Below are positions 1 to 64,000 of a stretch of 64,000 nt of DNA, in pieces; positions within the stretch are counted from its first letter, which is position 1; every line of letters begins with the position of its first letter. Where the stretch lies: NCBI GenBank assembly GCA_017480195.1, contig JAFVBE010000007.1, positions 1 to 64,000 of the forward strand, written 5' to 3'. The translations under genes were made by a program, and so were the position numbers. The stretch comes from Lachnospiraceae bacterium. Its GTDB lineage: Bacteria > Bacillota > Clostridia > Lachnospirales > Lachnospiraceae. The notes under the pieces are model-generated. The model had not been told where the DNA came from. It made no database searches and saw only the letters and a program-made list of their open reading frames with translations.

Positions 1-30
1 AAACCCCCGTCCCCAAGGGCAGGACATCTT

Positions 31-3000
31 TTAACTTTCATTAAGATTTTTCCTTGCAGTTGCAAGCATAAGCTTAATTCGGTTGACCTGATTAACCTCG
101 GATGCTCCAGGATCATAGTCGATAGCCACGATATTGGCATCAGGATAAGCTTTTCTTAAGGACTTAATTACACCCTTACCTACGATATGGTTTGGCAGAC
201 ACGCAAATGGCTGACAGCATACTATATTGCTTGCACCGCTCTTGATAAGCTCGACCATCTCACCTGTTAAGAACCAACCCTCACCTGTCTGATTACCGAT
301 TGATACGATAGGCTTTGCGTAATCTGCAAGATGGGAGATATGTACAGGAGGAGTGAACCTCTTGCTTTTGGCAAGGGCATCAGACATAGGTTTTCTGAGC
401 TGCTCTAATGCCCATATACCAAGATTACTCTTTCTTGCAGTACTTTTAGCCTTGCCTAAATATTCGTATTTGTAATTGTTGTTGTAGAAGCAGTACATGA
501 AGAAGTCTAACAAATCCGGCATGACTGCTTCGGCGCCCTCAGCCTCAAGTAGTTCAACAAGGTGGTTGTTGGCTGACGGGAGAAATTTAACAAGGATTTC
601 TCCGACTATACCTACACGAGGCTTAACAACATCTTCATTAAGCGGAAGATTATCAAAGTCATTAATTATTCCATTTATGATTTTTCTGTAGCCTCGTCCG
701 TTATCCTGAATACTCTTAATGCAGATTTTTTCCCATTTTCTATGTAGCTTATCGGCAGAGCCGGGAACCTTCTCGTAAGGTCTGGTTCTGTATAATACTC
801 TCATGAATAAATCACCATATATAACAGCCTGTAGGGCACATTTAATAGTCTTTAAATTATATTTAAAGCCTGAGTTTTCTTCTATTCCCTGAACACTTAA
901 GGCTATAACCGGAATTTGTCCGTAGCCTGCTTTTGCAAGTGCACGTCTTATGAAGCCGACATAGTTGGTGGCACGACAGCCTCCGCCGGTCTGAGTCATG
1001 ATGACAGCGAGCTTGTTTACATCATATTTGCCTGAATTAATGGCATACATAAGCTGACCTACTACTATAAGAGAAGGATAGCAGGCATCGTTATTTACAT
1101 ATTTTAGACCGGTATCCACAACCTCTTTAGTTGCATCAGGGAGCATAACTATGTTAAGTCCCATTTGTCTGAATGCAGGTCCGACCAGTGAGAAATGTAT
1201 AGGTGACATCTGAGGTACTAATATAGTGTAATCCTTCATATCCTGAGTAAATTCAACTCTGTTTATCGCACTTGATACAGGGCAAGGTGCTATATGACGC
1301 TTGCGCCTTACATTTACAGCACTGATAAGTGAACGAATTCTGATACGAGCGGCACCTAAGTTGCTTACCTCATCAATTTTAAGAACTGTATATATCTTAC
1401 CTGAGTTAGTAAGTATATCATTTACACAGTCGGTCGTTACAGCATCCAGTCCGCAGCCGAAGGAATTAAGCTGTATCAGCTCAAGGTTCTTGCTGGTCTT
1501 TACATAGTTGGCAGCCTTGTAGAGTCTGGAATGGTACATCCACTGGTCTGATACTATTAGTGGTCTTTCCACCTCTCCAAGATGTGCCACAGAGTCTTCG
1601 GTAAGAACTGCTATGTCGAAGCTGTTGATAAGCTCAGGAAGTCCATGATTAATCTCAGGGTCGATATGATATGGACGACCTGCCAATACTATACCAAGCT
1701 TGTTATTCTCCTCAAGATATTTAATTGTTTCATTACCTTTTTCTTCAATATCGTGCTTAACTGCATCAGCTTCATCATATGCTGCATCAACAGCATCTGA
1801 TATTTCCTGTATTGTTACATTAGTATATTTCTTAAATTCTCGTAATAATCTTTCTTTCAAAGCCTGTCTGTTGTCAAGAGAGAGGAACGGTCTTATGTAA
1901 ACCGTATCAGGCGCACTTAGCTCCTCCATATTGTTCTTTATATTTTCTGAATATGATGTGACAATAGGACAGTTGTAGTGATTGTTGGCATCAGGAGTCT
2001 CATCTCTCTCATAAGGTATACATGGATAGAATATATTCTTAATGTCATGCTTTAATAACCACATTACATGTCCGTGTGCAATCTTGGCAGGATAGCACTC
2101 AGACTCACTTGGGATTGACTCAATACCAAGGGTATATATGTCACGAGAGGACTTTGGCGAGAGTACAACCCTATAACCAAGCCTGGTAAGAAAGGTAAAC
2201 CAGAATGGGTAGTTCTCGTACATATTAAGAACTCTCGGTATTCCAATTGTTCCGCGTGGTGCCTCAGCTTCAGCAAGAGGTTCATAGTTAAATAATCTGT
2301 TAAATTTATATTCAAATAAATTAGGTACATTATTCGCATTCTTCTTCAAGCCGATACCTTTCTCGCATCTGTTGCCTGATATGAAGCGTCTTCCGCCTGA
2401 GAATTTATTAATTGTAAGAAGACAATTATTAGTACAGCCCTTACATCTTGACATGCTGGTTTCATAGGTAAGGTTCTCTATCTCCTCACGGGAGAGCATT
2501 GTTGTCTCAATTCCGTCCTCATATCTGTCTCTGGCAATAAGAGCAGCACCGAAGGCTCCCATAATACCTGCTATGTCAGGTCTTATGGCTTCTCTGCCGG
2601 AGATAAGCTCGAAGCTTCTAAGCACAGCGTCATTGTAGAAGGTTCCACCCTGAACTACTATATTTTTGCCGAGTGACTTAGGGTCAGTAAGCTTTATAAC
2701 CTTAAGTAAGGCGTTCTTTATAACTGAATAAGCAAGACCTGCTGAGATATCTGCTACGGAAGCTCCCTCTTTCTGTGCCTGCTTAACCTTGGAATTCATG
2801 AATACCGTACATCTTGAACCGAGGTCTATAGGATGCTCAGCGAAAAGCGCAATCTTCGCAAAGTCTTTGATGTCATAATTTAAGGATTTTGCAAATGTTT
2901 CAATAAATGAGCCGCAGCCTGAGGAACATGCTTCATTAAGCATTACATTGTCTACAACTTCATTCTTTATTTTTATACATTTCATATCCTGACCACCGAT

Positions 3001-4248
3001 ATCTAAGATACAGTCTACATCGGAGTCAAAGAATGCAGCGGCAGTATAATGCGCTATGGTCTCAACCTCTCCGTAATCAAGCATAAGTGCGGACTTAATA
3101 AGAGCCTCGCCGTAGCCTGTTGAACAGCCTGAGGCTATCTCGACTCCTTCGGGAAGCTTGTTAAATATATCCTTCATGGCGCGTATAGTTGTCTTAAGAG
3201 GACTTCCGTTGTTGCTGCTATAGAAGTCGTAAAGCAGTGAGCCATCCTCACCTACGAGTGCGACCTTAGTAGTGGTTGAGCCTGCATCTATGCCTAAGAA
3301 GCATTTGCCCTTATATTCAGAGAGATTACCTCTTTTGACATGGTACTTTGACTGTTTTTTTATGAAAGCAGCGTAATCTTCCTCCGAAGCAAAAAGAGGA
3401 GGAAGTCTGTCAACATCAACTGAGAATTTTAAATCGTCATTTAACTTAGAACTAAGCTCCTTAAGCTTAAACTGAGTATCTTCCTTCGCCTGAAGGGCAG
3501 CGCCTACAGCGGCAAAAAGATGGGAATGCTCAGGTGCGATTATATTATCCTCTCCGAGATTAAGTGTTCTGATAAATGCAGCCTTAAGCTGATCTAAGAA
3601 ATGAAGCGGACCGCCCAAGAATGCAACATTTCCCTTGATTGGCTTACCGCATGCAAGACCGCTTATGGTCTGATTAACAACTGCCTGGAAGATGGATGCG
3701 GCAAGGTTTGGCTTTGTCGCTCCCTCATTTATAAGAGGCTGTATATCGGTTTTGGCAAATACACCGCAGCGTGCAGCGATAGGATATATGGTATCATAAT
3801 CCTTAGCGTATGTATTAAGTCCTGTGGCGTCAGTCTGCAGCAGTGATGCCATCTGGTCTATGAATGAGCCTGTACCGCCGGCACATACACCATTCATACG
3901 CTGCTCGATACCATTTGTAAAATAAATTATCTTGGCATCCTCACCACCTAATTCGATAGCAACATCTGTATGTGGTGCATAATCCTTAAGCGCATCTGTT
4001 ACACAGATAACCTCCTGCTCGAAAGGTACTCCGATAACCTTAGCAAGAGCGAGACCTCCGGAACCGGTTATGGTCGGAGCTGCTTCTATATTACCAAGTT
4101 TATTTGAGGCATTATCCAAAAGCTCCTTTAATGTCTCCTTGATATTGGCGAAATGCCTCTTATATTCTGAAAATAATATATTGTGTTCTTCATCAATTAT
4201 GGCAACCTTAACTGTGGTTGAACCTATATCTATACCTAATCTGTACAT
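31..4248 (-). CDS. 2-hydroxyacyl-CoA dehydratase activase-like protein, giant fused form
   Basis: A 1405-residue protein of the BadF/BadG/HgdC ATPase family. Known members hydrolyse ATP to drive a low-potential electron from a 4Fe-4S cluster into 2-hydroxyacyl-CoA dehydratases, and are highly oxygen sensitive. Two activase domains are visible. The first has the nucleotide motif [10 protein letters not shown] (residues 5-14) and cluster-type cysteines C122 (CAGGTGSF) and C161 (RCGVFAKTD). The second has [10 protein letters not shown] (about 319-328), C441/C445 (CSSGCGSF) and C480. A CxxCxxxC motif (CKGCTNNC) follows near residue 605, then a long DUF2229/dehydratase-like C-terminal half. The length is typical of the fused clostridial type, whose exact substrate is generally unknown. 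The ATG is chosen because the first ATPase strand starts at once. The good ribosome site AAGGAGG lies 23 nt upstream, beyond a small hairpin. It is transcribed alone, divergent from the LysM gene. Confidence 0.9.
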
Positions 4249-4308
4249 ATAATTATGGCTAAAAAGCCTTGCCTCCTTATCCTTTAACTTAATTCGACAG
4301 CATAAAAT

Positions 4309-4337
4309 ATTATAATAGAATAATATATAAAATACAA
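4309..4337 (-). promoter_or_regulatory. Sigma-A-type promoter of the activase gene
   Basis: On the minus strand, TTGTAT (4337-4332) and TATAAT (4314-4309) are separated by exactly 17 nt, placing the transcript start near 4302. The AAGGAGG ribosome site is at 4278-4272. A four-pair hairpin (GGCT-TTTT-AGCC, 4268-4257) lies between that site and the ATG at 4248 and would shorten the effective spacing. Confidence 0.65.
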
Positions 4338-4406
4338 CCGAAAAAATATGATTTTTTAGCTACAATTTTTGTTAATTGGCATAGAATAATCAAAAAGGGG
4401 AAAAAT

Positions 4407-4754
4407 ATGGAAAAAGAATGTAAGGGAGTCATCCATAAGGTGGTGGCAGGAGATACATTATATAAGATTTCAAAGCTGTATGGAGTGAGGCTTATAGATG
4501 TCATGAAGGAGAATCCGTTTGTGAATGTGTATAACTTACAGCCGGGTGATGAGATATGTGTACCTACCGAGATTTACGAGGAGGAGGAAAGAAGATATTT
4601 TACAGCAAGAACAGGTGAGACCTTTGGTAGTCTTCTTGAGGAGATTAGTTCGGATATTGCAAGTCTGATGGACTTTAATAAGGAGCTTTATGATATGCCA
4701 ATACCGCTTGGAACCATAATAAGAATTCCTCCGAATGACAGTAATAATAATTAA
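4407..4754 (+). CDS. LysM domain protein without signal peptide
   Basis: A 115-residue protein. The N-terminal half is a clear LysM module (HKVVAGDTLYKISKLYGV..., residues about 9-52, ending LQPGDEICVP). The second half (ARTGETFGSLLEE... to GTIIRIP, about 68-110) reads as a second, divergent LysM fold. LysM domains bind peptidoglycan or related glycans. No signal peptide or membrane segment is visible, so it is either cytoplasmic or associated with a spore or coat structure, as several clostridial double-LysM proteins are. AGGGG precedes the ATG by about 6 nt. It is divergent from the activase gene and precedes a separate promoter at 4765. Its specific role is not known. Confidence 0.8.
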   Translation: MEKECKGVIHKVVAGDTLYKISKLYGVRLIDVMKENPFVNVYNLQPGDEICVPTEIYEEEERRYFTARTGETFGSLLEEISSDIASLMDFNKELYDMPIPLGTIIRIPPNDSNNN

Positions 4755-4764
4755 ACATAAATGT

Positions 4765-4793
4765 TTGCCTGGCTTGTAACTTTGTGTTATAAT
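4765..4793 (+). promoter_or_regulatory. Sigma-A-type promoter upstream of the rhomboid-like gene
   Basis: TTGCCT (4765-4770) and TATAAT (4788-4793) are spaced by 17 nt. The inferred start is near 4800, giving a leader of about 148 nt before the ATG at 4948, unusually long for a simple 5' end. Confidence 0.65.
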
Positions 4794-4799
4794 AGCGAG

Positions 4800-4947
4800 G
4801 AAAAGTGATATCATTCTTGAATGAATGTCACCTTGACGAGCAATCACATCAAGCTGTCAGGCGAGATGTTAAAAGCGTGTATGCAGTGTTGACTATTGAG
4901 TTAAACACTGTATATACGCAATAAATTTTAAATAAGGACTAAACAAT
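4800..4947 (+). ncRNA. Structured 5' leader of unknown class
   Basis: The transcribed leader contains three candidate helices. The first is a tight hairpin (GTGA/TCAC outer and TCATTC/GAATGA inner, 4805-4831). The second is CTTGA/TCAAG (4832-4853), whose left arm CCTTGAC can instead pair with GTCAGG at 4856-4861. The third is a long stem, 4875-4890 with 4904-4919, 16 pairs including two G-U. No U-run follows the last stem, so it is not a plain terminator. The mutually exclusive pairings suggest a regulatory leader, but no riboswitch class was recognised. Confidence 0.35.
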
Positions 4948-5898
4948 ATGAATTTTTTGTACAAGCTTGAAAAAAAATTTGGAAAATATTCTATCAGGAA
5001 TTTGCCTCTTATTCTGGCTTTGCTTTTCGCATTTAATTATCTTTTGTCAGCGGCAGCTCCGGATATTTATTATAATCTTCTGTTAATACCATATAATGTA
5101 TTTGCCGAGCACCAGTATTGGAGACTTTTTACATGGATTTTTACAGCTCCGGGAGCCTTTGACAGGTGGACGGTTATTAAATTGGTAATTCTTTATTTTA
5201 TTGGTACCTCTGCTGAGAGAGGTATGGGGACATTTATGTTCAATCTCTATATGCTTGGTAATATGCTGCTTAACTTTTTAACTGTTCTAATTGTAGGAGG
5301 GTTTACTTATTTTAGAGGTAGCAACAGTGGCAGTGTCAGTATCCTTGATGCAACTGACATGATATCGGGCGGAATGTTTATTAACTGGCTTGTGCCAATG
5401 AGTGTTTTCTTTGCCTTTGCCATAGCGTATATGGAAGGTACGGTATATTATATGTTTTTATTTCCGATGAAGGCTAAGTATATTGCAGCGATAGATTTTG
5501 CGATTTTGACTTACTATTATTTCACATACCCGATTACTACATTAAGGGCAATTATTGTAATCAATATTGCTTACTTTTTCATATTCTATGCAATAATGAA
5601 GAGATACAGCTTCAGGAAAAACGCGAAATTTTCATTTTCAGATTATTCTAAAAACAGGAAAAAGAGAAACTTCAAGGTAAGAGATAATGAGAATAATGTC
5701 ACGGATTTTTCTGATTATCTGAACAGGAAAAAGACATCTGATAAGCCTCTTCCGGAAAGTATAACAAGACACAAATGTGCTATATGCGGCAGAACGGAGA
5801 AAGATAGTAAGGATTTGGTATTCAGATTTTGTACTAAATGTAATGGAAGCTATGAATATTGCGACGAGCATATCTATACACACGAGCATGTGAAGTAA
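4948..5898 (+). CDS. Rhomboid-like integral membrane protein with C-terminal zinc ribbon
   Basis: 316 residues. The first about 225 form a polytopic membrane domain with five or six hydrophobic segments. The sequence QYWRLFTWIFTAPG and its surroundings resemble the L1/WR region of rhomboid and derlin proteins. The serine motif GxSG and the partner His of active rhomboids are not visible, so this looks like a proteolytically inactive relative (inference). The soluble tail is basic, then has CAICG...CTKC and CDEH...H pairs (residues about 277-313), probably a zinc-binding ribbon. It is the first gene after the 4765 promoter and leader and is followed by two unrecognised genes in the same direction. 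Spacing (69 nt to the next start) suggests one transcript. Membrane quality control or recruitment of a partner is possible but unproven. Confidence 0.65.
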   Translation: MNFLYKLEKKFGKYSIRNLPLILALLFAFNYLLSAAAPDIYYNLLLIPYNVFAEHQYWRLFTWIFTAPGAFDRWTVIKLVILYFIGTSAERGMGTFMFNLYMLGNMLLNFLTVLIVGGFTYFRGSNSGSVSILDATDMISGGMFINWLVPMSVFFAFAIAYMEGTVYYMFLFPMKAKYIAAIDFAILTYYYFTYPITTLRAIIVINIAYFFIFYAIMKRYSFRKNAKFSFSDYSKNRKKRNFKVRDNENNVTDFSDYLNRKKTSDKPLPESITRHKCAICGRTEKDSKDLVFRFCTKCNGSYEYCDEHIYTHEHVK

Positions 5899-5967
5899 GG
5901 AAGCCTCGTGACAATTAATTTGCAGGTCAATGTAAGGATATAACATAACTAAGGAGACTTATTTAAA

Positions 5968-7377
5968 ATGGGTAACAATATAAAGAAGCTCGTTGGAGAG
6001 ATAAAGAGCGATTATAATTTAGAGGATAATATTAAGGAATATACGAAGATATTAGGTGAGAAGTATAATTATTACTCATTAGTCAAGGCAAGCATGAATT
6101 ATTATACTATGAAGGAAATCATACTTGAGATGACTGATAAGAATACTGATGTATGCAAGTATTTTTCCATAATTACAAGACTTATTAGTAATAATATAAT
6201 AGACAGGCAGACTGTAGATGAGGAAGCCATGACTGCGATAAAGCAGGTAAGGGAGAATATAGAGTATAAGATGAAGCTGCTTACTGCCTATACGGATGCT
6301 TTTGAAATTTATGAATATGTATTAAATCGTGTCGAAGCCGGAATCAAGGATACGGTGGAAGAGGTTGATATAGACTTATTATCCGATAAGATGTTCCAAT
6401 ATGTGTTCTCTGAGAATGACAAGGTTGTGATTAACAGCAAGCTTCAGCTTCTTATGGCTCAGCTTCCTATCAGGATGACGAAGAATAAGTTCTATGATGT
6501 GATTGCAAATACACTTTTGTTATACAAGGGTGGTGACGCTTCATCCTTGGATGAGTTTGCTGACATGATAAGGACATCTGCGCTTATCACGAAGCCGAAG
6601 GGATTTGAGACGGAGTATCCGTTCTTATACCATGTATATAATGATTTAAAGGCTGCTGATTACAAGGAGTTAAGCGAGGCGGCATTCGATGATTTACAGA
6701 TAAGGCTCTCACAGGCAGCGGATATTATTAACGAAGAGGCATCGAATTATCTGTTATTACAGGAGATTGTAAATGACTTATATACACTGCTTCTTACCAT
6801 AGACAATCAGTATGACAGCAATATTACCTATCCGGCATATAAGGCTGCGATAGATATTATAAAGATATGTATAGCAAGTGACAGCATTGAGGATTTTACT
6901 GATATTATAATGGATAACTTCGTAAGTATAGAAGGCGTTCAGGAGAAGGCAGCAGATGATATAATGCAGCTTGAGTCTGCATTTGATACTATAAGCACCG
7001 GAAAGTCGGACAAGATATCTGAATACTCATTAGATGGTGAATTTGAGAAGCTGGATATAATAAGTAAGCTTTTATCCTCGAGTTTATTTATAGATATTGA
7101 CAAGAACAACAAAAAAGAAGAAAAGGTTATTGATGATAAATACATAGAGAATATTAAGAATGAGCTTACAGATGAATTCGCTAAAATATTCGCAGATAAT
7201 TCCAAGCTTGTGAACAGAAGTATTATGTGCAAGATAATTGCAGCGATGCCGGTATTTCTTAATTCCAAACAGGAGATAAAGGATTATTTTGACTATACCT
7301 TATCGGGCTGTAAGGATAAGAGTGAGCTATGGGCATGCAATAAGCTTATATGCGAGCTTATTGAAGAGGATTATTAA
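5968..7377 (+). CDS. Hypothetical protein, all-helical, 469 residues
   Basis: Not recognised. It is soluble, acidic and rich in Leu, Ile, Lys, Asp and Glu, with no signal peptide, transmembrane segment, cysteine cluster or nucleotide-binding motif. Composition and spacing suggest an alpha-helical, possibly repeat-like fold. A good ribosome site (AAGGAGA) precedes the ATG. It lies between the rhomboid-like gene and another unknown gene, 15 nt from the next start, so the three are probably cotranscribed. Codon use resembles the neighbours, giving no sign of recent transfer. No function is proposed. Confidence 0.7.
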   Translation: MGNNIKKLVGEIKSDYNLEDNIKEYTKILGEKYNYYSLVKASMNYYTMKEIILEMTDKNTDVCKYFSIITRLISNNIIDRQTVDEEAMTAIKQVRENIEYKMKLLTAYTDAFEIYEYVLNRVEAGIKDTVEEVDIDLLSDKMFQYVFSENDKVVINSKLQLLMAQLPIRMTKNKFYDVIANTLLLYKGGDASSLDEFADMIRTSALITKPKGFETEYPFLYHVYNDLKAADYKELSEAAFDDLQIRLSQAADIINEEASNYLLLQEIVNDLYTLLLTIDNQYDSNITYPAYKAAIDIIKICIASDSIEDFTDIIMDNFVSIEGVQEKAADDIMQLESAFDTISTGKSDKISEYSLDGEFEKLDIISKLLSSSLFIDIDKNNKKEEKVIDDKYIENIKNELTDEFAKIFADNSKLVNRSIMCKIIAAMPVFLNSKQEIKDYFDYTLSGCKDKSELWACNKLICELIEEDY

Positions 7378-7392
7378 AACTTGGGTGGTTAG

Positions 7393-7707
7393 ATGAAGAT
7401 TGTTGATGCTCCTTATGTCAACGGATTTAAGGATAAAAAGAAAAATAAAATAATAAGAAGGATTAAGCATAAGGTTAAAGCGAACGGAGTGTATGTGATT
7501 ACATCGCCAATCATAACCGACGGTATAATGGATATATTTCAGTACAGCCAGCTTCTTACTAAGTTTTATGATAATTTGAGAGATGATATGTACATACTTG
7601 GTATAGCCAAGGGTAAAAAAGAAGCCAAGGAGCTTATTGTAAATATAGTTCAGGATATGTATGACGCAGGCTATGAATTTGATGTAAAGGGTTTTTTTGG
7701 AATATAG
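7393..7707 (+). CDS. Hypothetical protein, 104 residues
   Basis: Not recognised. It is a small basic protein with a Lys-rich N-terminal part (residues 13-29) followed by an apparent alpha/beta region containing ILGIAKGKKEA. No signal peptide or membrane segment is visible. GGGTGG lies just ahead of the ATG. The gene sits 15 nt after the 469-residue unknown and ends only a few bases before the DUF2953 gene, so it belongs to the same operon. Function unknown. Confidence 0.65.
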   Translation: MKIVDAPYVNGFKDKKKNKIIRRIKHKVKANGVYVITSPIITDGIMDIFQYSQLLTKFYDNLRDDMYILGIAKGKKEAKELIVNIVQDMYDAGYEFDVKGFFGI

Positions 7708-7716
7708 GGTGTGAAT

Positions 7717-8769
7717 ATGCTTCATATATTATGGTTAATACTAAAAATAATATTGATAGTGCTTGCGATTGTACTTGGACTGGTTCTGCTTATAGTCTTG
7801 CTTGTGTTATTTGCACCGATAAGATATAAGGTGGCGGCAGACATCGATGAGGACATCGGAGTGGTCGCCAAGGTGCGGTTCCTTATAGTGAGTGTCGGAG
7901 TTTTGTTCGAGAAAAAAGGTGAAGAGAATAATCTTGATACGGCAATCCGAATATGCGGTATAAGAATTAATAAAAAGGACAAGGACGATACAGGCGGTAA
8001 GGATAAGAAGTCTAAAAAAGAAAGAAAGAAAAGGACAAAGGCAGATGAGGCTTACGAAGAAGAAAAGACAGATACCGCTTATATAGATAAGGCGGGAACT
8101 GATGCGGATGATAAAACCGTATATTCAGAGTATGATAATGATGCTTCGGAGGCAGCGGTTGAAAGCAGCACAAATGAGATTGAAACTTCAGACGGCTCTG
8201 AGACTGAGGACATCGACGAATACGACCTCTTTGATGATGAGTCCGAGGATAAGGACAAGAAGAAGCTTCTTGACAGGATAAAGCAGTTCTTTATCAAGGC
8301 TAAGGATAAGATGTCCAAGATTAAGGATAAGCCCGAGGATGAGGTCAAGGAGAGCATACTTACCAAGATAGAAGAAAAGAGCGAAGCAATAAAGAAAAAA
8401 TATGAAGAGATTGAGAAGAAGTACAGACGCTTTGAGAAATTTTGGAATCTGAAATGTACCGTAAGGACGAGGGAGTATATAGGTAAGTATCTTATAAGCA
8501 TATTAAAGCATATAGCTCCTAAGAAGATAAAAGGCAGAATAAGGTACGGTATGGATGAGCCGTACAAGACCGGTACGGTCACAGGCTACTTAAGCCTTAT
8601 GCCTTTCGTATATCAGAAGCATTTTTCGCTTGAACCGGACTTCTATGAGAAGGTTATTGAGGGAAATGTAGAGCTTAAAGGAAGAATAGTTCTTGGATAT
8701 ATAGCCAGAATAGCTCTTAAGCCATATATCTGGCAGACCATAAAAGCGGCAAAAAGATTAAATAATTAA
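7717..8769 (+). CDS. DUF2953 domain protein (YtfI-like), membrane anchored
   Basis: 350 residues from the chosen ATG. The N-terminal hydrophobic segment (about residues 5-33) is a membrane anchor. A long, highly charged linker (about 80-215, many Lys, Glu, Asp) follows. The C-terminal part (about 265-350, with GTVTGYLSLMP and a closing Lys-Pro-Tyr-Ile-Trp block) matches DUF2953. An upstream GTG at 7711 leaves no room for a ribosome site, so the ATG at 7717 behind AGGGT is preferred. In Bacillus and clostridia this family (YtfI) is encoded next to YtfJ/GerW, as here. A sporulation or envelope link is inferred from that pairing; the biochemical role is unknown. The linker is longer and more charged than is usual. 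Confidence 0.75.
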   Translation: MLHILWLILKIILIVLAIVLGLVLLIVLLVLFAPIRYKVAADIDEDIGVVAKVRFLIVSVGVLFEKKGEENNLDTAIRICGIRINKKDKDDTGGKDKKSKKERKKRTKADEAYEEEKTDTAYIDKAGTDADDKTVYSEYDNDASEAAVESSTNEIETSDGSETEDIDEYDLFDDESEDKDKKKLLDRIKQFFIKAKDKMSKIKDKPEDEVKESILTKIEEKSEAIKKKYEEIEKKYRRFEKFWNLKCTVRTREYIGKYLISILKHIAPKKIKGRIRYGMDEPYKTGTVTGYLSLMPFVYQKHFSLEPDFYEKVIEGNVELKGRIVLGYIARIALKPYIWQTIKAAKRLNN

Positions 8770-8823
8770 GAGTAAGATGCCTGTAAGACGGGCGGTATGT
8801 AACAAATTCAGGAGGATTATATA

Positions 8824-9231
8824 ATGGATAATAATTTTAACGAGACAGTAGGTTCACTTTTCAAGGGTATGGATTCACTTCTTTCAACTAAGACTGTAGT
8901 TGGAGAGCCAACTAAGATAGGAGATACGATAATACTTCCTTTGGTGGATGTAAACTTCGGTGTGGCAGCAGGAGCATTTGCCAAGCAGGATAAGAGGCAT
9001 AATTCTGCCGGCGGCGGTATGGGCGGTAAGATGTCGCCTTCTGCAGTTCTTGTAATTCAGAACGGATATGCCAAGATGGTCAATGTCAAGAGTGAGGATA
9101 CCATAAGCAAGGTTATTGATTTTGTACCGGCAGTCATAGATAAGGTAAGTGGTATCGTATCCAAGAAGGATAAGGCGGCTGACGAGGCAGCAGAAGAAGT
9201 AATAAAGGATATTAAGGAAGAAATTATCTAA
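8824..9231 (+). CDS. ytfJ: GerW family sporulation protein (YtfJ)
   Basis: 135 residues with the family's hallmark features: VGEPTKIGDTIILPLVDVNFG (around residues 25-45), a Gly-rich stretch GGGMGGKMSP and the following VLVIQNGYAKMV. B. subtilis YtfJ/GerW is a forespore-expressed protein needed for normal germination. Many non-sporulating Clostridia also keep it, so its presence does not prove sporulation. It follows the DUF2953 gene with a 54-nt gap and has a strong AGGAGG site. The conserved pairing supports a shared role with the upstream membrane protein. Confidence 0.85.
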   Translation: MDNNFNETVGSLFKGMDSLLSTKTVVGEPTKIGDTIILPLVDVNFGVAAGAFAKQDKRHNSAGGGMGGKMSPSAVLVIQNGYAKMVNVKSEDTISKVIDFVPAVIDKVSGIVSKKDKAADEAAEEVIKDIKEEII

Positions 9232-9288
9232 GGATATTCTTTATTTACTTACACAAGCATATAATATTCTAAATGAAATTTTTATGTG

Positions 9289-9441
9289 ATGTATATGAGT
9301 GCTTTGATTGGGTATGCCCTGCTGTTTACGGCTATAGGTATATTAATATCATATTTTATAAGTGGATTTTGTGAATTCATAGTTGTGGTTGCGCTTTTGT
9401 TGGGGGCGTATATTCTGTTGCTAAGATGTGGCAAACCGTGA
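9289..9441 (+). CDS. Possible small two-helix membrane protein, 50 residues
   Basis: An open frame of 50 codons starting ATG-TAT-ATG and ending TGA at 9439-9441. It translates to two hydrophobic stretches (ALLFTAIGILISYFI and EFIVVVALLLGAYILLL) split by a short Ser-Gly-Phe-Cys-Glu turn, with a basic end (RCGKP). It fills most of the gap between gerW and the (p)ppGpp synthetase gene. Against it: no clear ribosome site precedes either ATG (9289 or 9295). It may be a genuine small membrane protein or chance AT-rich coding. Confidence 0.4.
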   Translation: MYMSALIGYALLFTAIGILISYFISGFCEFIVVVALLLGAYILLLRCGKP

Positions 9442-9466
9442 ATTCGCATATAATGAGGTGGTTACA

Positions 9467-10132
9467 ATGAGTGCGGTTACTGACATGAGTATGGAGCTTC
9501 TGATGAATTCAGATAATCCGGAGGTTATACTTAAGAATATGCAGCCATTCATGAATCTTATGATGTATTATGAATGTGCTCTGATGGAGATAGAGACGAA
9601 GCTTAAGGTTTTAAATTCTGAGTTTGCTTTGCAACATAACAGAAATCCTTTTGAATCAATAAAATGCAGGATTAAAAAACCTATAAGCATAGTTGAGAAG
9701 ATGAAGAAGAAAAATCTTGATATTACAATAGAGAATATCGAGAATAATCTGACGGATATAGCAGGAGTAAGAGTTATATGCTCATTTCCGGAGGATATAT
9801 ATACGGTTTCAGAGCTTTTATCGAAGCAGGATGATATAAATGTCGTTCAGGTTAAGGATTACATAAGGAACCCTAAGCCAAATGGCTACAGGAGTCTTCA
9901 TCTTATAGTAGATGTTCCGATTTTTTTATCAGACCAGAAGAAATATATGAAGGTTGAGGTTCAGTTCAGAACTATAGCTATGGATTTCTGGGCAAGTCTT
10001 GACCACAAGCTGAAATATAAAAAAGATAATTTGAAGCATCCTGAGATAATTGCACAGGAATTAAAGAAGTGTGCAGATATGGTTACTGCCATGGATTACA
10101 AGATGCAGGAAATACGAAATATGCTTGATTAA
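9467..10132 (+). CDS. relQ: Small alarmone synthetase, GTP pyrophosphokinase family (RelQ/SasB-like)
   Basis: 221 residues, close to the single-domain (p)ppGpp synthetases of Firmicutes (about 210). It transfers pyrophosphate from ATP to GDP/GTP, raising (p)ppGpp in the stringent response. Visible synthetase motifs are KCRIKKPISIVEKMKKK (about 66-82), DIAGVRVIC (about 97-105), the acceptor-nucleotide region PKPNGYRSLHLIV (about 137-149) and the VEVQFRT strand with catalytic-type Glu, followed by MDFWASLDHKLKYK. There is no HD hydrolase domain and no TGS/ACT regulatory region. Start: a GTG at 9428 would overlap the small upstream frame; the ATG at 9467, 6 nt after GAGGTG, is preferred. It stands alone between two differently themed genes. 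Confidence 0.85.
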   Translation: MSAVTDMSMELLMNSDNPEVILKNMQPFMNLMMYYECALMEIETKLKVLNSEFALQHNRNPFESIKCRIKKPISIVEKMKKKNLDITIENIENNLTDIAGVRVICSFPEDIYTVSELLSKQDDINVVQVKDYIRNPKPNGYRSLHLIVDVPIFLSDQKKYMKVEVQFRTIAMDFWASLDHKLKYKKDNLKHPEIIAQELKKCADMVTAMDYKMQEIRNMLD

Positions 10133-10155
10133 TTTATTTTTTAAATGCTTGATCT

Positions 10156-10181
10156 GCTCCTTACTGAGGTAGAAAAGGAGC
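10156..10181 (+). promoter_or_regulatory. Hairpin covering the comM ribosome site
   Basis: GCTCCTT (10156-10162) is complementary to AAGGAGC (10175-10181), the Shine-Dalgarno sequence of comM, across a 12-nt loop. Seven pairs could hide the ribosome site. It may be a translational control element or a chance match to an SD-like sequence. Confidence 0.3.
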
Positions 10182-10190
10182 TTTAATATA

Positions 10191-11729
10191 ATGTTTAATA
10201 AGGTTATTAGCGGCACCGTCTTGGGCATAGACGGTGCACTGATTAATGTTGAGGCGGACTTAAGTGATGGTCTGCCTATGCTTACGATGATCGGCTATCT
10301 GTCTTCTTCTGTGAAGGAAGCCGGTGAGAGAGTAAGGACGGCGCTTAAGAATTCGGGCTACTATATACCGCCTAAGCGCATAACGATCAATTTATCTCCC
10401 GCAGATATAAGAAAGGATGGCTCGGGATTTGACTTGCCTATAGCCATTGCTATAGTTCTGACTATTGGGATTATCCCTGATATGGATATTGCTAAAACCA
10501 TTATAGTAGGTGAGCTTGGATTAAATGGGGAAGTGAAGTCGGTAAACGGTGTGCTCCCTATAGTTTATCATGCCTTTGAAAATGGTATAAGCACCTGTAT
10601 AGTTCCCAGAGATAATGCCGTGGAGGCAGCTCTGGTTGATGGTATGAGGGTGATAGCTGTGGAAAGTCTGTCCGAGACCATAGACTATATACAGGGCAAT
10701 ATTATTATCGAACCGTTAGACAGGGATAAAATCAATGTTGAATCAGATAAGATTGAAAAGAAATACGACTTTTCCGAGATAAAAGGACAGGCTATGCTTA
10801 AGCGTGGCATGGAAATTGCAGCATCCGGTTTTCACAATGTGCTTATGACAGGAGCGGCGGGGGCAGGTAAGTCGATGATTTCCAAAAGACTTCCGACAAT
10901 AATGCCGAAGCTGTCCTTTGAGGAGAGTATAGAAGTTACGAAGATATACAGCGTAAGCGGTATGCTGGATAAGAAAAGCAGACTAATAACTGACAGACCC
11001 TTTCGTTCGCCACACCATACCATATCTAATCATGCTTTAACGGGTGGTGGAAGTATACCGAGACCCGGAGAGGTTACTCTTGCACATAATGGAGTGCTTT
11101 TCTTAGATGAGCTTCCTGAATTCAATAAAAATGTTCTTGAAGTCTTAAGACAACCCCTGGAGGATAAGAAAATTACTATATCAAGGGTAAATGCAACATA
11201 TTCATTTCCTGCGGATTTTATGCTTATTGCTGCGATGAATCCATGTCCCTGCGGATATTTTCCTGACAGGAACAAATGTAGCTGTACGCCGTTTCAGATA
11301 AGGCGATATCAGCAGAAGATAAGCGGACCTTTGCTTGACAGGATTGACATTAATATGGAGATTAAGCCTGTAAAATATGAAGAGATTTTCGCAAGCTCTG
11401 AGGAGGAAAACTCTGAGACAATAAGGGCAAGGGTTGAGAAGACAAGGCAGCTTCAGAGAAAAAGATACATAGAGGATAATATAAGCTTTAACTCACAGCT
11501 TGAGGGTAAGCTGATAAAGAAATACATCAGGCTTGATGATAAGGTCAATGATTATTTTAAAGAGAGGCTTAAGAAGCTTGAGCTTTCGGCGAGAGGTATA
11601 GACAGGATATTGAAGCTGTCACGAACTATAGCCGATATGTCTGATAGCGAAGGCATATCCAAGGAACACATAAATGAGGCGATATTTTATAGAAACTCCG
11701 GAATATTTGGTTATAAGGAGGGAAGATAA
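10191..11729 (+). CDS. comM: ComM/YifB family AAA+ ATPase (Mg-chelatase-like)
   Basis: 512 residues, the usual length. In other bacteria ComM is a hexameric helicase that extends branch migration during integration of incoming DNA in natural transformation. The N-terminal Lon-S5-like domain (about 1-170, with GYLSSSVKEAGERVRTALKN and INLSPADIRKDGSGFDLP) is followed by an AAA+ core with Walker A GAAGAGKSM (about residue 220), Walker B VLFLDELPEF, and the zinc-type loop NPCPCG...CSC. The C-terminal magnesium-chelatase domain ends with an ARGIDRILKLSRTIADM helix. It is 4 nt from dprA, a second transformation gene, so the two are cotranscribed. A hairpin (10156-10181) overlaps its ribosome site. 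Confidence 0.92.
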   Translation: MFNKVISGTVLGIDGALINVEADLSDGLPMLTMIGYLSSSVKEAGERVRTALKNSGYYIPPKRITINLSPADIRKDGSGFDLPIAIAIVLTIGIIPDMDIAKTIIVGELGLNGEVKSVNGVLPIVYHAFENGISTCIVPRDNAVEAALVDGMRVIAVESLSETIDYIQGNIIIEPLDRDKINVESDKIEKKYDFSEIKGQAMLKRGMEIAASGFHNVLMTGAAGAGKSMISKRLPTIMPKLSFEESIEVTKIYSVSGMLDKKSRLITDRPFRSPHHTISNHALTGGGSIPRPGEVTLAHNGVLFLDELPEFNKNVLEVLRQPLEDKKITISRVNATYSFPADFMLIAAMNPCPCGYFPDRNKCSCTPFQIRRYQQKISGPLLDRIDINMEIKPVKYEEIFASSEEENSETIRARVEKTRQLQRKRYIEDNISFNSQLEGKLIKKYIRLDDKVNDYFKERLKKLELSARGIDRILKLSRTIADMSDSEGISKEHINEAIFYRNSGIFGYKEGR

Positions 11730-11732
11730 AAT

Positions 11733-12875
11733 ATGGACACAGCAAGTAAGGAAAAGGATATATTACACCTTTGGTTAGACAGCTTTGAAACCATAGGTAA
11801 TACTTCTAAGAGGAAGTTGATTGATAAGCTTGGAGATATTGAGAGTGTATATGAGGCATCGTTAAAGCTTTTAAGCAGTATAATCCCTGAGGAAAAGGCA
11901 AGATTCTTAGCGGTTAATAAAGAACTGACTCAGGTAAATGAGAAATGGGAATATCTCTTAGAGAAGGATATAGATATAGTTTACCCGGAGCATAAGGACT
12001 ATCCGGATAAGCTAAAAAATATTCATGACACACCTGATATTTTATATATAAGGGGAAGACTTAAGAAGACACTTGATGAGCGTAACAGGAGCATAGGGAT
12101 AGTCGGCTCAAGAAATGCGGATACTTATGGCAGGGAATTGGCGTTTTCCTTTGGGAAAAAACTTGCTAAAAACGGAATAAATATAATAAGCGGTATGGCA
12201 CTTGGCATAGACGGTATGGCACACAGGGGAGCATTGTCGGCAGGCGGATATACGGTTGCTGTATTAGGTGGTGGTATAGATATTATATATCCTAAGGAGA
12301 ACTATGATATATATGAGAAACTTATAAAATGCGGTGCAGTAATATCCGAATATGGTCCGGGAATAAAACCTTTGGCTATACAGTTTCCTATGAGAAACAG
12401 GATAATAAGCGGGCTGTCGGACGGAGTGCTTGTTGTGGAGGCGAAGAAGAAAAGCGGCTCTCTGATAACAGCCGACCTTGCGCTCGAGCAGGGGAGGAAT
12501 GTATATGCTATTCCGGGCAGGATAGGCGATAGGAAAAGTGCCGGAACTAATAACCTGATTAAGCAGGGAGCGATGTGTGTTACCTCATCACAAGATATAA
12601 TAGATGATCTTAATATATATTCTGATAATTCTTTAAATGATGTAAATAAGGAAGATATTGGCGATGCAGGAGATGAAAATAAGGACAGTCTTAGTGAGTA
12701 TGAGAGTACTATATTGGATATGTTAAGTCTTGAACCTGTGTATATTGATAATATAATAGAGGTTCTACGGCTTAATGTATCTGATTGCTTAAGCCTTCTT
12801 TACAGTATGGAAGAAAGGGGTTATATAAGACAGGTAATAAAAGGATATTATATAGTCAATCTGTCTAAGAATTAA
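11733..12875 (+). CDS. dprA: DNA-processing protein DprA (Smf)
   Basis: 380 residues. DprA binds incoming single-stranded DNA and loads RecA during natural transformation. The Rossmann-like DNA-binding domain shows the diagnostic GSRNADTYGR, NIISGMALGIDGMAHRGAL and AVLGGGIDIIYPKEN motifs (about 125-195), then SGLSDGVLVVEAKKKSGSLITADLALEQGR and IPGRI. An N-terminal helical domain (about 1-60) and a C-terminal winged-helix-like segment (about 320-376) complete the usual layout. It starts 4 nt after comM. The comM-dprA pair, next to topA, is common in Firmicutes. Competence itself cannot be inferred because these genes are widely kept. Confidence 0.93.
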   Translation: MDTASKEKDILHLWLDSFETIGNTSKRKLIDKLGDIESVYEASLKLLSSIIPEEKARFLAVNKELTQVNEKWEYLLEKDIDIVYPEHKDYPDKLKNIHDTPDILYIRGRLKKTLDERNRSIGIVGSRNADTYGRELAFSFGKKLAKNGINIISGMALGIDGMAHRGALSAGGYTVAVLGGGIDIIYPKENYDIYEKLIKCGAVISEYGPGIKPLAIQFPMRNRIISGLSDGVLVVEAKKKSGSLITADLALEQGRNVYAIPGRIGDRKSAGTNNLIKQGAMCVTSSQDIIDDLNIYSDNSLNDVNKEDIGDAGDENKDSLSEYESTILDMLSLEPVYIDNIIEVLRLNVSDCLSLLYSMEERGYIRQVIKGYYIVNLSKN

Positions 12876-12910
12876 TTATATATTTTCCACCTTCAGAACC
12901 CATATTTTTC

Positions 12911-12939
12911 TTGCAATATGTCAGATAGAATGTTATATT
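12911..12939 (+). promoter_or_regulatory. Sigma-A-type promoter of the EAL gene
   Basis: TTGCAA (12911-12916) and TATATT (12934-12939) are 17 nt apart, with a start near 12946. This supports translation from the ATG at 12969 instead of the in-frame ATG at 12918, which lies inside the promoter. Confidence 0.5.
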
Positions 12940-12968
12940 TTTGTAAAGTATGTTTTTTGAGGTGTGTA

Positions 12969-14900
12969 ATGGTTGATGTAGCAATTTTATCCTGTACATT
13001 CATATTGTCATTCTCGTGTATAGTATATTTTCTAAGTAATAAACAGCTTCAGAAGGTGCAGAGCTATCTTTTCCTGGCTATAATGATAAATGTTTCTGTG
13101 TCAGCAGTAGCAGATATTGTGAGTAATTACATAGAGAATTCTTTGGTTGCTACAGGAGCATTATTCAGGTGGCAGTATGCTACGCAGATAATATTTTTTG
13201 TTGCGCATACTACCTTGGCGCCTCTCTATGCGCTCTATGTTATGATGGTTAATGGCTCAGGACTTAACAGGAAGAACAGCTTCTTTTATCTTATTTTATC
13301 ACCGCTTGTTATATCTGAACTTCTGCTTATTACAAATCCTCTGACTAATTGGATGTTTTACTATGATAAGCATGCTGACTTTGTGCGAGGACCATATGAA
13401 TTTGTATTATATATCACAGCGGGATTATATCTTTTTATCAGTATATATTTTATGGTTCGTTACAGAAAAGCGGTATCAAGGGAGACAAATATTGCTCTCT
13501 GGTATTTCTTTAGCTTTACAATAATAGGAATAATAGTTCAGATGCTTAATTCAGAATTAAAGGTTGAGCTTTTTGCAGAGTCAGTGTCTATGCTTGGAGT
13601 TATGCTTACTATCGAGAATGAGGACGCACTGATTGATTCCGGTTCCTTGGTATATAACAGAAGTGCTTTTACAAATGAAAATGTACGGCTTTTGTGCACG
13701 GGACAGCATTATGCCGTAATCAGTGTCAATATGACTAATCTTCGTTTTTATACAAGAATACTTGATTATAATGCTATGCGTGATGTGGTGCGTATGATTG
13801 CGGCATGGCTCAGGGGATGTAATAAGAATGCAAGAGTATATCGTAATGCTACAAATAATATGACAATTATTCTGCTTTATAAAAATGAGAAAGAGGTGGA
13901 TGCTCTTGTCTCAACCATAGCAGATAGATTCAGGGATACATGGACATATGGCAGGTCGGAAATAGAATTAAATGCAGAAATACGCGTTGCTTTTGTACCT
14001 GAGGAATTCAAAGATGTTAATCTTCTTACAGAACTTACAGAATCGAATTCAGATATTGAGACTCCGGGAGTAAGGGTATTCAGAGGCGATGAGCTTGATT
14101 CTTTCAAGAGAAAGGCACAGGTTGAGGAGGCGCTTAAGAAAGCACTTGAAGAAGATACTTTTCAAGTATACTACCAGCCGATATGGAATGCGGAAAAGAA
14201 TAGGATGGAATCTGCTGAGGCGCTCATCAGACTTACTGATGAAGAACTTGGTTTTATATCTCCGGAGGAGTTTATACCGATTGCTGAGCAGAGTGGTCTT
14301 ATAACAGAGATTGGTCTGTATGTGTTTGAGAAGGTCTGTCAGTTCATTACAAAAGAAAGGACAAAGGCGCTTGGCTTAAAATATATTGAGGTAAACTTAA
14401 GTATCTTCCAGCTTTTAGTTGGTAATACCTTAGAACATTTTCTTGAGATAATGAAAAGATATGGTGTGACCTCTGATCAGATTAATCTTGAAATTACTGA
14501 GACCGGCTCGCTTGCCACATCCAATACTATGATTTCTGCTATAAATGAAATGCAGGAGTGGGGATTTAAGTTTTCACTTGATGATTATGGTACCGGATAT
14601 TCCAATTTGTCATATATTATGAGTATGGACTTTCTTAATATAAAATCCGACAAGGGTTTGCTATGGGATGCTGATACGAGAGAAAGCTCATCAATAATGC
14701 TTACAGATACCATTAAAACTATTAGAAGACTTGGTATGAATGTTATCCAGGAAGGGGTAGAAACGAAGGAGCAGCTTGACCTTGTGGTTGGTGCAGGAGC
14801 AAATCTTATACAGGGATATTATTTTTCAAAACCTCTTCCGGAGGAAGCTTTTTATGATTATATGGTAGATTTTATTAAGAATTCTATATTAAATCGTTAA
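12969..14900 (+). CDS. Membrane EAL-domain c-di-GMP phosphodiesterase with degenerate GGDEF
   Basis: 643 residues from the chosen ATG (GAGGTG just upstream). The first about 210 residues hold seven or so hydrophobic segments, resembling the 7TM sensor of some histidine kinases. A GGDEF-like domain follows, but its signature is replaced by RNATNNMTII, so no cyclase activity is expected. The EAL domain is complete: AEALIRL, EVNLS, LEITETG, DDYGTGYSNL, a Lys in NIKSDKG, EGVETKEQL and GYYFSKP. All usual metal and catalytic positions appear present, so c-di-GMP hydrolysis is likely (inference). It is monocistronic, with its own promoter and a terminator at 14928. Effects on motility through the PilZ protein of the nearby fla operon are plausible. 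Confidence 0.88.
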   Translation: MVDVAILSCTFILSFSCIVYFLSNKQLQKVQSYLFLAIMINVSVSAVADIVSNYIENSLVATGALFRWQYATQIIFFVAHTTLAPLYALYVMMVNGSGLNRKNSFFYLILSPLVISELLLITNPLTNWMFYYDKHADFVRGPYEFVLYITAGLYLFISIYFMVRYRKAVSRETNIALWYFFSFTIIGIIVQMLNSELKVELFAESVSMLGVMLTIENEDALIDSGSLVYNRSAFTNENVRLLCTGQHYAVISVNMTNLRFYTRILDYNAMRDVVRMIAAWLRGCNKNARVYRNATNNMTIILLYKNEKEVDALVSTIADRFRDTWTYGRSEIELNAEIRVAFVPEEFKDVNLLTELTESNSDIETPGVRVFRGDELDSFKRKAQVEEALKKALEEDTFQVYYQPIWNAEKNRMESAEALIRLTDEELGFISPEEFIPIAEQSGLITEIGLYVFEKVCQFITKERTKALGLKYIEVNLSIFQLLVGNTLEHFLEIMKRYGVTSDQINLEITETGSLATSNTMISAINEMQEWGFKFSLDDYGTGYSNLSYIMSMDFLNIKSDKGLLWDADTRESSSIMLTDTIKTIRRLGMNVIQEGVETKEQLDLVVGAGANLIQGYYFSKPLPEEAFYDYMVDFIKNSILNR

Positions 14901-14927
14901 TATATGTAAGATAAATAACATATATAG

Positions 14928-14979
14928 AACTGTACATATTTTTAATTAAAAAATAATTTATAAATATGTGCAGTTTTTT
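14928..14979 (+). terminator. Rho-independent terminator after the EAL gene
   Basis: A 14-pair stem (14928-14941 with 14962-14975, one G-U) with an AT-rich 20-nt loop is followed by a T run to 14979. Confidence 0.7.
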
Positions 14980-14998
14980 AATTGTTGCAAAATTTTTC

Positions 14999-15027
14999 TT
15001 GCACCTTAAAAAGAAATGGTGTATAGT
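14999..15027 (+). promoter_or_regulatory. Sigma-A-type promoter of topA
   Basis: TTGCAC (14999-15004) and TATAGT (15022-15027) with a 17-nt spacer, 35 nt upstream of the topA start. Confidence 0.6.
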
Positions 15028-15061
15028 TGTGGAAGTTTAAAGCGAAGAAGGAGCTTATGAG

Positions 15062-17041
15062 ATGGCTAAGAATCTTGTTATTGTGGAGTCGCCTGCAAAG
15101 GCAAAAACCATTAAAAAATTTTTAGGAACAAACTATGAGGTTATAGCTTCAAACGGTCATGTAAGAGATCTGCCTAAAAGTCAGATGGGAATTGACATTG
15201 AACATGACTATGAACCCAAATATATTACCATAAGGGGCAAGGGGGATTTGCTTGCAGAGCTTAGAAAGGCTGTAAAAAAAGCAGACAAAATCTATCTGGC
15301 AACTGACCCTGACCGTGAGGGAGAGGCTATATCCTATCATTTATCCATAGCACTTAAGCTTGAGGAAAAGAAATATAAGAGAATTACATTTAATGAGATT
15401 ACTAAGACTGCGGTAAAGGATTCGATTAAGAATGCCAGAGAGATAGATATGGATTTGGTTGACGCACAGCAGGCAAGACGAGTGCTTGACAGAATGGTGG
15501 GATATTCCATAAGTCCGCTTCTTTGGGAGAAAATTAAGAGAGGACTCAGTGCCGGAAGGGTTCAGTCCGCAGCACTTAAGCTTGTATGTGACAGAGAGAA
15601 TGAGATAAATGCGTTTGTTCCTGTAGAGTACTGGAGTCTTAACGCTGATGTTATACCGGGTAAAAATCTTAAACCCATAAGTTTTCATTATATAGATGAG
15701 AAGATGAATAAGGATAAGCTTGATGAGGTGCTTAAAGCTGTCAAAGGAAAAAACATGCTTGTGGAAAGTATAAAAAAGAGCGAGAAGGTTAAGAAAAGAC
15801 CGTTACCTTTTACTACAAGCACCTTACAGCAGGATGCCGGCACCAAGCTTAATTTCTCAACAAGTAAGACTATGAGACTTGCACAGCAACTGTATGAGGG
15901 AGTCGATATAAAAGGGCGTGGCTCAGTGGGACTTATAACTTACCTAAGAACTGATTCCACCAGAATATCAGATGAGGCAGAGCAGAGTGCAAGAGAGTTC
16001 ATTAAGGATAAATTCGGAGAAAAATATATAGGAACAGCATCAAATAAAAAATCAGATAAGAAGATTCAGGATGCGCACGAAGCCATAAGGCCTACAGATA
16101 TAACTCTTACACCGGTTATGCTCAAGGACCAGCTTTCAAGAGAACAGTTCAGATTATATCAGCTTATATACAATAGATTTCTTGCAAGTCGTATGAGTGA
16201 TGCGGTCTACGAAATTAATGCCATAACCTTGAAGGCTGATACGAAGAAAGGCGATTATCTGTTCAGAACTTCCTCCTCCAAGATTAAGTTCGAGGGATTT
16301 ATGTCTGTCTATAAGCCTGATGATGAAGAAAAGGAAAATAATAAATTAAATGTAATAAAGGAAAAGGATGTGCTTGAGGTATCAGAGCTTGAAGAGAAGC
16401 AACATTTTACGCAGCCCCCTGCACATTATACAGAGAGTCTTTTAGTAAGAACAATGGAAGAACTTGGCATAGGAAGACCTTCAACCTATGCGCCTACCAT
16501 AACTACACTTTTAAATAGAAGATATATCGTGAAGGAAAGTAAGAATTTATATATTACAGAACTCGGAGAAGCGGTAAATGAGATTATGAACCTTGCTTTT
16601 CCTGAGATAGTTGATGTTAATTTTACTGCAAACATTGAATCGCTTCTTGATGAGATAGAGGCGGGCAATGTACAGTGGAAGGTAGTAGTAAGAAATTTCT
16701 ATCCGGATTTAAAAACCTCTGTTGACAATGCGCAAAAGGAACTTGAGAATATTAAGATAGATGATGAGATATCGGATACTGAATGTGAGCTGTGTGGAAG
16801 AATGATGGTTATAAAATATGGTCCGCATGGTAAATTTCTTGCGTGTCCGGGTTTCCCTGAGTGTAGAAATACAAAGCCATATTTTGAAAAAACAGGTATT
16901 AAGTGCCCTAAGTGTAATGCCGATATAGTTATTAAGAAGACGAGGAAGGGTAGAAGATACTATGGCTGTATCAACAACCCGGAGTGTGATTTTATGTCCT
17001 GGTCTAAGCCGCAGACTGACAGCAAGCAAACTGAAAAATAG
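15062..17041 (+). CDS. topA: DNA topoisomerase I
   Basis: 659 residues; a type IA enzyme that relaxes negative supercoils through a transient tyrosyl-DNA bond. The TOPRIM domain is at the start (LVIVESPAKAKTI at 5-17 and DPDREGEAISYH near 82-93). The active tyrosine lies in GLITYLRTDSTRIS (near 300). The C-terminal region has two zinc-ribbon repeats (CELCG...CPGFPEC and CPKCN...CINNPEC), fewer than some homologues. It is slightly shorter than the B. subtilis enzyme. AAGGAG precedes the ATG. It follows comM and dprA and stands just before the fla/che operon, but has its own promoter. Confidence 0.96.
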   Translation: MAKNLVIVESPAKAKTIKKFLGTNYEVIASNGHVRDLPKSQMGIDIEHDYEPKYITIRGKGDLLAELRKAVKKADKIYLATDPDREGEAISYHLSIALKLEEKKYKRITFNEITKTAVKDSIKNAREIDMDLVDAQQARRVLDRMVGYSISPLLWEKIKRGLSAGRVQSAALKLVCDRENEINAFVPVEYWSLNADVIPGKNLKPISFHYIDEKMNKDKLDEVLKAVKGKNMLVESIKKSEKVKKRPLPFTTSTLQQDAGTKLNFSTSKTMRLAQQLYEGVDIKGRGSVGLITYLRTDSTRISDEAEQSAREFIKDKFGEKYIGTASNKKSDKKIQDAHEAIRPTDITLTPVMLKDQLSREQFRLYQLIYNRFLASRMSDAVYEINAITLKADTKKGDYLFRTSSSKIKFEGFMSVYKPDDEEKENNKLNVIKEKDVLEVSELEEKQHFTQPPAHYTESLLVRTMEELGIGRPSTYAPTITTLLNRRYIVKESKNLYITELGEAVNEIMNLAFPEIVDVNFTANIESLLDEIEAGNVQWKVVVRNFYPDLKTSVDNAQKELENIKIDDEISDTECELCGRMMVIKYGPHGKFLACPGFPECRNTKPYFEKTGIKCPKCNADIVIKKTRKGRRYYGCINNPECDFMSWSKPQTDSKQTEK

Positions 17042-17077
17042 ACAAAATAATAAATGGAAAAATTTTTTTGTCGGATT

Positions 17078-17158
17078 TTGATATTTTGTGTTGATGAAAA
17101 ACACATTATATGGTAGTATATAGTGTGGACAAACACAAAATACCATATTTTACAAAGG
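17078..17158 (+). promoter_or_regulatory. Candidate promoter/operator region of the fla/che operon
   Basis: The best promoter is TTGATG (17091-17096), a 17-nt spacer and TAGTAT (17114-17119); TATAGT overlaps it at 17119-17124. Two nested inverted repeats surround it: an 11-nt pair TATTTTGTGTT (17082-17092) / AACACAAAATA (17132-17142) and an 8-nt pair ATATGGTA (17108-17115) / TACCATAT (17141-17148). A third AACAC half-site is at 17100-17104. One arm overlaps the -35 and the other the early transcribed region, as expected of a repressor operator. The regulator is unknown. Confidence 0.45.
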
Positions 17159-17195
17159 TTACAGCTTTAAAAATGGATTTTTAGAGTGTCATACA

Positions 17196-17240
17196 AAAGG
17201 ATTTGTGAGTGTTCTCATAAATCCTTTTCTTGTTTTTATC
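17196..17240 (+). terminator. Terminator-type hairpin in the flgB leader
   Basis: A 15-pair stem (AAAAGGATTTGTGAG with CTCATAAATCCTTTT, one G-U, TGTT loop) is followed by CTTGTTTTT. It lies after the candidate fla/che promoter and 40-50 nt before the flgB ATG. It could end topA transcripts or attenuate the whole flagellar operon. Confidence 0.6.
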
Positions 17241-17275
17241 ATTTACCTGTTGCATTACAGGAGAAAGGTAACTAT

Positions 17276-17671
17276 ATGATTAACACAGATATTTATAACT
17301 ATATCAATATACTCGACAAGGCTGCTGATGCTGCCAATATGAGAAATGAATTGATAACAAATAATATCGCAAATGTTGATACTCCTAATTATAAGAGGAA
17401 GGATATTGACTTTGAATCAGTTCTTCAGGCTGAGCTTGCAGGCGGTAGAACTCTTGATACAAGTGTCAGAGCGGCTAATAGAGATTTATCTGTTTTAGAC
17501 CCACAGGTTTTCACTGATAATTCCAATCTGTCATACAGATTAGACGGTAACAATGTAGATATCAGTACAGAGGAGGCATATCTGGCAGAGAATACTATCA
17601 GATATCAGTTGCTTATAGAACAGATGGAGCAGGAATATTCAAGATATAACACAGTACTCTCAGGTTCTTAA
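17276..17671 (+). CDS. flgB: Flagellar basal-body rod protein FlgB
   Basis: 131 residues, the normal FlgB size. It forms the proximal rod with FlgC in the periplasmic or wall-spanning part of the basal body. The N-terminal flagellar-rod motif ITNNIANVDTPNYKRKDIDF (about 32-51) is diagnostic, and the C-terminal helix (TIRYQLLIEQMEQEYSRY) matches rod/hook proteins. An open frame runs 30 codons further upstream, but the ATG at 17276 has AAAGG 7 nt before it and gives the standard N-terminus. First gene of the large fla/che cluster, 30 nt before flgC. Confidence 0.95.
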   Translation: MINTDIYNYINILDKAADAANMRNELITNNIANVDTPNYKRKDIDFESVLQAELAGGRTLDTSVRAANRDLSVLDPQVFTDNSNLSYRLDGNNVDISTEEAYLAENTIRYQLLIEQMEQEYSRYNTVLSGS

Positions 17672-17701
17672 TAATTATTGTTTTTATAGGAGGTTCAGGC
17701 T

Positions 17702-18139
17702 ATGAGTGTATTTTCAGCAATGAATGTATCTGCTACCGGTATGACCGCGCAGCAGCTTAGAATGGATATTATTTCAGAGAATATAGCCAATGCAAGCACA
17801 ACAAGAACGCAGGATGGTACAGCGTATAGAAGAAAGACGGTAGTTTTTGCTGAGAAGGCTACAACTTCATTTGATAACATATTAAACGGATATATGACGA
17901 ATTACCAGCCTAATGGTGTCAAGGTAACACAGATTGTTCAGGATCCATCGGATTTAAGGCTTGTATATGAACCGGATAATCCGGATGCTAATGAGGCGGG
18001 ATATGTGGAATATCCTAATGTAGATACTGTTACTGAGATGACAAACCTTATAGATTCAAGCCGTGCTTATGAGGCTAATATTACGGCATTCAACGCATCG
18101 AAAAGTATAGCGGAAAAGGGCTTGGAACTTTTTGGTTAA
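17702..18139 (+). CDS. flgC: Flagellar basal-body rod protein FlgC
   Basis: 145 residues. Proximal rod subunit exported through the flagellar type III system. The N-terminus (MNVSATGMTAQQLRMDIISENIANAST) and the C-terminal block EMTNLIDSSRAYEANITAFNASKS are typical of the family. A strong AGGAGG precedes the ATG. It lies between flgB and fliE, in the universal Gram-positive order. The middle region is slightly short but complete. Confidence 0.95.
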   Translation: MSVFSAMNVSATGMTAQQLRMDIISENIANASTTRTQDGTAYRRKTVVFAEKATTSFDNILNGYMTNYQPNGVKVTQIVQDPSDLRLVYEPDNPDANEAGYVEYPNVDTVTEMTNLIDSSRAYEANITAFNASKSIAEKGLELFG

Positions 18140-18171
18140 ACCTTAGTTTAATATGAGTAGGAGTTGATTTT

Positions 18172-18489
18172 ATGGCAATTACACCTGTAGAATTATATGG
18201 TAATGATTTTAATATTAATAGTACATATTCAGGTCATAAGGTGTCTACGGATAACAGCAGCAACGCTTTTGACAGTATATTAAGTGCTGCGGTTGATATG
18301 TACAGGGAAGCAGATTCGTACCAGAAGAAAGCTGAGGCTGAGGAAATGAGCTTCGCGCTTGGATATACTGACAGTATACACGATCTTGCAAATGCGCAGA
18401 GAAAAGCGAATATTTCGCTTCAATATACGGTTAAGGTAACGAATACCTTTGTTACTGCATATAAAGAGCTTATGAATATGCAATTATAG
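18172..18489 (+). CDS. fliE: Flagellar hook-basal body complex protein FliE
   Basis: 105 residues, normal length. FliE links the MS ring (FliF) to the rod. The first about 35 residues are variable; the rest shows the family pattern FDSILSAAVDMYREAD...SFALGYTDSIHDLANAQRKANISLQYTVKVTNTFVTAYKELMNM. A TAGGAG site precedes the ATG. It follows flgC by 32 nt and precedes fliF by 25 nt. Confidence 0.94.
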   Translation: MAITPVELYGNDFNINSTYSGHKVSTDNSSNAFDSILSAAVDMYREADSYQKKAEAEEMSFALGYTDSIHDLANAQRKANISLQYTVKVTNTFVTAYKELMNMQL

Positions 18490-18514
18490 TTATGCTTTTG
18501 GAGGCACTTAAAAT

Positions 18515-20116
18515 ATGAGGGAATGGTTCAGGCAGTTGCCTGCGAGGATAGTAGAATTTTGGAACAGATATACAGGAAGACAGAAGGCATTGTTCTTCTC
18601 AGTAGTGGCAGCGGTTATCATAACCCTTGTCGCTCTTTTTGCTATCCTGAACAGAACTACATACACAAGGTTAGTTACCTTTGAGGATTCTGCACAGACC
18701 GCGGAGGCGGATACACTGCTTACGGAAAATAATATAACCCATAGAATATCTGATGATGCCCTAAGCATTGATGTCGATGATAATCAGATTGCTGAAGCCC
18801 GGCTTATACTTGGACAGAATGGTATAAGCGCTACATCGACAGGAGTAGATAATGAATGGCTTTTGGATAACAGCTTTTCCACAACGGACTCCGAGAGAAA
18901 GCTTAAAGCAAAGATTAAGCTTGAGGCTGATATGGAGGCTGCGATTAAAAGCATGGAGGGTGTATCTAAGGTGACAGTAACCATAGATTTACCGGAATCA
19001 AGCAGCTCAATATATAATGTAGAGAAGAATGCGTCTGTAAGTATTATGCTTACGACTGACAGTAACTTTAAGGCTGAGAATGTACAGGGGATTGCTGAAT
19101 ATGCAAGAACCTGTGTCGGTAACTCTGATACAAATGATATTACTATCATAGACAAACAGGGAAATTTGCTCTTCTCGGGAGCAAACAGTGCTTCGGCGCT
19201 TACCTCCACGCTTATGGTTGAACAGCAGGTTGAAGAGTATTACAACAATAAGCTGTGGAATCTGATGGTTAATTCTGGTGTCTATGATGATGTGTCGGTG
19301 TCCTCTAATCTCGATATAAACATAAGCAATAAAGAAGTAGAGAACATAGAGTATTATTCAAATCAGGAGGATGATACAGGACCTAAGGAAACATATTATT
19401 ATTATCTTGCGGAAAATGTAGATGGCACAGGTGGTGTAGTTGGTACAGACGCCAATGGTGAAGAAATTACGGATTATAACCTTTTAGATCAGGCAAATGC
19501 AGAATCTTCACTTAATCTTGTCAAGGAAACCTATGCTACAAGCAGTACGAGAACCACGACTGTAGAACCTGTGGGAAGTGTCAATCTTGCTAACTCAAGT
19601 ATTTCGATGTATCTGACAAAGTATCAGATATATTATGAGGAGGAACTTGAGGAACAGGGGCTTCTGGAGGATATGACCTTCAATGAGTTTAAGCAGTTAA
19701 ATAGTGAGGCTACAGAGGTCGCTAACCCTGAAGCAATAATTAATCTTTTGGCTTCCGGTACTGGTATTAAGTCTTCAAATATATATGTTATAGAGAGAAC
19801 GGTTCCTATCTTCTATCCTAAGGAGGAGCGTCAGGTTCCTGTACAAAGCATATTGTCGATTGTACTGGCAGTTATAATTGGAATTTTATTATTGTTTGTT
19901 GTTCTTAGAAGTATGAGAGCGGAAGAGGTTGTCGAGCTTGAACCCGAGCTTTCCGTTGAAACCTTGCTCGCTACAACTAAAGAAAACCAGACGCTTGATG
20001 ATATTGAATTTGGTGAGAGTTCAGCAGCTAAGACTCAGATTGAGAAGTTCGTGGACGAAAATCCTGAAGCGGTTGCTCTGTTGCTTAGAAATTGGCTGAA
20101 TGATGAATGGGAGTGA
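18515..20116 (+). CDS. fliF: Flagellar M-ring protein FliF
   Basis: 533 residues. FliF oligomers form the MS ring in the cytoplasmic membrane. A first transmembrane helix is near residues 25-47 (ALFFSVVAAVIITLVALFAIL) and a second near 448-468. The ring-building motifs between them (EARLILGQNGI, KLEADMEAAIKSMEGVSKVTVTIDLPE) are clear. The C-terminal tail (EKFVDENPEAVALLLRNWLNDEWE) is the conserved FliG-binding segment. GGAGG precedes the ATG, and fliG begins 6 nt after the stop. Confidence 0.95.
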   Translation: MREWFRQLPARIVEFWNRYTGRQKALFFSVVAAVIITLVALFAILNRTTYTRLVTFEDSAQTAEADTLLTENNITHRISDDALSIDVDDNQIAEARLILGQNGISATSTGVDNEWLLDNSFSTTDSERKLKAKIKLEADMEAAIKSMEGVSKVTVTIDLPESSSSIYNVEKNASVSIMLTTDSNFKAENVQGIAEYARTCVGNSDTNDITIIDKQGNLLFSGANSASALTSTLMVEQQVEEYYNNKLWNLMVNSGVYDDVSVSSNLDINISNKEVENIEYYSNQEDDTGPKETYYYYLAENVDGTGGVVGTDANGEEITDYNLLDQANAESSLNLVKETYATSSTRTTTVEPVGSVNLANSSISMYLTKYQIYYEEELEEQGLLEDMTFNEFKQLNSEATEVANPEAIINLLASGTGIKSSNIYVIERTVPIFYPKEERQVPVQSILSIVLAVIIGILLLFVVLRSMRAEEVVELEPELSVETLLATTKENQTLDDIEFGESSAAKTQIEKFVDENPEAVALLLRNWLNDEWE

Positions 20117-20122
20117 TAATTA

Positions 20123-21139
20123 ATGGCGGTTAAATCTGCAGAAGATATATCAGGAGTACAGAAAGCAGCGGTGCTTCTTATATCTCTTGGCCCTGAGCGT
20201 TCAGCGCAGGTATTTAAACATTTAAAGGATGATGAAATTGAGTCTCTTACACTTGAGATTGCTAATACTAAGAGCGTTCCTGCTGAGGTTAAGGATATGG
20301 TTTTGGATGAATTCTATGAAGTCTGTCTTGCTCAGCAGTACATAGCAGAGGGTGGTATTGGCTATGCCAAAGACCTTCTTGATAAGGCGCTTGGTGCCGA
20401 CAGAGCCAGAGAAGTAATCGGTAAGCTTACCGCATCGCTTCAGGTGAGACCGTTCGAGTTTGTGAGAAAAGCAGATGCTTCACAGCTTTTAAGCTTCATA
20501 CAGGATGAGCATCCGCAGACCATAGCGCTTATACTTGCGTATCTGCCTTCCAGTCAGGCTGCTGCTGTAGTCAGCGCATTACCGCCTGAGAAGCAGGCTG
20601 ATGTAGCTAAGAGAATAGCATCTATGGACAGAACAAGTCCTGATGTGATTAAAGAGGTAGAAGCCGTGCTTGAGAAGAAACTTGCATCACTTGTTAATCA
20701 GGATTACACCATCGTCGGTGGTGTTGATTCCATTGTCAGTATACTTAATACTGTTGACAGAAGCACAGAGAAGCATATCATGGAAACTCTCGAGGTTGAG
20801 GATCCTGAACTTGCTGATGAAATCAGAAGAAAGATGTTTGTATTCGAGGATATTCTTACTCTCGATAACCGTGCTATACAGACAGTTCTTCGTGAAGTTG
20901 ATAATAATGAGCTTGCTGTCGCACTCAAGAATGCAAATGAGGATGTACAGAAGGTTATCTTTGATAACCTTTCATCCCGTCTTGCTTCAATGATAAAAGA
21001 GGATATGGAATTTATGGGACCTGTTAAGCTTAAAGATGTTGAGGATGCACAGCAGAAGATAGTTAATATTATCAGGAAGCTTGAGGATTCGGGCGAAATC
21101 GTTATCTCTCGTGGTGGAGGTGACGAGGTAGTTGTCTAG
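20123..21139 (+). CDS. fliG: Flagellar motor switch protein FliG
   Basis: 338 residues. FliG is the rotor protein that meets the MotA stator and transmits CheY-P-driven switching. The N-terminal domain (GVQKAAVLLISLGPERSAQVFKHLKDDEIESLTLEI) binds FliF. The middle domain holds the EHPQTIALILAYL motif (EHPQ near 133). The C-terminal domain has the charged torque helix (about 275-300). The C-terminus RGGGDEVVV is followed by fliH, which overlaps by 8 nt. Complete. Confidence 0.96.
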   Translation: MAVKSAEDISGVQKAAVLLISLGPERSAQVFKHLKDDEIESLTLEIANTKSVPAEVKDMVLDEFYEVCLAQQYIAEGGIGYAKDLLDKALGADRAREVIGKLTASLQVRPFEFVRKADASQLLSFIQDEHPQTIALILAYLPSSQAAAVVSALPPEKQADVAKRIASMDRTSPDVIKEVEAVLEKKLASLVNQDYTIVGGVDSIVSILNTVDRSTEKHIMETLEVEDPELADEIRRKMFVFEDILTLDNRAIQTVLREVDNNELAVALKNANEDVQKVIFDNLSSRLASMIKEDMEFMGPVKLKDVEDAQQKIVNIIRKLEDSGEIVISRGGGDEVVV

Positions 21140-21920
21140 TCTTTTTAAATCAGGATTTGTTAATTTTAATGCTTTGGATACCACCCCATATATCATAGAT
21201 GGTAATACCAAGGTTATATCTCCTGTAAATATCGGAGGAGAAAACGCAGAAAAGTCAGTTGAAGATTATTCTGATGATAAATCTGACAGAACGGAAAATA
21301 TCAAAAATCAAGCTTTCTTAGATGAAGCATTAAATGAAGCTGAGAGAATAAAGGCAGATGCTGAGGGGGAAGCAGAGCGTATAATTGAAGCGGCGCAGGC
21401 TCAGGCTGATGAGATTAAGGAGAACGCTTATAAGGCAGGCTTTGAACAGGGACTTGAGGAAGGCAATTCCGAAGGACAAAAGCGTGCGGATGAATATCTT
21501 GCAGGCATTAAGAAGGAGCAGGAGGAAATGGCAGCGAAGCTTGATGCGGAAAATGACGCTTATCTTACAGATGCCGAGCATAAGCTTGTAGATTTTACCT
21601 GTGATATGATTGAGAAAATTACCGGAATACTTATTGATGACTATAAGCCTGTAATGTTCAATATGATAAATAATGCTCTGAGTGAAGCGGATGCCAGTTT
21701 GAAATATACTATAAAAATATGCGAAGAAAGTTATTATTATGTTGAGGATAACAAGGAAAGAATTGTGGGCGCGACAAATCCTAATATTACAATAGATATT
21801 TTCTCAGATCCTAAGCTTGAAAAAGGACAGTGTACTATAGAAACGGATAATGGAATTATAGATTTGTCGATGGATATACAAATCCAGAACCTTATTACCG
21901 CATTTAAAATGTTGTCATAG
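21132..21920 (+). CDS. fliH: Flagellar assembly protein FliH
   Basis: 262 residues. FliH regulates the export ATPase FliI and docks it at the C-ring. The start is TTG, 8 nt after the strong GGAGGTGA inside fliG, overlapping fliG by 8 nt. A long Ala/Glu-rich coiled coil (about 65-150, EAERIKADAEGEAERIIEAAQAQADEI) includes the glycine-containing helix AGFEQGLEEG. The C-terminal domain ends with the amphipathic DIQIQNLITAFKML. A hairpin with a T run follows the stop. Confidence 0.88.
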   Translation: MSSLFKSGFVNFNALDTTPYIIDGNTKVISPVNIGGENAEKSVEDYSDDKSDRTENIKNQAFLDEALNEAERIKADAEGEAERIIEAAQAQADEIKENAYKAGFEQGLEEGNSEGQKRADEYLAGIKKEQEEMAAKLDAENDAYLTDAEHKLVDFTCDMIEKITGILIDDYKPVMFNMINNALSEADASLKYTIKICEESYYYVEDNKERIVGATNPNITIDIFSDPKLEKGQCTIETDNGIIDLSMDIQIQNLITAFKMLS

Positions 21921-21927
21921 TGAATAA

Positions 21928-21955
21928 TTCCCCGATTTTTGTCGGGGATTTTTAG
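21928..21955 (+). terminator. Terminator-like hairpin between fliH and fliI
   Basis: TCCCCGA and TCGGGGA form a 7-pair GC-rich stem with a TTTTTG loop, followed by a T run. It sits inside the operon and probably acts as a partial terminator or mRNA stabiliser. Confidence 0.5.
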
Positions 21956-21977
21956 AATATATAACGGAAATGATGAT

Positions 21978-23288
21978 ATGAAAAAAGCATTTGATATTCA
22001 AAAATATTATAGTTTATTGGATGGCGATTATGTTATGAATTTCGGTAAGGTTAGCAAAATCGTTGGTCTTACCATGGAGTCAATCGGACCGCCGTGCAAA
22101 CTGAACGACCTGTGTGAAGTTATCTCCAAAGATGGCAGTGTAAGCGTTATGGCTGAGGTTGTAGGATTCAGAGATAATAAAGTTTTACTTATGCCTTATG
22201 ATGTGGTGGATGGTATTGGACTTGGTGCTATTGTAAAAAATACCGGAGAGATGCTTAAGGTTAAGGTGGGACCGGAACTTTTGGGCAAGGTGTTGGATGG
22301 GATTGGTCGCCCAATGGATGGTGTGGAATTCGGATATGTTGATGAATATCCTATAGATGCTTCGTCCCCTGATCCTTTGGAGAGAAAGCTGATATCAGAG
22401 GTATTGCCGCTTGGAGTTAAGGCGGTTGATGGACTTCTTACGCTTGGTAAAGGACAGAGAATTGGCATATTTGCCGGAAGTGGTGTAGGCAAAAGCACGC
22501 TGCTTGGTATGTTTGCCCGTAATACTAAGGCGGATATAAATGTTATAGCTTTAATTGGAGAGCGTGGCAGAGAAGTAGGAGAATTCATAGAGAGGGACTT
22601 AGGTGAGGAAGGTCTTAAGCGTTCCGTACTGGTTATAGCTACTTCCGATAAGCCTGCGCTTATCCGTAATAAGGCTGCCAAGACAGCAACAGCCATAGCT
22701 GAGTATTTTAGAGATAATGGACATGATGTTCTTCTTATGATGGATTCGCTTACGCGTTTTTCCATGGCACAGAGAGAGATAGGTCTTGCTTCAGGCGAAC
22801 CTCCCGTAACAAGAGGGTACCCGCCATCAGTGTATTCTGAGCTTCCTAAGCTGCTTGAACGCGCTGGCAATACATATAAGGGTTCAATAACAGGACTTTA
22901 TACCGTGCTTGTTGATGGTGATGATTTCAATGAACCAATTACCGATACTGCAAGAGGTATTTTGGATGGACATATAGTTTTATCTCGTAAGCTGGGGCAT
23001 AAAAATCATTATCCTGCTATAGATGTGCTTGCGAGCATATCGCGTTGTATGAGTGCGATTGCAACAAAGGAGCATAAAAATGTAGCCGGTCGTCTTAAGA
23101 ATGTGCTTGCAACATATAATGATGCTGAGGATTTGATTAATATTGGTGCATATAGATCTGGTTCCAATCCGGATATAGATTATGCGATAACCAAGATTGG
23201 CAAGGTTAATGAATTTCTAAGGCAGGATGTTGACAGCAAGTTCCTGTTTGATGATGAGATTAGTATGCTTACAGGCATATTTGAATAA
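21978..23288 (+). CDS. fliI: Flagellar export ATPase FliI
   Basis: 436 residues from the ATG at 21978. FliI is the F1-beta-like ATPase of flagellar type III secretion, working with FliH and FliJ. Walker A GIFAGSGVGKSTLLGM lies near 155-170, and Walker B is VLLMMDSLTRFSMAQRE. The conserved GEPPVTRGYPPSVYSELPKLLERAG and TVLVDGDDFNEPI segments follow. An in-frame TTG at 21939 falls inside the fliH-fliI hairpin and is rejected. The ribosome site (GGAAATG) is weak, compatible with translation dependent on fliH. Confidence 0.95.
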   Translation: MKKAFDIQKYYSLLDGDYVMNFGKVSKIVGLTMESIGPPCKLNDLCEVISKDGSVSVMAEVVGFRDNKVLLMPYDVVDGIGLGAIVKNTGEMLKVKVGPELLGKVLDGIGRPMDGVEFGYVDEYPIDASSPDPLERKLISEVLPLGVKAVDGLLTLGKGQRIGIFAGSGVGKSTLLGMFARNTKADINVIALIGERGREVGEFIERDLGEEGLKRSVLVIATSDKPALIRNKAAKTATAIAEYFRDNGHDVLLMMDSLTRFSMAQREIGLASGEPPVTRGYPPSVYSELPKLLERAGNTYKGSITGLYTVLVDGDDFNEPITDTARGILDGHIVLSRKLGHKNHYPAIDVLASISRCMSAIATKEHKNVAGRLKNVLATYNDAEDLINIGAYRSGSNPDIDYAITKIGKVNEFLRQDVDSKFLFDDEISMLTGIFE

Positions 23289-23302
23289 TTGAGGTGTTTT
23301 AT

Positions 23303-23761
23303 TTGGCGAGATTTATCTATCGAATGCAGAATATTTTAGATATCAAAATGAAACTTGAAGAGGCTGCAAGACAGGAGTATGGAGAGGCAAGACATGCTTT
23401 AACTCTTGAAGAGGAGAAGCTGGATAAGCTTAATCTTCGCAAAGAGGAATACCATAATCTTTATCTTGAGGCGCTTACCGGCAAGCTTGATTTTCTTAAG
23501 ATTCAAGAATGTGAGAATGCAATTGATGTTATGGATGATCTTATTGATACTCAGGAGGAGCAGGTAAGAAAAGCCAGTAAAAATCTTGAGAAGGCAAGGC
23601 AGAAGCTTAACACGGTTATGCAGGAGAGAAAGATGCATGAGAAGCTTAAGGAGAAGAAATTTGATGAATTTTTAGCCGAATTAAATGCGCAGGAAAATAA
23701 GGAAACTGATGAGGTTGTAAGTTATCAATTTGGCAGTAAAGCCGCTGATGTGGAGGAATAG
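23303..23761 (+). CDS. fliJ: Flagellar export chaperone FliJ
   Basis: 152 residues. FliJ is a coiled-coil stalk that couples FliI to the export gate. Nearly the whole protein is one alpha-helical hairpin with heptad patterns (LEEAARQEYGEARHALTLEEEKLDKLNLRKEEY...). The N-terminus MARFIYRMQNILDIKMKLEE is characteristic. A TTG start 6 nt after GAGGTG is preferred to the GTG at 23294, which would overlap the ribosome site. The next gene begins 3 nt after the stop. Confidence 0.9.
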   Translation: MARFIYRMQNILDIKMKLEEAARQEYGEARHALTLEEEKLDKLNLRKEEYHNLYLEALTGKLDFLKIQECENAIDVMDDLIDTQEEQVRKASKNLEKARQKLNTVMQERKMHEKLKEKKFDEFLAELNAQENKETDEVVSYQFGSKAADVEE

Positions 23762-23764
23762 GAT

Positions 23765-24499
23765 ATGGCGAAGGATAAAAAAGACAGAGGAGAAAAAGGA
23801 ACTTCTAAGGGTGTTGGAATTTTGATTGCCGTGCTTATTATAACAACCTTTCTTTCGGTTATGGCACTTCTTATCAAATGTGATGTTGGAGGGTTTGGCA
23901 GTGAGGTATTAAGACCGGTACTCAAGGATGTTCCGGTTATTAATAAGATTCTTCCTGATGCTTCAGATGAAGAAGTTGCTAAGGAGAGCGATTATCCATA
24001 TAATACTTTAGCTGAGGCATTAGAGCAGATAAAGCTTATGGATGAAAGCATTAATTCTAAGGATGCTGAGATAGTATCTCTGAATGATAAAATCACTGAA
24101 CTTCAGGCGGAGGTTGACCGTTTATCCCTTGTTGAAGCGGAACAGACGGATTTTGAAGCCAAAAAAAATGAATTTTATAACGAAATAGTCTATGGGGATT
24201 CCGCTCCTGATGCCGATACATATATTGAGTGGTACAATGAGATTAGTCCTGAAAGAGCTGAGGAAATCTACGAATCGCTTATCTCAGCAAGAGAGTCTGA
24301 TTCTGAAATCAAAGATTTGGCGGTCACCTATGAAAGCATGAAAGCTAAAAATGCTGCCGAGATTTTAGAAAGCATGAAGAACGACCTTGATACCGTGGCA
24401 CTTATTATGAATAATATGAGTGCAGAGGGTAAGGCTGATATATTAGCCGAGATGGATCCGGAGTTCGCGGCTCTGATTACTAAGAAATTGTTACCATAG
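23765..24499 (+). CDS. ylxF: MotE-like flagellar protein (YlxF)
   Basis: 244 residues. A single transmembrane segment (about 18-40) is followed by a coiled coil (about 95-125) and a C-terminal helical domain resembling the MgtE N-domain fold (ISPERAEEIYESL...KNAAEILESM...ALIMNNMSAEGKADILAEMDPEFAALITKKLL). In this position, between fliJ and fliK, lies ylxF of Bacillus; related MotE proteins stabilise stator assembly. That specific function is inferred from family and position. Confidence 0.8.
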   Translation: MAKDKKDRGEKGTSKGVGILIAVLIITTFLSVMALLIKCDVGGFGSEVLRPVLKDVPVINKILPDASDEEVAKESDYPYNTLAEALEQIKLMDESINSKDAEIVSLNDKITELQAEVDRLSLVEAEQTDFEAKKNEFYNEIVYGDSAPDADTYIEWYNEISPERAEEIYESLISARESDSEIKDLAVTYESMKAKNAAEILESMKNDLDTVALIMNNMSAEGKADILAEMDPEFAALITKKLLP

Positions 24500-24527
24500 A
24501 CTCAATATATAGGAAAGGAGAAAGCAA

Positions 24528-26084
24528 ATGGCTATTTCGACAAAAGGAATAAACACAGTTGATGTGGTTTCTAATATTTCTAAGGTTAATCCAAAGTCTA
24601 AAACGGAAGAAAAAGCAGCCGATTCATTCTCAAACATAATGAATATGACATCTAACAGCTTTAATAAGAATGTAAGTGATGGCAAAGAAAAGAATATTGA
24701 CAGTGTTGCGCCGGCAAAGGACACAGATAAAAATATTCCTGATGATAAAGTTTCCGGCACTACTGCAAATAAATCTGAAAATGCTGTAAAATCCAATAGT
24801 AAAGCTGATAATGCTAACAAGGCGGATAGTGCAGATATGTCTGCTGATGAAGCTAATATAAAGGATGTAAAGGACAAAACTGATTCTGACAGTGCTGAGA
24901 TTGTAGATGATGACTTTAAGGGCGTTGTAAAAGAATTAGGAACTACAGACGGTGTTGATGAGAGAATCGAAGATGTTATCTCACAATTCGCTGCTGAGCT
25001 TATTAAGCTTATTGAAGATATCAAGGATGTACTTGAAAAGAAATTGGGAGTATCGGATAATGAACTGGAAGATGTTATGTCTTCTCTCGGATTAAATGCT
25101 ACAGATTTGCTTAATACTGAGAATATCAGCGATGTAGTGCTTAATATTGAGGATGCTTCTGATGTTGACATACTAATAGATGAGCAGCTTGCCGGCCTTG
25201 TGGAGGATATCAATAACTTGGTTGATGAACTGGTTCAAAACTTTGAAGCATTTGACATAGATGCTGCAGACTTTTCCGATGGTTCAACACTTGAAGAAAA
25301 ACTTATACCGGCTGAATTAGAAACCGCCGATAATGTTCAAGTATCTCTTAGAGACATAGTTAATAAGGCGGATGAAATAGCAGCAGAGGATGAAGCTGGA
25401 AATACCGAAGAAGAGGATAAAAACTATTCAGATATTTCAAAAACTGCCGATAATATTAATGATGATGTTAAAATAACAGTCAACAGTGAAGTTAAAAGTC
25501 AGACATCAAGTGAGAACAATAGCGAGACAGAAAGCTTTAGTCAGGCGCATGAAAGTATTATTAATAATCTGAATAATGCAATTAGTGAGGTGATCACGGA
25601 AGATGTTGAGGGTACGCAGGGATTTGCTGAAGATATTCAGCAGGCGGATATATTAAGACAGGTGGTTGATGAAATCAAGGTTAATATATCAACTGATGTT
25701 ACAACACTTGATATGAGACTTAATCCGGAGAGCTTAGGCAGAGTTCAGATTACCGTAAGCTCAAGAAACGGAGTTATGGAGGCGCATATAGTGGCTGAGA
25801 ACGAAGCTGCCAAGAATGCAATTGAAGCCAATCTTGCAACATTAAGAGAGACATTTAACAATCAGGAATTAAAGGTTGAGGCAGTAGAGGTAACCATAGC
25901 TAATTACGGATTTTTCGAAGAAGAACAGCAGGGCATGACAAATGAAGATAACCGTAATAATAATAACTCGAGGAATAACAGGGTTGATTCGGGAGCTGAC
26001 ACGGCTGACGAGGGCTCCTCAGATGGACAATTGGAATCTGAGATTTTAAGAGCACAGGGAAGCAGTGTAAGCTATTCCATATAA
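24528..26084 (+). CDS. fliK: Flagellar hook-length control protein FliK
   Basis: 518 residues. FliK is a secreted molecular ruler that sets hook length and switches export specificity. The first about 370 residues are low-complexity, rich in Asp, Ser, Asn, Lys and Glu, as is normal for this ruler. The C-terminal domain (about 385-465) is diagnostic: TLDMRLNPESLGRVQITVSSRNGVMEAHIVAENEAAKNAIEANLATLRETF. A variable Ser/Asn/Gln tail follows. It starts 28 nt after ylxF with AAAGGAG. Confidence 0.9.
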   Translation: MAISTKGINTVDVVSNISKVNPKSKTEEKAADSFSNIMNMTSNSFNKNVSDGKEKNIDSVAPAKDTDKNIPDDKVSGTTANKSENAVKSNSKADNANKADSADMSADEANIKDVKDKTDSDSAEIVDDDFKGVVKELGTTDGVDERIEDVISQFAAELIKLIEDIKDVLEKKLGVSDNELEDVMSSLGLNATDLLNTENISDVVLNIEDASDVDILIDEQLAGLVEDINNLVDELVQNFEAFDIDAADFSDGSTLEEKLIPAELETADNVQVSLRDIVNKADEIAAEDEAGNTEEEDKNYSDISKTADNINDDVKITVNSEVKSQTSSENNSETESFSQAHESIINNLNNAISEVITEDVEGTQGFAEDIQQADILRQVVDEIKVNISTDVTTLDMRLNPESLGRVQITVSSRNGVMEAHIVAENEAAKNAIEANLATLRETFNNQELKVEAVEVTIANYGFFEEEQQGMTNEDNRNNNNSRNNRVDSGADTADEGSSDGQLESEILRAQGSSVSYSI

Positions 26085-26108
26085 AAAATAAATGAAAGGA
26101 GATTTAAT

Positions 26109-26654
26109 ATGGCTAATATAGGAATTGATTCTGCTGTAACTGATATTGCGTCTGCATCAAAAACAGCTACCTCATCAAAAAAGAGTGAGAAATCAAATGA
26201 CCTTGATAAGGATGCATTCTTGCAGTTACTTGTAACACAGATGAAGTATCAGGATCCTATGAATCCTACTGATAATACTGAGTATATGTCACAGCTTGCA
26301 CAATATTCATCACTTGAGGCAACGATGAATATAAGCAGCTCTATAGACAAGAGCAGCGGACTTGATTTAGTAGGCAAGTATGTACTTATGAATTCTACGG
26401 ATTCGGCAGGTAAGGAAACTGTAGTAAGCGGGCTTGTTCAATATGCAACGGTTAAAAACGGAGAGGTTATGTTATCAATAAATGATAAGTATTATCCTGT
26501 AAGCGATTTGGATTCTGTTGTAGATTATGATTATTATCTGTATCTTAAGGAACATGAGAATGATGCGGCGGTAACCGAGGCAGAAAAAACTGCTGAAGCT
26601 ACAGATAAGGCTGCGGAGGAAGCTGCAGAGAATACTGCAACTGCCGGAGCATAG
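26109..26654 (+). CDS. flgD: Flagellar hook assembly/capping protein FlgD
   Basis: 181 residues, shorter than the enterobacterial FlgD. The capping motif DKDAFLQLLVTQMKYQDPMNPTDNTEYMSQLAQYSSLEA (about 32-70) is unambiguous. The Ig/tudor-like middle domain is reduced (LVGKYVLMN...VSGLVQYATVKNGEVMLSIND). The C-terminus is an Ala/Glu-rich tail (about 152-181) of unknown meaning. AAAGGAG precedes the ATG. Confidence 0.93.
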   Translation: MANIGIDSAVTDIASASKTATSSKKSEKSNDLDKDAFLQLLVTQMKYQDPMNPTDNTEYMSQLAQYSSLEATMNISSSIDKSSGLDLVGKYVLMNSTDSAGKETVVSGLVQYATVKNGEVMLSINDKYYPVSDLDSVVDYDYYLYLKEHENDAAVTEAEKTAEATDKAAEEAAENTATAGA

Positions 26655-26679
26655 ACAATAATAAAAAGGTGGAGATATT

Positions 26680-27075
26680 ATGGATGGTTTAAATACAAGA
26701 CTTGTTTCCATTGAGCAGGTAAATGATTTATATCTTCATAATACAAAGACTGTTGATAAGGAAGATACCACCGGACAAACATCTTTTCAAGAGATATTTG
26801 TGGCAAAAACAAATACGGAAAATGATGATGTGAAATTTTCAAAGCATGCTAATCAAAGGCTTGAAAGCAGAAATATAACGCTTTCACAATCGCAGAAGTT
26901 GAGACTGAATGAGGGCGTTGAGAAAGCAAGAGGAAAAAGCATAAATGACACACTGGTTATGATGGATAATCTGGCGTTTATAGTAAATGTGAAGAATAAC
27001 ACGGTGGTCACAGCTTTGGAGCAGAATGAAGATAGTAATGTCTTTACCAATATTGATGGAGCAGTAATAGTTTAG
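26680..27075 (+). CDS. Flagellar operon protein (TIGR02530 type)
   Basis: 131 residues. The C-terminal part, with VKFSKHANQRLESRNITLS..LRLNEGVEKARGKSINDTLVMMDNLAFIVNVKNNTVVTAL (about 45-110), matches a small family always encoded between flgD and flgE in Firmicutes. Exact function is unknown; a role in hook assembly is inferred from position. AAAGGTGG lies upstream of the ATG. The N-terminal 45 residues are poorly conserved in character. Confidence 0.82.
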   Translation: MDGLNTRLVSIEQVNDLYLHNTKTVDKEDTTGQTSFQEIFVAKTNTENDDVKFSKHANQRLESRNITLSQSQKLRLNEGVEKARGKSINDTLVMMDNLAFIVNVKNNTVVTALEQNEDSNVFTNIDGAVIV

Positions 27076-27176
27076 TAACTTTTTAACAGCCGGACCGAAG
27101 TATCCTAAAAAAGATACAAGGAGGCTCTTGATATCCCGGAATGACAGAAGGGATTAAAAATAGGAGGGCAATAATT

Positions 27177-28574
27177 ATGATGAGATCACTTTATTCTGGT
27201 GTTGCAGGTCTTAAGACTCACCAGACAAAGATGGATGTAATTGGTAACAACATAGCAAATGTTAACACTATAGGATTTAAGTCTTCAAGTGTATTATTCA
27301 GAGATGTATTATATCAAAAGACTTCAAGCGCAACAGGTGCACAGGAGACAACAGGTGGTACAAATGCTACTCAGATAGGTCTTGGTACGAAGATGGCATC
27401 TATACAGACATCAATGACAACAGGTGCAGCACAGAGTACAAATAACCCATATGACTTGATGCTTAGTGATTCCAGCTTCTTCATTGTATCAAGAGGCGGA
27501 CAGAATTTCTTTACCAAGGTTGGTGCGTTCCAGACTGATGCTGTAGGATGTCTTACCACAAGTAATGGTTATCAGGTAATGGGCTGGCAGGTTGATCCTG
27601 ATGACCCTACAGTAATCAGAAAGGATACTGTATCAGCTTTGTATCCTGAATCAGAAGCTAACAAGGTTTCTTCTCCTGAGATGACTTCAAAGGCACATAT
27701 GACAGGTAATGTGGATTTGACCGATACAGAACTCACCTCTGCTGACGGTAAGACGGTAACTGTATCAATATATGATAACCTTGGATATGATTACACTGTA
27801 AAATTCAAAATGACACAGGACCCTAATCAGGCTGATAAATCACTTTATAACCTTGAACTTGTATCTGTTAAGGATGCAAATAATGTAACCATTACAGGTG
27901 CAGACGACCCATCTACTGATGTGGTTGAAGGAGGATACACTGCTACAATCGGCGGAGGTAATTCGATTCAGATTAAATTCGATGCCACTTCAGGTACCTT
28001 TGAATATGCAGGCTCAGCAGGTCAGAAGGAGGCGCTTCTTGCTATAACTCCTCAGGGTGATAAGGCAGATGTATTTACATCTAACATAGACGGTGAGAAG
28101 GTAGATGGAGTAACTGTTGATTTTTCAAATCTTACAATGTATAAGTCTGACGGAAAGTCAACTGCCAAGATGGTAAGAACCGGTCTTGATGCAAAGGGCG
28201 GCGGTAGAGCTTCAGGTAAGCTTACTGATGTTACGATAGATAACTCAGGTAAGATATATGGTACATATACAAATGGTGAGACCAGACTTATGGGCCAGAT
28301 AGCAGTTGCAAACTTCGACAACCCTATGGGACTTGAGGCAATCGGCGAGAGTCTTTATACTACAACCCAAAACTCAGGTACATTCGATGGTATAGGCTCT
28401 GCTGTTGATGAAAATGGCGGTAAGATGCAACAGGGTGTTTTGGAAATGTCTAATGTTGATTTGTCAGCAGAATTTACTGATATGATTACTACTCAGAGAG
28501 GTTTCCAGGCTAACTCAAGAATTATTACAACCTCAGACTCACTGCTTGAAGAATTAGTAAACCTTAAGAGATAA
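27177..28574 (+). CDS. flgE: Flagellar hook protein FlgE
   Basis: 465 residues. FlgE polymerises into the flexible hook. The N-terminal rod/hook motif MRSLYSGVAGLKTHQTKMDVIGNNIANVNTIGFKSS is clear. The large middle domain is rich in Gly, Thr and Asp. The C-terminal D0 helix is SNVDLSAEFTDMITTQRGFQANSRIITTSDSLLEELVNLKR. The frame is open from 27141, but AGGAGGG at 27162 selects the ATG at 27177 (or its neighbour at 27180). A strong terminator follows immediately. Confidence 0.95.
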   Translation: MMRSLYSGVAGLKTHQTKMDVIGNNIANVNTIGFKSSSVLFRDVLYQKTSSATGAQETTGGTNATQIGLGTKMASIQTSMTTGAAQSTNNPYDLMLSDSSFFIVSRGGQNFFTKVGAFQTDAVGCLTTSNGYQVMGWQVDPDDPTVIRKDTVSALYPESEANKVSSPEMTSKAHMTGNVDLTDTELTSADGKTVTVSIYDNLGYDYTVKFKMTQDPNQADKSLYNLELVSVKDANNVTITGADDPSTDVVEGGYTATIGGGNSIQIKFDATSGTFEYAGSAGQKEALLAITPQGDKADVFTSNIDGEKVDGVTVDFSNLTMYKSDGKSTAKMVRTGLDAKGGGRASGKLTDVTIDNSGKIYGTYTNGETRLMGQIAVANFDNPMGLEAIGESLYTTTQNSGTFDGIGSAVDENGGKMQQGVLEMSNVDLSAEFTDMITTQRGFQANSRIITTSDSLLEELVNLKR

Positions 28575-28586
28575 TATTAAATATAA

Positions 28587-28615
28587 GGCGTTGTCTTTTG
28601 GACAGCGCCTTTTTT
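28587..28615 (+). terminator. Intrinsic terminator after flgE
   Basis: GGCGTTGTC (28587-28595) and GACAGCGCC (28601-28609) pair over nine positions with one G-U and a five-base loop, followed by TTTTTT. It divides the flagellar cluster in two. Confidence 0.85.
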
Positions 28616-28625
28616 ACTTTTTTTG

Positions 28626-28654
28626 TAGACATAAAATACAATATGTGCTATAAT
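28626..28654 (+). promoter_or_regulatory. Internal sigma-A-type promoter before flbD
   Basis: TAGACA (28626-28631) and TATAAT (28649-28654) with a 17-nt spacer, directly after the flgE terminator and 61 nt before the flbD ATG. Confidence 0.6.
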
Positions 28655-28715
28655 TAGTCAGTATAAGTTTGCTTATGTAGTATTACTTTGTTTTTTTAGG
28701 ATGGGAGTTTACCAT

Positions 28716-28904
28716 ATGATAGAAGTAACCAGATTAAAAGGTTCCAAAATTATAATTAATGCAGAGCTTATTGAGATGGTTGAGGAAACTCCTGATACGG
28801 TTATTACACTTACCAGCGGAAAGAAACTCATCGTGGCTGAATCAAGCGAAGATGTAGTTAATCTGGTTATAAATTACAAGAGAAAGATACATACGGCTTT
28901 ATAG
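28716..28904 (+). CDS. flbD: Flagellar protein FlbD (SwrD-like)
   Basis: 62 residues. A small beta-rich protein (MIEVTRLKGSKIIINAELIEMVEETPDTVITLTSGKKLIVAES) conserved between flgE and motA. The Bacillus counterpart SwrD raises motor power by supporting stator function. The ATG at 28716 (GGGAG 8 nt upstream) gives the standard N-terminus; the in-frame ATG at 28701 would precede the ribosome site. First gene after the internal promoter. Confidence 0.87.
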   Translation: MIEVTRLKGSKIIINAELIEMVEETPDTVITLTSGKKLIVAESSEDVVNLVINYKRKIHTAL

Positions 28905-28937
28905 TCTTATGTATATTAGTTTTTGAGGTGGCTTAAG

Positions 28938-29720
28938 TTGGATATAGCATCAATTATCGGTATATTGTTAGCAGCATTTCTTATGATTAATGGTATGGGT
29001 GGCTTTAGTGCCCTTACTGAAACCTTCATTGATATGCCTTCAGTATACATTACATTTGGTGGTGCTTTCGGGACAATCCTTGCGATGAATCCTTTGAAGG
29101 GCTTCCTGGCGGGATTAAAATCTTATGTGCTTATATTCAAGACTCCTAAGAACAGCGAGACTGATACCATCAAATCAATTATTGAACTTTCTAACCTTGC
29201 AAGGCGTGAGGGACTTTTGGCACTTGAAGAGTCAGCTAATTCACTTGATGATGATTTTATGAAGAAGGGAATTATGCTTATAGTCGATGGTACTGACCCG
29301 GAGCTTGTAAGAAGCATACTCGAAGCTGAGATTATAAATGTTGATGCGAGACATCAGGAGAATATAGGCTTCTGGAAGGATGTTGCATCTATGGGACCGG
29401 CATGGGGTATGATTGGTACGCTTATCGGTCTTATCTTGATGCTTAAAGATTTGTCCGACCCGGATTCCATCGGTCCTAATATGGCGGTTGCTCTTATCAC
29501 AACATTGTATGGCTCGGTGCTTGCAAACTGGGTTTGTGCTCCTGCATCAAGTAAGCTTGCAAAATTGAATGATAGTGAAATAAAGTTAAAAGAGGTTATG
29601 ATAGAGGGAATCTTATCAATTCAGGCTGGAGAGAACCCGAGAGTTATAGAAGAGAAGCTTAAAGCGTTCCTTTCACCGAAGGATAGAGCTTCCTTTGGCG
29701 AAGAAGGCGGTGGACAGTAA
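28938..29720 (+). CDS. motA: Flagellar motor stator protein MotA
   Basis: 260 residues. MotA forms, with MotB, the ion-conducting stator. Four transmembrane helices are visible (about 4-22, 32-52, 148-170, 180-200). The cytoplasmic loop carries the charged region (ARREGLLALEES near 90) that contacts FliG. The pore-helix prolines appear in the SMGPAWGMIGTLIGLI block. A TTG start 6 nt after GAGGTGG is preferred to the TTG at 28923. The stop shares one base with the motB start. Confidence 0.94.
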   Translation: MDIASIIGILLAAFLMINGMGGFSALTETFIDMPSVYITFGGAFGTILAMNPLKGFLAGLKSYVLIFKTPKNSETDTIKSIIELSNLARREGLLALEESANSLDDDFMKKGIMLIVDGTDPELVRSILEAEIINVDARHQENIGFWKDVASMGPAWGMIGTLIGLILMLKDLSDPDSIGPNMAVALITTLYGSVLANWVCAPASSKLAKLNDSEIKLKEVMIEGILSIQAGENPRVIEEKLKAFLSPKDRASFGEEGGGQ

Positions 29721-30577
29721 TGGCTAAGAAGAAAGAACAACCTGCTGAAGAAGGCTCACCGGCGTGGATGGCGACCTTCAGTGATTTGATGAATCTGCTT
29801 CTTTGTTTCTTCGTATTGCTTTTCGCAAGCTCTACTATGGATGAGGGCAAGATACAGAAGATAGCAGCATCATTTAATAATATATCGTTCTCGATTATGA
29901 ATGAAAGTCAGGTGTCTCTTTTATCCGGAGATATGATGTCGGGGGGAGTTACACAGGTCCCTGATGTTATGAGTATTCTCAGTGAAGCGGGAAGAGCCAT
30001 AGAAGGCAATTCAGGAGACAATATTTCTTCATCTGCAACAGATGCAGGCAATCTGTCAGGGCAGCTTTCGGATGAGGAATTAAAGGAAGAATACGACAAG
30101 CGTGGAGAAGAACAATCTGAGGAAATGTATGAGGAGATTGTTCAGATGGCTGAGTCATATACCATAGATGACCAGATAATTCTTGATTATAATGCTCAAT
30201 ATGTAGAACTTAATCTGAATGGCTCGATACTTTTTGATTCGGGTAAGGCAGAGGTGAGAGAAGATTCTAAGATGTTTCTTCAAAAAATTGCCAGTATACT
30301 GGTAAAGTACAAATATTGTACAATTGAGATAGAGGGGCATACCGATAATGTTCCAATATCGACATCGAAATACGCAGACAACAGAGCACTTTCTACAGAG
30401 AGAGCAAGAAATGTATACGATTATCTTATGTCGCAGGAGAATTTTATAGACCAGAATATGAAGATAGCGGGATATGGCGAGAGTAAGCCTGTGGCATCCA
30501 ATGCGACTGAAGAGGGCAGAGCCAAGAATCGAAGAGTTGTTATAAAAATATATAATCAACAGAATTCTTTAAACTAA
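29720..30577 (+). CDS. motB: Flagellar motor stator protein MotB
   Basis: 285 residues. One transmembrane helix (about 20-40) contains the ion-binding aspartate (MATFSDLMNLLLCFFVLLFA; Asp near 21). A periplasmic linker leads to an OmpA-like peptidoglycan-binding domain (ILFDSGKAEVREDSKMFLQKIA..., IEIEGHTDNVP, NRALSTERARNVYDYL, GYGESKPVASN..GRAKNRRV). It overlaps motA by 1 nt (TAATG), showing translational coupling. Proton or sodium preference cannot be told from this. Confidence 0.95.
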   Translation: MAKKKEQPAEEGSPAWMATFSDLMNLLLCFFVLLFASSTMDEGKIQKIAASFNNISFSIMNESQVSLLSGDMMSGGVTQVPDVMSILSEAGRAIEGNSGDNISSSATDAGNLSGQLSDEELKEEYDKRGEEQSEEMYEEIVQMAESYTIDDQIILDYNAQYVELNLNGSILFDSGKAEVREDSKMFLQKIASILVKYKYCTIEIEGHTDNVPISTSKYADNRALSTERARNVYDYLMSQENFIDQNMKIAGYGESKPVASNATEEGRAKNRRVVIKIYNQQNSLN

Positions 30578-30592
30578 GGAGAGCAAATTAAA

Positions 30593-31108
30593 ATGAGAAA
30601 GAATTTAATTACAGTAATAATACTTGCAATCTGTATAATTAATCTGGTATTTAATATATTGCTTGTTTTTGTGTTTATGCCTTCTGCGAATAAGACAAAC
30701 AAGCTTATTACTGATATTGCAGAAGTTTTGGATTTGGAGATTGCTTCACAGTCGAGTGACAGCTCGGGCTTTGATGTGAGTAATCTTGCAGCATTTGAGT
30801 TAGAGCAGGGTAATCCTATTAACCTTGCGTCTGATGGTTCTGATAAGATACATGCTCTTCAATATGGTATAACTATTAACCTTGACAGTACGGCAGGTGA
30901 TTATCAGAAGGTTTCAGAGACTCTGCAAGCGTCCACTTCGCTTATATACGATATGACTCGAGATATAATTGCCAATTATACCTATGATCAGGTTATAGAT
31001 GTCGAGGTTCAGAGACAGATTAAAGAGCAGATTCTTCAAAAGCTTAAGGAAACCTTTAATACAGAGTGTATATATTCAGTCAGCTTCTATAATTGGGTGG
31101 CACAATAG
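30593..31108 (+). CDS. fliL: Flagellar basal body-associated protein FliL
   Basis: 171 residues. A single N-terminal transmembrane segment (about 5-28) precedes a periplasmic domain (NLDSTAGDYQKVSETLQASTSLIYDMTRDIIANYTYDQV...EQILQKLKETFNTECIYSVSFYNWVAQ) that fits FliL, which surrounds the stator and increases torque. The start codon is preceded by AAGGAGAG. It lies between motB and fliM as in other Clostridia. Sequence similarity within this family is low, so the call rests partly on position. Confidence 0.85.
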   Translation: MRKNLITVIILAICIINLVFNILLVFVFMPSANKTNKLITDIAEVLDLEIASQSSDSSGFDVSNLAAFELEQGNPINLASDGSDKIHALQYGITINLDSTAGDYQKVSETLQASTSLIYDMTRDIIANYTYDQVIDVEVQRQIKEQILQKLKETFNTECIYSVSFYNWVAQ

Positions 31109-31131
31109 TTAGACCTTAGGAGGCGAATTGC

Positions 31132-32112
31132 GTGGCAGATGTATTATCACAAAATGAAATAGATGCCTTGCTTAAGCAGCTTAGCTCAGGTGAATTGGAT
31201 GTTAATGATATAGAGGAAGATCATTCTGTCAAAGCGAAGGATTATGATTTTTCGAGACCTGCTAAGTTCTCAAAGGAACACTTAAGAACTCTTGAGATTA
31301 TATTTGAGCATTTTGGCAGACTTTTATCCAGTAATTTGCCTGCTTACTTAAGAAAAAATGTTCAGGTAGAGGTTATGAACTCCGAGGCGGTAACATATCA
31401 GGAGTTTTCAAATGCTTTGTCTAATCCTGTACTTTTGGGAGTTGTCAATATGTCTCCCCTAAAGGGAAATATAATTTTGGAATTGGCAACTAATGTGGGA
31501 TTTGCTATAATAGACAGGTTATTAGGCGGTACCGGAGAGTCGCTATTTAAGATGAGAGATTTTTCCGAGATAGAGCTTGCGATATTAGAGAAGATATTTA
31601 ATCTTATTATAGACTTACTTAGAGAACCATGGGAAAATGTTGTGGAGATTGATCCATATCTCGAAAGGATTGAGACTAATTCACAGTTTGCTCAGATTAT
31701 ATCTCCTACAGAGATGATTGCTATAATTACTATTAATATTAATGTAGGTGGTGTAGAGGGCTTGATGAATGTATGTCTTCCATTTATTACTTTGGAAGAT
31801 GTTATGGATAAACTCAATACTAAGTATTGGTTTTCCACTATGCAGGATAGGGATGAGGAAAGCTATTCTGATGTTATCGAGACAGCTATTAATAAAGCCT
31901 TAATACCTGTATCGGCAGAACTTGGAAAGAGTTCAATAACTGTGTGGGATTTTGTTAATTTACAGGTTGGTGATGTTATAAAACTCAACAGAAATGTCGA
32001 GGATGAGCTTGATGTCTATGTTGGAAATATAGTAAAATTTAAAGCAACACCGGGTTCTTCCAGTGATAATTATGCAATTAAGGTCACTGAGATATATAGA
32101 GAGGAGGAATAA
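31132..32112 (+). CDS. fliM: Flagellar motor switch protein FliM
   Basis: 326 residues. The N-terminal CheY-P binding peptide is LSQNEIDALLKQL (about 5-17). The CheC-like middle domain contains the KEHLRTLEIIFEHFGRLLSSNLPAYLRKNVQVEV block and GGTGE segment. The C-terminal SpoA domain (about 250-325) contacts FliN/FliY. The start is GTG behind AGGAGG. FliM and FliY together build the C-ring of Gram-positive motors. Confidence 0.96.
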   Translation: MADVLSQNEIDALLKQLSSGELDVNDIEEDHSVKAKDYDFSRPAKFSKEHLRTLEIIFEHFGRLLSSNLPAYLRKNVQVEVMNSEAVTYQEFSNALSNPVLLGVVNMSPLKGNIILELATNVGFAIIDRLLGGTGESLFKMRDFSEIELAILEKIFNLIIDLLREPWENVVEIDPYLERIETNSQFAQIISPTEMIAIITININVGGVEGLMNVCLPFITLEDVMDKLNTKYWFSTMQDRDEESYSDVIETAINKALIPVSAELGKSSITVWDFVNLQVGDVIKLNRNVEDELDVYVGNIVKFKATPGSSSDNYAIKVTEIYREEE

Positions 32113-32118
32113 GCTTAT

Positions 32119-33297
32119 ATGGACGGTATGTTATCTCAAGAAGAGATAAACGCATTACTTGGAGATTTGAATGCAGATTCTTCCGATAGTTCGTCAGGCG
32201 GTGGCTCCGGTGGAGAACTTAGTTTAGAAGAAAGAGATGCCATTGGAGAGATATCCAATATATGTATGGGTACAGCGGCTACTACCCTTTATTCTTTAGT
32301 TAATCAGAAGGTGTTAATTACAACACCTATTGTAGAAATAACAACTTGGGATGATATGTTATCAAACTATGCCAAGCCTTCTGTATTTATTAATATACAT
32401 TACAGAGAAGGTATAGATGGAAATAATGTATTGATATTAAGAGAAGAAGATGTTAAAGTTATTACTGATTTGATGATGGGAGGAGATGGACTAAATCCTT
32501 CTCCTGAGCTCACAGAACTGCATATGAGCGCAATATGCGAGGCTATGAATCAGATGATGGGCTCATCAGCAACATCACTTTCATCAATGCTTGACTGTAA
32601 GGTGGATATTAGTCCTCCGGAAGCAGAGCTTATTGATATGACTGGTGATATTGATCCTACGAAGATTCCTGCTTTTCTAAAAGGGGAATTTGCTATGGTA
32701 ACCTTCCAGATGACGATTGGAGAACTGGTTGACAGTACAATGATGCAGCTTTATCCAATTGATCTGGCTAAAGAGTTATATAAAAGATTTACCAGTAGTT
32801 CAGAAGAGAAGGCAACGCCTGCACCTCCGCCTGCACCAAGTGCACCGGAACCTGCACCGGCTCCGGCGCCACAGCCGGCACCACAGCCTGATCCTTCTTA
32901 CAATATGGCGAATCAACAAATGATGGGGCAGCCAATGATGGGACAGCCTATGATGGGGCAGCCGATGATGGGACAGCCTATGATGGGGCAGGATGTAAAT
33001 GTGCAGAATGTACAATTTAAAGCCTTCAACCCTATGCCTAATCCGGCATTACAGCAGGAAAACATTGATTTGATAATGGATGTTCCTCTTGATGTATCCG
33101 TAGTATTAGGTAGAACTAAGAAATCCATTAAGGAAATCTTAGAGTTCGCACCGGGAACTATAGTTGAGCTTGACAAGCTCGCCGGTGAACCGATTGATGT
33201 TATGGTCAATCAAAAGTTAGTTGCCAGAGGCGAGGTTGTTGTTATAGAAGAAAGCTTTGGTATAAGAATTACCGACATAATAAAGGAAAAAATGTAA
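32119..33297 (+). CDS. fliY: Flagellar motor switch phosphatase FliY (FliN/CheC fusion)
   Basis: 392 residues. FliY dephosphorylates CheY-P and forms part of the C-ring. A FliM-like CheY-binding peptide (LSQEEINALLGDL, about 5-17) is followed by a CheC-type domain (about 37-225). Phosphatase motifs EISNICMGTAATTL and ELHMSAICEAMNQMMGSSATSL supply the E...N pairs. A Pro/Ala linker and a short MMGQP repeat (268-291) lead to the SpoA/FliN domain (about 312-390, VPLDVSVVLGRTKKSIKEIL). It starts 6 nt after fliM. Confidence 0.95.
   Translation: MDGMLSQEEINALLGDLNADSSDSSSGGGSGGELSLEERDAIGEISNICMGTAATTLYSLVNQKVLITTPIVEITTWDDMLSNYAKPSVFINIHYREGIDGNNVLILREEDVKVITDLMMGGDGLNPSPELTELHMSAICEAMNQMMGSSATSLSSMLDCKVDISPPEAELIDMTGDIDPTKIPAFLKGEFAMVTFQMTIGELVDSTMMQLYPIDLAKELYKRFTSSSEEKATPAPPPAPSAPEPAPAPAPQPAPQPDPSYNMANQQMMGQPMMGQPMMGQPMMGQPMMGQDVNVQNVQFKAFNPMPNPALQQENIDLIMDVPLDVSVVLGRTKKSIKEILEFAPGTIVELDKLAGEPIDVMVNQKLVARGEVVVIEESFGIRITDIIKEKM
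32920..32991 (+). repeat. Fifteen-base tandem repeat inside fliY (MMGQP, 4.8 units)
   Basis: Five near-identical units encoding MMGQP (the last lacks Pro). Units differ only at third positions (GGG/GGA, CCA/CCT/CCG), suggesting recent slippage expansion. It lies in the flexible linker and should tolerate length change. Confidence 0.9.
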
Positions 33298-33312
33298 AAG
33301 GAGTTATAAATT

Positions 33313-33675
33313 ATGGCAAAGAGTATACTTATATGTGATGATGCAGCATTTATGAGAATGATGATTAAGGATATCTTAGTCAAGAATGGTTACAATATCG
33401 CAGGCGAAGCTGAGAACGGTGCAAAAGCTGTTGAAAAGTACGCTGAGACTAAACCTGACTTGGTGCTTATGGATATCACTATGCCTGAGATGGATGGCAT
33501 TCAAGCTTTGAAGAAGATTAAGGAAGGCGATCCTAATGCCAGCGTTGTAATGTGCTCAGCTATGGGTCAGCAGGCGATGGTTATTGAGTCCATTCAGTCA
33601 GGAGCCAGAGATTTTATCGTTAAGCCTTTCCAGCCTGATCGTGTACTTGAAGCGGTTAAAAAGGCAGTAGAGTAA
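33313..33675 (+). CDS. cheY: Chemotaxis response regulator CheY
   Basis: 120 residues, a stand-alone receiver domain. Phosphorylated by CheA, it binds FliM/FliY to control rotation. Visible residues: acidic pocket DD (about 9-10), phosphoacceptor Asp in LVLMDITMPEMDG (near 54), Thr/Ser in VVMCSAMG, and Lys in IVKPF (near 106). Embedded between fliY and fliO, as in B. subtilis. AAGGAG precedes the ATG. Confidence 0.96.
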   Translation: MAKSILICDDAAFMRMMIKDILVKNGYNIAGEAENGAKAVEKYAETKPDLVLMDITMPEMDGIQALKKIKEGDPNASVVMCSAMGQQAMVIESIQSGARDFIVKPFQPDRVLEAVKKAVE

Positions 33676-33676
33676 T

Positions 33677-34105
33677 ATGAGAATAGCTTTGACAAATAAT
33701 GTTTCCGGATGGCATTCTATAGCAAGTGTCATTTCTTTGTTGTTGATTTTTGTATTTATAGTTGTTTTGGCGTATTTTTCTACAAAATTCGTAGCTAAAT
33801 ACCAATCAAATATCATCAACAGAAAATCAAATATCAAAATAATTGAATCCTGTAGGGTTGGCAATAACAAATTTATTGCGATTATTATGATTGGGAAAGA
33901 TTATTATGCGGTTGCTCTAGGCAAGGACGAGATAACCTTTATCGACAAGCTCGATGAAGAAGGCTTGAAGCTTAATATGCAGGAAGCTTCTGATGATTCG
34001 GATATATCGGATACTTCATCCGGTATTAGCTCTGATAAGCCTGACTTCAAGGAGATTTTGTCACAAATTAAAAATAAAAAATCAAAAGACAATGACATAA
34101 AGTAG
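33677..34105 (+). CDS. fliO: Flagellar biosynthetic protein FliO
   Basis: 142 residues. A single transmembrane helix (about 15-38) is followed by a short cytoplasmic domain with the FliO-like pattern NIINRKSNIKIIESCRVGNNKFIAIIMIGKDYYAVALGKDEITFIDKLDEEG. FliO helps assemble the FliP pore of the export gate. It sits directly between cheY and fliP. The low similarity in this family makes position the main support. Confidence 0.82.
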   Translation: MRIALTNNVSGWHSIASVISLLLIFVFIVVLAYFSTKFVAKYQSNIINRKSNIKIIESCRVGNNKFIAIIMIGKDYYAVALGKDEITFIDKLDEEGLKLNMQEASDDSDISDTSSGISSDKPDFKEILSQIKNKKSKDNDIK

Positions 34106-34113
34106 GTAGAGAA

Positions 34114-34944
34114 ATGAAATTTAAGAGGTTTCGTAAATTAATATTATTATTTTTTATACCGATTGTCTTAACTGTCTTTTTTTCGGGAACAAATTCATAT
34201 GCTACCGCTGTTACTCCGGATACCGATCCTGAAGAGGGCGTGGAAAATGCTGTCACAGATGATGAGGATGGGGGCTTTTCCGTGGGATTAACCCTTGATT
34301 CTAATTCTGATGAAACCAGACTTTCAGGAACGCTCCAGATGCTGCTGATAATAACGGTAATATCCATAGCTCCATCAATATTGGTTATGGTTACGTCCTT
34401 TACGAGAATTATAGTGGTTCTGCATTTTGTCAGGACTGCTGTTGGTACGCAATCATCACCGCCTAATAATGTATTGATAGGGCTTTCGTTATTTCTTACA
34501 CTTTTTATTATGAGTCCTGTGTTTCTTCAGATTAAAGAGGAAGCTATAGATCCTCTTAATGCTCAGGAGATAACTCAGGAGGAAGCTCTTGATAATGCAA
34601 TACAGCCGCTGAGAGATTTTATGCTCAGACAGGTAAGAGAAGATGATGTAAGACTTTTTATGGATATAGCAAGGATTGACTATGTCAATGATCCAAGTGA
34701 GATTCCCACAACAGTTCTTATCCCTTCGTTTATTATAGGAGAACTTCGAGCGGCGTTTATTATTGGATTTATAATTTATATACCGTTTATTATCATTGAT
34801 ATGGTAGTATCCTCGGTGCTTATGTCCATGGGTATGATGATGCTTCCGCCAACCACTATATCCATGCCGTTTAAGATACTTTTATTTATAATGGCTGATG
34901 GATGGAATCTGGTTATAGGACAATTGGTTCAATCGTTTAAGTAA
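34114..34944 (+). CDS. fliP: Flagellar type III export gate protein FliP
   Basis: 276 residues. FliP5FliQ4FliR1 forms the export pore. The N-terminus is a cleavable-type signal sequence (about 1-30, ending SYA-TA), then a short acidic segment. Four transmembrane regions follow, with the family motifs MVTSFTRIIVVLHFVRTAVGTQSSPPNNVLIGLSLFLTLFIM and LIPSFIIGELRAAF...MVVSSVLMSMGMMMLPP. Complete and close to normal length. Confidence 0.96.
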   Translation: MKFKRFRKLILLFFIPIVLTVFFSGTNSYATAVTPDTDPEEGVENAVTDDEDGGFSVGLTLDSNSDETRLSGTLQMLLIITVISIAPSILVMVTSFTRIIVVLHFVRTAVGTQSSPPNNVLIGLSLFLTLFIMSPVFLQIKEEAIDPLNAQEITQEEALDNAIQPLRDFMLRQVREDDVRLFMDIARIDYVNDPSEIPTTVLIPSFIIGELRAAFIIGFIIYIPFIIIDMVVSSVLMSMGMMMLPPTTISMPFKILLFIMADGWNLVIGQLVQSFK

Positions 34945-34969
34945 TTATTTCTATGGAAGGTGATTTAAT

Positions 34970-35239
34970 ATGACCACAGCAGATGTCATTGATATTACAA
35001 CTCAGGCAATCTGGCTTATAATTAAATGTGCCGCACCTATGCTGCTTACTTCTTTGGTTATCGGTTTAATAATCAGCATATTTCAGACGGTTACATCCAT
35101 ACAGGAGCAGACACTTACATTTGTTCCTAAGATACTGTGTGTTTTTTTGGTGTTGATTATAACAGGCGACTGGATGCTTAATAATATTATAACTTTTATT
35201 CAGGATATATATAGCAGATTTGGAGATTTTGTGGGGTAG
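34970..35239 (+). CDS. fliQ: Flagellar type III export gate protein FliQ
   Basis: 89 residues, standard size. Two transmembrane helices (about 16-40 and 52-75) and the conserved SLVIGLIISIFQTVTSIQEQTLTFVPKI stretch identify it. It wraps around FliP in the export gate. It follows fliP by 25 nt with GGAAGGTG ahead of the ATG. Confidence 0.96.
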   Translation: MTTADVIDITTQAIWLIIKCAAPMLLTSLVIGLIISIFQTVTSIQEQTLTFVPKILCVFLVLIITGDWMLNNIITFIQDIYSRFGDFVG

Positions 35240-35245
35240 TGTTAT

Positions 35246-36019
35246 ATGGATTTAAGAATTTCAACATTAACCCTTGAGACATTTATATTGGTTTTTGCAC
35301 GCATCGCCGGATTTGTCGCTGTTGCCCCTCTTTTTGGCCATAGAGCAATAAATGCGAGACTCAGGATATTGATTGCAGCATGCATTTCCATAACTGTTTT
35401 TTCTGCTATGAATTTTGAGATGGCAGAATATAGCACAATCTTAGGTTATACCATCCTGCTGATTAAGGAATTGGTTATTGGATTGTCTATAGGTTTTGTG
35501 TCGAGCTTTGTAATGTCAGTACTTGTTTTGGCGGGTGAGTTTATAGACAGAGAAATAGGCTTTACAATGTCGCAGACCTTTGATCCCTCATCCAATGCTA
35601 TGGTTACCATTACAGCAGAATTATACGACAGAATAGTTTATCTTATTATATTGATTACTAATTTGCATTATTATATATTGAAAGCTATTGCGCAATCATT
35701 TGAGGTGGTTCCGTTAGGGCATATAAATATTAATTATGCATATTTATATACACAGGCAATAAGCTTTATAGGACAATATTTCAGTATTGGATTTAGAATT
35801 GCGATGCCTGTTTTCCTTGGTACTATTATATTAAATGTCATATTAGGTATATTAACCAAAAGTTCACCGCAGATGAATATGTTTGCTATAGGTATGCAGC
35901 TTAAGGTTATTGGCGGTCTGCTTATTATGACTATTGTGATAGTTTATATTCCGAGTGTGGCAAACTATCTTGTAGAGAAGATGAATGATATGGTTACGAC
36001 TATATTAGGAGGCTTATAG
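35246..36019 (+). CDS. fliR: Flagellar type III export gate protein FliR
   Basis: 257 residues with six hydrophobic segments. Family features include FARIAGFVAVAPLFGHRAINARLRI, the LVIGLSIGFVSSFVMSVLVLAGEFIDREIGF region and ILGILTKSSPQMNMFAIGMQLKVIGGLLIM. FliR caps the FliP ring and contacts FlhB. It lies 6 nt after fliQ and 3 nt before flhB. Complete. Confidence 0.95.
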   Translation: MDLRISTLTLETFILVFARIAGFVAVAPLFGHRAINARLRILIAACISITVFSAMNFEMAEYSTILGYTILLIKELVIGLSIGFVSSFVMSVLVLAGEFIDREIGFTMSQTFDPSSNAMVTITAELYDRIVYLIILITNLHYYILKAIAQSFEVVPLGHININYAYLYTQAISFIGQYFSIGFRIAMPVFLGTIILNVILGILTKSSPQMNMFAIGMQLKVIGGLLIMTIVIVYIPSVANYLVEKMNDMVTTILGGL

Positions 36020-36022
36020 TTT

Positions 36023-37132
36023 ATGTCAGAGTATATGCCTTTAATAAAATATAATCTTCAGTTTTTTGCGAATGATGACAAGACCGAAGAACCCACATCT
36101 AAGAAGATTGAGGATACGCGTAAGGAGGGTCAGGTTGCAAAAAGTCAGGAGATATCCAGTGCAGTGGCGCTTATGACAGCATTTTTATTCTTAAGATTTT
36201 CTATGAGCTTTTTGTCCGGCAGATTGTTAGAGGTTTTTCATACCTTTTGGCAGAATATGCATATATATGCAAATGACGATATGAAACCCAGGACAGTATG
36301 GCAGTTATTATTAAATGTTATTTTATATTTTTTTATAACAATACTTCCTGCACTTATTATATTTTTAATTATAGGATTTATGGCGCAGCGTGTTCAGATA
36401 AAATGGATGATTACGACAAAACCTTTGCAGCCCAAGCTTAGTAAGATTAATCCGTTAAGCGGATTTAAAAGAATGTTTTCTGCAAGATCTTTGATTAATC
36501 TGCTAATGTCAATAGCCAAGGTGGCTATATTTGGATACTTGAGCTATAGTGTAATAAAGGACAATATAGGTCTTATATTAAATGCTTATGATTTCAGCAT
36601 TGAAGATAATCTTGCGCATCTTTTTGATGTGATTTTTGAACTTGGAATAAAAATATCAGCTATATATCTTATACTTGGAGTTGCAGACCTTTTTTATCAG
36701 AGATGGAAACATAAACAGGAAATCAAGATGACTAAGCAGGAGGTAAAGGACGAATATAAAAATACAGAGGGAGATCCTGCTGTTAAAGGACAACAAAAGC
36801 AGAGAATGCGTCAGGCTGCACAAAGGCGTATGATGCAGAGCGTTCCTGAGGCAGATGTGGTAATTACGAATCCTACGCATTTTGCTGTTGCGTTGAAATA
36901 TGATAATAATTTAAGTCAGGCTCCGCTTGTTGTGGCAAAGGGAGCAGATTATCTGGCATTTAAAATAAGAGATATTGCTACCGAAAATGATGTGGAAATT
37001 GTTGAGAATAAGCCGCTTGCCAGAATGCTCTATTCAAATGTTGAGGTGGGAGATGAAATACCGCCTGAGCTGTATCAGTCAGTAGCAGAAGTGCTTGCAT
37101 ATGTATACAGGATTAAGAATAAGGTTAGCTGA
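36023..37132 (+). CDS. flhB: Flagellar export switch protein FlhB
   Basis: 369 residues. The N-terminus PLIKYNLQFFANDDKTEEPTSKK is typical of clostridial FlhB. Four transmembrane helices (about 30-50, 90-113, 145-165, 190-215) precede the cytoplasmic domain with the autocleavage motif NPTH (VVITNPTHFAVALKY, near 282), which cuts itself between Asn and Pro to change substrate specificity from hook to filament. AGGAGG lies 10 nt before the ATG. Confidence 0.96.
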   Translation: MSEYMPLIKYNLQFFANDDKTEEPTSKKIEDTRKEGQVAKSQEISSAVALMTAFLFLRFSMSFLSGRLLEVFHTFWQNMHIYANDDMKPRTVWQLLLNVILYFFITILPALIIFLIIGFMAQRVQIKWMITTKPLQPKLSKINPLSGFKRMFSARSLINLLMSIAKVAIFGYLSYSVIKDNIGLILNAYDFSIEDNLAHLFDVIFELGIKISAIYLILGVADLFYQRWKHKQEIKMTKQEVKDEYKNTEGDPAVKGQQKQRMRQAAQRRMMQSVPEADVVITNPTHFAVALKYDNNLSQAPLVVAKGADYLAFKIRDIATENDVEIVENKPLARMLYSNVEVGDEIPPELYQSVAEVLAYVYRIKNKVS

Positions 37133-37168
37133 TGATAAGATGATATACATGGCAGAAAGGAGAAAATA

Positions 37169-39211
37169 ATGAAAAGAAATGATATGTTTTTGGGCTTTTA
37201 TTTGCTCGCGGCAGTTATATTTTTCATTATTCCTATTCCGTCGTGGATGCTTGATATCTTGATATTATTTAATATATCTTTAGCGCTTGTAATTGTTTTT
37301 AACTGCCTTTTTGCCAAAGAAACTCTTGCAATGTCCGGTTTTCCTACATTGCTTTTGTTTACAACTATTTTCAGAATTTCACTCAATGTATCTTCGACCA
37401 GGCTTATTCTTTCTACAGGTAATCCGGGCAGGGTTGTTGAGGTGTTCGGTTCTTTCGTTGGTGGAGGAAACCTTATAATAGGCGCCATTATTTTTATAGT
37501 ACTTCTTATAGTACAGATGATGGTTATAAATAAAGGTTCTGAGAGAGTTTCAGAGGTAACGGCGAGATTTACTCTTGATGCTATGCCCGGTAAACAGATG
37601 GCGATAGATGCCGACCTTTCTTCGGGAGCCATTACTGACCAGGAGGCAATAGAACGAAGGGGCAAGATACAGCAAGAGTCAGCATTTTTCGGAGCTATGG
37701 ATGGTGCTACCAAGTATGTTAAGGGAGATGCCACTGCAGGTCTTATCATAACCCTGATTAATATAGTGGGTGGTATAGCGCTTGGTATAACTATGCAGGG
37801 ACTTACAGCGTCAGAGGCGTTACAGAAGTATACAATACTTACCATAGGTGATGGACTTGTGTCCCAGATACCTTCCATGCTCATATCTCTTTCCACAGGT
37901 CTTCTTGTAACGAAGGCATCTAAGGAGGAGAGTATAGGAGATATACTTATAGGAGAACTTTTTAGTATTCCTAAGGTGCTTATATTTGTTGGCGGTACGA
38001 TGCTTGGACTCGGTATTTTTACTCCACTTAATCTGTTTTTCTGTGCAACCTATGGTGTTTTGTTTATAGTCATTGCAATGAACTTAAGGAATGCAGAGAA
38101 GAAGACTGAAATAGAGGAAGAGGTTGCTGAAGAAGAGGTACAGGCAGATGAGGTAAGACGCCATGAAAATGTCAATTCGCTTCTTCAGGTTGACCCTATT
38201 GAGTTAGAGTTTGGTTATGGTATAATACCATTAGCAGATGTAAATCAGGGTGGAGATTTGCTTGACCGAGTTGTAATGATAAGAAGGCAGATAGCGCTTG
38301 AGTTAGGCGCGGTTGTTCCTATTATAAGACTTCGTGATAATATACAGCTTAATCCTAACCAATACATAATTAAGATAAAAGGTATACAGGTAAGTGAGGG
38401 TGAAATACTTTTCGATCACTATATGGCTATGAATCCGGGATATGTAGAGGATGAAATAACGGGTATTCCTACGCTTGAACCGGCTTTCCATCTTGAAGCC
38501 ATGTGGATAACTGAGTCACAACGAGAACGTGCGGAATCACTTGGATATACGGTGGTTGATCCTCCGTCGATTATTGCTACACATCTTACAGAGGTTATAA
38601 AACAGCACCTGGATGAGCTTCTTACCAGACAGGATGTTCAGAACCTTATTGATAACATCAAGGAAACCAATAAAACTCTTGTTGATGAGCTTGTACCTAA
38701 GCTGCTTGGTGTCGGTGATATTCAAAAGGTATTACAGAATTTACTCAAAGAGGGTATCTCTATCAGAGATTTAGTTACCATATTTGAGACTTTGGCGGAT
38801 TATGCAGCAACAAGCAGGGATACAGATATACTCACAGAATATGTAAGACAGAGCTTGAAGAGGGCTATATCCAATAAATATTTTGGTGATGAAAATACGA
38901 CAGAGGTCGTAACGCTTGATCCTAAGATTGAGCAGATGATTATGAATTCAATTAAGCAGACCGAGCAGGGAGCATATATATCTCTTGACCCGGCTGTAAC
39001 CAAAGAAATACTTGCTTCTACTGAGGCGGAGATACAAAAGCTTGAGAATAAAGGACTTACACCGATTATCATCACATCGCCTATTGTTAGAATGTATTTT
39101 AAGAAATTGACAAGTGATTATTTTAAGGATTTAATAGTTATTTCGTACAATGAGATTGACTCAGACATTGAACTTAGATCAGTAGGAGTGGTGACTGTAA
39201 ATGATAATTAA
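37169..39211 (+). CDS. flhA: Flagellar export gate protein FlhA
   Basis: 680 residues. Eight transmembrane helices (about 1-310) include the FHIPEP-type loop VSEVTARFTLDAMPGKQMAIDADLSSGAI, important for proton coupling. A charged linker (about 315-335) leads to the large cytoplasmic ring domain that receives chaperone-substrate complexes. AAAGGAG precedes the ATG. The last 11 nt overlap flhF, indicating coupling. Confidence 0.96.
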   Translation: MKRNDMFLGFYLLAAVIFFIIPIPSWMLDILILFNISLALVIVFNCLFAKETLAMSGFPTLLLFTTIFRISLNVSSTRLILSTGNPGRVVEVFGSFVGGGNLIIGAIIFIVLLIVQMMVINKGSERVSEVTARFTLDAMPGKQMAIDADLSSGAITDQEAIERRGKIQQESAFFGAMDGATKYVKGDATAGLIITLINIVGGIALGITMQGLTASEALQKYTILTIGDGLVSQIPSMLISLSTGLLVTKASKEESIGDILIGELFSIPKVLIFVGGTMLGLGIFTPLNLFFCATYGVLFIVIAMNLRNAEKKTEIEEEVAEEEVQADEVRRHENVNSLLQVDPIELEFGYGIIPLADVNQGGDLLDRVVMIRRQIALELGAVVPIIRLRDNIQLNPNQYIIKIKGIQVSEGEILFDHYMAMNPGYVEDEITGIPTLEPAFHLEAMWITESQRERAESLGYTVVDPPSIIATHLTEVIKQHLDELLTRQDVQNLIDNIKETNKTLVDELVPKLLGVGDIQKVLQNLLKEGISIRDLVTIFETLADYAATSRDTDILTEYVRQSLKRAISNKYFGDENTTEVVTLDPKIEQMIMNSIKQTEQGAYISLDPAVTKEILASTEAEIQKLENKGLTPIIITSPIVRMYFKKLTSDYFKDLIVISYNEIDSDIELRSVGVVTVNDN

Positions 39212-40415
39212 GAAATTCAAGGCGTCAACTGAAGAAGCAGCTATGCTTATGGCTAAGGATGAACTTGGTCCTGATGCTGTCGTTATGAATATTAAAAAGA
39301 TAAAAAGAAAAGGCATAATGAAGCTTTTTAAGAAGAATACTGTTGAGCTTACTGCTGCAATAGATGATAATGTGACAGAGAAGGTTGAGCCGGAGAAATA
39401 CGACGAAGAGGCACAGAGTGCTATAGAGGAAAAAATTAACAGCATTGCTAAGCTTTTAGAGCAGCAGTTAAATGCAGTCAAAGACAGGGATGATGAGGAG
39501 GATACTGTTGCCTCTGATATTTCATATGCGCAGGATAGGAACGATGACAGTAACAAGGCATTTGCTTATGAACCTAAGAAGGATAATAAAGAAAATCAGA
39601 GTACAGGATATAAGAATAAGGTTATAGAACTGATATATAATCAGCTAAATGAGAGTGAAGTTAAGAAGGATATTATAGAAGATATAATCAGTGAACTTGA
39701 TACTGAGAATTCCAAGCTTCCTCTTGATAATATACTTGCTAATGTATATCAAAAATTGGTTTTGAAATTAGGAGAGGTAAAGCCGCTTGCGGTAGGCGAT
39801 GAAAAGCCTAAGCTTGTATTTTTTGTCGGTAATACCGGCGTTGGCAAGACTACAACTATGGCTAAGCTTGCATCTAAACAAAAGCTTGAAAATAAGCTTA
39901 ATATAGCTATGCTTTCCATAGATACATATAGAATTGCAGCTATAGATCAGATTAAGACCTATGCTGATATATTAAATACTCCGATGGAAGTGGTTTACAC
40001 TCCTGAAGATATGAAAAAGTATGTTGAAAAATATAAGAATTGTGACTTGATTTTTGTAGATACAGCGGGACATTCTCATCGTAATGAGGAACAAAAGAAA
40101 AATCTTAAAGAGATGGTTGATGCGGTTTCCGAATATGAGACAGAGGTGTTTTTAGTAGTGAGTGCTGTTGTAAAGTATAATGATTTGCTTGACATAGCAA
40201 AGACCTATGATAAATTATTTTATTATAAACTTATATTTACTAAATTGGACGAGACAAGTACGGTTGGTTCCATACTTAATCTCAAGATAGATACGAATAA
40301 GTCTTTATCCTATACGACATGGGGGCAGAATGTTCCTGATGATATAGGCGTGGTTAATCCACAGATAATTGCCAAAAGTTTGTTAGGAGGTGCATCAGAT
40401 GGATCAGGCTTCTAA
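39201..40415 (+). CDS. flhF: Flagellar SRP-like GTPase FlhF
   Basis: 404 residues. FlhF is the third SRP-family GTPase and helps set flagellar position and number. The N-terminal B domain is acidic and variable ([38 protein letters not shown] at its start). The NG domain has G1 [19 protein letters not shown] (near 210), [13 protein letters not shown]3 DTAGHSH and G4 FTKLDET. It overlaps flhA by 11 nt and flhG by 17 nt. Confidence 0.94.
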
Positions 40416-41292
40416 GCTTAGAGAGATGGTTAAAACTTCTAACAATGTTAGTAATTCGCGTGTTATTGCCGTTACAAGCGGTAAGGGAGGCGTTGGCAAA
40501 ACAAGTATATCGGTAAATCTTGCTATAGAATTATCTGAAAGGGGCAAAAAGGTGGTTATATTTGATGCCGATTTCGGACTTGCTAATGTCGAGGTTATGC
40601 TCGGAATAAGGCCTAAATATAATCTTTTGGATTTGATTCATAACGATAAGTCCATAGAAGAAATTATTACCACCGGTCCTAAGGGAATTGGCTTTATATC
40701 GGGAGGCTCAGGAGTGTCCGAGCTTGCTGCATTAGACAATGAAAGTATAAAAATACTCATATCGGGTCTTGCAAAGCTTGATAAGATGTATGATGTTGTA
40801 ATTATTGATACTGGAGCAGGTATAACCGATGCCGTTATGGAATTTGTTATGGTAAGCCCTGAGGTGCTCCTGGTTGTAACACCAGAACCGACTTCCATAA
40901 CCGATGCGTATTCTTTGTTAAAGGTATTAAGAAGAAATGAGAAATTTAATCCGATATATAAGACGATAAGAGTTATATCCAACAGAGTTGAGGATGATGC
41001 GGAGGGACATGAGATATTTGAGAAAATTAACACAGTTTCCTCCAAGTTTTTAAATACAAAGCTGGAGTATCTTGGGTCGATAATTCAGGACAAGAATGCT
41101 TCAAGGGCTATTATAGAGCAAAAGCCGGTGGTTATGGCTTACCCTACAACATCCTCATCCAAATGCATATCTGTTTTGGCAGATAAGCTTACCAATCTGT
41201 CTGATGATGATATCGCACAGGGAGATAATGACGGTATAGCCAGAATATTTTTTGAATTTATAAAGGCGAGGAGAAGAAAGAAACAAAAATAG
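40399..41292 (+). CDS. flhG: Flagellar number regulator FlhG (YlxH), MinD-like ATPase
   Basis: 297 residues. FlhG is a ParA/MinD-type ATPase that partners FlhF to control flagellar number and C-ring assembly. The N-terminal helix [11 protein letters not shown] is the FlhF-activating segment. Deviant Walker A is [18 protein letters not shown], followed by [15 protein letters not shown] and VIIDTGAGI. The ATG at 40399 lies 6-7 nt after TAGGAGGTG; a GTG at 40390 overlaps that site and is rejected. The basic C-terminus (RRRKKQK) may bind membrane. Confidence 0.94.
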
Positions 41293-41311
41293 CTTTATAA
41301 GGGGAAATTGT

Positions 41312-42022
41312 ATGGGATTATCTATAGGTAATAAAATTGAATTAATAAAGCTTGAACAGATAATCAGGCAGGATGCGATTAAAAAGGTATATACGAGCAA
41401 AATATGCGATGTCATGCCTAAAAATACTTTGCAGATTTCTATGCCTATATATGAGGGTAAGATAGTACCGCTTGAGATTGACGATAAATATTCAGCATGT
41501 TTTTATACGGATAAAGGACTTTTACAGACGAATGTCATAGTCAAATCGAGATATAGAAGCGGAAATCTTTTCTTCCTTGAAGTAGTAATGCTGGGTAAGC
41601 TGGAGAAGGTGCAGAGACGAGAATATTACAGGTATAAATGCATTATGAATGGCAAGATGCGGCAAAGCTCTGAGGAGGAATTTAAAAAAGGAGATGCCTA
41701 TGACCTGTCGGGACAGGAACTTGTCTGGAATGATTTGAAGATACTTGATATAAGTGGCGGCGGTGTCAAGGCAGTGTCTAAGCTGGAGCTTCAAAAGGGT
41801 GACATAGTCAAGGTTGACTTTGAAGTAAATATAATGAATGATTTTTATAAATTCAATATATTTGCAAGGATAATAAGCAGCACTTCAGTCACCGGACATA
41901 CCGGACTGTATGAGCAAAGGATGGAATTCCTAAGAATCAGGCAGGAGGACCGGGATGTAATTATAAAATTCATTTTTGAAAGTGAAAGACAAAATAGAGC
42001 AAAGGAATCGGGATTGGTATAA
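41312..42022 (+). CDS. PilZ-domain flagellar brake protein (YcgR/YpfA-like)
   Basis: 236 residues. The N-terminal YcgR-type barrel (about 5-100) precedes a PilZ domain with the c-di-GMP motifs RREYYR (near 102-107) and DISGGG (near 147-152). Bound to c-di-GMP, such proteins slow the motor by touching MotA or FliG. In this window the EAL phosphodiesterase at 12969 could set the ligand level. There are two extra loops in the PilZ domain (about 115-140). It lies between flhG and cheB in the operon. Confidence 0.9.
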   Translation: MGLSIGNKIELIKLEQIIRQDAIKKVYTSKICDVMPKNTLQISMPIYEGKIVPLEIDDKYSACFYTDKGLLQTNVIVKSRYRSGNLFFLEVVMLGKLEKVQRREYYRYKCIMNGKMRQSSEEEFKKGDAYDLSGQELVWNDLKILDISGGGVKAVSKLELQKGDIVKVDFEVNIMNDFYKFNIFARIISSTSVTGHTGLYEQRMEFLRIRQEDRDVIIKFIFESERQNRAKESGLV

Positions 42023-42026
42023 AATT

Positions 42027-43097
42027 ATGAAAAAAATATTATTAATTGATGACTCTGCACTCATGAGAAGGGTGCTATCTGCTATAATAAATGAAACGAA
42101 TGAATACACAGTTGCTTATACAGCGGCTAATGGCGAAGAAGGCTTGAGAATTATTGAATCTCACAAGGATATACTTGCTATAATCTGTGACATCAATATG
42201 CCTAAGATGACAGGTATTGAGCTTCTTTCGACCATTCACGAAAAGGGAATTTTCATTCCGTTTATCTTACTTAGTTCAAGAAATGATGCGGCATACACTA
42301 TAGCTGCACTTGAATTAGGCGCTTTGGATTTCCTTAGAAAACCTGAAAACATCTACCATATGGAAAGTCATAATGACTTTACCGATAAGCTTACATCTAC
42401 CCTTAAGCTTGCCGAAGAGGTAAAGAATAAGCCGACTCCTACGCATCTTACACCGATTAAGACGCAGACGAAGGCTGATAATTCCTTAGGCTTTACGCCT
42501 GTTAAGGCAACGGGTAACAAGCAGAGACTTGTTGCACTGGTATCCTCTACGGGTGGACCAAGGGCGTTAAAGGCGGTTATACCTAAGCTTCCGGGCAATC
42601 TTGCTGCTCCGGTGGTTATGGTACAGCACATGCCGGTGAGCTTTACTGCTACACTTGCTGAAAGACTTAATGAATTAAGCGCCATGAGAGTAAGTGAAGC
42701 CAAGGAAGGAGATATGGTTAAGAAAGGTCATGTATATCTTGCAAAAGGAGGTAAGCATCTTAAGGTTATAAAGAAAAATAATCAGTAGTATATAACACTT
42801 GATGATTCTCCGGCTGTTGTGGGATTAAAGCCTTGTGGAAATCTTATGTATGACAGTCTGGTTGATTCGATTTATGATGAGATAGTTTGTGTGGTTCTCA
42901 CAGGTATGGGAGCCGATGGTACTAAGGGCATTGTAAATCTTGCAAAACACAAAAAAATTTATGTTATCGCACAGAACGAGGCTTCATCGACAGTTTATGG
43001 TATGCCGAGAGCTATATATGAAGCAGGACTATGTGATGAAGTATGCGATTTGAATGATATTGCAAAAGAAATAACAAAGAAAGTAGGGGTGCTGTAA
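42027..43097 (+). pseudogene. cheB: cheB, chemotaxis methylesterase, interrupted by in-frame TAG
   Basis: The frame encodes a complete CheB (about 355 codons) except for one TAG at 42786-42788, codon 254. Upstream: the receiver domain with phospho-Asp D55 (CDINMPKM) and the start of the methylesterase domain with S174 (SSTGGPR) and H201 (VQHMP). Downstream, in the same frame with no indel: ITLDDSPAVVGLKPCGN and TGMGADG, whose Asp (codon 297) completes the Ser-His-Asp triad. The codons are AAT-AAT-CAG-TAG-TAT, so a single C-to-T change of a second CAG would explain it. Without readthrough the product lacks the catalytic Asp and should be inactive. A restart at GTG 42819 has no ribosome site. 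Sequencing error is an alternative. The stop overlaps cheA (TAATG). Confidence 0.85.
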
Positions 43098-45214
43098 TGG
43101 ATTTAAGCCAATATCTTGAAATTTTTATTGATGAAACAAAGGAGCATATACAGACATTGAATGATCAGGTTCTTATATTGGAAGCAGAGCCGGAGAATAT
43201 TGATACTGTAAATGAAATCTTCCGTGCCGCCCATTCACTTAAGGGTATGGCAGGAACTATGGGCTTTAAGAGGATGCAAAGACTTACACATGATATGGAA
43301 AATGTATTCTCTGAGGTTCGTAACGGTAAGCTTAATGTTAATCCTGATATCGTGGATGTCGTGTTCAAGTGTCTGGATTGTATAGAGGGTTATCTTGACA
43401 ACATTATGAATACAGGTGATGAGGGAACAGAGGATAACGAAGAAGTTATCAATGTTCTTAATGATATATTGCAGCAATCAGGAAACACCGCTCCGCATAC
43501 TGAATCGGAGGATGCACCTGCAGCGGAAGACAAGCCTGCTTCAGATGCTGAGGATGCTCCGGCAGAACAGTCCGGTTCCGATGCGCCAAATGAGCGCAAA
43601 AAATATCTTTCTATTCCTATAGCTGACTTTGAGAAGAATGCTATGCAGGATGCAAAGGACAAGGGAATGCATGTATATGCAACTACTGTATACATACAGG
43701 AGAGCTGTCTTCTTAAGGCCGCGAGAGCATTTTTAGTATTCAAGGGTGTCGAGGATAAGGGTGAGATAATCAAGTCGGTTCCAAGTGTTCAGGATATTGA
43801 GGACGAAAGATTTGATTTTGATTTTTCAATGTTCATTATATCAGAGCATTCCATAGATGAGATTAAGAAGGTTATAGAAAATGTTTCTGAGATAGAGGAA
43901 GCCGTAATTGAGGAATTTGATATTCCAAGCGAGGTTGAGGATACAACTCCTGTAGCAGAGGAGAAGAAGGAAGAAAATACTGAGAAGGCTGAGACTGCCA
44001 AGGAAGAGAAGAAGCAGTCAGGCAGCAAGCATGGTAAGCCTGTTGTCAACCGTTCAGTCAGGGTTGATATTGAGAAGCTTGATGATTTGATGAATATTGT
44101 ATCCGAGCTTATTATCGCTAAGAATGGTCTTGTATCGGTTACAAGTGAGCTTGCAGCTACAGACCAGTCCTTCAATGAACAGATAGAGTACCTTGAGAGA
44201 ATCACTACTAACATTCATGAATCAGTTATGAAGGTTCGTATGGTGCCTATTGAAAGCGTAGTAAACAGATTCCCGAGAATGATAAGAGACCTCTCCAAGA
44301 AGCTTAACAAAGAGATGGAACTTATCATGACCGGTGAGGAGACAGAGCTTGACAGAACTGTCATAGATGAAATCGGTGATCCTCTTATGCATATGTTGAG
44401 AAATGCTGCTGACCATGGCCTTGAGGATACCATAGACAGATTAAAGATAGGCAAGCCTAAGGTTGGTACAATCAGACTTGATGCATATCAGGATGGTAAC
44501 AGTGTTACCATCGAGGTATCGGATGATGGTGCCGGTGTGGATGTCGAGAGGGTTAAGCAAAAGGCTATAGAGAAGGGACAGATTACTGAGGAACAGGCAG
44601 AGTACATGACTGAAAAGGAAGCTATAGACTTATTGTTCATGCCGGCATTCTCTACAGCAGAGAAGATATCCGATGTATCCGGAAGAGGTGTTGGTCTTGA
44701 TGTTGTTAAGAACAAGATTGAAGGCCTTGGCGGTGATGTTGAGGTTAATTCGGTGCTTGGTGAGGGAACTACATTCATAGTAAGACTTCCTCTTACACTT
44801 GCCATTATTCAGGCGCTTATGGTTGATGTGTCCGCTGAGAAGTATGCTATACCTCTTAATTCAATCGAAACTGTTGAGGAAATCTCAGAGGATGATATAA
44901 AGTATGTACATTCAAAAGAGGTAATTAACTTAAGAGGTACTGTAATTCCTATTGTAAGACTTAATGAGGTACTTGATATTGAGCCTGTCGAAAGAGAAGA
45001 TGATGAGTTCGAAAGCGATGACAGCCTGACTGTTGTAATCGTTAAGAAGGGTGATAAGTTCGCAGGTCTTGTAATAGACAGACTTCTCGGACAGCAGGAG
45101 ATAGTTATCAAGCCTTTGGGTAAATTTATAAGAGTTCCTAAGATGATAAGTGGTGCTACTATTCTTGGTGATGGTGAGGTTGCACTGATAATTGATTCAA
45201 ATACATTAATTTAG
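43097..45214 (+). CDS. cheA: Chemotaxis histidine kinase CheA
   Basis: 705 residues with the five-domain layout. P1 phosphotransfer has H46 in IFRAAHSLKGMAGTMGF. P2 is flanked by acidic, Ala/Pro-rich linkers (about 125-170 and 275-312). P3 dimerisation helices are near 325-385. The P4 ATPase has the N box (MHMLRNAADHGLED), G1 (EVSDDGAGVD) and G2 (GRGVGLDVVKNKIE). The CheW-like P5 fills the C-terminus. It phosphorylates CheY and CheB and couples to receptors through CheW. The ATG overlaps the cheB stop. Confidence 0.97.
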   Translation: MDLSQYLEIFIDETKEHIQTLNDQVLILEAEPENIDTVNEIFRAAHSLKGMAGTMGFKRMQRLTHDMENVFSEVRNGKLNVNPDIVDVVFKCLDCIEGYLDNIMNTGDEGTEDNEEVINVLNDILQQSGNTAPHTESEDAPAAEDKPASDAEDAPAEQSGSDAPNERKKYLSIPIADFEKNAMQDAKDKGMHVYATTVYIQESCLLKAARAFLVFKGVEDKGEIIKSVPSVQDIEDERFDFDFSMFIISEHSIDEIKKVIENVSEIEEAVIEEFDIPSEVEDTTPVAEEKKEENTEKAETAKEEKKQSGSKHGKPVVNRSVRVDIEKLDDLMNIVSELIIAKNGLVSVTSELAATDQSFNEQIEYLERITTNIHESVMKVRMVPIESVVNRFPRMIRDLSKKLNKEMELIMTGEETELDRTVIDEIGDPLMHMLRNAADHGLEDTIDRLKIGKPKVGTIRLDAYQDGNSVTIEVSDDGAGVDVERVKQKAIEKGQITEEQAEYMTEKEAIDLLFMPAFSTAEKISDVSGRGVGLDVVKNKIEGLGGDVEVNSVLGEGTTFIVRLPLTLAIIQALMVDVSAEKYAIPLNSIETVEEISEDDIKYVHSKEVINLRGTVIPIVRLNEVLDIEPVEREDDEFESDDSLTVVIVKKGDKFAGLVIDRLLGQQEIVIKPLGKFIRVPKMISGATILGDGEVALIIDSNTLI

Positions 45215-45226
45215 TGGAGGTGCAAT

Positions 45227-45679
45227 ATGGATAATAATGTTGTAGTAAGTGATGAAAAGCAATACATAATTTTAAAATTTGACAGTGAGCAGTATGGTAT
45301 TGACATATCATACATAGATAATATCGTAAGATTAACACCTATAACAAGAGTTCCACACACTCAGCCATACTTTTTAGGTATAATCAACCTGCGTGGTGAG
45401 GTTATTCCCGTTATGAGTATGAGAGGGAAATTTGAACTTCCATTTAAGGAGAATACAAATGCATCAAGAATTCTTATTATAAAATATGAAGGTGCTAAGA
45501 TAGGTATATTGGTAGACGAGGTCAAGGAAGTTGTGACATTGGCTGATGAGGAGATTGAAAAGGTTTCCGCTGAGAATCAGGAAGCAAGAACCTACCTTAC
45601 AGGTGTTGGCAAGTACAACGAGATTCTTGTATCAATATTAAATATACCTGCATTAATAACAGATATTGAAAACGAGTAG
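45227..45679 (+). CDS. cheW: Chemotaxis coupling protein CheW
   Basis: 150 residues, a single CheW domain linking receptors to CheA. Recognisable stretches are KFDSEQYGIDISYIDNIVR, ITRVPHTQPYFLGIINLRGEVIPVMSMR and IGILVDEVKEVVTL. A strong GGAGGTG precedes the ATG, 12 nt after cheA. Complete and ordinary. Confidence 0.96.
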   Translation: MDNNVVVSDEKQYIILKFDSEQYGIDISYIDNIVRLTPITRVPHTQPYFLGIINLRGEVIPVMSMRGKFELPFKENTNASRILIIKYEGAKIGILVDEVKEVVTLADEEIEKVSAENQEARTYLTGVGKYNEILVSILNIPALITDIENE

Positions 45680-45690
45680 GAGTGAGGTTT

Positions 45691-46311
45691 ATGAGCAATA
45701 ATGATTCTGCTTATATAACAAATGTTAGAAATACGCTTACTGAATTGGGAAATATAGGTGCCGGAAATGCATCAACATCTCTTTCAGTACTCTTAAAATC
45801 TATGATATCCGTCAGTCCGCCTGAGGTTAAGCTGTGTGATTTCAGAGAACTTGAGAATGCGGTTGGCATTTCGGAGGAGGAATTGGCTGTTGGTGTATTC
45901 AGTACTATTGATGGCGAGATAGATGCTGTAATTTCATTTATAATGCCTAAGGATGATGCTAAAAATCTCGTAGGTATGGTTATGGGTGAAGATGTTGAAT
46001 GGGATTCTGAGATTGGAAAATCAGCAATAAGCGAGATATCCAATATCTTAATTGGTTCTTATGTAGCATCACTTGAAAATCTGACAAATGCAAAGGTCAG
46101 ATACACTTTACCTGAAATATGTATAGATATGTTAGGAGCAATCCTTAGCGTGCCATATATTGAATTCAGTCAGATAAGTGATAAATCATTACTTTTAAGT
46201 TCTGAATTTAAAGTGGGAGATTATAAAATCGACGGACATATAATAATGATTTCCAGTCCGCATTCCTTTGACAAGCTTATGGACAGACTTGGAGTTGGAG
46301 GCGTAGTATGA
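45691..46311 (+). CDS. cheC: Chemotaxis phosphatase CheC
   Basis: 206 residues. CheC dephosphorylates CheY-P and acts with CheD in adaptation. Two phosphatase motifs are visible: ELGNIGAGNASTSLS (about 15-29) and SEISNILIGSYVASL (about 110-124), each with the Glu-Asn pair. The ATG at 45691 sits 8 nt after TAGGAG; a GTG at 45682 overlaps that site. The stop overlaps cheD by 4 nt (ATGA), as expected for the CheC-CheD pair. Confidence 0.93.
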   Translation: MSNNDSAYITNVRNTLTELGNIGAGNASTSLSVLLKSMISVSPPEVKLCDFRELENAVGISEEELAVGVFSTIDGEIDAVISFIMPKDDAKNLVGMVMGEDVEWDSEIGKSAISEISNILIGSYVASLENLTNAKVRYTLPEICIDMLGAILSVPYIEFSQISDKSLLLSSEFKVGDYKIDGHIIMISSPHSFDKLMDRLGVGGVV

Positions 46312-46793
46312 GTAATATTATAAGGGTTGGTTTGGCTGATATGAACATCTGCCGCGCACCTGACAAGATTACTACCGTAGGACTTGGTTCGTGTGTAGGA
46401 GTTGTAATATATGATACTTCTTCTAATATTGCGGGACTTGCTCATATTATGCTGCCTGACAGCACAAAAATGAACAACAATTCAAATAAATTAAAGTTTG
46501 CTGATACCGGTATTGATATGCTTATGACGAAGCTTAAGGCCTCAGGTATCAGGAAAGATAATTTGAAATCCAAAATCGCCGGTGGGGCGGCGATGTTTAA
46601 TTACCTGCTAAAATCAAGTATAGGAAATGTCGGAGAGAATAATGTGGCTGCTGTTAAGGATAAGCTCAAAGCTCTTAATATTCCTATAGTTGCCGAGGAT
46701 GTTGGGCTTAATTATGGACGAACCATAATATTTGATCCTGTAACCTGTGAGCTGACAATCGTAAGAGCAGGAAACGACAGATACATAATATAA
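46308..46793 (+). CDS. cheD: Chemoreceptor glutamine deamidase CheD
   Basis: 161 residues. CheD deamidates receptor glutamines and is sequestered by CheC. The catalytic Cys lies in GLGSCVGVV (near 28) and the His in GLAHIMLPDS (near 45). KIAGGAAMFN and RTIIFDPVTCELTIVRAG are also typical. It overlaps cheC by 4 nt. With cheB interrupted, CheC/CheD and CheY may carry most of the adaptation (inference). Confidence 0.94.
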   Translation: MSNIIRVGLADMNICRAPDKITTVGLGSCVGVVIYDTSSNIAGLAHIMLPDSTKMNNNSNKLKFADTGIDMLMTKLKASGIRKDNLKSKIAGGAAMFNYLLKSSIGNVGENNVAAVKDKLKALNIPIVAEDVGLNYGRTIIFDPVTCELTIVRAGNDRYII

Positions 46794-46810
46794 ATGAGGT
46801 GTAATCAGAG

Positions 46811-47086
46811 TTGGATTTTAAACAGAAATGTAAAAATGCACGCTCTATCATAGTTTTAACGGCTACGCTTATAGCGCTGTTGCTAAATATAAAATATGAC
46901 AGAGATATAATTGACTCTTTAATTATTCTTATTATTGTAATTATTACATTCTATGTGATTGCCAATGTTGCAATCAAATTAATAGAGAAGATTAGACTGA
47001 TGGAGCCTAAAGAAAGAATTGACACAAATAGGGATAATGAAGATAGGGATAGCGAGACTTCTGAACAGACAGAAGATGAAGCATGA
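46811..47086 (+). CDS. Small two-helix membrane protein between cheD and fliA
   Basis: 91 residues from a TTG start, 10 nt after GAGGTG. Two hydrophobic segments (IIVLTATLIALLLNI and SLIILIIVIITFYVIANVAI, about 13-60) lead to a charged, Glu/Asp-rich tail (about 70-91). Not recognised. Its fixed place within the fla/che operon suggests a motility-linked function. No motif gives more. Confidence 0.7.
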   Translation: MDFKQKCKNARSIIVLTATLIALLLNIKYDRDIIDSLIILIIVIITFYVIANVAIKLIEKIRLMEPKERIDTNRDNEDRDSETSEQTEDEA

Positions 47087-47115
47087 TGATATTTTGACAT
47101 TTAAAGGGGTGTAAA

Positions 47116-47883
47116 ATGGCTGTAATCGACAATAAGGAAAGACTTTGGATAGAGTATAACCATTCGAAGTCTACGGTTATCAGAGAGCAGATTATAATTG
47201 AATATGTTCCTTTGGTTAAGGTTGTAGCCGGAAGATTAAGTATTTATCTTGGTTCAAATGTTGAATATGACGACTTGGTGAGTTATGGAATATTTGGGCT
47301 TATTGATGCTATAGATAAGTTTGATTATGGTAAGGGGATTAAATTTGAAACCTATGCGAGCCTTCGTATCAGAGGCTCAATCCTTGACCAGATTAGAAAG
47401 CTTGACTGGATACCGCGTTCGGTTAGACAGAAGCAGAAGGCTATCGACGCGGCCATCAAGAATCTAGAGAAGGAGTTAGGTCCTAATTATTCTGATGAGG
47501 ATATTGCAAAGGAGCTTGGTATCACAGAGGATGAATATCTTATCTGGCTCGGACAAACCAATATTTCCAATATTTCTTCTATTGAAGATTTTCTTGAGCA
47601 GGGTAATGAGGTTAGGGCATCTGTCAACAGAGCCTATGCTATGGTTGAGCCTGAGAAGGTGGTTGAGGATAGAGAACTTAAGGATAAAATTGTTGAGGCG
47701 TTAGATTGTTTGACTGAAAAAGAAAAAAAGGTTGTACTTCTTTATTATTACGAAGATTTGACCTTAAAGGAGATAAGCCGGGTTATGGAAGTTTCAGAAT
47801 CCAGAGTATCTCAGTTGCATTCAAAGGCGTTAAAGAAGCTTAAGAATGAATTGGGTGAGGGTTTTGCATTATTTATGGGTTAA
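47116..47883 (+). CDS. fliA: Flagellar sigma factor sigma-28 (FliA/SigD/WhiG)
   Basis: 255 residues. It directs RNA polymerase to late flagellar promoters, such as flagellin and motility accessory genes. Region 2 begins at RLSIYLGSNVEYDDLVSYGIFGLIDAIDKFDYGKGIKFETYASLRIRGSILDQIRKLDWIPRSVRQK. Region 3 has EKELGPNYSDEDIAKELGI, and region 4 TEKEKKVVLLYYYEDLTLKEISRVMEVSESRVSQLHSKALKKL. It is late in the operon, as in B. subtilis. No anti-sigma FlgM gene is present in the window. Confidence 0.96.
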   Translation: MAVIDNKERLWIEYNHSKSTVIREQIIIEYVPLVKVVAGRLSIYLGSNVEYDDLVSYGIFGLIDAIDKFDYGKGIKFETYASLRIRGSILDQIRKLDWIPRSVRQKQKAIDAAIKNLEKELGPNYSDEDIAKELGITEDEYLIWLGQTNISNISSIEDFLEQGNEVRASVNRAYAMVEPEKVVEDRELKDKIVEALDCLTEKEKKVVLLYYYEDLTLKEISRVMEVSESRVSQLHSKALKKLKNELGEGFALFMG

Positions 47884-47914
47884 ACCTTTAGGATGATGGG
47901 GGATAAGTTGGAAT

Positions 47915-49519
47915 ATGAAGTATAAAAATTCTTTTTTTAAAGTCGATATCAGAGACGATGGTACATATCTTATTGTTTATCCTGCTGTTAGTGATGGAAA
48001 AAGATTAGAATATATGGAAGTTTTAGACTTTCTTGAGAGAAAAAATGTCTCAGTAAACGACAAGCTTGGTCTGAAAAATGATATTGAATCAATGTCGGAT
48101 AAGATTATTGAGAAAAAACTCAGTGATGAACAGACTGAGCCTTTCAATGAAAGCTCAGATATAAAAATCTCTCCTGACAAGATGGTTGCATATATCCGTT
48201 TTTATCCTCCTTCAACCGGTGGTAAGGTAATGGATAAAAAAGAGATACTGCTTGAGCTTGCAAATGAGAAAATAACCTATGGAATCGTCGATAAGGTTAT
48301 TGATGTTTTTCTTATGGCAAGACAATATTGCCTGAATATACCTATTGCCAAGGGACTTAAGCCTGTTATGGCAACAGATACTTCTATAGAATATTTCTTT
48401 GATACTACTCCTATGGCAAAACCTAAGCTTTTAGAGGATGGCAGCGTAGATTATCATGACCTTAGTATATTTACTCCGGTTAAGGAGGGGGATCTGCTTG
48501 CCAGACTTACCCCACATGATATTGGTAAACCCGGAACTGATATATTTGGCAAGACAATTCCACAGAATAAGCCGAAGATAAAGAGATTAAAATATGGCAG
48601 AAACATCAGACTATCGGAGAATGAAACAGAGATATACAGTGAAATAAGCGGAAATGTGACCTTTGCAAATGACACTGTATTTGTATCGGATACATATAAT
48701 GTTGCTGCAGATGTAGATGCATCGACAGGAGATATAGAATACGACGGAAGCATCATAGTTGCAGGCAATGTCAGAACCGGCTTCACAATAAAAGCAGGCG
48801 GAGATATTCAGGTAAACGGTGTTGTAGAGGGAGCTAAGCTTGTTGCAGGCGGAAATATTATGATTAAGCGTGGAGTTCAGGGCATGGGCAAGGGGCTTCT
48901 AAAAGCTGAAGGTAATATTTATGCTAATTTCTTTGAAAGTACGAATGTCAAGGCTGGCGGAGATATTCATGCAGGCTCAATATTACATAGTAATGTAAGC
49001 TGTGGTGAGAATATAATAGTCAGTGGACGTAAGGGCTTTATAGTTGGCGGAGATATAGCTTGCAAATCATATATAGAGGTTAATACTATAGGCAATAAGA
49101 TGGAGACTCAGACAGTAATTAAGGTAGGCGTAAATCCTGAGCTGTATGATGAAATGAAAGCACTTGTAAAGGATGTTAATGAGCTTAACAGCACTGTTGA
49201 GGAGCTTACATCATATCTTAATGTATATAAAGAAAAGCTTAAAAACGGCAGTAAAATATCGCCGGAAAGCTTGAAATTGATTAAGAGCTATAATAAAGAT
49301 TTGACAGAGGCTCTTGAAGAAAGAAATGAAAAAAATGAGAGACTTATGGTAATACGAGAAGAATTAAACAAAGGAAAGCAGGGAAAGATAAAGGTTCTCG
49401 GAAGAACATATCGTGGAGTGGTTATTTCTATTGCCGGATTAAATAAGGTTATCACCGACAAGATTGACCATAGTATGTATATTATAAAAGACGGAGGACT
49501 TGAAGCGGTAAGTTTTTAA
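47915..49519 (+). CDS. fapA: FapA (DUF342) domain protein
   Basis: 534 residues. The FapA/DUF342 core (about 85-380) shows KISPDKMVAYIRFYPPSTGG, the hairpin KEGDLLARLTPHDIGKPGTDIFGK and a right-handed beta-helix-like series (EYDGSIIVAGNVRTGFTIKAGGDIQVNGVVEGAKLVAGGNIMI...). A coiled coil (about 405-475) follows. Members are common at the 3' ends of fla operons and have been linked to flagellar assembly or polar organisation, but the mechanism is unclear. It lies 31 nt after fliA. Confidence 0.85.
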   Translation: MKYKNSFFKVDIRDDGTYLIVYPAVSDGKRLEYMEVLDFLERKNVSVNDKLGLKNDIESMSDKIIEKKLSDEQTEPFNESSDIKISPDKMVAYIRFYPPSTGGKVMDKKEILLELANEKITYGIVDKVIDVFLMARQYCLNIPIAKGLKPVMATDTSIEYFFDTTPMAKPKLLEDGSVDYHDLSIFTPVKEGDLLARLTPHDIGKPGTDIFGKTIPQNKPKIKRLKYGRNIRLSENETEIYSEISGNVTFANDTVFVSDTYNVAADVDASTGDIEYDGSIIVAGNVRTGFTIKAGGDIQVNGVVEGAKLVAGGNIMIKRGVQGMGKGLLKAEGNIYANFFESTNVKAGGDIHAGSILHSNVSCGENIIVSGRKGFIVGGDIACKSYIEVNTIGNKMETQTVIKVGVNPELYDEMKALVKDVNELNSTVEELTSYLNVYKEKLKNGSKISPESLKLIKSYNKDLTEALEERNEKNERLMVIREELNKGKQGKIKVLGRTYRGVVISIAGLNKVITDKIDHSMYIIKDGGLEAVSF

Positions 49520-49552
49520 TGCATTTATGTATCTTATGAAAGGGATGATTGT

Positions 49553-49858
49553 ATGATAACTCCGGTAATAGCAGCACAGGGCTCATCACCTATTGCTCAG
49601 ATACAACAGAATACTGACAGTCAAAGCGTTATTAATTCACAAAATGCTCATACTGTCGTGCAAAAGCATGAGCAGCAGGTTCAGGAAACTGTTGTTCCTA
49701 AGGAAGAGGGCGTATATTACCAGCAGGAATATGATGCCAAAGAAGAGGGGCGTAATAAGTATTCTAATTTATACGGCAAAAAGAAGAAAAAAGAAAATAA
49801 AGAGGAAGAAAAAAAGGAAGAAACTATAACAAGAGTTAATTTTGATATACAAATTTGA
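49553..49858 (+). CDS. Hypothetical fla-operon protein, Gln/Lys-rich, 101 residues
   Basis: Not recognised. The N-terminal half is Gln/Ser/Asn/Val-rich (TPVIAAQGSSPIAQIQQNTDSQ), and the C-terminal half has a run of Lys and Glu (about 74-93) ending TRVNFDIQI. No membrane segment or signal is seen, and it is probably largely disordered. AAAGGGATG precedes the ATG. Its place between fapA and the next operon gene suggests a flagellar link. Small proteins with a similar short C-terminal strand occur in this position in related organisms (memory, not checked). Confidence 0.6.
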   Translation: MITPVIAAQGSSPIAQIQQNTDSQSVINSQNAHTVVQKHEQQVQETVVPKEEGVYYQQEYDAKEEGRNKYSNLYGKKKKKENKEEEKKEETITRVNFDIQI

Positions 49859-49891
49859 GTTATAAATATTATTTAAGTATAGGGGAAGCAT

Positions 49892-50536
49892 ATGTCAGCA
49901 GCGGTTATTTTACTAACTATCTTAGGACTTGCATTTATATTGGGCAGTTTTGTTTTGGTTGAGAACAAGAAAGATAAGGATGATGAAAGCATAATAAAAA
50001 TACCGGACAATCTGTCAGATGAACAAAAGGAAAAAATTAACAAACTTATTGATGATTACATGAATGAACATATAGATGACAAACTTGATGATATTGAAAA
50101 AAAGTTTTCAGAGATTGTTAATCAGAAGACCCTCGCATTAGGAGATTACGCGGTCTCAGTAAATGAAGAAATAGAGCGTAATCACAGTGAGGTAATGTTT
50201 TTATACAGTATGCTTGCTGATAAACAGAAGGAAATTATGACGACTGCTTCCATGGTTGATGATTATAAGAAAGAAGTTAAGCAGTTCATAGAAGAAAACG
50301 AGTTTAAAAAAGAGGAAAGTAAGGAGCAGCAGCTTGCAATAGAACTTACTGAGCTTGAGGATAATGACATTGATATGGAGGCTGAAGCAGAAGAAGAACT
50401 TCAGTCAGCATCCGGAAATAAGGATATAATACTTGAAATGCATAAATCAGGCTTAAGCATACTTGAGATTGCTAAAAATCTCGGACTCGGTGTGGGTGAG
50501 GTAAAGCTTATAGTTGATTTATATCAGGGAGAATAA
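49892..50536 (+). CDS. DUF6115-like membrane-anchored helical protein
   Basis: 214 residues. An N-terminal transmembrane helix (about 3-25) precedes a long acidic coiled-coil region (about 30-165). The C-terminal 40 residues form a helix-turn-helix-like motif (ILEMHKSGLSILEIAKNLGLGVGEVKLIVDLY), as in DUF6115 proteins of clostridial fla operons. The HTH shape need not mean DNA binding. It precedes the MltG-like gene by 3 nt. Function unknown. Confidence 0.72.
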   Translation: MSAAVILLTILGLAFILGSFVLVENKKDKDDESIIKIPDNLSDEQKEKINKLIDDYMNEHIDDKLDDIEKKFSEIVNQKTLALGDYAVSVNEEIERNHSEVMFLYSMLADKQKEIMTTASMVDDYKKEVKQFIEENEFKKEESKEQQLAIELTELEDNDIDMEAEAEEELQSASGNKDIILEMHKSGLSILEIAKNLGLGVGEVKLIVDLYQGE

Positions 50537-50539
50537 TAT

Positions 50540-51139
50540 ATGAAATTAAAATATTTTATACGAGGTCTTGGGATAGGCATTATCTTCGGAACCTTGATTA
50601 TGTTAGTGGCTCATTTTAAATCTGATGAGAACAATTTGACAGACAGTCAGGTTGAAGCAAGGGCAAGTGAGCTTGGTATGGTATGGCCGGAGGAGGCAAC
50701 TGCTACAGATACAATAGAGAATATAAACTCGGAAAAGAAAAACGATACTTCGGATATAAGTACTGAAGTGGTAACAGAAGTTAGGCATACGGAAGCTGAG
50801 ATAACTACAGAGTCTGTCACGGAAACTACAGAAGAGGAAGAAAATACTGTAGAAGCAACTACAGAAGCAACAGTAACTCAGGCAACGACAGAGGAGAAGA
50901 AAACCACTGAAAAAAATACATATACAGAGGCTACCATAACAGTAACAAGAGGAATGGGTTCAACCCAGGTTGCGGAGCTTCTTGAGAATGCAGGAATTAT
51001 AGAGGATGCAGAGGATTTTGATAATTACCTTAATTCTCATGGTATATCAAACAAAATACAGATAAATACATTTAAGTTTAATAGTAATATGTCTTACGAA
51101 GAACTTGCTGAAGGTCTGACAACTCCAAAGAATGAATAA
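50540..51139 (+). CDS. Short MltG/YceG-like membrane protein
   Basis: 199 residues. A hydrophobic N-terminus (about 7-25) anchors it. A Thr/Glu-rich low-complexity region (about 55-130) follows. The last about 65 residues (ATITVTRGMGSTQVAELLENAGIIEDAEDFDNYLNSHGISNKIQINTFKFNSNMSYEELAEGLT) match the LysM-like N-terminal part of endolytic transglycosylase MltG; its catalytic domain is absent. It may bind peptidoglycan around the motor without cutting it (inference). Last gene before the operon terminator. Confidence 0.7.
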   Translation: MKLKYFIRGLGIGIIFGTLIMLVAHFKSDENNLTDSQVEARASELGMVWPEEATATDTIENINSEKKNDTSDISTEVVTEVRHTEAEITTESVTETTEEEENTVEATTEATVTQATTEEKKTTEKNTYTEATITVTRGMGSTQVAELLENAGIIEDAEDFDNYLNSHGISNKIQINTFKFNSNMSYEELAEGLTTPKNE

Positions 51140-51177
51140 AAATAATAATAAAAACGATTTTATTATTATTTTTTTGT
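51138..51177 (+). terminator. Terminator of the fla/che operon
   Basis: A 16-pair all-A/T stem (51138-51153 with 51158-51173, ACGA loop), followed by more T. It overlaps the stop of the preceding gene. Confidence 0.75.
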
Positions 51178-51216
51178 CATTTCTTAAAATAATTTGTCAT
51201 TATTTGTATTTAGATG

Positions 51217-51246
51217 TTGATTTTAACTGTGGTAATAGTGTAATAT
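51217..51246 (+). promoter_or_regulatory. Possible promoter of the repeat/transglutaminase gene
   Basis: TTGATT (51217-51222) and TAATAT (51241-51246) with an 18-nt spacer. The surrounding 51178-51300 is very AT-rich, so a chance match is possible. No other structure is seen in that stretch. Confidence 0.4.
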
Positions 51247-51302
51247 ATAGTTAATATAATATTAACAAATAATTAATAAGTTTTAAATTAGGGGAGGATT
51301 GT

Positions 51303-53090
51303 ATGTTAAAACAAAAATATGGTTTAAGATTTATTTTTTTGTTGCTTTTTATGGTTGCTTTTTTATTGAACTTTGACTGCGTCGATGTTTTTGCGGCAGA
51401 CAATATTGATACTGCAACAGATGGCGATGCTTCATATGATTCGTTAGAAGATTATACAGAGGAATATTCGGAAATTATACCTGATGAGTTAGAGCCTGTT
51501 GTTATGGGCGCTGCTAATGCATCTGCTATATATGACGGAGTAGACTATAGTGCGGTATATGATTACAACTATTATATTACTAAATATCCTGACATTAAGG
51601 CGACATTTGGAGATAATACAGAGGCTGCATTACAACATTTTGTAAATTGCGGAATGAATGAGGGAAGACAGGCTAAGGAAAGCTTTAATGTATATTCTTA
51701 TGCCTATAAATATGCTGATTTAAGAAGTGCATTTGGTAATAATCTTAAGTCTTATTATCAACACTATATAACAAATGGTGTAAGGGAAGGTCGAGTTGCA
51801 GTAGGAACAAACAAGCTGCAAAATCCGGTTACCGTATATGAAGGCGTAGATTATTCACCGGTTTATAATTATAATTATTATATCAGTCATAATAAAGATA
51901 TAAAGAATGCTTTTGGAATAGATGATTATTCTGCATTGCAGCATTTTGTAAATAGTGGAATGAATGAGGGAAGACAGGCATGTGAGGATTTTAATGTATA
52001 TTCCTATGCGAATAAATATGCTGATTTAAGAGGCGCTTTTGGAAATGATAAAAAATTATATTATATACATTACATAACCAATGGTGCTAAAGAAGGTCGT
52101 GTGGCAACAGGAACAAATCAAATTCAGAATCCTGTAACCATATATAATGGTGTGGATTATTCTAAGGTATATGATTTTTATTATTATATTAACCACAATA
52201 GTGAGGTTAAGAGTGCTTATAGCTTAGATGATTATGGTGCTTTAGAGCATTTTGTAAATACAGGAATGGATAAAGGCTTACAGGCCAAGGAAGACTTTGA
52301 TGTATGGTCATATGGATACTCTTATAGTGATTTAAGAAGGGCGTTCGGCAATCAGCCTAAGAGTTATTATATGCATTATATTACTAACGGCAGTAAGGAA
52401 GGCAGAAATCTTACACATGGCGTAACAAGCAGTAATAATGAATTAACTGTATATGCCGGTTATGATTTTTCAGATATATATGATATTGTATATTATACAA
52501 GTCATAATATAGATGTAAGAAATGCTTTCGGATTTGATGAGGAAGCAGTTCTTGCACATTTTGCCAGAAATGGTCTTAAAGAGAACAGAGTCGCTGCGGC
52601 GTCGTATTCATCAGCAAAATATGCTGACGCAAAAGAACAGATGGCAGAGCATTTTAAAACTACCAATAAGACAGATAAATATCCTAAGGCTGTAAATGTA
52701 CTGAATAATGTAGGTTGGAATTTGAATTCCGCATTTAATTGGGCGGCAGAATTAAAATATTATTCTGGAGTATCTAAAACTCCGGATCCGGGCATAAACT
52801 ATTTTGGTAATTTTGGTTTTGATAATGGAAAGGGCAACTGTTATGTGCTTGCTGCCGTATTTTATGAGATGGCATATGTTATGGGATATGATGTAAGGCA
52901 GATGGCAGGTACGGTTCCGTTAAGAGCCGGAGGTCAGGGACCGCATTCATGGGTTGAGATTGATATGGATGGCGAAACCTATGTATTTGATCCTGACTTC
53001 ACAAATGAAACCAAGTATAATGGCTTCAAGTTTAAGTACGGTCAAAGCGGAACATGGATATATAACAATATATCGCAGATGCATGAATAA
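51303..53090 (+). CDS. Secreted tandem-repeat protein with transglutaminase-like domain
   Basis: 595 residues. A signal peptide (about 1-31, ending DVFA-AD) is followed by an acidic stretch. From about residue 77 come three full and one partial copies of a roughly 102-residue unit, each made of two halves of the pattern Tyr-rich...YADLRSAFG...HYITNGVREGR. Similar Y..NPD....HY...G..EGR helical repeats are known in secreted proteins of other bacteria. The C-terminus is a transglutaminase/cysteine-protease-like domain: C513 (GNCYVL), H548 (GPHSWVEI) and D563 (FDPDF) form the triad. It may cross-link or cleave surface proteins or wall peptides; the substrate is unknown. It stands directly after the fla operon, with a lipoprotein and acyltransferase following. 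Confidence 0.8.
   Translation: MLKQKYGLRFIFLLLFMVAFLLNFDCVDVFAADNIDTATDGDASYDSLEDYTEEYSEIIPDELEPVVMGAANASAIYDGVDYSAVYDYNYYITKYPDIKATFGDNTEAALQHFVNCGMNEGRQAKESFNVYSYAYKYADLRSAFGNNLKSYYQHYITNGVREGRVAVGTNKLQNPVTVYEGVDYSPVYNYNYYISHNKDIKNAFGIDDYSALQHFVNSGMNEGRQACEDFNVYSYANKYADLRGAFGNDKKLYYIHYITNGAKEGRVATGTNQIQNPVTIYNGVDYSKVYDFYYYINHNSEVKSAYSLDDYGALEHFVNTGMDKGLQAKEDFDVWSYGYSYSDLRRAFGNQPKSYYMHYITNGSKEGRNLTHGVTSSNNELTVYAGYDFSDIYDIVYYTSHNIDVRNAFGFDEEAVLAHFARNGLKENRVAAASYSSAKYADAKEQMAEHFKTTNKTDKYPKAVNVLNNVGWNLNSAFNWAAELKYYSGVSKTPDPGINYFGNFGFDNGKGNCYVLAAVFYEMAYVMGYDVRQMAGTVPLRAGGQGPHSWVEIDMDGETYVFDPDFTNETKYNGFKFKYGQSGTWIYNNISQMHE
51531..52600 (+). repeat. Tandem 306-bp coding repeats
   Basis: Near-direct repeats of about 306 bp inside the secreted protein gene, starting around 51531, 51837 and 52143, with a shorter diverged copy from about 52449. 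Identity is highest in the HFVN..GMNEGRQA and HYITNG..EGR segments, suggesting recent duplication or recombination. Confidence 0.75.
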
Positions 53091-53128
53091 TACAATAATT
53101 TTAGTGATTTGATGAAAAAGGAGTAGCT

Positions 53129-53563
53129 ATGAAAAGAAAAATAACTCTTGGATTGGTAACTGTATTTTTTGCAGCTTTTTTTATTACGGGCTGTGGAGAC
53201 AATAATGCTTCTACAGAAGATGTATCAACTAATACTGATGCTGAGGCTGCTTTAATTGAGAAAACTGAGGAAGAGGTTGTGGAAGAAATTACAACTGAGA
53301 AGATAACTACAGAAAAAACCACAACAGAAAAAGAAACAACTGAAGCTGTAACTGAAGAAGAGGTTACAACTCAGGCACCAAAGAATACAACAGCACCAAC
53401 TACACAAGCTCCCGCACCTGTAGTAATAGATACACCGGCACCTGAACCGGCACCTGAACCGGCACCTGAATCGGCACCTGAACCGGCACCTGAACCGGAG
53501 GTTCCTGCTGATGATGGAGGCAGTGACGAAAGTTGTATAGGAAATGAAGGATTATTCAATTAA
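53129..53563 (+). CDS. Small Pro/Thr-rich lipoprotein
   Basis: 144 residues. A lipoprotein signal peptide with lipobox ITGC (Cys near 22) is followed by a Thr/Glu-rich spacer (about 50-90) and a Pro/Ala/Glu-repeat tail (PAPEPAPEPAPES...). No globular domain is visible, so it is likely an extended surface or wall-spanning anchor. AAAGGAG precedes the ATG. It lies 38 nt after the repeat/transglutaminase gene and overlaps the acyltransferase start. Function unknown. Confidence 0.72.
   Translation: MKRKITLGLVTVFFAAFFITGCGDNNASTEDVSTNTDAEAALIEKTEEEVVEEITTEKITTEKTTTEKETTEAVTEEEVTTQAPKNTTAPTTQAPAPVVIDTPAPEPAPEPAPESAPEPAPEPEVPADDGGSDESCIGNEGLFN
53435..53494 (+). repeat. Twelve-base tandem repeat in the lipoprotein tail
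   Basis: Five copies of CCGGCACCTGAA (one with an initial T), each encoding Pro-Ala-Pro-Glu in register. A slippage-prone low-complexity element. Confidence 0.85.
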
Positions 53564-54605
53564 TATGAATGAGAGTAATAAACATATAGCATATCTTTCA
53601 TATATCAGGGCATTTGCTTGTATTGCAATCATAGTTTTACATACTTATACCATGGAGGCTATGTATTACAGATCTGAAATAAGTGTAGCTTCATATGCAG
53701 TAACAAGCTGTGTGGCATATATGATGATGTGGGCGGTACCATGCTTCGTGATGGTAACGGGTGCACTTTTGCTGGATACAGATAAAGAAATATCATTAAA
53801 AAGATTATATGGAAGATATATATTAAGGATATTTGTTGTCTTAATTGTGTTTACTGTTTTATTCACAATAAGCGATATAATATATGACAAGGAAAAGCTA
53901 AGTGTAATTGGAGTTATTAAGAGAATAGGCTATAAGCTTTATTCAGGCACAAGCTGGGCTCATATGTGGTATCTGTATTTAATAATAGGCTTATATATTC
54001 TGCTTCCTGCATTTCGTGCACTGGTTAAGGGATTTGGTTTAAAGGAACTTTGGTATTTGTTAGCTGTATATTTCGTGTTTAATTCTTTTATACCGATGAT
54101 TAACCAATTCTCAGAGGCAAAAATTGGCTTTTATATTACTACGAATTCCATTTTTCCGTTTTATCTTATAATGGGATATATGCTTAGTAATAATTTGATT
54201 AAATTAAATATGAAGCTTTCGGTATTATTGTTCTTACTCGGAGAAGCTGCTATTATTATAATTTCAATTTTGGGTATAAAAAATAACAGTTCCGATGCTG
54301 TTACTTTACTTGGTAATTATTCTTTTGTACCTGTTGTAATAACAAGTATTGGTGTTTTTGGGATATTTAGAAATTTAAGGCTTAATAATCCGAATAAATT
54401 CATACTTCTTGTTGATAAATTATCCTTCGGAATATATCTTGTTCATCTTGGATTTTTAAGATATGGTATAAAATCAGAATTAATAAATCCATATGAAAAG
54501 GGTGGAAATATATTTATATTTGTTATAGCGTTGATTGTATTTGGTTTATCGTTTTTATTGACATTTTTATTAAGATTAATACCGGGAGTAAAGAAGCTTT
54601 TGTAA
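53544..54605 (+). CDS. Membrane acyltransferase, acyltransferase-3 family
   Basis: 353 residues with about ten transmembrane segments. The N-terminus IAYLSYIRAFACIAIIVLHTYT carries the catalytic-type His of the acyltransferase-3 family, with WALMW..VTGALLLDTDKE-like spacing and GTSWAHMWYLYLIIGLYILLPAFR downstream. Such enzymes O-acetylate or O-acylate extracellular polysaccharide, wall sugars or lipids. The substrate is not deducible. The ATG at 53544 overlaps the lipoprotein gene; ATG 53565, just after its stop, is equally plausible by coupling. The stop is followed by a terminator. Confidence 0.83.
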   Translation: MKDYSINMNESNKHIAYLSYIRAFACIAIIVLHTYTMEAMYYRSEISVASYAVTSCVAYMMMWAVPCFVMVTGALLLDTDKEISLKRLYGRYILRIFVVLIVFTVLFTISDIIYDKEKLSVIGVIKRIGYKLYSGTSWAHMWYLYLIIGLYILLPAFRALVKGFGLKELWYLLAVYFVFNSFIPMINQFSEAKIGFYITTNSIFPFYLIMGYMLSNNLIKLNMKLSVLLFLLGEAAIIIISILGIKNNSSDAVTLLGNYSFVPVVITSIGVFGIFRNLRLNNPNKFILLVDKLSFGIYLVHLGFLRYGIKSELINPYEKGGNIFIFVIALIVFGLSFLLTFLLRLIPGVKKLL

Positions 54606-54632
54606 AATATATGAAAATATGCATAAAATATG

Positions 54633-54660
54633 AAAAAAAGTGCTTGATAGCACTTTTTTT
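54633..54660 (+). terminator. Bidirectional terminator after the acyltransferase gene
   Basis: A perfect 12-pair stem, AAAAAAAGTGCT with AGCACTTTTTTT, around a TGAT loop. Its right half contains the -35 box of the rpsB promoter. Confidence 0.85.
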
Positions 54661-54672
54661 ATATGTTATAAT
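54644..54672 (+). promoter_or_regulatory. Sigma-A promoter of rpsB-tsf
   Basis: TTGATA (54644-54649) and TATAAT (54667-54672) with a 17-nt spacer. The -35 lies in the loop and right arm of the preceding terminator. The leader is about 135 nt. Confidence 0.75.
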
Positions 54673-54679
54673 CAGCTTT

Positions 54680-54790
54680 GTGTGCGGCTTAGTTAAGACG
54701 ATGCCGTAAAATATTAAACATGTGGGTGAATAAACGAAATGGTGCTACTTGACGCAGTAGTTTTCGTGAATAAATATTTGAAACCCACAG
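54680..54790 (+). ncRNA. Folded rpsB leader, possible ribosomal-protein autoregulatory element
   Basis: The leader contains a small GCGGC/GCCGT helix (54684-54707). It also has a large hairpin closed by TGTGGGT/ACCCACA (54721-54727 / 54783-54789), with inner helices ACGAAA/TTTCGT and CTAC/GTAG. The closing stem ends 13 nt before the AGGAGG of rpsB. S2 leaders that bind ribosomal protein are known in bacteria, but whether this is that class cannot be told by eye. Confidence 0.5.
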
Positions 54791-54814
54791 AGGTATAACC
54801 ATAGGAGGTATATT

Positions 54815-55567
54815 ATGAGCGTTATTTCAATGAAACAATTACTTGAGGCAGGTGTTCATTTCGGTCACCAGACCAGAAGATGGAACCCTAAGATGGCTGA
54901 GTATATCTATACTGAGCGTAATGGTATCTATATTATCGACTTACAGAAGTCAGTTGGTAAGGTAGATGAGGCTTACAAAGCAATATTTGATTGTGCAGCA
55001 GATGGTGGTAAGATATTATTTGTTGGTACTAAGAAGCAGGCACAGGATTCAATTAAGTCTGAGGCTGAAAGATGTGGTATGTATTATGTAAACCAGAGAT
55101 GGTTAGGTGGTATGCTTACTAACTTCAAGACTATCCAGACAAGAATTGCCAAGCTTAAGAAATATGAGGCTATGGAAGCTGATGGTACATTTGATGTACT
55201 CCCTAAGAAGGAAGTTATCGAGATTAAGAAGGAGATGGATAAGCTCCAGAAGAATCTTGGCGGTATAAAGGAAATGAAGGATATTCCTGATATGATATTT
55301 GTTGTTGATCCGCGCAAGGAGAAGAACTGTATTCAGGAAGCTCATACACTTGGAATTCCTCTTGTTGGTATTGCAGATACAAACTGTGATCCTGAAGAAC
55401 TTGATTATGTAATTCCGGGTAATGATGATGCTATAAGAGCCGTTAAGCTTATCGTAGCTAAGATGGCTGATGCTGTTATCGAGGCTAATCAGGGTGAGGA
55501 TGAGATGACAGAGGAAGAGGCTGAGTCAGCAGCTGCTGATGCAGAGGAAAATGAGACTGAGGAGTAA
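54815..55567 (+). CDS. rpsB: 30S ribosomal protein S2
   Basis: 250 residues. The S2 family start [27 protein letters not shown], the [17 protein letters not shown] motif and the [34 protein letters not shown] block are unmistakable. The C-terminus has an acidic extension (about 230-250, [13 protein letters not shown]). S2 binds the small-subunit head with S1-like partners. The strong AGGAGG is 6 nt from the ATG. tsf follows in the universal order. Confidence 0.97.
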
Positions 55568-55600
55568 TCGGCAAAGGTCTGATTATAAATTATGACAACT

Positions 55601-55624
55601 TGCCTTATGCATATGCAATAGGCA
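55601..55624 (+). promoter_or_regulatory. Hairpin between rpsB and tsf
   Basis: TGCCT (55601-55605) and AGGCA (55620-55624) enclose the palindrome TGCATATGCA. No T run follows. It may affect mRNA stability; its role is unknown. Confidence 0.4.
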
Positions 55625-55647
55625 TAATATATAGGAGGTTTTTTAAA

Positions 55648-56583
55648 ATGGCTAATATTACAGCGGCTATGGTAAAAGAGTTAAGAGAGATGTCAGGTGC
55701 CGGAATGATGGACTGTAAGAAGGCTCTTACAGAGACAGACGGCGATTTTGATAAAGCTATGGAGTTCCTTAGAGAGAAGGGACTTGCTACAGCACAGAAG
55801 AAGGCCGGAAGAATTGCAGCAGAGGGTATTGTTGCAACTACAGTTATAAATGACGGTAAGAAGGCAGCTATCGTTGAGGTTAATGCAGAGACTGACTTCG
55901 TAGCTAAGAATGAAGTATTCCAGAGCTATGTTAAGGAGGTTGTAGACCAGATAGTTAACAGTGATGCGGCAGATGTTGAAGCTTTCAAGGCTGAAAAGTG
56001 GGCACTTGATACTTCAATGACTGTTGAAGAGAAGCATGCAGCTATGATTGCTAAGATTGGTGAGAATATGAACATCAGAAGATTTGCTAAGATTGATTCT
56101 GATGGACTCGTTGTATCATATATTCATGCAGGCGGTAAGATTGGTGTTCTCGTTGAGGCAGCAACTGATGGTTCAGGTGATGCTATAGAAGAATGCTTAA
56201 AGAATGTTGCTATGCAGGTTGCGGCTATGAATCCTAAGTACTTAAGTTCAGACGAGGTACCACAGGATTACAAGGATAACGAGATGAAGATTCTTAAGGA
56301 GCAGGCTAAGAATGATCCTAAGAATGCTAACAAGCCTGACAATATAATCGAGAAGATGCTTACAGGTCGTCTTAACAAGGAACTTAAGGAAATCTGTCTC
56401 TTAGAGCAGGAGTATGTTAAGGCTGAGAATAAGGAGACAGTTGCTAAGTATGTTGAGCAGGTTGCAAAGGCTAACGGATGCTCACTTGCAGTAAAGAGCT
56501 TTGTTCGTTTCGAGACAGGTGAAGGTCTTGAGAAGAAGAATGAGGACTTTGCAGCAGAGGTTGCAGCTCAGATGAATAAGTAA
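55648..56583 (+). CDS. tsf: Elongation factor Ts
   Basis: 311 residues. EF-Ts exchanges nucleotide on EF-Tu. The start MANITAAMVKELREMSGAGMMDCKKALTETDGDFDKA is classic; the TDFVAKNEVF motif follows near 80. The frame stays open upstream to 55600, but TAGGAGG lies 10 nt before the ATG at 55648. Downstream, a terminator and then mntP. Confidence 0.97.
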   Translation: MANITAAMVKELREMSGAGMMDCKKALTETDGDFDKAMEFLREKGLATAQKKAGRIAAEGIVATTVINDGKKAAIVEVNAETDFVAKNEVFQSYVKEVVDQIVNSDAADVEAFKAEKWALDTSMTVEEKHAAMIAKIGENMNIRRFAKIDSDGLVVSYIHAGGKIGVLVEAATDGSGDAIEECLKNVAMQVAAMNPKYLSSDEVPQDYKDNEMKILKEQAKNDPKNANKPDNIIEKMLTGRLNKELKEICLLEQEYVKAENKETVAKYVEQVAKANGCSLAVKSFVRFETGEGLEKKNEDFAAEVAAQMNK

Positions 56584-56604
56584 AAATCTGAATTAAATAA
56601 AAAT

Positions 56605-56640
56605 TACCGCCAGAGTGATTATCACTTTGGCGGTATTTTA
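56605..56640 (+). terminator. Terminator after tsf
   Basis: A 14-pair stem (56605-56618 / 56622-56635, one G-U) with a TTA loop, then TTTT. It lies only 20 nt before the mntP start codon. Confidence 0.85.
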
Positions 56641-56659
56641 TAATAGCGGGGACGATAAA

Positions 56660-57223
56660 TTGAGTTTTTTCGAACTTTTAATGATTGCATTGGGACTTTC
56701 CATGGATGCCTTTGCTGTTTCTATATGCAAGGGACTTTCACTTAAGAAAATTAATATTAGACACATGTTTATTGCGGGGCTTTGGTTCGGTGGTTTTCAG
56801 GCACTTATGCCTACGCTTGGATATTATCTTGGCTCGCTTTTTTCTGAGGCGGTAGATAAGTTCGACCATTGGATTGCATTTATTTTACTTGCAATTATCG
56901 GTATAAGTATGATTAAGGAGTCATTTGAAGAGGTGGATACCTCCGATTCAGATATGGGTGTTAAAACTATGCTTATGCTTGCTATAGCTACGAGTATTGA
57001 TGCTTTTGCAGTCGGGGTTTCCTTTGCATTCCTTGGTGCGGATATAGTTATAGGAGACCTTGTGATAGGTCTTACGACCTTTATCTGCTCGGCTATCGGA
57101 ATTAAGATAGGTGGTATATTTGGACTTAAATATAAAGCCAATGCTGAGCGCATCGGTGGAGTAATTCTTATAATAATTGGAATTAAAATATTATTAGATG
57201 GTCTTGGAATTGTCCTTTTCTAA
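56660..57223 (+). CDS. mntP: Putative manganese efflux pump MntP
   Basis: 187 residues with six transmembrane helices. The two internal repeats show the MntP Asp motifs: [18 protein letters not shown] (near 15) and [19 protein letters not shown] (about 115). MntP exports Mn(II). The start is TTG at 56660, 8 nt after GGGG; the frame is open to 56615 but that lies inside the terminator. No yybP-type riboswitch is visible. With no room for its own promoter, expression may depend on readthrough of the tsf terminator. Confidence 0.85.
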
Positions 57224-57247
57224 TATAATTATATAAATAAGATTAAT

Positions 57248-57291
57248 AAATAAAAATAATGAGATTATTGTCTTGTTATTTTTATTTTTTT
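57248..57291 (+). terminator. AT-rich terminator after mntP
   Basis: AAATAAAAATAA (57248-57259) and its perfect complement (57276-57287) form 12 pairs over a 16-nt loop, followed by T residues. Confidence 0.7.
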
Positions 57292-57304
57292 GTTTGTAAA
57301 TTAT

Positions 57305-58729
57305 ATGAAACATAGATTTAAAATGATTCTATTGATTCTTCTGCTTATAATGAGTTTAATAATCGCAGATGGCACAATAAATTATGACTGGACTGATATT
57401 ATGAAGATTAGGGTGTTTTTTACAAATTTGTATTCAAGCGTAAGGGAGGATATAAAAGATAATTATATTAATACGGATGAAAAATATGATAATATTAGCA
57501 GTTTTGGAAATGAGAATGATTACTTTGAAATGTCAATTATCGTGGATTTAATAAGTGATTTTAATGAAAAATCAGAATATTATACATCAGATATTATAAT
57601 AGAGAATGACAAAGTTATTAACTCAGAAGATGATTTGTATGTAGATAATTCTCAGAATGTTACTGCGTATAAGGCGTCTCACGAAGATAAACGCGCTTGT
57701 TGGATTTCCTTTTTGGATATAGAGGTGAACCTATGTGATTTGGATGAAAGGGCATTTCGTATAAGGATAGGTGAGATGTACGATAATATTATAGCAGATA
57801 ATATGAATACAGTTTTATTTCATGTAAGACCTATGTGCGATGCGGTTTACCCGTCAGAATATTATCCATATTCCACATATATATCAAGTGACAGAAGTAA
57901 CATGGGATATGATGCTTTACAAATTGCTATTGAAGAGGCTCATAGAAGAAATTTGAGCTTCGAGGCTTGGATTAATCCATACAGGGTTTCAAAAAATGAA
58001 ACTACGACTAATTCATTTAAGGAGACAGAGTTTTATGATAAATATAAGGATTTCATAATAGAATATTATAATGTGGACGGAGAAATTTGTCTTTCACTTG
58101 ATCCTGCAAAAGAAGAAAGTATAGAGCTTATAGAGGAGGGCATATCAGAACTTTTGGATAATTATGACATAGATGGTATACATTTTGATGACTATTTCTA
58201 TGTAAGTGGAATGAGTTACGGATTATCTGTTGAAGAAAAGAAAGATAATATTAATAATATGATTAAGCGTGTCTATGCACTAATAAAGGAGAAAAAAACG
58301 GATTGCGAGTTCGGCATAAGTCCGGCAGGTAATATGGATAATGCAAGAAATGATGGTGCAGATATAGATACCTGGCTTTCGGAAGATGGATATTTAGATT
58401 ACATTATGCCTCAGCTATATTGGACAGATAATTTTGTAACAGACGATGGTGAGTTTGTAAAATTATTTTCAGAAAGATGTCAAAACTGGATGGAAATAAA
58501 TAAACTTGATAAACCGATTTATACAGGACTTGCATTATATAAGGCGGGAGAAGAATATGATAATGATTTAGGATGGTATTATGCAGACGATAATCTCTCC
58601 GCTCAATATAAGAATGCCTATAATATGGGATATGATGGTTTTGCACTTTTCAGATATGCGTGGCTGGAGGATGAAAGGTCATACAAAGAGATAGAGAATT
58701 TGAATAATTACATAGAAAATATTTATTAA
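57305..58729 (+). CDS. Family-10-like glycosyl hydrolase (GHL10/DUF187), membrane anchored or secreted
   Basis: 474 residues. A hydrophobic N-terminal segment (about 6-24) acts as signal or anchor. A variable region runs to about 130. The GHL10 barrel then starts with RACWISFLDIEVNL and includes NTVLFHVRPMCDAVYPSEYYPYS, LSFEAWINPYRVS, the Asp-rich DIDGIHFDDYFY and YIMPQLYWTD. These match PF02638-type proteins, which act on bacterial polysaccharides or peptidoglycan. Catalytic residues are likely the acidic groups of the HFDDYFY block. No ribosome site is clear at the ATG. Substrate unknown. Confidence 0.82.
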   Translation: MKHRFKMILLILLLIMSLIIADGTINYDWTDIMKIRVFFTNLYSSVREDIKDNYINTDEKYDNISSFGNENDYFEMSIIVDLISDFNEKSEYYTSDIIIENDKVINSEDDLYVDNSQNVTAYKASHEDKRACWISFLDIEVNLCDLDERAFRIRIGEMYDNIIADNMNTVLFHVRPMCDAVYPSEYYPYSTYISSDRSNMGYDALQIAIEEAHRRNLSFEAWINPYRVSKNETTTNSFKETEFYDKYKDFIIEYYNVDGEICLSLDPAKEESIELIEEGISELLDNYDIDGIHFDDYFYVSGMSYGLSVEEKKDNINNMIKRVYALIKEKKTDCEFGISPAGNMDNARNDGADIDTWLSEDGYLDYIMPQLYWTDNFVTDDGEFVKLFSERCQNWMEINKLDKPIYTGLALYKAGEEYDNDLGWYYADDNLSAQYKNAYNMGYDGFALFRYAWLEDERSYKEIENLNNYIENIY

Positions 58730-58779
58730 ATCAGGATAAAGAAATATAATAATTAATCGTAAAAAGAATTGAAAAATGC

Positions 58780-58807
58780 TTGCATTTATTTGCTAAAGTG
58801 CTATAAT
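58780..58807 (+). promoter_or_regulatory. Sigma-A promoter of the rimP operon
   Basis: TTGCAT (58780-58785) and TATAAT (58802-58807) with a 16-nt spacer, about 70 nt upstream of rimP. Confidence 0.65.
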
Positions 58808-58836
58808 ATCAATAGACACAGATACTTATGACTTAG

Positions 58837-58866
58837 AGAGTGGGTTTTTAACCCACTCTTTGTTTA
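58837..58866 (+). terminator. Attenuator-like hairpin in the rimP leader
   Basis: AGAGTGGGTT (58837-58846) and AACCCACTCT (58850-58859) form ten pairs, TTT loop, then TTGTTT. It is a compact terminator placed between promoter and rimP, so attenuation by NusA or ribosome status is possible. Confidence 0.6.
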
Positions 58867-58884
58867 TGACAAAGGTGGTATGAG

Positions 58885-59343
58885 ATGAAGAAAAGTGAAA
58901 TTGAAGACTATTGCACTAAGCTTGTGACTCCGATTATTGAAGATAATTCATATGAGCTTGTGGATGTGGAATATGTCAAGGAGGGCGCAGATTATTATCT
59001 TCGGGTTTATGCTGATAAAGAAGGTGGAATCAATATAGATGACTGCGTGCTCATAAGCAGAGCTTTGGAGGCGAAGCTTGATGAAGAAGACCGGATAGAA
59101 AATGCGTATATATTAGAGGTTAGCTCTCCCGGCCTTACAAGACCTCTTAAGAAGGATAAGGATTTTAAGAGAAGCATAGGTAAAGCCGTAGATATAAAGC
59201 TATTTACTAAGTTTAACGGAGTTAAGGAACTTACGGGAGTTTTGGAGGAATTCACTGACGAGGAGATAAGTGTAACATATAATGATGAGCTTATAAATAT
59301 CAAACGAAAAGACATTTCAATGATAAGATTAGCTTTTGAATAA
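58885..59343 (+). CDS. rimP: Ribosome maturation factor RimP
   Basis: 152 residues. RimP helps assemble the 30S subunit. The N-terminal domain has LVDVEYVKEGADYYLRVYADKEGGINIDDCVLISRALEAKLD, and the LEVSSPGLTRPLKKDKDFKRSIGK block is diagnostic. The C-terminal Sm-like fold follows. AAAGGTGG lies before the ATG. First gene of the rimP-nusA-infB operon. Confidence 0.95.
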   Translation: MKKSEIEDYCTKLVTPIIEDNSYELVDVEYVKEGADYYLRVYADKEGGINIDDCVLISRALEAKLDEEDRIENAYILEVSSPGLTRPLKKDKDFKRSIGKAVDIKLFTKFNGVKELTGVLEEFTDEEISVTYNDELINIKRKDISMIRLAFE

Positions 59344-59392
59344 ATACGCCGTTGCAGAACATGGCACAACAAATTATTAGGAGGATAAAAAA

Positions 59393-60541
59393 ATGTCAGA
59401 AATAATTGACGCATTAAATCAATTAGAGAAGGAAAAAGGAATAAGCAAGGATAAGATTATGGAGAAAATCGAGAGCTCACTTGTCTCAGCTTGTGAAAAG
59501 GACTTTGGTAAGGATGCGGTTATAGATGTATCCATGGACAGAGAAACGGGAAATATATCCGTATTTCAGAAGAAGATAGTTGTTGATGAAGTAGAGAATG
59601 ATGCAAATCAGATATCTATTATTCAGGCAAAGGCTATGAAGGATGATGCAGCTATAGGAGATGAGATTAGCTTTGAGGTTAAGACTAAGGAATTTGGTCG
59701 TATCGCTGCTCAGAAAGCAAGAAGCATAATAGTTCAGGCTATCAAGGAAGGAGAGCGTGATGCAATATACGAGCATTTTGCCTGCAAGGAAAAGGATATT
59801 ATAACAGGTGTTGTCCAGAGATATGTTGGCAATAATATAAGTGTAAGTCTCGATGACAGAACGGATGCGCTTCTTACTGAGAATGAACAAGTCAGAGGTG
59901 AAAGATATAACAGAGGTGACAGGATTAAACTTTATGTGGTTGAAGTAAAGAAGAATCAGAAGGGTGGATTTAAGATACTTGTATCAAGGACACACAAGGA
60001 TTTGGTTAGAAGATTGTTTGAGAAGGAAGTAACTGAGGTTGCTGACGGAACAGTGGAGATTAAGAGCATTTCCAGAGAGCCTGGGTCAAGGTCTAAGATA
60101 GCGGTATGGTCTAATAATTCTAATGTTGACCCGGTTGGTGCCTGTGTCGGTTTAAACGGAACAAGAGTAAATAATATAGTCGATGATTTAAAGGGCGAGA
60201 AGATAGATATAATTAATTGGAGTGAGGATCCGGCAGTATTCATCGAGAATGCTTTAAGTCCTTCCAAGGTTGTATCAGTAAGCGTTGATCCGGATGAGAA
60301 GAGTGCGGAGGTAATAGTTCCGGATTATCAACTTTCCCTTGCAATTGGTAAAGAAGGCCAAAATGCGAGACTTGCAGCAAGACTCACAGGTTACAAAATA
60401 GACATCAAGAGTGAATCCCAAGCTAAAGCTCTTGATAGTGATGAAGATTTTGAACTTGATTTTGGCGATGAATATGATGATGAATACGATGATGGATATG
60501 ATGAAGAAGATTATAATGAGTCTTCTGATGATGAGGAGTAG
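59393..60541 (+). CDS. nusA: Transcription termination/antitermination factor NusA
   Basis: 382 residues, short like other Firmicutes NusA, without the C-terminal acidic repeats of E. coli. The N-terminal RNA polymerase-binding domain, an S1 domain (about 130-200, GVVQRYVGNNISVSLDDRTDALL), and two KH domains (KIAVWSNN..DPVGACVGLNGTRVNNIVDDLKGEKIDIINW and QLSLAIGKEGQNARLAARLTGYKIDI) are visible. The C-terminus is a Asp/Glu/Tyr-rich tail (about 350-382). Confidence 0.96.
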   Translation: MSEIIDALNQLEKEKGISKDKIMEKIESSLVSACEKDFGKDAVIDVSMDRETGNISVFQKKIVVDEVENDANQISIIQAKAMKDDAAIGDEISFEVKTKEFGRIAAQKARSIIVQAIKEGERDAIYEHFACKEKDIITGVVQRYVGNNISVSLDDRTDALLTENEQVRGERYNRGDRIKLYVVEVKKNQKGGFKILVSRTHKDLVRRLFEKEVTEVADGTVEIKSISREPGSRSKIAVWSNNSNVDPVGACVGLNGTRVNNIVDDLKGEKIDIINWSEDPAVFIENALSPSKVVSVSVDPDEKSAEVIVPDYQLSLAIGKEGQNARLAARLTGYKIDIKSESQAKALDSDEDFELDFGDEYDDEYDDGYDEEDYNESSDDEE

Positions 60542-60546
60542 ATTTA

Positions 60547-60816
60547 ATGGCGAAGAAGATTCCGTTAAGACAATGCATAGGCTGTAGGGAATCAAAACCT
60601 AAGAATGAATTAATCAGGATAATCCGAACTCCTGAGAATGATATATGCTTCGATAAGACGGGAAGAATGAACGGCAGAGGTGCATATATATGTCCTTCAG
60701 AGCTCTGTCTTGATAAGGCTATAAAATCAAAGGGGATTGAGAGAGCATTAAATTGTGAGATTCCTGATGAAATATTTGAGATGCTTCGAGGAGTTGATTT
60801 GATTGACGCGAAATAG
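60547..60816 (+). CDS. rnpM: RNase P modulator RnpM (YlxR)
   Basis: 89 residues. The YlxR signature PLRQCIGCRESKPKNELIRIIRTPENDICFDKTGRMNGRGAYIC occupies most of the protein, with paired Cys. YlxR/RnpM binds RNase P RNA and also acts as a nucleoid or transcription factor in some bacteria. It starts 5 nt after nusA and overlaps ylxQ by 14 nt. Confidence 0.93.
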   Translation: MAKKIPLRQCIGCRESKPKNELIRIIRTPENDICFDKTGRMNGRGAYICPSELCLDKAIKSKGIERALNCEIPDEIFEMLRGVDLIDAK

Positions 60817-61126
60817 GGCATTATCCATGTTATCAATATCGGCAAAAGCCGGAAAAGCAGTAAGCGGAGGCTTTCTGACAGAGAAAGCTTTACAGGAGGG
60901 CAGTGCCTGTCTTGTAATAATTGCAGAAGATGCATCGGATAATACAAAAAACAAATTCATAAACAAGAGTGTATATTATAAGGTGCCATATTATATATTT
61001 GGCGATAGCGGTGCACTTGGAGGCTCTATCGGGAAAGAAGACAGAGTGGTTGTAGCAGTTACTGACGAGGGTATCGCCAAGAAAATAATCTCAGAAATTG
61101 AAAGTAGTAAGGATATGGAGGTGTAA
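60803..61126 (+). CDS. ylxQ: L7Ae/L30e-family ribosomal protein (YlxQ)
   Basis: 107 residues from a TTG start 9 nt after GAGGAG within rnpM. The N-terminus TRNRALSMLSISAKAGKAVSGG and LVIIAEDASDNTKNKF match the L7Ae-like proteins that bind kink-turn RNA. The exact role is unknown; the operon context places it in translation or RNA processing. ATG 60827 is a less likely alternative, as it would cut the first helix. Confidence 0.9.
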   Translation: MTRNRALSMLSISAKAGKAVSGGFLTEKALQEGSACLVIIAEDASDNTKNKFINKSVYYKVPYYIFGDSGALGGSIGKEDRVVVAVTDEGIAKKIISEIESSKDMEV

Positions 61127-61129
61127 TCT

Positions 61130-63676
61130 ATGAGAGTACACGAATTAGCAAAGCAGTTGTCAAGTGAATTAGATAAACAAATTACAAGTAGTGAGCTTCT
61201 TGTTAAGCTCAACAAGAAGAAAGAAGGCTTAAGACCTCAGAGCAATGTAAGTGAGGACCTGATAGAATATATTAGAGGTTTGTACATTAAGAAGCCTACA
61301 CCTGTCAAGACTGAGAAGCCGAAGGAGATAAAAGAGGTTAAGAAGGAAGATTCTAAGCCTGTTAAGAAGGAACCAATCAGAAAAGAGGCGGCTAAAAGAG
61401 AAGTTGTCAAAAATGCAGATGACAAGAGAGAAGCCGTAAATAAGGATACAGTCAAAAAGGAAGTAAGAAAGGAAAATATCAGAAGAGACGCACCAAGGAA
61501 GGAAGCTACAAGAAACAACGAGAGAAATGATGGCTTCAGAAGAAATAATACTGAAAAAAATTCAGATAGAAGCTCAGACAGAAATCCTGACAGGGGTAAT
61601 TCTGAGAAGAGATTTTCAAGGAATGACGGCTCTACACGAGATGGAAGAGGTACACAGAGAAGAGATGGAAATCCAAGAAGAGACGGAGCAGGAAGAAGAG
61701 ATTCTGCACCTGCTGAGAATATTCAGGATGATGCAATAAGGAAAGAATCAAGAAATAAGAGCAGAGAGCGTGACAAGGAGAAAGAAAGAGACAGAGACAG
61801 AAATCGCAACAGAGATAGGGAAGGCTCCATGGAAAGACCTATGAAGCAACGCGATGGCAAGAAGAAGGAGATAAGAAAGCCTGAACCTCCAAAGAAGGAA
61901 ACACCGAAGCCTGTAGAGCCTGTAATTAAGTCTGTAACACTCCCTGAGGTTCTTACTGTAAGTGAGTTGGCAGGAAAGATTAAGGTACCTGTAGCACAGC
62001 TTATTAAGAAATTATTTATGGCAGGTAAGTTATACAATGTAAATTCTGATTTATCATTTGATGAGGCTGCTGAAATTGCTTTGGAATACAATTACATAGC
62101 AGAGGAAGAGGAGAAGGTTGATGTCATAGAAGAACTTCTTAAAGAAGAAGAGGAGGATGAATCTCTTATGACCCCAAGACCTCCTGTTGTATGTGTTATG
62201 GGACATGTTGACCATGGTAAAACCTCACTTCTTGATGCTATAAGACATTCTGATGTAACAGCAGAGGAAGCCGGTGGTATAACTCAGCATATTGGTGCAT
62301 CTGTGGTTAAAATTAACAGTCAGAGGATAACATTCCTTGATACTCCGGGACACGAAGCATTTACTGCTATGCGTATGAGAGGAGCACAGTCTACAGATAT
62401 TGCAATCCTTGTAGTAGCTGCTGATGACGGTGTTATGCCTCAGACTGTGGAAGCTATAAATCATGCTAAGGCTGCCGGAATTGAGATAATAGTTGCGATA
62501 AATAAGATAGACAAGGAAAGTGCCAATATCGATAGAGTTAAGCAGGAGTTAATGGAATACGAGCTTGTACCTGAGGATTGGGGAGGCTCAACAATATTCT
62601 GTCCTGTTTCTGCGCATACTAAGGAGGGTATTGATAATCTTCTTGAGATGATTATATTAACCTCTGAGATACTCGAGCTTAAGGCTAATAAGAACAGAAA
62701 GGCCAGAGGTATAGTTATAGAGGCTCAGCTTGATAAAGGACGAGGTTCTGTAGCTACCGTACTTGTACAGAAGGGAACTCTCAAGGTAGGAGATTATGTG
62801 GCTGTAGGTGCGGTACATGGCAAGGTAAGAGCTATGTTCGATGATAAGCACAGAAATGTCAAGGAAGCGCTTCCGTCAACTCCGGTAGAGATATTAGGAC
62901 TTAATGGTGTTCCTGAATCAGGCGAGATATTTATGACAACTAATAATGAGAAGGAAGCCAGACAAATATCGGATGCGTTTATCAACAGAGGTAAGGAGAA
63001 GCTTATCGCAGATACAAAGTCTAAGATGTCTCTTGATGACCTGTATAACAGAATTCAAGAGGGTAATGTCAAGGATCTTAACCTTATAATTAAGGCTGAT
63101 GTTCAGGGTTCAGTGGAGGCTGTAAAGTCGAGTCTGCTTAAGCTATCTAACGAAGAAGTCGCTGTTAAATGTATTCATTCTGGCGTTGGTGCGATAAACG
63201 AATCTGATGTTATACTTGCATCTGCCTCAAATGCGATTATCATTGGCTTTAATATTAGACCTGATAATCAGGCAAAGGATGTTGCTGACAGAGAAAAAGT
63301 TGACATTAGACTTTACAGAGTAATATACAATGCTATAGAGGATATAGAATCAGCTATGAAGGGTATGCTTGACCCTATTTATGAAGAGAAGATTATCGGT
63401 CATGCCGAGGTAAGACAAACCTATAAGGCTTCGGGGGTAGGTACTATAGCAGGCTCTTATGTACTTGATGGTGTAATTCAGAGAAACTGCACAGTCAGAG
63501 TAAGCCGTGAGGGTGAGCAAATATTCGAAGGACCTCTTGCATCGCTTAAGAGATTTAAGGATGATGTTAAGGAGGTTAAGTCAGGCTTTGAATGTGGTAT
63601 AGTGCTTGAAGATTTTAATGATATTAAGGTCGAAGACCAGATTGAAGCTTATATTATGGAAGAGGTGCCGCGTTAA
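61130..63676 (+). CDS. infB: Translation initiation factor IF-2
   Basis: 848 residues. IF-2 is the GTPase that brings fMet-tRNA to the 30S subunit. The N-terminal segment (about 1-55) is an IF2_N domain, then a long Lys/Arg/Glu/Asp-rich low-complexity region (about 60-265, with RDR and RNR runs). A second IF2_N ([20 protein letters not shown], near 280-300) leads to the G domain: [19 protein letters not shown] (about 350), DTPGHEAF and NKID. Domains II-IV complete the protein. It is longer than usual because of the charged linker. Confidence 0.97.
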
Positions 63677-63680
63677 TATT

Positions 63681-64000
63681 ATGAAGAAGACAAGTCATAA
63701 AAACCAGAGAATTAATGGTGAAGTCCAAAGGGAGCTAAGCCGTATAATAAGTCGTGAGATAAAAGATCCGCGCATTGCTCCGATGACATCAGTTACAAGT
63801 GTTAATGTCACGCCGGATTTGAAATTCTGCAAGGCATTTATCAGTGTGCTTGGAGATGAAGATGCTGCAAATGACACATTGAAGGGTTTAGAGAGTGCTA
63901 ATGGCTTTATTAGACGCGAACTTGCAAGGTCAGTTAATCTTAGAAATACTCCTGAGATAACTTTTGTACTTGATAATTCTATCGAATATGGCATTAATAT
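63681..64000 (+). CDS. rbfA: Ribosome-binding factor A RbfA, truncated by the window edge
   Basis: The frame from the ATG at 63681 runs open to the last base. The visible about 106 residues show the RbfA pattern MKKTSHKNQRINGEVQRELSRIIS, KDPRIA, SVTSVNVTPDLKFCKAFIS and TPEITFVLDNSIEYG. RbfA binds the 30S subunit during late maturation. Its place directly after infB is standard. The C-terminus is outside the window. Confidence 0.92.
   Translation, partial: MKKTSHKNQRINGEVQRELSRIISREIKDPRIAPMTSVTSVNVTPDLKFCKAFISVLGDEDAANDTLKGLESANGFIRRELARSVNLRNTPEITFVLDNSIEYGIN

Follow-up and report, generated by a model that had tools for sequence, protein, structure and literature searches.

The window analysed here is a stretch of 64,000 nucleotides of DNA from a Lachnospiraceae bacterium, and belongs to a contig of 99,749 bases (C13). 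It carries a chemotaxis locus in which cheB lies between a PilZ gene and the genes cheA, cheW, cheC and cheD. The cheB frame (42027-43097) translates as 253 residues, a TAG at codon 254, a further 102 residues and a final TAA, and the TAG at 42786-42788 is its single interruption, with no frame change or indel across the gene. The features of the locus are as follows.

32119..33297, forward strand: fliY-like gene, with CheC-like and FliMN_C domains
33313..33675, forward strand: cheY-like gene, with a single response-regulator domain
42027..42788, forward strand: first part of cheB including the TAG; 253 codons encoding the response-regulator domain, linker and first half of the methylesterase domain (translation, Pfam)
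42546..42548, forward strand: cheB codon 174, Ser, catalytic by homology (conserved column)
42627..42629, forward strand: cheB codon 201, His, catalytic by homology (conserved column, 1a2o alignment)
42786..42788, forward strand: in-frame TAG, cheB codon 254, in a variable column (sequence)
42789..43097, forward strand: remainder of cheB, encoding the second half of the methylesterase domain in 102 codons followed by TAA (Pfam, invariant positions)
42915..42917, forward strand: cheB codon 297, Asp, catalytic by homology, 3' of the TAG (conserved column, 1a2o alignment)
43097..45214, forward strand: cheA, with Hpt, P2, H-kinase_dim, HATPase_c and CheW domains
45227..45679, forward strand: cheW (PF01584)
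45682..46311, forward strand: cheC (PF04509, PF13690)
46308..46793, forward strand: cheD (PF03975)

The piece of cheB before the stop matched PF00072 (Response_reg) at residues 4-110 and PF01339 (CheB_methylest) at residues 169-248, corresponding to positions 1-80 of the 174 in the latter profile, and the piece after the stop matched positions 87-174 of the same 174, the Pfam match of each piece being above the curated cut-off. On the NCBIfam model NF001965 (CheB, 357 positions) the first piece spans positions 5-252 and the second 257-353; scored singly these gave 218 and 97.5 bits, both below the cut-off of 293, as against 330.9 bits for the CheB protein of the sibling genome described below. 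S174, H201 and D297, which we take to be the CheB catalytic triad, are conserved in all 46 aligned rows and lie within stretches that align to the solved structure 1a2o, in agreement with this assignment. The domain order over the whole gene is that of the solved CheB proteins with an N-terminal response-regulator domain (1a2o, 6ymz), and the triad aligns with theirs; the window gene differs in having a TAG that falls after the His and before the Asp codon, and the placing of codon 254 within the CheB fold is a putative one, based on alignment. With Ser174 and His201 before the TAG and Asp297 after it, the methylesterase domain is split: the frame ends past position 80 of 174 in PF01339, and under translation table 11 Asp297 lies beyond the stop, so that neither a complete domain nor a complete triad is found in one product. 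The coverage of the domain and family profiles, the conserved triad and a sibling gene whose corresponding 356 codons are uninterrupted together indicate that the two pieces are halves of one gene and not a chance frame. Both the single frame broken by one TAG and the parting of Ser and His from Asp, as described in an earlier sequence-only reading, are thus borne out by translation, Pfam matches and the residues conserved in all 46 rows.

Among the genomes compared, the nearest to that of the window is G013, the Lachnospiraceae MAG RGIG3763 (source, roe deer abomasum), here called the sibling. A sibling contig of 31,671 bases covers positions 30257-56586 of the window with conserved gene order and approximately 87% identity over the main 19.6 kb. 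The sibling cheB is 92% identical to the window cheB which, with the conserved gene order, supports both the homology and the operon place of the interrupted gene. Matches on this contig were obtained for 29 of 36 window genes, the other 7 being beyond its end, and none of the sibling's 29 best matches contained a stop in a comparison that was run from the window frames and is blind to truncation of other window genes.

A search of 61 genomes gave some CheB match in all of them, several through the response-regulator part only; among the matches listed, no best CheB row other than the window's contained a stop, and a weak second match (31%) in G039 had a TAA. An alignment of 46 distinct rows, which leaves out the partial matches L023-L028, L082 and L088, showed no stop in the cheB of any of the 45 relatives. 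A premature stop absent from relatives is what is expected of a recent nonsense pseudogene, and the same count (0/45) runs against programmed readthrough, for which the stop should be conserved at the same place. A wider draw from the order showed a CheB domain in 133 of 196 genomes, with no stop among the matches listed (150 rows by our count, the window's own not being among them). The alignment with relatives that had been proposed as a check found the gene open in the sibling and in 45 of 45 relatives. The column of the TAG is variable, with 12 residue types and one gap in the 45 relatives (His 11, Cys 7, Tyr 7, Val 4, Pro 3, Thr 3, Glu 2, Ala 2, Ser 2, Asn, Met and Ile 1 each). The proposal that the context CAG-TAG-TAT fits a C-to-T change, which requires an original Gln codon, is not supported, as the sibling has Glu at this column and Gln occurs in none of the 45 relatives, with Glu in 2.

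The part of the gene after the stop retains the character of a CheB coding sequence. Between the window and sibling genes we counted 73 synonymous and 28 missense codon changes upstream of the stop (253 codons), and 12 synonymous changes and 1 missense change downstream of it (102 codons). With outgroups, the sole missense change after the stop (residue 311) was assigned to the branch of the window, while those before the stop fell 6 to the window, 11 to the sibling and 11 to neither with certainty. The window keeps all 54 of the cheB positions that are invariant in the 45 relatives, including the 22 that follow the stop, and the earlier description of the downstream coding as family-like holds good. 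The few missense changes and the retained invariant positions indicate that the break is young, or is absent from the true sequence, or that the downstream part is still translated, which are the three options originally put forward. If it is assumed that the part after the stop is untranslated, that half of the synonymous changes lie on the window branch and that there are three missense chances per synonymous one, so few missense changes would be improbable had the break existed for more than roughly a quarter of the branch (P about 0.03 at 0.26). Under these simple assumptions a long untranslated history after the TAG is unlikely.

Synonymous divergence is itself lower after the stop (12/102 codons) than before it (73/253 codons; Fisher p 0.0005), and on our reading of the table the ratio of the two is below those of 32 other pairs of relatives, some of which share the direction less strongly. 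Positions 42801-43200 of the window, from just after the TAG into cheA, show only 19 differences from the sibling in 400 bases, as against mostly 8 to 18 per 100 bases in nearby stretches, possibly reflecting local recombination.

On balance we favour an ordinary recent nonsense allele, which probably interrupts the only cheB found in this genome. A single CheB domain was identified in an assembly that is 84.73% complete, such that a second copy may sit in the missing part. As in nonsense-interrupted recent bacterial pseudogenes, there is a single premature stop, an intact frame after it and open copies in relatives; no difference from such genes was found, and the downstream part of the window gene is undecayed so far. 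A recent nonsense mutation would have put the TAG into this gene, and normal termination there would give a product of 253 residues comprising the response-regulator domain and an incomplete methylesterase domain which, without the Asp, would be predicted not to demethylate receptors. The ATG of cheA overlaps the final TAA of cheB and is preceded by AGGGGTG, so cheA may be translated from its own start despite the break.

The remaining chemotaxis genes bear on what such a loss would mean. The genome also encodes one intact CheR, a CheV-like protein (CheW and response-regulator domains), FliY and CheY, and has 11 MCPsignal matches, one of them inside a broken hydrogenase-MCP gene. CheB is reportedly required for responses to negative stimuli, to go by the title of a study by Kirby from 2000. 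With CheR, the 11 MCPsignal matches, CheC, CheD and the CheV-like protein all remaining, the nonsense allele would probably lead to skewed receptor methylation with partial adaptation through CheC, CheD, CheV and CheY, and motility would probably not be abolished. The suggestion that loss of CheB leaves a CheC/CheD route is in keeping with this gene set: CheC and CheD are encoded downstream, and together with CheR, the CheV-like protein and FliY they make a methylation-independent route plausible. The set resembles that of Bacillus subtilis type chemotaxis in having CheA, CheW, CheC, CheD, CheR, a CheV-like protein and FliY, but differs in that CheB is interrupted. A passage of a B. subtilis study (PMC340952) describes CheC, CheD and CheV as adding adaptation control, and strains without cheBCDR as still partly adapting or oscillating. 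Were the allele real and common, it would represent a natural loss of cheB in a gut member of the Lachnospiraceae that keeps CheR, CheC, CheD and the CheV-like protein, and could serve as a natural test of the extent to which methylation-independent routes suffice. A literature search on CheB in Lachnospiraceae found nothing relevant.

A consensus error or a mixture of strains, in which the main population is without the TAG and has an intact cheB, is less probable but carries appreciable weight. The genome is fragmentary, with 2,398,997 bases (2.40 Mb) in 63 contigs, 84.73% completeness and 5.47% contamination, and appears to be a metagenome bin; the part of cheB after the stop looks as if it is under normal selection, and column 254 is a tolerant one in the 45 relatives, all of which would fit an error or mixture. 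Against this, the 1.157 Mb sampled contains no N, and a lone substitution error is rare in a well-covered short-read contig. If the TAG is an error, the case is a caution on inferring gene loss from a single metagenome bin.

Amber suppression or leaky termination, in which a fraction of ribosomes decodes the TAG and yields full-length CheB, is the sole reading that would surprise, and we consider it improbable. It would account for the conserved coding after the stop, which continued readthrough would maintain, and for the position of the TAG, at a column where many residues are tolerated. A tRNA family search returned 30 matches, 27 of them above the cut-off, and ARAGORN run on these loci identified 27 distinct tRNA genes and also a tmRNA; none of the 27 has a CUA anticodon, in a tRNA set that is incomplete, with Ala, Ile, Phe, Tyr and Asn not found in the incomplete genome. 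The gap in the set leaves room for suppression, and the lack of CUA among the tRNAs found weighs against it. Two release-factor genes are open, one with SPF and the other with PET at the corresponding place, motifs which we take to mark RF2 and RF1, respectively.

Stop usage was assessed in 1,156,918 bases from 14 contigs, the window included. Frames of at least 200 codons ended in TAG 172 times, in TAA 494 times and in TGA 115 times (781 in total), and a further in-frame stop followed within 5 codons for 69 of 172 TAG, 191 of 491 TAA and 59 of 115 TGA stops. TAG is thus a normal terminator without extra back-up stops and, with the putative RF1 gene also open, genome-wide recoding of TAG was rejected. 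The RNA fold after the stop is unremarkable (z -0.36; sibling 0.06), and the absence of a stop at this column in the 45 relatives also speaks against suppression. Folding of the 65 bases leading up to and spanning the TAG gave a z of -2.05, with 13 of 200 shuffles as good. A literature search on amber readthrough and internal stop codons found nothing. The sequence-only reading had held editing or suppression to be the most interesting alternative, and no positive evidence for it emerged; of the check that it proposed, the search for an amber-suppressor tRNA gave no CUA anticodon in the incomplete set, and that for other internal TAGs found further breaks.

A scan of the same 1.157 Mb for same-frame continuations, which frameshifts escape, flagged 74 stops (38 TAA, 31 TAG and 5 TGA), giving TAG a higher share (31/74) than among terminal stops (172/781). 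For 57 of the 74, a start preceded by a loose Shine-Dalgarno match lay within 25 codons, and for 17 none did, but this automatic rule also places cheB among the 57, and junctions and breaks were therefore sorted by eye. A first scan of 460 kb, with 15 continuations (10 TAG, 5 TAA), had raised TAG recoding as a candidate, which was rejected as these were mostly tight operon junctions with a start soon after the stop. By eye and Pfam, four in-frame breaks were judged firm and three less sure:

C13:42786, TAG: cheB, firm
C34:10453, TAG: hydrogenase-MCP fusion, firm
C34:28967, reverse strand, TAG: gene with a pilin-type N-terminal motif, firm; second piece without a Pfam match
C34:61961, TGA: DUF234 gene, firm; 36-codon first piece without a Pfam match
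C16:2695, TAA: RHS-like gene (by eye), less sure
C29:48444, TAA: candidate without Pfam support, less sure
C27:65693, TAG: ANTAR protein, near its end, less sure

That TAG accounts for three of the four firm breaks, including two in chemotaxis genes, favours suppression and is the result most against an ordinary nonsense allele, though it is not strong evidence; one firm break is TGA, and tight same-frame gene junctions account for part of the TAG share in the scan (32/93 TAG in this genome and 9/31 in the one-contig relative G005), both of which weigh on the other side. At tight other-frame junctions TAG is rarer, with 40/204 and 18/76, respectively. The same scan of 400 kb of G005, with a start limit of 10 codons, left two breaks by eye, one TGA and one TAG, and the rates of interrupted genes are low and alike in the two genomes. 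The broader proposal, in which certain internal UAG codons are decoded in this lineage, perhaps through a suppressor tRNA encoded in the part of the genome that is missing, with production of both full-length CheB and a hydrogenase-chemoreceptor fusion as a result, is quite improbable.

A split CheB, in which translation restarts beyond the TAG and the two pieces together form an active enzyme, is highly improbable: in-frame starts are present (GTG 42819, and ATG 42846 with a weak GGAA 8 bases upstream), but a product starting at ATG 42846 would be missing codons 254-273, which lie in mid-domain, and none of the 45 relatives has a split gene.

Among the other interrupted genes, the one with the pilin-type motif (C34:28967, reverse strand) has 83 codons before its TAG and 133 after, and an N-terminal methylation motif. 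The TGA break in G005 lies in a topoisomerase-I-like frame, named by eye (C1, approximately 449090, forward strand). The hydrogenase-MCP gene (C34:9964-11913, reverse strand) encodes an iron-only hydrogenase domain and an MCP signalling domain with the TAG between them; the sibling copy instead has a frame change near codon 115, and that of G024 has stops as well as a frame change. This receptor gene thus looks to be often broken in the group, with open frames of about 650 codons in other members of the genus.
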